Below, piece after piece: positions 1-14,046 of a DNA stretch of 14,046 nt (within the stretch, counting starts at the first letter, position 1; each line of letters starts with the position of its first letter). A program made the translations under genes and the position numbers. The notes under the pieces were generated by a model that saw nothing but the letters and a program-made list of their open reading frames with translations, was not told the origin of the DNA and searched no databases. The stretch spans positions 1-14,046 of the forward strand of contig URMT01000039.1 in NCBI GenBank assembly GCA_900549005.1. Reading direction: 5' to 3'. The DNA is from an uncultured Eubacteriales bacterium (GTDB lineage: Bacteria; Bacillota; Clostridia; Christensenellales; Borkfalkiaceae).

Positions 1-43
1 GCCAGGCACAGTGGCTCACACCTGTAATCCCAGAACTTTGGGA
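1..43 (+). other. Human/primate Alu 5' end (chimeric or contaminating sequence)
   Basis: The first 43 bases follow the Alu left-arm consensus (GGCTCA, then CCTGTAATCCCAG, then CTTTGGGA), with a few substitutions of the kind seen in individual Alu copies. The match begins at the very 5' end of the Alu consensus and stops abruptly after the GGGA near base 43, where Alu would continue GGCCGAGG but this sequence goes on AAAAGTTTTTT. Seen in the sequence: the match and the junction. Inferred: a host read or library chimera was joined to the end of a bacterial contig. It should not be treated as bacterial DNA. Confidence 0.92.
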
Positions 44-133
44 AAAAGTTTTTTCGCCGCGCCCCCGCCATTTACCGTTTATACGGCAAAACCGCAAACG
101 CTTTTATTTCACAATATATTCAGTCCTTTTCCC

Positions 134-162
134 TTGCGCGCGCGCCGCAGTTATGGTAAAAT
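134..162 (+). promoter_or_regulatory. Possible promoter for the LRR lipoprotein gene
   Basis: A weak TTGCGC (134-139) and a TAAAAT (157-162) are separated by 17 bases. Downstream, at about 181-196, GCGGGC and GCCCGC can form a small hairpin in the leader just before the gene start at 216. The -35 box is poor and no clear Shine-Dalgarno sequence precedes the ATG, so this is tentative. Confidence 0.3.
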
Positions 163-215
163 ATACTTATTCTGATTATGCGCGGGCACGCGCCCGCAGA
201 ATACGGTATATATTT

Positions 216-1436
216 ATGAAACTTAAATTTTTTGCAGTCGCCCTGGCGGCCGCCGCGGCGGCGCTCTGCCTGCCCGCCCTTTCGGGCTGCGCACAGGATA
301 CGGGCGTGGAATACACGCTGTACGATTCCGAAGGCGATGTCATCCGCACCGACCTGTTCGCCGAAAACGAGGAAGTGTATAAAGAGTGGCAGTCGGGCGA
401 AGACTACGCCGCTCCCGACCCCGCGCCCGAAGGTTCCTATTACGTGGTTTCGGGTTACAGCGGAAGTCCCGAAGAGCTTGTAATTCCCGCAGAGATAAAC
501 GGCGCCCCCGTGCGCTCGGTTGCAATGGCGGCATTTTATACCTGCCGTTCGTTGACCTCCGTCGTCATCGAAGAGGGTGTAGAGGAAGTCGGCCAGGCGG
601 CATTTGCCCTTTGCCAGTCCCTGCGCACGGCGGTTCTCCCCGCAGGCCTCGACGTGGCAGAGAGTATGTTCGGTGGCTGCGACTCGCTCGAAAGCGTGGT
701 TCTGCCCGAGGGCGCAACTTCGGTAGGCCACCGCGCGTTCGAATCGTGCGCCAAACTCGTCGCCGTGGGTGAAGAGGGCGAAACGGGCCTCAACCTGCCC
801 TCAACGCTCACCTTCCTCGGCGGCAACTCATTCTACGGCTGCACTTCGCTCGAAGGGGCGGTGGTTATACCCGAAGGCGTCACCAGAATTTATCAGTACT
901 CCTTTGGCAACTGCACGGGCATTACTTCGGTGAGTATGGGCGACGGGGTGACGCGCATAGACGAAGCCGCCTTCGGCGGCTGCCGCGCGCTCGAAGAGAT
1001 AGAAATTTCCTCTTCGCTCACGCGGCTCGACAGCGGCGCGTTCAGCTACTGCGAACAGCTCGGAAGCGTGTATCTGCCCGATTCCTTGCAGTTCATTGGC
1101 CAGTTTGCCTTCCAGAACTCGGGCGTAACTTCCGTGCGCCTGCCCGAGGGTAAGGGCGCCTGGCTCTATTCGACCGAGCTCGAAGAGGACGACCCCGAAA
1201 CGGATGAGGACGAGTCCGAAGTGCCCGGCGATACCGAGGCCGTCTATCACACGGCAAAGGTGCTCAATTTCCGCTATTCTTCCGAAGTCGCCTACGAAAA
1301 CAGGGGCTACGTTCCCTCTACCGAACTTTCAGACGGCGAAAAGGCCGCCGGATACCTCACTATGACCGACGATACCGCCACCCGCGATAACGACGAAGAC
1401 TGTATGTCTGCCTTCTGGTACTTCGTCGAAGTGTAA
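216..1436 (+). CDS. BspA-like leucine-rich repeat lipoprotein
   Basis: This encodes a predicted surface lipoprotein of 406 residues. I chose the ATG at 216 over an in-frame ATG at 153 because it begins a classic lipoprotein signal: MKLK, a hydrophobic Ala/Leu stretch, then the lipobox LSGC with Cys25 as the lipidated residue. Residues of about 85-320 hold BspA/Treponema-type leucine-rich repeats (LRR_5), each with a pattern such as 'AFxxCxSLxSVxLPEGVxxVGxxAF' spaced by about 23 residues. A very acidic spacer follows (EEDDPETDEDESE), then a C-terminal region of about 70 residues with no motif I recognise. BspA-like repeats are known in adhesins and other surface proteins of host-associated bacteria; a binding role here is inference. 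It is monocistronic, with a strong terminator about 70 bases downstream. No clear ribosome binding site is visible, so the start rests on the signal peptide. Confidence 0.88.
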   Translation: MKLKFFAVALAAAAAALCLPALSGCAQDTGVEYTLYDSEGDVIRTDLFAENEEVYKEWQSGEDYAAPDPAPEGSYYVVSGYSGSPEELVIPAEINGAPVRSVAMAAFYTCRSLTSVVIEEGVEEVGQAAFALCQSLRTAVLPAGLDVAESMFGGCDSLESVVLPEGATSVGHRAFESCAKLVAVGEEGETGLNLPSTLTFLGGNSFYGCTSLEGAVVIPEGVTRIYQYSFGNCTGITSVSMGDGVTRIDEAAFGGCRALEEIEISSSLTRLDSGAFSYCEQLGSVYLPDSLQFIGQFAFQNSGVTSVRLPEGKGAWLYSTELEEDDPETDEDESEVPGDTEAVYHTAKVLNFRYSSEVAYENRGYVPSTELSDGEKAAGYLTMTDDTATRDNDEDCMSAFWYFVEV

Positions 1437-1505
1437 CCGCACGGCCTGCACGAAAACCAAGTTGCGCAAAGTTATATTTGCAATTAAAGATATTGTATAA
1501 ATTTA

Positions 1506-1550
1506 AAGCCCGTGTGCGCGGCAAAGTCGCCGCGCACACGGGCTTATTTT
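1506..1550 (+). terminator. Intrinsic terminator after the LRR lipoprotein gene
   Basis: A perfect 17-bp stem (1506-1522 with 1529-1545) encloses a six-base loop and is followed by TTATTTT. It lies about 70 bases after the stop codon of the LRR gene. Because the stem starts with AA and ends with TT, it may also work weakly in the other direction. Confidence 0.9.
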
Positions 1551-1726
1551 CACAACCTGCGGCTGTGCGCCGCATTATCTGCCGTATTGTGCCGTTTTTT
1601 TGCATATCCGCCGCCCGCATATACACTTTTTACGGGGCGGCAAGCCGCGGCTAAGATAGTGCATACGTCGCGGCGGAAATACCACGTCTGAAAAGTTATA
1701 TTGTCAAAAACTTTTTAAGATAACGC

Positions 1727-1756
1727 AAAAAGGCGAGCGGCTTTCAGCCGCCCGCC
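1727..1756 (-). terminator. Intrinsic terminator of rpmB
   Basis: Read on the minus strand, a G+C-rich stem of two five-to-four-base blocks (1732-1741 with 1747-1756, one mismatch, loop TTTCA/TGAAA) is followed by a run of five T. It lies 35 bases beyond the rpmB stop codon. Confidence 0.8.
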
Positions 1757-1790
1757 ATATAAACTTCATTGAAGGCTTCAAATAAAGGGG

Positions 1791-1976
1791 TTACGCCCTC
1801 TCTACGGTCTTCATACACCTCGTGCACACATAACCCGTAACAGCCTTGCCGTTTGCGTCTATATAGCTGATTTTCTGAACGTTAGCCTTGAACGTTCTCC
1901 TCGTCCTTCTCTTGGAGTGGCTTACGTTGTTTCCGGACGTCTGTCCCTTACCGCATACGCTGCATACTCTCGACAT
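1791..1976 (-). CDS. rpmB: 50S ribosomal protein bL28
   Basis: bL28 is a structural protein of the large ribosomal subunit. The 61-residue product has the family start MSRVCSVCGKG, the basic central segment HSKRRTRRTF, and the C-terminal GYVCTRCMKTVER. Cys5, Cys8, Cys51 and Cys54 form two CxxC pairs, the zinc-binding (C+) version of the protein; zinc binding is known for the family, not shown here. Length is normal. A strong GGAGGTG lies 8 or so bases before the ATG at 1976 on the minus strand. It is transcribed alone and is divergent from the asp23-fakA operon, the same order as rpmB-yloU-yloV in Bacillus. Confidence 0.97.
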   Translation of the reverse strand: MSRVCSVCGKGQTSGNNVSHSKRRTRRTFKANVQKISYIDANGKAVTGYVCTRCMKTVERA

Positions 1977-2026
1977 AATAAAAACACCTCCGTGGTGGAA
2001 ATTTTAAAAAAAGCAAAGTAAATAAA

Positions 2027-2047
2027 AGCCGCTTTTCAAAAACGGCT
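2027..2047 (-). promoter_or_regulatory. Hairpin with T-run at the 5' end of the rpmB leader
   Basis: On the minus strand AGCCG pairs with CGGCT (2043-2047 with 2027-2031), extended by four A-T pairs, and is followed by TTTTATTT. It begins almost at the transcription start predicted from the promoter at 2053-2081, about 50 bases before the rpmB start codon. It has the shape of a small attenuator or a 5' stabilising hairpin; which one cannot be decided from sequence. Confidence 0.45.
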
Positions 2048-2052
2048 ATACT

Positions 2053-2081
2053 AATATAGCACCTGTTTTAAAAAAAATCAA
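2053..2081 (-). promoter_or_regulatory. Probable rpmB promoter
   Basis: On the minus strand TTGATT (2076-2081) and TATATT (2053-2058) are separated by 17 bases, a sigma70/SigA-type arrangement pointing at rpmB. The stretch 1992-2222 between rpmB and the asp23-like gene holds this promoter, the leader hairpin and the divergent promoter, and nothing else I can see. Confidence 0.55.
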
Positions 2082-2174
2082 TCAAAAAACGCACGATTTT
2101 CAAATTTTTTCGCCCGCGATAAAAAATAAATGCGCGCGGCGCGGCAATTTATACAATAATTTTCGGGTAAAGAC

Positions 2175-2203
2175 TTGCAAAAAACGGCCAAATAGTATAA
2201 AAT
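2175..2203 (+). promoter_or_regulatory. Probable promoter of the asp23-fakA operon
   Basis: TTGCAA (2175-2180) and TAAAAT (2198-2203) are separated by 17 bases; an overlapping TATAAA at 2196 could also serve as the -10. The start codon at 2223 follows 20 bases later, with AGGAG at 2212-2216 as the ribosome binding site, so the leader must be very short. Confidence 0.55.
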
Positions 2204-2222
2204 AACTTCGACAGGAGTTAAT

Positions 2223-2576
2223 ATGTCAGTCAACACAAGCAACGTTTACGGTAAAATTTCAATATCCGACCAGGTTCTCGCAAAGGTGGCGGCATACGCC
2301 GCCCTGGAATGTTACGGCATCGTAGAACTTGTATCCCGCCGCTTTAAAGATTCGCTTTCAGAGCTGTTCAAAAAATCGTCTGCAAACGGCAAGGGGATTA
2401 AAGTCGTAACCAGCGGGGACAGGATTTATATAGACGTGTACGTCATCGTCAAATACGGCGTATCTATAAACGCCGTCGCGGAATCGCTCAAAGAGGGAGT
2501 AAAGTATAAGGTAGAGCGCTTTTCGGGTATGATAGTGGATACGGTGAACGTAAACATTATGGGGGTCAAACTCTGA
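2223..2576 (+). CDS. Asp23/Gls24 family envelope stress protein (YloU-like)
   Basis: This is a 117-residue Asp23-family protein. Seen in the sequence: the N-terminal block YGKISISDQVLAKVAAYAA, the segment ECYGIVEL, the central beta segments KVVTSGDRIYIDVYVIVKYG, and the C-terminal VDTVNVNIMGV, all in the order typical of YloU/Asp23 proteins. There is no signal peptide or membrane segment, so it is cytoplasmic; related proteins in Staphylococcus sit near the membrane through a partner and affect envelope homeostasis. AGGAG lies 6-7 bases before the ATG. It is followed after 57 bases by fakA, and this pairing is conserved widely in Bacillota, suggesting one operon. The exact molecular role of the single-domain YloU type is not established. 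Confidence 0.9.
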   Translation: MSVNTSNVYGKISISDQVLAKVAAYAALECYGIVELVSRRFKDSLSELFKKSSANGKGIKVVTSGDRIYIDVYVIVKYGVSINAVAESLKEGVKYKVERFSGMIVDTVNVNIMGVKL

Positions 2577-2589
2577 CCGCCCTTTTCCG

Positions 2590-2609
2590 CGCGCCCGCAT
2601 AAGGGCGCG
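2590..2609 (+). promoter_or_regulatory. Hairpin between asp23-like gene and fakA
   Basis: A perfect seven-base stem (2590-2596 with 2603-2609, loop GCATAA) sits in the 57-base gap, just upstream of the fakA ribosome binding site GAGGAG (2624-2629). A pyrimidine-rich TCTTCTT follows but no real T-run, so it is more likely a processing or mRNA stability element than a terminator. Confidence 0.4.
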
Positions 2610-2633
2610 TCTTCTTAATCTTTGAGGAGTAAT

Positions 2634-4283
2634 ATGCAAAAAATCATCAACAGCACCGATTTCCGCAAAATGGTCTCTTCCGGTGCCAGAATGCTTGAAA
2701 TAAACAGGGCCAAGGTAGACGCCCTCAACGTATTCCCCGTACCCGACGGCGATACGGGTACCAATATGTCGCTCACTATGCAGTCGGCGATAACCGAGAT
2801 GAACGCCTGTTCGTCCAACCGCTTCCAGGAGATATGCGACGCCGTTTCAAAGGGCGCTCTCCGCGGCGCGCGCGGCAACTCGGGCGTAATCACCAGCCAG
2901 ATTTTCCGCGGCATCTGCTCGGTAGTGCGCGAGTGCCAGCAGGGCATAGACACAAAGACTTTCGCAAAGGCGATGGAGGCGGGCACAAAGGTCGCTTACA
3001 GCGCCGTTTCAAAGCCCAAAGAGGGCACCATTTTAACGGTCGTAAGGCTGATGAGCGAGGCCGCGCCCAAACTTGCAAGCAAGAATAAAGATTTCGTAGA
3101 CTTCTTCACCGCGCTCATTGCCGTCGGCGACGAAGCTCTCGCCCATACCCCCGAACTTCTTCCCGTGCTCAAAAAGGCGGGCGTCGTAGACAGCGGCGGC
3201 GTGGGGCTTATGACTATAATGCGCGGCTTCCTTGCCGCAGTTTCGGGCGAAGATATCGGCACCGAAGATATCCCCACCGACGCCCAGACGCAGAAAAAAG
3301 AGGCCGAATTCGGCGACAATTCCGATATAATAAACCTCGACCTCGGCGAGATAGAGTTTGCCTACTGCACCGAATATTTCATCATCCACTTGAAGCCGAT
3401 GACCACCCTCGCCGACATAGACAGGCTCAAAGAAAAGCTGATGCAGATAGGCGACAGCGTAATCTGCATAGGCGACCTGGAACTCGTAAAGGTGCACGTG
3501 CACACCAACACGCCAGGCATAGCGCTCTCTTACGCGCTCGAACTCGGCGAGCTCGACAGAATAAAGATAGAAAATATGCTTGAAGAAAACCGCCAGCTCA
3601 AAGCCAAGCTGGAAGCCGAAAAGAAGGAGATGGGTATGCTTGCCATCTGCTCGGGCGAAGGCCTTGCGGAAATCTTCAAAGACCTTATGTGCGACAGGGT
3701 TATAGAGGGCGGCCAGACGATGAACCCCTCCGCGCAGGACATTGCCAGCGCGGTTCAGAAGATAAACGCCTCTACCGTGTTCGTATTCCCCAACAACTCG
3801 AACATAATTCTTGCGGCTGAACAGGCAAAAGACCTTGTAACCAACCGCAACATTCAGGTAATACCCACCAAAAACGTGCCCCAGGGCTTTGCCGCGGCGC
3901 TTGCCTTCAACCCCGAAGCCACCGTTCCCGTCAACAAGACCAATATGACCCACGCGATAGACAACGTGACCTCGGGTCTGGTGACTTACGCCGTGCGCAA
4001 CACCACGATGAACGGCTTCAAGCTCAAAGAGGGCGACATAATCGGCCTCGACAACAAAAAAATTCTTGCCAAGGGCAACGACGTTGACGAAACCACCATA
4101 AAGCTGATAGAGGCTATGAAGACCGACGACCACGAGATGATAACGCTCTACTACGGCGCGGGCGTAAAGGAAGAGGAAGCCGAAGCTCTCGCCGCAAAAG
4201 TGGCCGAGCGCTTCCCCGAATGCGACGTAGATTTCCACTACGGCGGGCAGCCTGTATATTATTATATGGTTTCGATGGAATGA
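2634..4283 (+). CDS. fakA: Fatty acid kinase catalytic subunit FakA (DAK2 / DegV-like, YloV)
   Basis: FakA phosphorylates fatty acids presented by FakB (DegV-type) proteins, feeding exogenous fatty acids into phospholipid synthesis. The product has 549 residues, the usual length. Domains in order: an N-terminal DAK2/DhaL kinase domain (about 1-200) with the nucleotide/metal motif VPDGDTGTNM (Asp38, Asp40) and RGARGNSGVITSQIFRG; a middle domain containing HVHTNTPG, whose His pair is functionally important in characterised FakA; and a C-terminal DegV-like domain ending GGQPVYYYMVSME. I chose ATG 2634, not the TTG at 2622, because the GAGGAG ribosome binding site at 2624-2629 would otherwise be inside the gene. 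It sits in an operon behind the asp23-like gene. No fakB is in the window, so the partner must lie elsewhere. Confidence 0.95.
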   Translation: MQKIINSTDFRKMVSSGARMLEINRAKVDALNVFPVPDGDTGTNMSLTMQSAITEMNACSSNRFQEICDAVSKGALRGARGNSGVITSQIFRGICSVVRECQQGIDTKTFAKAMEAGTKVAYSAVSKPKEGTILTVVRLMSEAAPKLASKNKDFVDFFTALIAVGDEALAHTPELLPVLKKAGVVDSGGVGLMTIMRGFLAAVSGEDIGTEDIPTDAQTQKKEAEFGDNSDIINLDLGEIEFAYCTEYFIIHLKPMTTLADIDRLKEKLMQIGDSVICIGDLELVKVHVHTNTPGIALSYALELGELDRIKIENMLEENRQLKAKLEAEKKEMGMLAICSGEGLAEIFKDLMCDRVIEGGQTMNPSAQDIASAVQKINASTVFVFPNNSNIILAAEQAKDLVTNRNIQVIPTKNVPQGFAAALAFNPEATVPVNKTNMTHAIDNVTSGLVTYAVRNTTMNGFKLKEGDIIGLDNKKILAKGNDVDETTIKLIEAMKTDDHEMITLYYGAGVKEEEAEALAAKVAERFPECDVDFHYGGQPVYYYMVSME

Positions 4284-4286
4284 CCC

Positions 4287-4468
4287 TTCACGAATTTTTC
4301 GTGCGGGCCGCGCACTAAAAATTCCGTGAGTTTGAGGTGCCAGCCCCTCTTGCCCCGATTTTTAGGGGCCCTCGATAATATAATCGGTGCAATTCACCCT
4401 TGGTGAGCCTGCTATCGCGGCAAATGTTGTCGCGCTGGCGCAAGGAAACCTTGCTTGCGCACGTTATT
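4287..4468 (+). repeat. Structured dispersed repeat, copy A
   Basis: This is one of three related copies (A here, B at 7549-7708 inverted, C at 8879-9000). It starts with a long imperfect hairpin (4288-4327, arms containing AATTTTT/AAAAATT around GTGCG/CGCAC), then the core at 4347-4468. In the core CCGATT (4355-4360) pairs with AATCGG (4382-4387); TCACC (4394-4398) pairs with GGTGA (4402-4406); and GCAAGG (4440-4445) pairs with CCTTGC (4449-4454). The same stems exist in the other copies with changed but still complementary bases. It fills the fakA-recG spacer and encodes no protein I can support. No family name is recognised. Confidence 0.78.
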
Positions 4469-4562
4469 TGTTTTGAAAGCTCATTCGCGACTTCCGCCGG
4501 CTTCGCGTCTTGCTCGCATCTGCAAGGGTTATCTGTGCGGAATAAATAATTTGTTTAATTTT

Positions 4563-4586
4563 CGGGGAAAGATTGTTCTTTCCCCG
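4563..4586 (+). promoter_or_regulatory. Hairpin upstream of recG
   Basis: A perfect nine-base stem (4563-4571 with 4578-4586, loop ATTGTT) lies 64 bases before the recG start. It has no following T-run. The 4469-4649 stretch otherwise shows no convincing promoter, so recG may be read through from fakA or from a promoter I cannot recognise. Confidence 0.45.
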
Positions 4587-4649
4587 TTGCCATATACGGG
4601 GCGCATACTACTTTTAAAGGCCGGCGCAGGCCGCAGTGCGGGGCACGGA

Positions 4650-6635
4650 ATGAAACTTACAGAAATAAAATATATTTCCGAAAAACGCGAAAAAGATTTT
4701 GCAAAGCTCGGCGTGCATTCCGCCGAAGAGCTTGTGCGCCTGTACCCGCGCGACTTTCTGGACCTCACGCACGTTTCGCTCATCTCGCAGGCAGAACACA
4801 ACGCGCACGCGCTCATTTCGTGCGAAGTGCTCAATGCCGAATTCAACCGCTTTGCCCGCCGCCCTTACGTAAAGGCGCTCTGCCAGCAGGAGGGCTGCGT
4901 GTTTACGGCAATCTGGTTCAACCAGCCCTATGTATTGCAGAAGTTGAAGCCGGGGCGCTACCTCTTTTACGGCAGGGTGCAGAACCGCTACGGAATGGGC
5001 GCCTCTATGGTCAATCCTTCGTTCGAAAGCGCCGACAACAATAAAAACTTGAAGGGCATAATTCCCGTCTATCCGCTCGCAGGCTCGCTCACGCAAAAGG
5101 TAGTGCGCGACGCCGTGCGCTTCGCGCTCACAAAGGTAGCGCCTTCAACGCTCATTCCCGAACAGCTCCGCAAAAAGTACGCCCTGGTGTCCCTTGCCGA
5201 AAGTTACAGGCGCATACACGCCCCGCAGTCGCAGGAGGACATAAAAAAGGCGTCCGCGCGCATCGCGCTCGAAGAGTACTTTCTTTTAATCTCCGCCTTC
5301 CGCGTAATAAAGGGGTACGGCGCAAAGGTGCGCCTCAACGCTTACTCCGTAACCGAAGCCGAAGTTTCGTCGTTTATGTCGCGCTTTCCGTTCTCGTTCA
5401 CCGCGGGCCAGCTTGCCGCCGTGCGCGAAATTTACGATAACGTCCATTCCCCCTCGCAGATGAACAGGCTTTTGCAGGGCGACGTAGGCAGCGGCAAGAC
5501 GGCCGTGGCCCTCACGGGAATGTATATGGCGGTAAAGTCGGGCTACCAGAGCGCGATGCTCGCCCCCACCGAAGTGCTCGCCCGCCAGAACTTCGCCCTC
5601 ATACAGAAATATTTCCCCGAATATAACTGCGCCATGCTCGTCGGCTCTACGCCCGCGGCAGAAAAGCGCGCCATAAAATCTTCGCTGAAAAAGGGCGAAA
5701 TACAGATAGTCTGCGGCACCCACGCCGTCATTCAGAAGGACGTCGCGTTCAAAAACCTCGCCTTCGTCGTGTGCGACGAACAGCAGCGCTTCGGCGTTGC
5801 GCAAAGGGCCTCGCTCGCCGAAAAGGGCGCGGGCTGCGACGTGCTTATAATGTCGGCAACGCCAATTCCCCGCACGCTCTCGCTGATATTCTACGGCGAT
5901 TTGGATATCACCACCATAAAGGATAAGCCCGCCGCGCGGCAGGAGATAACTACGGCAATCATTCCTCACTCCAAGTATGCCGATATGCTCGGCTACATCG
6001 CCGCACAGGCGCGCGAAGGCAGGCAGTCTTACTTCGTCTGCCCCAAGATAGAGGGGGACGAAGAGGGCACCGTGATGTCCGTCACCGAGCTGTTCGAAGA
6101 GCTGTCGCAGAAGATGCGCGGCGTGCGCCTCGCCCTTTTGCACGGCAAGATGAAGGAGGCGGAAAAGAACGCCGTGATGGCCGACTTCAAGGCGGGCAGG
6201 TACGACTGCCTGGTATCCACCACGGTGATAGAGGTGGGTGTGGACGTGCCCAACGCCACCATAATGGTCATCTACAACGCCGAACGCTTCGGACTTTCGC
6301 AGCTGCATCAGCTCCGCGGCAGGGTGGGACGCGGCTCGCAGAAGAGCTACTGCTTCCTTTTAATGGGCACCGATACGCCGCAGGCGCGCGAGCGGCTTTC
6401 GGTAATAAAGAACAATTCCGACGGCTTCAAGATAGCCGAAGCCGACTTGCAGCTGCGTGGCGGCGGCGACTTTATGGGCACCCGCCAGAGCGGCCGCGTG
6501 CTCACCGAAATAGGCAACGCCGGCAGGGGTCTCGGCGGCGGGGGTCTCCCCGGAAGGGGTCTCGGCGGCGGGCTCGTTGCCGCCGCCGCAGGCGGCCCGG
6601 GCCATCTCCGACGAGGCTTTTTCGGGTGGCTTTGA
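4650..6635 (+). CDS. recG: ATP-dependent DNA helicase RecG (C-terminus frameshifted)
   Basis: RecG remodels stalled replication forks and branched DNA. ATG 4650 is chosen (MKLTEIKYISEKREKDFAKLG) because it fits the family N-terminus; the open frame extends up to 4455, but that extra part translates repeat DNA. Visible parts: wedge/OB domain (about 60-150), Walker A GDVGSGKT at 277-284, motif II DEQQRFGV at 376-383 (the family usually has DEQH), MSATPIPRT from 401, and the motif VI block QLRGRVGRG at 554-562, then GTRQSG at 610-615. After residue about 621 the frame runs into a glycine-rich low-complexity tail and stops at 6635. The expected RecG C-terminus is present in the frame one base over, ending at 6702. 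The helicase core is complete; whether a working protein is made is uncertain. The ribosome binding site is weak. In Bacillus recG lies in the same neighbourhood. Confidence 0.9.
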   Translation: MKLTEIKYISEKREKDFAKLGVHSAEELVRLYPRDFLDLTHVSLISQAEHNAHALISCEVLNAEFNRFARRPYVKALCQQEGCVFTAIWFNQPYVLQKLKPGRYLFYGRVQNRYGMGASMVNPSFESADNNKNLKGIIPVYPLAGSLTQKVVRDAVRFALTKVAPSTLIPEQLRKKYALVSLAESYRRIHAPQSQEDIKKASARIALEEYFLLISAFRVIKGYGAKVRLNAYSVTEAEVSSFMSRFPFSFTAGQLAAVREIYDNVHSPSQMNRLLQGDVGSGKTAVALTGMYMAVKSGYQSAMLAPTEVLARQNFALIQKYFPEYNCAMLVGSTPAAEKRAIKSSLKKGEIQIVCGTHAVIQKDVAFKNLAFVVCDEQQRFGVAQRASLAEKGAGCDVLIMSATPIPRTLSLIFYGDLDITTIKDKPAARQEITTAIIPHSKYADMLGYIAAQAREGRQSYFVCPKIEGDEEGTVMSVTELFEELSQKMRGVRLALLHGKMKEAEKNAVMADFKAGRYDCLVSTTVIEVGVDVPNATIMVIYNAERFGLSQLHQLRGRVGRGSQKSYCFLLMGTDTPQARERLSVIKNNSDGFKIAEADLQLRGGGDFMGTRQSGRVLTEIGNAGRGLGGGGLPGRGLGGGLVAAAAGGPGHLRRGFFGWL

Positions 6636-6702
6636 AATTTCCGCCCTCCGTCGGGCCGCGCTCGAAAAGTATAAGGCGCTCGAAGACGTCGTGCTCAACT
6701 GA
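6514..6702 (+). pseudogene. recG: Displaced C-terminal segment of RecG (+1 frame)
   Basis: In the frame starting at 6514 (one base off the main recG frame) the reading passes through pentapeptide-like repeats (GVSAA, GVSPE, GVSAA) and then gives AISDEAFSGGFEISALRRAA and EKYKALEDVVLN, ending with TGA at 6700-6702. This looks like the genuine C-terminal tail of RecG. The stop codon TAG at 6511 in this frame limits the shift to somewhere between 6514 and about 6600. With the tail joined, the protein would be about 683 residues, close to the Bacillus (682) and E. coli (693) proteins. It could be a true mutation, an assembly or sequencing error in G-rich repeats, or, less likely, programmed frameshifting. 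Confidence 0.85.
6526..6570 (+). repeat. 15-bp tandem repeat inside the 3' end of recG
   Basis: Three units start at 6526, 6541 and 6556, each beginning GGGGTCTC; the first and third are identical (GGGGTCTCGGCGGCG) and the middle one ends CCCGGAA. The unit length is a multiple of three, so the repeat number alone does not change the frame, but the runs of four or five G are likely slippage points. The repeat sits where RecG proteins normally have a short helical linker. Confidence 0.85.
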
Positions 6703-6722
6703 ACCGTATAAAATTAACGTAA

Positions 6723-6768
6723 GGCCGCGCGGCGCAAAGTTTTGTTTGCGCCGCGCGGCCCGCTTTTA
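6723..6768 (+). terminator. Intrinsic terminator after recG
   Basis: A perfect 16-bp G+C-rich stem (6723-6738 with 6745-6760, loop GTTTTG) is followed by CGCTTTTA. It begins 20 bases after the displaced recG stop at 6702, which supports 6702 as the original gene end. The T-run is short, but the stem is very strong. Confidence 0.8.
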
Positions 6769-6850
6769 CTCTATCGCAACAGGCGTTTCTGAAAACCGTT
6801 TGATTGATTCTTTATTGCCATTTCGTCTGGCGCAAACTTGCTCTCGCTCT

Positions 6851-6896
6851 GTCGTTTCGACCGAAACGAACGAAGTGAGTGAAGCGGAGAAATCTC
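6851..6896 (+). repeat. GTC(A/G)TTTCGA...GAGAAATCTC intergenic repeat, copy 1
   Basis: This is a short interspersed unit starting GTCGTTTCGACCGA and ending AGCGGAGAAATCTC. Similar units occur at 7030-7065 (inverted), 9014-9050 and 9066-9093. A diverged piece may also end at about 7001 with GTGGAGAAATCTC. The rest of 6769-7160 shows no credible gene; the open frames there have no family resemblance. Confidence 0.7.
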
Positions 6897-7029
6897 AAAT
6901 TATTTTTCTCAACGTCATTGACGCGATTGCGCTTGACAGCGAACAATCGCTATTCCGTCGCCTACGGCTCCTTACGACCAAGGGCGCAGCCCGCGTGGAG
7001 AAATCTCAAAAAAACGAATCAACGGACAA

Positions 7030-7065
7030 GAGATTTCTCCGTTCGCTCCGCTCAGTCGAAATGAC
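7030..7065 (-). repeat. GTCATTTCGA...GAGAAATCTC intergenic repeat, copy 2 (inverted)
   Basis: On the minus strand this reads GTCATTTCGACTGAGCGGAG followed by a short arm and GGAGAAATCTC. With copy 1 it forms a long inverted pair separated by about 130 bases, so the region 6851-7065 could fold into one large stem. Confidence 0.7.
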
Positions 7066-7166
7066 AATCGGGGGGCGGCAGCCGCTTAGCTTGCGGCTTC
7101 CCGAAAAGGTCTTCCGTAAAGCAGTTTCGCAAATTGACGCACTTTTGCTTTATCATAATAAAGCGG

Positions 7167-7196
7167 TTGACAGGTCGTCCGCCGCCGTGCTATAAT
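7167..7196 (+). promoter_or_regulatory. Strong sigma70-type promoter (upstream of tandem pair)
   Basis: A perfect TTGACA (7167-7172) and a perfect TATAAT (7191-7196) are separated by 18 bases. No gene begins close behind it; transcription would run through the hairpin at 7231-7284 and the second promoter at 7303 before reaching the aldolase gene at 7720. Confidence 0.75.
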
Positions 7197-7230
7197 AAAC
7201 AATAATTTCGCAAAACAATACTTTAATTGT

Positions 7231-7284
7231 GTGCGCCTCGCACTTTATCGCGCGGCCCGCGCGACAATTTCGTGAGGCTCGCAC
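7231..7284 (+). repeat. Partial repeat hairpin between the two promoters
   Basis: GTGCG (7231-7235) pairs with CGCAC (7280-7284), CCTC with GAGG, and TCGCGCG (7248-7254) with CGCGCGA (7258-7264). Its right half (7249-7277) is identical over 29 bases to 7678-7706, the hairpin that contains the aldolase Shine-Dalgarno sequence. It is therefore a duplicated fragment of the copy B repeat end. Confidence 0.75.
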
Positions 7285-7302
7285 CTTATTGCAATAGTGC
7301 GG

Positions 7303-7331
7303 TTGACAACAGTAAGCGCGTATGCTAAACT
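7303..7331 (+). promoter_or_regulatory. Promoter for the aldolase-like gene with a long leader
   Basis: TTGACA (7303-7308) and TAAACT (7326-7331) are separated by 17 bases. Both this and the promoter at 7167 are preceded by GCGG, as if duplicated. The resulting leader of about 380 bases holds hairpins at 7414-7442 (CTGCCG/CGGCAG), 7469-7492 (GCAAACGC/GCGTTTGC), 7510-7531 and the copy B repeat. Confidence 0.65.
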
Positions 7332-7509
7332 GAACTATATTTTATTAAATTCAAAAATAAATTATGTCGCAAGCAAGGGTCTCGGCTGCAATAAGGTAAA
7401 CAACTTGCAGCATCTGCCGTTTCCCTTCGGGAGCCTCGGCAGAGTAGCGCTTTGCTCACGCGGTCAACGCAAACGCTTTCATATGCGTTTGCTCACCTCA
7501 TATCGCCAC

Positions 7510-7531
7510 GCACAACGGGTGTCCGTTGTGC
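7510..7531 (+). repeat. GGGTGTCC-loop hairpin module, copy 1
   Basis: GCACAACGG (7510-7518) pairs perfectly with CCGTTGTGC (7523-7531) around the loop GTGT. It is preceded by GCTCACCTCATAT. The same module (CTCACCTCA, then a stem ending GG, loop GTGT, CC) occurs at 8829-8874 with a different but again perfect stem, so the loop is conserved while the stem bases vary. Confidence 0.75.
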
Positions 7532-7548
7532 TATGAAAGGCTCATTTG

Positions 7549-7708
7549 GCCTTGCGCAGCAGGACACAATTTGTCGCTACTGCGAGCTCACCGGGGTGAA
7601 TTGCCGCGACTATATAAATGTGGGCTGTAAAGGTCGCGGCAAGAGGGGCAGAGCTCCTCAAATCACGGAAATTGTCGCGCGCGGCCCGCGCGACAATTTC
7701 GTGAGGAG
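7549..7708 (-). repeat. Structured dispersed repeat, copy B (inverted)
   Basis: The reverse complement aligns with copy A across both the terminal hairpin and the core. The stems are GTCGCGGC (7633-7640) with GCCGCGAC (7603-7610), TCACC with GGTGA (7588-7592, 7595-7599), and the long terminal hairpin at 7654-7708. Homology ends near 7549, inside the last hairpin of copy A: the GCGCAAGG arm is present and the second arm is missing. Copy B lies directly against the aldolase gene. Confidence 0.78.
7654..7708 (+). promoter_or_regulatory. Long hairpin sequestering the aldolase Shine-Dalgarno
   Basis: CTCCT (7654-7658) pairs with AGGAG (7704-7708), CACG (7664-7667) with CGTG (7700-7703), and 13 further bases (7669-7681) pair perfectly with 7687-7699. 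Only a five-base bulge and one extra G interrupt the helix. AGGAG is the only Shine-Dalgarno sequence for the ATG at 7720, so folding should block ribosome binding. This is predicted from complementarity; no ligand or regulator is known. Confidence 0.7.
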
Positions 7709-7719
7709 ATTAAATATTT

Positions 7720-8691
7720 ATGGAAAACGTAGGAAATCTTCAATCGTTCCGCAAGGGCGTTAAAATACTCGATGCCACCCTCCGCGACGGAGGAATAGTC
7801 AATTCGTTCTACTTTAAAGACGACTTCGTAAAGGCGCTCTATAAGGCCAATATCGCCGCGGGCGTAGACATAATGGAGTTCGGCTATAAGGTGTCGAAAA
7901 AGATGTTCGATACCACGAAGTTCGGCAAGTGGAAGTTCTGCGACGAAAAGGATATCCGCGCCATAGTCGGCGAAAACAAGAGCGATATGCTCATCAGCGT
8001 AATGTCCGACGTGGGCAGGGTCGACCTCAAAGAGGAGGTCATTCCCAAAAAGGAGTCGGTAATCGATATGTACCGCATAGCTACCTACGTGCACCAGATA
8101 CCCTCCGCGATAGAGATGATAGAGTACTGCGCCAAGATGGGTTATAAGACGAGCTGCAACGTGATGGCCATTTCAAAGACTCAGGAGAGCAGCTTAAAGC
8201 AGGCTTTGGAGATAATAGGCCAGTCCCCCGCCGACATAATGGTGATAGTAGATAGCTACGGCGCGCTCTATCCCGAGCAGATTCGCCCCATATGCGATAC
8301 ATATCTGGAAGTAGCCGCAAAATACGGCAAGCAGGTGGGCATACACGCGCACAACAACCAGCAGCTTGCATTCGCCAACACTATCGAAGCGTGCGCCAAG
8401 GGCGTAAACTACCTCGACGGCACTGTGTGCGGAATGGGCCGCGGCGCGGGCAACTGCTTTACCGAAGCCCTTCTCGGTTTTCTCAAAAACCCCAAATATA
8501 AAATGGAGCCCGTCTTGAAGTTCATCCGCGAGTATATGAATCCCCTTTCAAAGGAAGTGAAGTGGGGGTACGACACCGCCTACCTTCTTACGGGAATGTA
8601 CAACGTTCACCCCTACGCCGCCATCGACTTCATCAAGGCGGGGAGGGAGGATTATGAGGAGTTCATTCAGGAAATAATGGGAGTGGACTAA
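7720..8691 (+). CDS. DRE-TIM metallolyase / HMGL-like aldolase (4-hydroxy-2-oxovalerate aldolase-like)
   Basis: This is a 323-residue TIM-barrel enzyme of the DRE-TIM (HMGL-like) superfamily, whose members make or break carbon-carbon bonds next to a carboxylate using a divalent metal. Seen: the signature LDATLRDGG (Asp18, Arg22, Asp23), which resembles the TLRDG of 4-hydroxy-2-oxovalerate aldolases, the metal-ligand motif HAHNN at 209-213, and GMGRGAGN at 238-245, another hallmark of that subgroup. It lacks the LeuA dimer and regulatory domains, so it is not an isopropylmalate synthase. No acetaldehyde dehydrogenase partner or catabolic cluster is nearby, so the substrate is unknown. The start at ATG 7720 is set by AGGAG at 7704-7708, 11 bases upstream. 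It is monocistronic: a long structured leader precedes it, and a strong terminator follows 9 bases after the stop. Confidence 0.88.
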   Translation: MENVGNLQSFRKGVKILDATLRDGGIVNSFYFKDDFVKALYKANIAAGVDIMEFGYKVSKKMFDTTKFGKWKFCDEKDIRAIVGENKSDMLISVMSDVGRVDLKEEVIPKKESVIDMYRIATYVHQIPSAIEMIEYCAKMGYKTSCNVMAISKTQESSLKQALEIIGQSPADIMVIVDSYGALYPEQIRPICDTYLEVAAKYGKQVGIHAHNNQQLAFANTIEACAKGVNYLDGTVCGMGRGAGNCFTEALLGFLKNPKYKMEPVLKFIREYMNPLSKEVKWGYDTAYLLTGMYNVHPYAAIDFIKAGREDYEEFIQEIMGVD

Positions 8692-8700
8692 AAAGTTCAC

Positions 8701-8733
8701 AAAAATGCCGCGCTGGCCGAGCGCGGCATTTTT
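8701..8733 (+). terminator. Intrinsic terminator after the aldolase-like gene
   Basis: A perfect 14-bp stem (8701-8714 with 8720-8733, loop GGCCG) starts with AAAAA and ends with TTTTT, so it can act in both directions. It lies 9 bases after the stop codon. Confidence 0.93.
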
Positions 8734-8758
8734 CGTGAGACGGAGAAACCAAGGTCTC

Positions 8759-8788
8759 GCGCGGCGTGCGGTGTATAAACCGCCGCGC
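8759..8788 (+). other. Inverted repeat of unknown role
   Basis: GCGCGGCG (8759-8766) pairs with CGCCGCGC (8781-8788) around a 14-base loop. It sits between the aldolase terminator and the GGGTGTCC hairpin module. No T-run follows. Confidence 0.45.
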
Positions 8789-8828
8789 TCGGTCACCGTT
8801 CGGACTTTGATTTGCCCTCACTCACCTC

Positions 8829-8874
8829 ACATTGCACAAACAGCGGGTGTCCGCTGTTTGAAGAACTGCAATGT
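8829..8874 (+). repeat. GGGTGTCC-loop hairpin module, copy 2
   Basis: ACATTGCA (8829-8836) pairs with TGCAATGT (8867-8874), and directly inside it CAAACAGCGG (8837-8846) pairs with CCGCTGTTTG (8851-8860) around GTGT. That makes 18 perfect base pairs broken only by a six-base bulge (AAGAAC) on the 3' side. It is preceded by CTCACCTC as in copy 1, and it precedes the core of repeat copy C by only a few bases. Confidence 0.8.
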
Positions 8875-8878
8875 TCGT

Positions 8879-9000
8879 CTCTTCGCGCGACTTTTCAGGG
8901 CCCTCGATTATATAGTCGCGCGAATTCACTTCTGGTGAGCCTGCTGCCGCAGCAAATGTGGTCGCGCTGGCGCAGGGGAACCCTGCTTGCAAACGTTAAT
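8879..9000 (+). repeat. Structured dispersed repeat, copy C
   Basis: The core aligns base for base with copy A (4347-4468) along its whole length. The first stem is CGCGCGACT (8884-8892) with AGTCGCGCG (8914-8922), the second TCAC with GTGA (8926-8929, 8935-8938), and the third GCAGGG (8972-8977) with CCCTGC (8981-8986). Copy A has GCAAGG/CCTTGC at the third, a compensated A-T to G-C change. The terminal hairpin of copies A and B is replaced here by the GGGTGTCC module. No gene lies in 8734-9104. Confidence 0.78.
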
Positions 9001-9013
9001 TATCTAATTAGTT

Positions 9014-9050
9014 GTCATTTCGACCGAGCGTAAGCGAGCGGAGAAATCTC
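9014..9050 (+). repeat. GTCATTTCGA...GAGAAATCTC intergenic repeat, copy 3
   Basis: This starts GTCATTTCGACCGAGCG and ends GCGGAGAAATCTC. It is directly followed by a fourth, shorter unit, and both lie just beyond the 3' end of the minus-strand lipoprotein gene. Confidence 0.75.
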
Positions 9051-9065
9051 AAATTGTTTTTTAAC

Positions 9066-9093
9066 GTCATTTCGAGCGTAGTAGAGAAATCTC
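9066..9093 (+). repeat. GTCATTTCGA...GAGAAATCTC intergenic repeat, copy 4 (short)
   Basis: This starts GTCATTTCGAGCG and ends TAGAGAAATCTC, lacking part of the middle seen in copy 3. It ends 12 bases from the lipoprotein stop codon. On the minus strand AGAGATTTCTCT is a small palindrome that might help end transcription, but no T-run follows. Confidence 0.65.
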
Positions 9094-9104
9094 TTTAAAG
9101 TTGA

Positions 9105-10097
9105 TTATTGTTTAATAGCTTTATCTGCAGTATTTTCAGGCAAATCTTGATTTTCTATAAAGTTTCTCGAAAAAGTATTTTCTCTATGTTCCAATTCCAC
9201 TTCATAATATTGATTATTGTTTAAGTTTTCTATTAATGTTTTATCGCTATTATTTGTTTGATTTTCTTTGATTTGCACTGTATATTCTTCATAGCCATTT
9301 TCATTAATATTTAAAATTACAATTGCTCGCGATGTCCCTTCTAATGTAGTATCTAATCGCCCCCCATTATCCTTAATAATACTTAATGTATTGCTATCAA
9401 CTCTATCAATAGCACCATCATTTGCAAGTTTTGTGTTTACCGCATCTCTAAGTTCGCTTCTAGCATCTTGAATAGATGGATTATAACTAAAAACATATTC
9501 AGTAACATATCTTGCCCCAAAGAAATCATTTGTATCAAATGCATTATTTAATAATTCACTATTCGGATTAACTAAATTTTCAATACTAACATTCTCTTTT
9601 GGCTCAACATTTTCTATATAATATCCTTTGACATTATTAGATTGATTATAAAAGAAAAACATTCTTATATTATCTATATTCCCTCGCCCGTCGTCTACAA
9701 TTTCCCACTTTGCATCTTCTACTTTGTTCATATCATAAGTGTTCCCTATTGCCTTACTTACCATATTTTCGTAAAGGTAATCATTTAAAGTGTCAGATAC
9801 AATGGCTTGATACTCTTCATTGCCATTTTTGAAAAGTTCGGCAACAGTTTTCGGGGCGTCAAGGTCAGGTTCGGGCTCGGGCTCTGGTTCAGGTTCAGGT
9901 GTGGGCTCAGGTTCAGGTGTGGGCTCAGGTTCAGGTGTGGGCTCAGGTTCAGGTTCGGGCTCGGGTTCGGGGCCAATAATTATCGGCGGTTTGCTGTTTG
10001 CGCTTGAATCGTCACCGAAATTACAAGCAGGCAAGCTGAAAGCGACGGAAACGGCCGCACAGACAGAAATAATTGCCATAAGAAAGGCCTTTTTCAT
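9105..10097 (-). CDS. Secreted lipoprotein with Pro-Glu/Pro-Thr stalk, function unknown
   Basis: This is a predicted surface lipoprotein of 330 residues. I chose the ATG at 10097 (minus strand) over the longer frame to 10214 because MKKAFLMAIISV begins a lipoprotein signal ending SLPAC (Cys25) and GGAGGAG lies four bases upstream; the longer frame would cross a transcription terminator. After Cys25 come a short polar segment and a stalk of PEPEP/TPEPEP repeats (about residues 42-78), then an acidic, Asn-rich globular part of about 250 residues that I do not recognise. The gene is clearly richer in A+T than every other gene here, apart from the stalk, and it is flanked by dispersed repeats on its 3' side. 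This suggests a separate origin by transfer, though no integrase or transposase is present. A promoter and structured RNA at 10144-10315 precede it. Confidence 0.82.
   Translation of the reverse strand: MKKAFLMAIISVCAAVSVAFSLPACNFGDDSSANSKPPIIIGPEPEPEPEPEPTPEPEPTPEPEPTPEPEPEPEPEPDLDAPKTVAELFKNGNEEYQAIVSDTLNDYLYENMVSKAIGNTYDMNKVEDAKWEIVDDGRGNIDNIRMFFFYNQSNNVKGYYIENVEPKENVSIENLVNPNSELLNNAFDTNDFFGARYVTEYVFSYNPSIQDARSELRDAVNTKLANDGAIDRVDSNTLSIIKDNGGRLDTTLEGTSRAIVILNINENGYEEYTVQIKENQTNNSDKTLIENLNNNQYYEVELEHRENTFSRNFIENQDLPENTADKAIKQ
9892..9945 (-). repeat. 18-bp tandem repeat coding for the TPEPEP stalk
   Basis: Three perfect 18-base units start at 9892, 9910 and 9928 (plus-strand reading GGTTCAGGTGTGGGCTCA) and code for the stalk. 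Related but diverged units flank them. Such perfect units can change in number by slippage, altering stalk length without changing the frame. Confidence 0.9.
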
Positions 10098-10143
10098 AAA
10101 ACTCCTCCAAAAATTTTTTTCACAGGGCATTTTTATGTGCATT

Positions 10144-10281
10144 AAAAAAGCGCGCCTCCAACCGAAGACGCGCCCTGCATAAGTATCTCCGATTGTTGCT
10201 ACACAAACCTTCACTCATAAGGAAACAGAGATACGAAATGCCGCCTTGTATCACGTTCAAAAAATATGGAATTGTGTAGCA
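10144..10281 (-). ncRNA. Candidate structured small RNA or attenuating leader
   Basis: On the minus strand a transcript from the promoter at 10287-10315 would start near 10281, exactly at TTGCTACACAA (10272-10282). That element is perfectly complementary to 10196-10206. GTATCTC (10228-10234) is complementary to 10183-10189. The two helices interleave (a-b-a'-b'), so they make either a pseudoknot or two exclusive folds; GATAC at 10248-10252 offers a third pairing. The transcript ends in a 10-bp stem with G-U pairs (10150-10173) followed by six T (10144-10149), an intrinsic terminator, 47 bases before the lipoprotein start. It is either an independent RNA of about 135 nt or a leader controlling the lipoprotein. 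It matches no riboswitch, 6S, SRP or tmRNA consensus I know. Confidence 0.6.
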
Positions 10282-10286
10282 AGATA

Positions 10287-10315
10287 AGTATAGCACAGGC
10301 AGGGTAAAACCGCAA
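10287..10315 (-). promoter_or_regulatory. Promoter of the small RNA / lipoprotein leader
   Basis: On the minus strand TTGCGG (10310-10315) and TATACT (10287-10292) are separated by 17 bases. Between here and the rpsL promoter (10316-10471) I see only short inverted repeats, among them TTGCGC/GCGCAA at 10392-10409 and ATACTA/TAGTAT just after it. These could be operators, but nothing identifies them. Confidence 0.6.
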
Positions 10316-10471
10316 GGGTATATAGCGGAATTTTTGTAAAAAAGGCGTGCGCAAAACGGTAACTCTATGTCAAAACTGACACGCTTTGCCCTTGCGCGCG
10401 CGTGCGCAATACTATATGTAGTATATATCCGCAGAACGGGGGCATAATTAAATAAATTTTGCTCAATTCGG

Positions 10472-10500
10472 TTGACAAACGTGCCTGCCTCTGTTAAAAT
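10472..10500 (+). promoter_or_regulatory. Main promoter of the str operon (rpsL-rpsG-fusA)
   Basis: A perfect TTGACA (10472-10477) and TAAAAT (10495-10500) are separated by 17 bases, giving a leader of about 155 bases before rpsL. Confidence 0.8.
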
Positions 10501-10525
10501 AGCTCTTGCTGTTATGGTTAATTTG

Positions 10526-10548
10526 GGTCGTTATGCTTAATAACGACC
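10526..10548 (+). promoter_or_regulatory. Hairpin in the rpsL leader
   Basis: GGTCGTTAT (10526-10534) pairs perfectly with ATAACGACC (10540-10548) around a five-base loop, close to the transcription start. It is followed by TTAAAACAG, not a T-run. It may be an attenuation or protein-binding site for the operon; the function is inferred only from position. Confidence 0.5.
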
Positions 10549-10660
10549 TTAAAACAGTGTTAAATAAGTCCTTTTTTCACGTTCGCTTTAAGGGACGGAC
10601 GGGGATAAAAGATATATTCCACAGGCCTTTTTATGGCCGAGTAAAACAAGGAGGACAACA

Positions 10661-11035
10661 ATGCCCACTATCAATCAGCTTATAAAGCACGGCAGGGAAA
10701 AGCAGGTCTATAAGTCCAAGTCACCCATACTTGACAACTGCCCCCAGAAGCGCGGCGTGTGCCTTTCGGTTACCACCACGACTCCTAAAAAGCCTAACTC
10801 CGCTATAAGAAAGATTGCCCGTGTGCGCCTTACCAACAAGCAGGAAGGTACCGTATACATTCCCGGCGAAGGCCACAACCTTCAAGAGCACTCTTCCGTT
10901 CTTATCCGCGGCGGCAGGGTTAAAGACCTTCCCGGCGTTCGTTACCACATCGTTCGCGGCGCACTCGATACCGCAGGCGTGGCAAAGCGCAAGCAGGCAC
11001 GTTCCCGTTACGGCGCAAAGAAGCCCAAGGCTTAA
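10661..11035 (+). CDS. rpsL: 30S ribosomal protein uS12
   Basis: uS12 is a decoding-centre protein of the small subunit. The 124-residue product begins [12 protein letters not shown] and carries the conserved blocks [38 protein letters not shown] and [21 protein letters not shown]. Lys43 and Lys88, where substitutions give streptomycin resistance in other bacteria, are both the wild-type lysine, so no target-based resistance is predicted. Asp89, modified by methylthiolation in some bacteria, is also present. Length is exactly that of the E. coli protein. A strong AAGGAGG lies 6 bases before the ATG. It is the first gene of the str operon, and an unusually long 240-base structured spacer separates it from rpsG. 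Confidence 0.98.
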
Positions 11036-11040
11036 TTTCG

Positions 11041-11194
11041 CGCGGACTTTGTCCGCATAAAGCATACAAAGCTACAATTTTACCCTACTTGTTTCGGAAT
11101 ATATCTTCCCTTAATACCGATAAAAGTAGGCAGTATTCGCCGCGTGCCTCAAAATTTTGCGGTAAACGGGCGGAGAAGATTTGCTACCGCAAAA
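11041..11194 (+). promoter_or_regulatory. Structured rpsL-rpsG spacer with two or three hairpins
   Basis: The 240-base gap contains GCGGAC/GTCCGC at about 11042-11056; CCTACTT (11084-11090) pairing with AAGTAGG (11124-11130), with TCGG/CCGA nested inside it; and TTTTGCGGTA (11155-11164) pairing perfectly with TACCGCAAAA (11185-11194). No T-run follows any of these, so they are not simple terminators. In E. coli the S12-S7 spacer is the target of S7 feedback; a similar role here is a guess from position. Confidence 0.6.
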
Positions 11195-11275
11195 ACGGCA
11201 AGCAATAGCTTATTTAGAGTTTGGAATACAAAGTTCAGGCTCACCTTAAAAGAATAAAATAAAAGGAGAATAGTT

Positions 11276-11746
11276 ATGCCCAGAAGAGGTAACGTCCCCA
11301 AGAGGGACGTGCTGCCCGACCCCGTGTATAATTCCAAGGTTGTAACCAAGCTCATCAACCAGATAATGTACGACGGCAACAAGGGTACGGCACAGAACAT
11401 TGTTTACGACGCGTTCAAAATAATGTCTGAAAAGCTCGGACAGGACGCAATGGATATATTCAATCAGGCAATGAACAACATTATGCCCGTATTGGAAGTA
11501 AAGGCAAGGCGTGTAGGCGGCGCCAACTATCAGGTTCCCATCGAAATCAGGCCTGAAAGAAGGCAGACGCTTGCAATCCGCTGGCTGGTAATCAACACCA
11601 GGAAGCGCTCCGAAAGGGGTATGAGCGCAAAGCTCGCAGGCGAGCTTATGGATGCGTTCAACAACACCGGCGGCACTGTAAAGAAGAAGGAAGATACGCA
11701 CAGGATGGCCGAAGCCAACAAGGCGTTCGCTCATTTCAGATTCTGA
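11276..11746 (+). CDS. rpsG: 30S ribosomal protein uS7
   Basis: uS7 nucleates assembly of the 30S head and lies near the exit site. The 156-residue product starts [18 protein letters not shown] and contains the conserved [34 protein letters not shown] and the C-terminal half [18 protein letters not shown], followed by [18 protein letters not shown]. Length is typical of bacteria. AAGGAG sits 9 bases before the ATG. It is followed 20 bases later by fusA. In characterised str operons S7 represses its own translation by binding the operon mRNA; the structured spacer upstream is the place to look for that here. Confidence 0.98.
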
Positions 11747-11766
11747 TTTAGCCACGGGAGTAACAT

Positions 11767-13878
11767 ATGGCAAGAGAATACGATTTACTTCACACCCGCA
11801 ATATAGGTATAATGGCGCACATAGACGCAGGCAAGACTACGACTACCGAGCGCATACTGTATTATACGGGCATCAATCATAAAATCGGCGAAACGCACGA
11901 CGGCACCGCTACTATGGACTGGATGGTGCAGGAGCAGGAGCGCGGCATAACCATCACTTCCGCCGCAACCACCTGCCACTGGACGCGCAGCGGCAAGACC
12001 AAGGCTGACGAATGCCGTATCAACATCATAGACACCCCGGGCCACGTTGACTTCACCGTAGAAGTTGAGCGTTCGCTCCGCGTTCTCGACGGCGCCATCG
12101 CAACTTTCTGCGCAAAGGGCGGCGTTGAGCCCCAGTCTGAAACGGTATGGCGCCAGGCAGATAAATACAAGGTGCCCCGCATTGCCTACGTAAATAAAAT
12201 GGACATCAACGGCGCAAACTTCGAGCGCGCCGTAAGAATGATGAGGGAGAGGCTCTCTGCCAACCCCGTTCCCATCGAGCTTCCCATCGGTAAGGAAGCT
12301 ACCTTCCGCGGAATAGTCGACCTCATCGAAATGAATGCCGAAATTTACGATTCCGACGACGGCAAACAGTACCACAAAGACGAAATTCCCGCAGATATGC
12401 AGGCTGAGGCGGAAGAGCTTCATATGAAAGTTATGGAAGCCGCTGCCGAGGGCGACGACGAGCTTATGGAGAAGTTCCTCGAAACTATGGAACTCACCCC
12501 CGACGAAATAAGAAAGGGTCTTCGCAAAGCTACCATCGATATGAAGTGCACCCCCGTGCTCTGCGGTTCTTCCTATAAGAACAAGGGCGTTCAGATGCTT
12601 CTCGACGCCGTTATCGACTTCCTTCCTTCCCCCGTGGACGTTGACCACGTAAAGGGTATCAACCCCAAGACGGGCGAAGAGGAAGAGCGCAGGACGGCCG
12701 ACGACGAACCTTTCTCGGGCCTCGCATTCAAGATTGCAACCGACCCCTTCGTGGGCAGGCTTGCATATTTCAGAGCATATTCGGGCGTGTTGGAGTCCGG
12801 TTCCTACGTATATAACTCTACCAAGGGTAAGAGGGAGCGCGTAGGCCGTCTCGTTCAGATGCACGCAAACAACCGTACAGAAATTCCCCGCGTTTACTCG
12901 GGCGATATCTGCGCGATAGTCGGCCTCAAAGACACCACTACGGGCGACACGCTCTGCGACGAAGCTCATCCCATCGTTCTCGAACAGATGACCTTCTCCG
13001 ACCCCGTTATCCAGCTCTCCATCGAGCCAAAGACCAAGGCCGGCCAGGAAAAGATGACGATGGCGCTCATAAAGCTCGCCGAAGAGGACCCCACTTTCAA
13101 GACCTATACCGACCAGGAGACCGGTCAGACGATAATCGCAGGTATGGGCGAACTCCACCTCGACATCATTGTAGACAGGCTTCTGCGCGAATTCAAGGTA
13201 GAGGCAAACGTGGGCGCTCCCCAGGTTGCCTACCGCGAAACCTTCAAGCAGGCGGTTGACGCCGAAGGCCTTTACAAGAGGCAGTCCGGTGGTAAAGGCC
13301 AGTACGGTCACTGCAAAATCCACCTCATTCCCGGCGAGCCCGGTTCGGGCTACGTGTTCGAAGACCTCACCGTCGGCGGCTCTATTCCCAAGGAATATAT
13401 CCCCGCAATCGACAAGGGTATTCAGGGCGCGGCCAAGAACGGCTTCCTTGCAGGGTACGAAGTGGTTGACTTCAAAGTACAGGTTTACGACGGAAGCTAC
13501 CACGAGGTAGACTCCTCCGAAATGGCGTTCCAGATTGCCGGCTCTATGGCGTTCAAGAACGGTATGGAAAAGGCAAAGGCAGTTCTGCTCGAACCCATAA
13601 TGAAGGTTGAGGTTATCACCCCCGACGACTATTTCGGCGATATAATGGGCAACGTAACCTCCCGCCGCGGCACGATAGTATCTACCGACGACCGTGCAGG
13701 CGCAAAGGTTGTAGACGCAGAAGTTCCCCTTTCCGAAATGTTCGGCTATGCAACCGACCTTCGTTCGCGCACCCAGGGCCGCGGCCAGTTCACTATGCAG
13801 TTTGACCATTATGCCGAAGTGCCCAAGTCTGTTGCCGAAAAGGTAATCGGCGAAAGGGCGAAGCAGCACAAGGCGTAA
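11767..13878 (+). CDS. fusA: Elongation factor G
   Basis: EF-G is the GTPase that drives translocation of tRNA and mRNA on the ribosome and helps recycling. The product has 703 residues, normal for the housekeeping type. Seen: P-loop AHIDAGKT at 17-24, the switch I region [20 protein letters not shown] from residue 89, NKMD at 143-146, then domains II to V, with [20 protein letters not shown] marking the start of domain IV and [20 protein letters not shown] near the C-terminus. The ribosome binding site GGGAG lies 7 bases before the ATG. It is the third gene of the str operon; tuf would be expected next but the contig ends. The last 20 codons and the stop are duplicated 167 bases downstream. 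Confidence 0.98.
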
Positions 13879-13879
13879 G
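13818..13879 (+). repeat. 62-bp direct repeat, first copy (3' end of fusA)
   Basis: This segment covers the last codons and stop of fusA and is identical to 13985-14046. The repeat period is 167 bases. Confidence 0.95.
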
Positions 13880-13894
13880 CCGAGCGGCGAGCCT

Positions 13895-13974
13895 GCCGAT
13901 TAACGGCGAAAGCGAAGGGCACTCCTGCCGCAAGGCAGAATAATGTACGGCGTGAAAGCGCAAGCGAACGCCGT
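13895..13974 (+). other. Hairpin cluster downstream of fusA
   Basis: Three small hairpins lie in the spacer: GCCG/CGGC (13895-13907), CTGCC/GGCAG with a GCAA tetraloop (13925-13938), and ACGGCGT/ACGCCGT (13947-13974) whose loop again contains GC-GCAA-GC. No T-run follows, so a terminator is not convincing. Confidence 0.55.
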
Positions 13975-13984
13975 CCATAAAAAC

Positions 13985-14046
13985 AGTGCCCAAGTCTGTT
14001 GCCGAAAAGGTAATCGGCGAAAGGGCGAAGCAGCACAAGGCGTAAG
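13985..14046 (+). repeat. 62-bp direct repeat, second copy (truncated by the window end)
   Basis: This is an exact duplicate of 13818-13879, beginning in the middle of a fusA codon context and with no start codon of its own. It reaches the last base of the window, so the real repeat may be longer. It may be a real tandem duplication or an assembly loop at a contig end. Confidence 0.95.

Follow-up and report, generated by a model that had tools for sequence, protein, structure and literature searches.

The window analysed here, a stretch of 14,046 nucleotides from an uncultured bacterium of the Clostridia, contains three structured repeats within 5 kb, and the paired changes in their stems raise the question whether the fold is kept as RNA, as in a non-coding RNA family, or whether it marks a hairpin-based mobile element. 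Both had been proposed in a preliminary description of this locus made from the sequence alone.

Anatomy of the three copies

The covariance model R1 (177 positions) was constructed from 19 copies in other genomes without any window copy; these represent 19 of 51 pattern matches, the others having been excluded because of inserts, deviating P2 loop lengths or unusual ends. R1 recovers all three window copies with 165, 148 and 115 bits, confirming the shared core that had been described, and the R1 matches together with the located hairpins identify A, B and C as copies of one and the same element. It consists of six hairpins, P1 to P6, within approximately 177 nt, or approximately 195 nt counting an A/T-rich tail. 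The parts are as follows, placed by hairpin location unless another basis is given:

4286–4478, + strand: copy A, uninterrupted (R1 match 4286–4462, 165.1 bits, E 4e-47)
4287–4329, +: P1 hairpin of A, with a bulged C near the 3' foot (alignment and hairpin location)
4334–4349, +: P2 hairpin of A
4352–4390, +: P3 stem of A with long loop, GGCCCTCGATAATATA
4393–4407, +: P4 hairpin of A, TTCACC..GGTGAG
4408–4420, +: P5 hairpin of A
4429–4462, +: P6 of A, outer and inner stem, GCGC..GCAAGG AAA CCTTGC..GCGC
4463–4478, +: 3' tail of A, A/T-rich (end profile and hairpin location)
7350–7706, − strand: copy B, complete, interrupted (R1 match 7529–7706, 147.8 bits; distal P6 half and tail located separately)
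7663–7705, −: P1 hairpin of B
7643–7659, −: P2 hairpin of B (from the sequence, by eye)
7601–7642, −: P3 of B
7587–7600, −: P4 of B
7574–7586, −: P5 of B
7550–7565, −: 5' half of P6 of B
7379–7549, −: insert of 171 nt in the P6 loop of B, which can itself form hairpins
7350–7378, −: 3' half of P6 and A/T-rich tail of B
7249–7277, +: 29-nt exact duplicate of the P1 end of B (7678–7706; exact sequence match)
8695–9011, + strand: copy C, complete, interrupted (R1 matches 8695–8821, 47.3 bits, and 8839–8994, 114.8 bits)
8696–8738, +: P1 hairpin of C (identical to P1 of the same-site copy L115 in G002)
8754–8877, +: insert of about 124 nt in the P2 loop of C (from the comparison at the same site, where G002 is without and G004 with the insert)
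8882–8924, +: P3 of C
8925–8939, +: P4 of C
8940–8953, +: P5 of C
8961–8994, +: P6 of C
8995–9011, +: A/T-rich tail of C

Copy A starts 2 nt past the stop codon of a FakA-like gene (2622–4283), the P1 end of copy B lies directly 5' of the Shine-Dalgarno-like GAGGAG of an aldolase gene (7720–8691) and copy C starts 3 nt past the stop codon of the same aldolase gene, the R1 match at 8695–8821 on the + strand being the 5' part of copy C. The shared core of the preliminary description is confirmed, but the copies are longer and have the extents listed above. The stem that it called the first core stem is P3, which is perfectly paired in B and C as claimed, but by eye has one mismatch over the full 10-bp stem in A; its last stem corresponds to P6 and its TCACC/GGTGA stem to P4.

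The paired changes that it had reported are borne out by the 19 non-window copies, in which 96.1% of the pair cells hold standard pairs compared to 78.6% after shuffling. In this alignment 35 of 54 pairs are changed on both sides, the covariation score amounts to 0.485 compared to 0.162 for shuffled alignments, a value reached by none of 500 shuffles, and RNAalifold predicts a nearly identical fold with 53 pairs. The foot of the R1 structure is TTCAC/GTGA. The end profile of the copies shows GYTCAC at the 5' end and TTATTTATTTTARAA at the 3' end, with no 5' motif beyond the foot, and comparison of both end profiles revealed no terminal inverted repeats. Interruptions of P6 are seen by eye in other copies as well, e.g., in L011, L017, L042 and L043.

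No named family had been recognized at this locus, and this still holds. Rfam 15 at gathering threshold gave no match in the window, and the sole match over 4240–9100, ncS54, scores 17 bits (E 3.1) compared to a gathering score of 43. Moreover, no published account of the repeat was found in the titles, abstract starts and passages searched.

Distribution, position at gene edges and dispersal

As had been suggested, copies were sought in related genomes. R1 finds 12–88 matches per genome in 12 genomes of Candidatus Coproplasma and relatives, i.e., at least 61, 67, 48, 78, 60, 22, 60, 13, 88, 55, 12 and 24, these counts being lower bounds with up to 150 candidates scored per genome. The element was detected in 37 of 40 genomes of a genus sample (strict filters; seven of the 40 were carriers known beforehand), in 33 of 121 genomes of a family sample (22 candidates scored each) and in one of 299 genomes of a phylum sample, which is the centre genome itself (strict filters; nine candidates scored each). 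All genomes are metagenome-assembled (MAGs). The element is one of a single clade of Clostridia, Candidatus Coproplasma and its relatives; a search of viral contigs with two exact core patterns and a blastn search of phage and plasmid records with the core of copy A gave no match. Several genomes hold 60–88 matches in less than 2 Mb, so that the element shapes their spacers.

Within these spacers the copies are polarized. Among 66 copies, which are the best 100 of 132 R1 matches minus 34 at contig ends or overlapped by a predicted ORF, 57 have a predicted gene no more than 25 nt away from their P1 end and seven have one equally close to their tail end, while random placement yields 11.9 such cases and a maximum of 20 in 2000 runs. 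The P1 (5') end mostly follows a stop codon at 1–10 nt or immediately precedes the ribosome-binding region of an opposite-strand gene: among the best 100 of 132 R1 matches, with four dropped, 55 copies follow a stop codon, 52 of them at 1–10 nt, and 26 of 81 gene-edge copies are antisense, at gene starts. In neighbouring elements the P1 ends mostly face outward. The ORFs between neighbouring elements, as far as printed, resemble ordinary cellular genes by eye. P1 as a plain terminator was considered and rejected, as none of the three P1 hairpins in the window is among the terminator-like sites (though the stem limit may have hidden them) and the T-run precedes the A-run in some P1 copies, e.g., that of A.

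With a strict hit list, 26 of 110 directed comparisons found an element at the same gene edge of another species; five of the comparisons, those of L071_6444, match element sequence and not a gene, and G004 site 3 is scored as empty, although the element is present there, split by an insert. For the window copies, A has a counterpart in G004 and none in G002 and G005; C has counterparts in G002, G004 and G009 and none in G005; B has none in G002, G004 and G005, and G005 carries a solo P1 hairpin at this site (the set of 41 solo P1 hairpins includes palindromes of another kind and full elements viewed from the opposite strand). An element pair in G009 spans 712 nt between its flanks, and the aligned flank blocks are 71–305 nt apart in 13 other genomes. 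These presence/absence comparisons are between species with approximately 70–90% identity in the flanks. A close empty site was not found, the best relatives being 88% identical over one flank with spacers too diverged for base-by-base alignment. Furthermore, of 11 element pairs that share a site in two species, nine show no greater likeness than random pairs, so that exact descent is not certain, and the P1 arms differ widely among same-site copies.

Dispersal within genomes was assessed from the likeness of copies. Among the best 88 of 132 R1 matches, 46 copies have their nearest neighbour in the same genome, whereas 19.7 would be expected and 1000 shuffles gave at most 37. This likeness comes mainly from G009 (0.715 within the genome and 0.662 to others) and is absent from G002 (0.671 for both). 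Five copy pairs, all in G009, are 96–99% identical at different loci with unrelated 5' flanks; their 3' flanks often carry another, partly shared repeat, and the copied unit may therefore be longer. Near-identical copies would also result if resident copies underwent gene conversion. Across 84 copies the mean shared flank word is 2.49 nt compared to 2.70 nt after shuffling, which gives no target-site duplication, and together with the missing terminal inverted repeats this means that the element need not move by transposition in the narrow sense. A replication-strand bias was not significant (p 0.10) in a crude test using the GC skew sign over whole stretches. The dispersed copies, the near-identical copies at separate loci and the presence/absence between species support the hairpin-based mobile element that had been one of the two original proposals.

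Stems probably kept as folded DNA rather than RNA

Strong covariation is usually read as the mark of a functional RNA, and the element covaries strongly but without the RNA signature. In 100 copies, 5296 stem pairs comprise 4980 Watson-Crick, 80 G-U, 84 A-C and 152 other pairs, counted in an alignment fitted to the R1 structure; the excess of G-U over A-C that RNA pairing would predict is absent and stem changes run mostly from Watson-Crick to Watson-Crick. In contrast, a small control of 23 tRNAs from the same loci has 32 G-U and no A-C pairs. The 55 copies behind stop codons, which are sense to the preceding gene, have 39 G-U and 37 A-C pairs, and copies before gene starts have 20 and 31 (p 0.21 between both groups). 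This points to folded DNA over RNA, and the non-coding RNA family of the preliminary description is not supported, in sense or antisense orientation. The equal rarity of G-U and A-C offers a simple test of DNA- versus RNA-level pairing for other ‘structured RNAs’ found by covariation.

The element is probably not a non-coding RNA family but a new mobile DNA repeat of Candidatus Coproplasma and relatives, hairpin-based and non-autonomous. Its hairpins would act as folded DNA, either single-stranded or as cruciform, and would be recognized in this form by a trans-acting enzyme; the hairpin used for docking is likely P1 with its bulged C. Other hairpin repeats may insert into the loops and behind the tail, while the gene-side P1 end would stay in place. 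Once resident beside a coding region, the hairpin may have an additional effect on the mRNA, like that of REPs, but such an effect does not seem to be the reason for the maintained pairing.

An element of mRNA ends and leaders selected for its RNA fold, such as a stabilizer, a ribosome-stalling hairpin or a processed small RNA, is the strongest alternative and yet an unlikely one. The tight spacing behind stop codons and the edges shared with another species would suit it, as would unpaired sequence that is conserved in the P3 loop and in the P5–P6 spacer. In E. coli, ribosomes stall at REPs that lie no more than 15 nt from a stop codon (PMC12306157). However, the near-equal G-U and A-C counts even in the 55 sense copies, set against the tRNAs, and the antisense position of 26 of 81 gene-edge copies speak against selection of the RNA; changes of orientation over time could mask the RNA signal partially. 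Still less likely, template switching during replication might keep the arms complementary without any function, with recombination spreading the copies. Such mutational palindrome repair accounts for the Watson-Crick arms, for G-U equalling A-C and for the divergent P1 arms at the same site, but it should erase the one-base bulge of P1, which is retained in 75 of 78 full copies with a recognized P1. Moreover, P4 hardly varies and TATATA and GCCC-like parts are retained in the P3 loop among the copies, and repair leaves spread and position unexplained.

Candidate mobilising enzymes and known systems

For a mobile DNA repeat the known mobilising enzymes are the obvious partners. Y1 transposase genes were found in four of 12 genomes, and the lack of a Y1 match in the other eight is uncertain as the genomes are MAGs. 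Among these eight are G003, G004, G005 and G009 with at least 48, 78, 60 and 88 element matches, G009 having the most of all 12. R1 detected no element copy in any of the eight Y1 loci of 2–3.4 kb, and the flanks of six of them look unlike the element by eye; by these two comparisons the loci do not show the shared ends that an IS200/IS605-derived origin would imply. Y1 was therefore rejected as partner, the genes found resembling IS200 copies by eye. In a set of 12 genomes partly different from that searched for Y1, RVT_1 matches occur in five (G003, G007, G142, G143 and G153), with none in G001, G002, G004, G005, G009, G010 and G139, and the IS110 DEDD transposase in none of 12. Reverse transcriptase and IS110 were rejected as well, since their presence does not track the element.

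REP and IS608 ends are hairpins with a conserved bulge. The bulged hairpins of the element may recall these ends, and Y1 or reverse-transcriptase genes do occur in some carriers, so that a relic or satellite of a known mobile class could be considered, i.e., of IS200/IS605 or RAYT (Y1), of a group II intron, retron or DGR (reverse transcriptase) or of IS110 (bridge RNA). This is very improbable in view of the Y1 loci free of R1 matches and the missing Y1, RVT_1 and IS110 genes in high-copy genomes. Chance GC-rich palindromes or an assembly artefact, for which only the MAG origin of the relatives' contigs would speak, are refuted by the E-value that R1, a model free of window copies, gives to copy A and by the matches in 37 of 40 genus genomes.

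BOX elements of Streptococcus pneumoniae are modular structured intergenic repeats with exchangeable parts; the likeness is by description only, and host and anatomy differ. REPs are high-copy intergenic palindromes of alternating orientation (PMC2817692) and of 20–40 bp, most with a GTAG or CGTC tag (PMC3733652), and in E. coli they lie within 15 nt of a stop codon in 446 of 4,072 cases in one study and in 260 of 496 in an earlier one (PMC12306157). The element resembles REP/REPIN with RAYT (TnpA-REP), as described there, in being high-copy, intergenic and partly close behind stop codons, but has approximately 195 nt, six hairpins and no GTAG/CGTC tag, and eight of 12 genomes are without a Y1 match. 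MITEs are described as non-autonomous, 70–300 bp long and often beside coding sequences, with terminal inverted repeats of 15–30 bp (PMC3733652); size and gene-side siting of ERIC, RUP and NEMIS are alike, whereas the element lacks such repeats. Firmicutes also harbour bcr1–bcr3 of the Bacillus cereus group, which are described as structured intergenic repeats of about 147–167 bp with tens of copies and mobile-element traits, 84 of 165 and 62 of 155 copies lying within transcripts (PMC3446304, PMC2267715). The element shares with bcr1 the many structured intergenic copies and the presence/absence between relatives; however, compared by description only, bcr1–bcr3 are MITE-like, while the element has neither terminal inverted repeats nor target duplication and sets P1 at gene edges.

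Tentatively, the element may represent a new class of hairpin DNA, in which P1 docks at the border of functional DNA, be it a stop codon, a ribosome-binding region or perhaps the limit of a promoter, the mobiliser is none of Y1 transposase, reverse transcriptase and IS110 transposase, the six stems are kept as folded DNA and the loops are landing sites for other hairpin repeats. The polarity at gene edges and the missing usual mobilising enzymes in high-copy genomes direct the question to how such repeats spread.

Anatomy of the repeat and its copies in the window

The element is a modular repeat of hairpins, about 177 nt long (about 195 nt with its A/T-rich tail), and its spread took place at the DNA level. 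Its structure of 54 pairs was drawn up from 19 copies, all from other genomes, and comprises six hairpins:

P1: 18-bp hairpin with the foot TTCAC/GTGA and an unpaired C close to the 3' foot
P2: hairpin, second in order, between P1 and P3
P3: hairpin with a loop of about 23 nt, retaining GCCC-like and TATATA parts
P4: TTCAC..GGTGAG, with hardly any variation
P5: hairpin between P4 and P6
P6: outer stem and inner stem, followed by the A/T-rich tail

The RNAalifold fold obtained from the same alignment is nearly identical to this hand-written structure. In the 19-copy alignment 96.1% of cells are paired; shuffling lowers this to 78.6%, and shifting the partners by one, two or three columns to 34.7–46.2%. 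The paired changes noted in the preliminary description are borne out by this pairing above the shuffled level and by changes on both sides in 35 of the 54 pairs. The covariance model R1, built from these 19 copies without any window copy, still detects the three copies of the window, which all align over the common core that had been described:

4286-4478, + strand: copy A, right behind the stop codon of the FakA-like gene (2622-4283), uninterrupted; 165.1 bits
7350-7706, - strand: copy B, inverted, ahead of the aldolase gene (7720-8691), P6 split by 171 nt, tail at 7350; 147.8 bits
8695-9011, + strand: copy C, right behind the aldolase stop codon, P2 split by about 124 nt; 114.8 bits (its 5' part, separated from the rest, 47.3 bits)

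At the site of copy C the element of the related genome G002 lacks the P2 insert, whereas that of G004 has it. Among 132 copies in the alignment, inserts of at least 20 nt were assigned to the loops of P1 (2), P2 (3), P3 (5), P4 (12), P5 (3) and P6 (1), a placement that R1 itself favours. The sequence ahead of the element's 5' end shows no motif.

Two promoter-like sites, at 7167-7196 (12 of 12 matches) and 7303-7331 (10 of 12), precede the aldolase gene; they flank a duplicated piece of P1 and are followed by copy B. At the window's end, 62 bases (13985-14046) are an exact repeat of the fusA end at 13818-13879, which lies 167 bases before them; assembly at the contig end may have produced this.

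Pairing of the hairpin arms

Under selection on an RNA strand, A-C should be tolerated far less than G-U. The 5296 pair cells of the best 100 copies comprise 4980 Watson-Crick, 80 G-U, 84 A-C and 152 other cells, counts taken from an alignment that had itself been fitted to the structure. In contrast, the same loci yielded 23 distinct tRNAs with 32 G-U and no A-C in 491 pairs (Fisher p 1.5e-9 against gene-edge element copies), although this control is small and ARAGORN, expecting stem pairs, may understate A-C. Copies sense to the preceding gene should reveal any selection on RNA, yet they contain 39 G-U and 37 A-C, showing that pairing is kept up symmetrically on both strands; copies ahead of starts contain 20 and 31 (difference from sense copies, p 0.21). 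Such symmetry points either to DNA that folds or to palindromes restored by templated repair. Such repair would keep the arms paired as well, but the P1 bulge is retained in 75 of the 78 full copies with a recognised P1, which argues against repair alone. The non-coding RNA family proposed earlier is not supported, as G-U is no commoner than A-C, and on present evidence the element is no RNA family. In the Rfam comparison suggested there, no family reached its gathering score in the window, and the sole weak match over 4240-9100 lies far below the score of its family.

Copy number, likeness and spread

The element is lineage-specific and high-copy. A core pattern with 21 specified bases, scanned once across genome contigs, yielded 45 loci, every one titled Clostridia or Candidatus Coproplasma MAG, and matches at 51 positions when these loci and the window are taken together. 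All 12 genomes behind the loci contain 12-88 element matches each. Within the genus 37 of 40 genomes were matched, with 1 to 68 matches each (at most 68 candidates scored). As lower bounds under stricter filters than the genus scan, at least 33 of 121 genomes of the family (22 candidates scored per genome) and at least 1 of 299 of the phylum, the centre genome itself (9 candidates), were matched. A separate draw made with the aldolase gene, which was matched at the DNA level in 21 of 61, indicates that the genus itself is broad.

For 46 of 88 copies (19.7 expected) the nearest neighbour was another copy of their own genome, mainly due to G009; copies in G002 are no closer to one another than to copies elsewhere. 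Five copy pairs in G009 are 96-99% alike, with unrelated 5' flanks, likeness starting at the P1 foot, differing tails and a CCTCCCC-kind repeat behind the tail that is often common to both members. Dispersed copies and these pairs agree with the hairpin-based mobile element of the preliminary description. Two facing elements fill 712 nt in G009, where the flank blocks are 71-305 nt apart in the 13 other genomes read.

Y1 transposase, reverse transcriptase and IS110 were examined as mobilisers, and none of them tracks the element. Four of the 12 genomes have Y1 transposase matches, at loci that carry no element repeat, and this candidate was rejected. Reverse transcriptase found no match in G001, G002, G004, G005, G009 and G010, and IS110 none in the 12 genomes searched; chance loss of the same gene from all these incomplete MAGs is unlikely.

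Repeats of the form GTCATTTCGACC...GGAGAAATCTC lie at 6830-7060 and 9017-9095 of the window and also behind element tails elsewhere. Tandem copies spaced by about 190 nt occur at L030:117-679 (three in a row), L006:6656-6997 and L071:6444-6812. A shorter relative of about 110 nt, a P1-type hairpin followed only by a P6-like one (CTTAACGGCGAAAGTAAATTCCGCCTTG), was found at L101:13927, L113:2216, L065:1389 and L074:11595.

Position at gene junctions

Among the best 100 R1 matches in 1.5 Mb of sequence 96 were placeable: 55 lie behind a same-direction stop codon (52 at 1-10 nt), 26 ahead of a start codon on the opposite strand, mostly leaving, by eye, a purine-rich, Shine-Dalgarno-like stretch between, and 15 elsewhere. 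With simple gene prediction, 57 of 66 P1 ends (the 5' ends) and 7 of 66 tail ends are within 25 nt of a gene, compared with 11.9 (at most 20 over 2000 runs) for random placement in the same spacers, a count excluding 34 of the 100 matches, in many cases owing to overlap between the element and a predicted ORF. Seven neighbouring pairs are separated by less than 400 nt, six of them arranged tail to tail and one in tandem; an eighth, 627 nt apart, is tail to tail with a gene in between. Solo P1 hairpins obey the gene-edge rule in part: 9 of 41 are found 2-8 nt downstream of a stop, 9 ahead of a start and 23 elsewhere, a group containing other palindromes. Among structured intergenic repeats the element is placed with the bcr1/REP kind, as a new variant whose polarity towards gene edges is unusual.

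Gene order is the same in G002 and G005 as around the window. G004 has the aldolase gene and its element in inverted orientation between the neighbouring genes (L074:12567-13879), placing an inversion end in or beside element sequence. Behind the FakA-like gene the element is present in the window and G004 and absent from G002 and G005; G005 has an inverted copy ahead of recG. Ahead of the aldolase gene only the window has a full element, and G005 a solo P1 hairpin. Behind the aldolase gene it is present in the window, G002, G004 and G009, absent from G005 and G176, and not within the 41 nt visible before the contig end in G134; G145 lacks it at the site itself and has an R1 match about 210 nt further on. 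Common descent is clear for 2 of 11 shared-site pairs (94 and 97% identity). The other nine are alike as random pairs are, so that the three possibilities of insertion, gene conversion replacing a copy, and long constrained divergence are not fully separated.

The end of recG in the window (6512-6700) differs from relatives by a GC-rich stretch with 15-nt periodicity; G002 and G005 have about 85 nt of other sequence in its place, and the reading frame downstream differs from theirs. Another dispersed repeat, roughly GCAATACTxTGTCGC...TCATTTAC...GTAAACTCCTTCGC..CTTCCGC, occupies junctions without the element, behind the FakA-like gene in L112 and L115 and behind the aldolase gene in L112 and L138.
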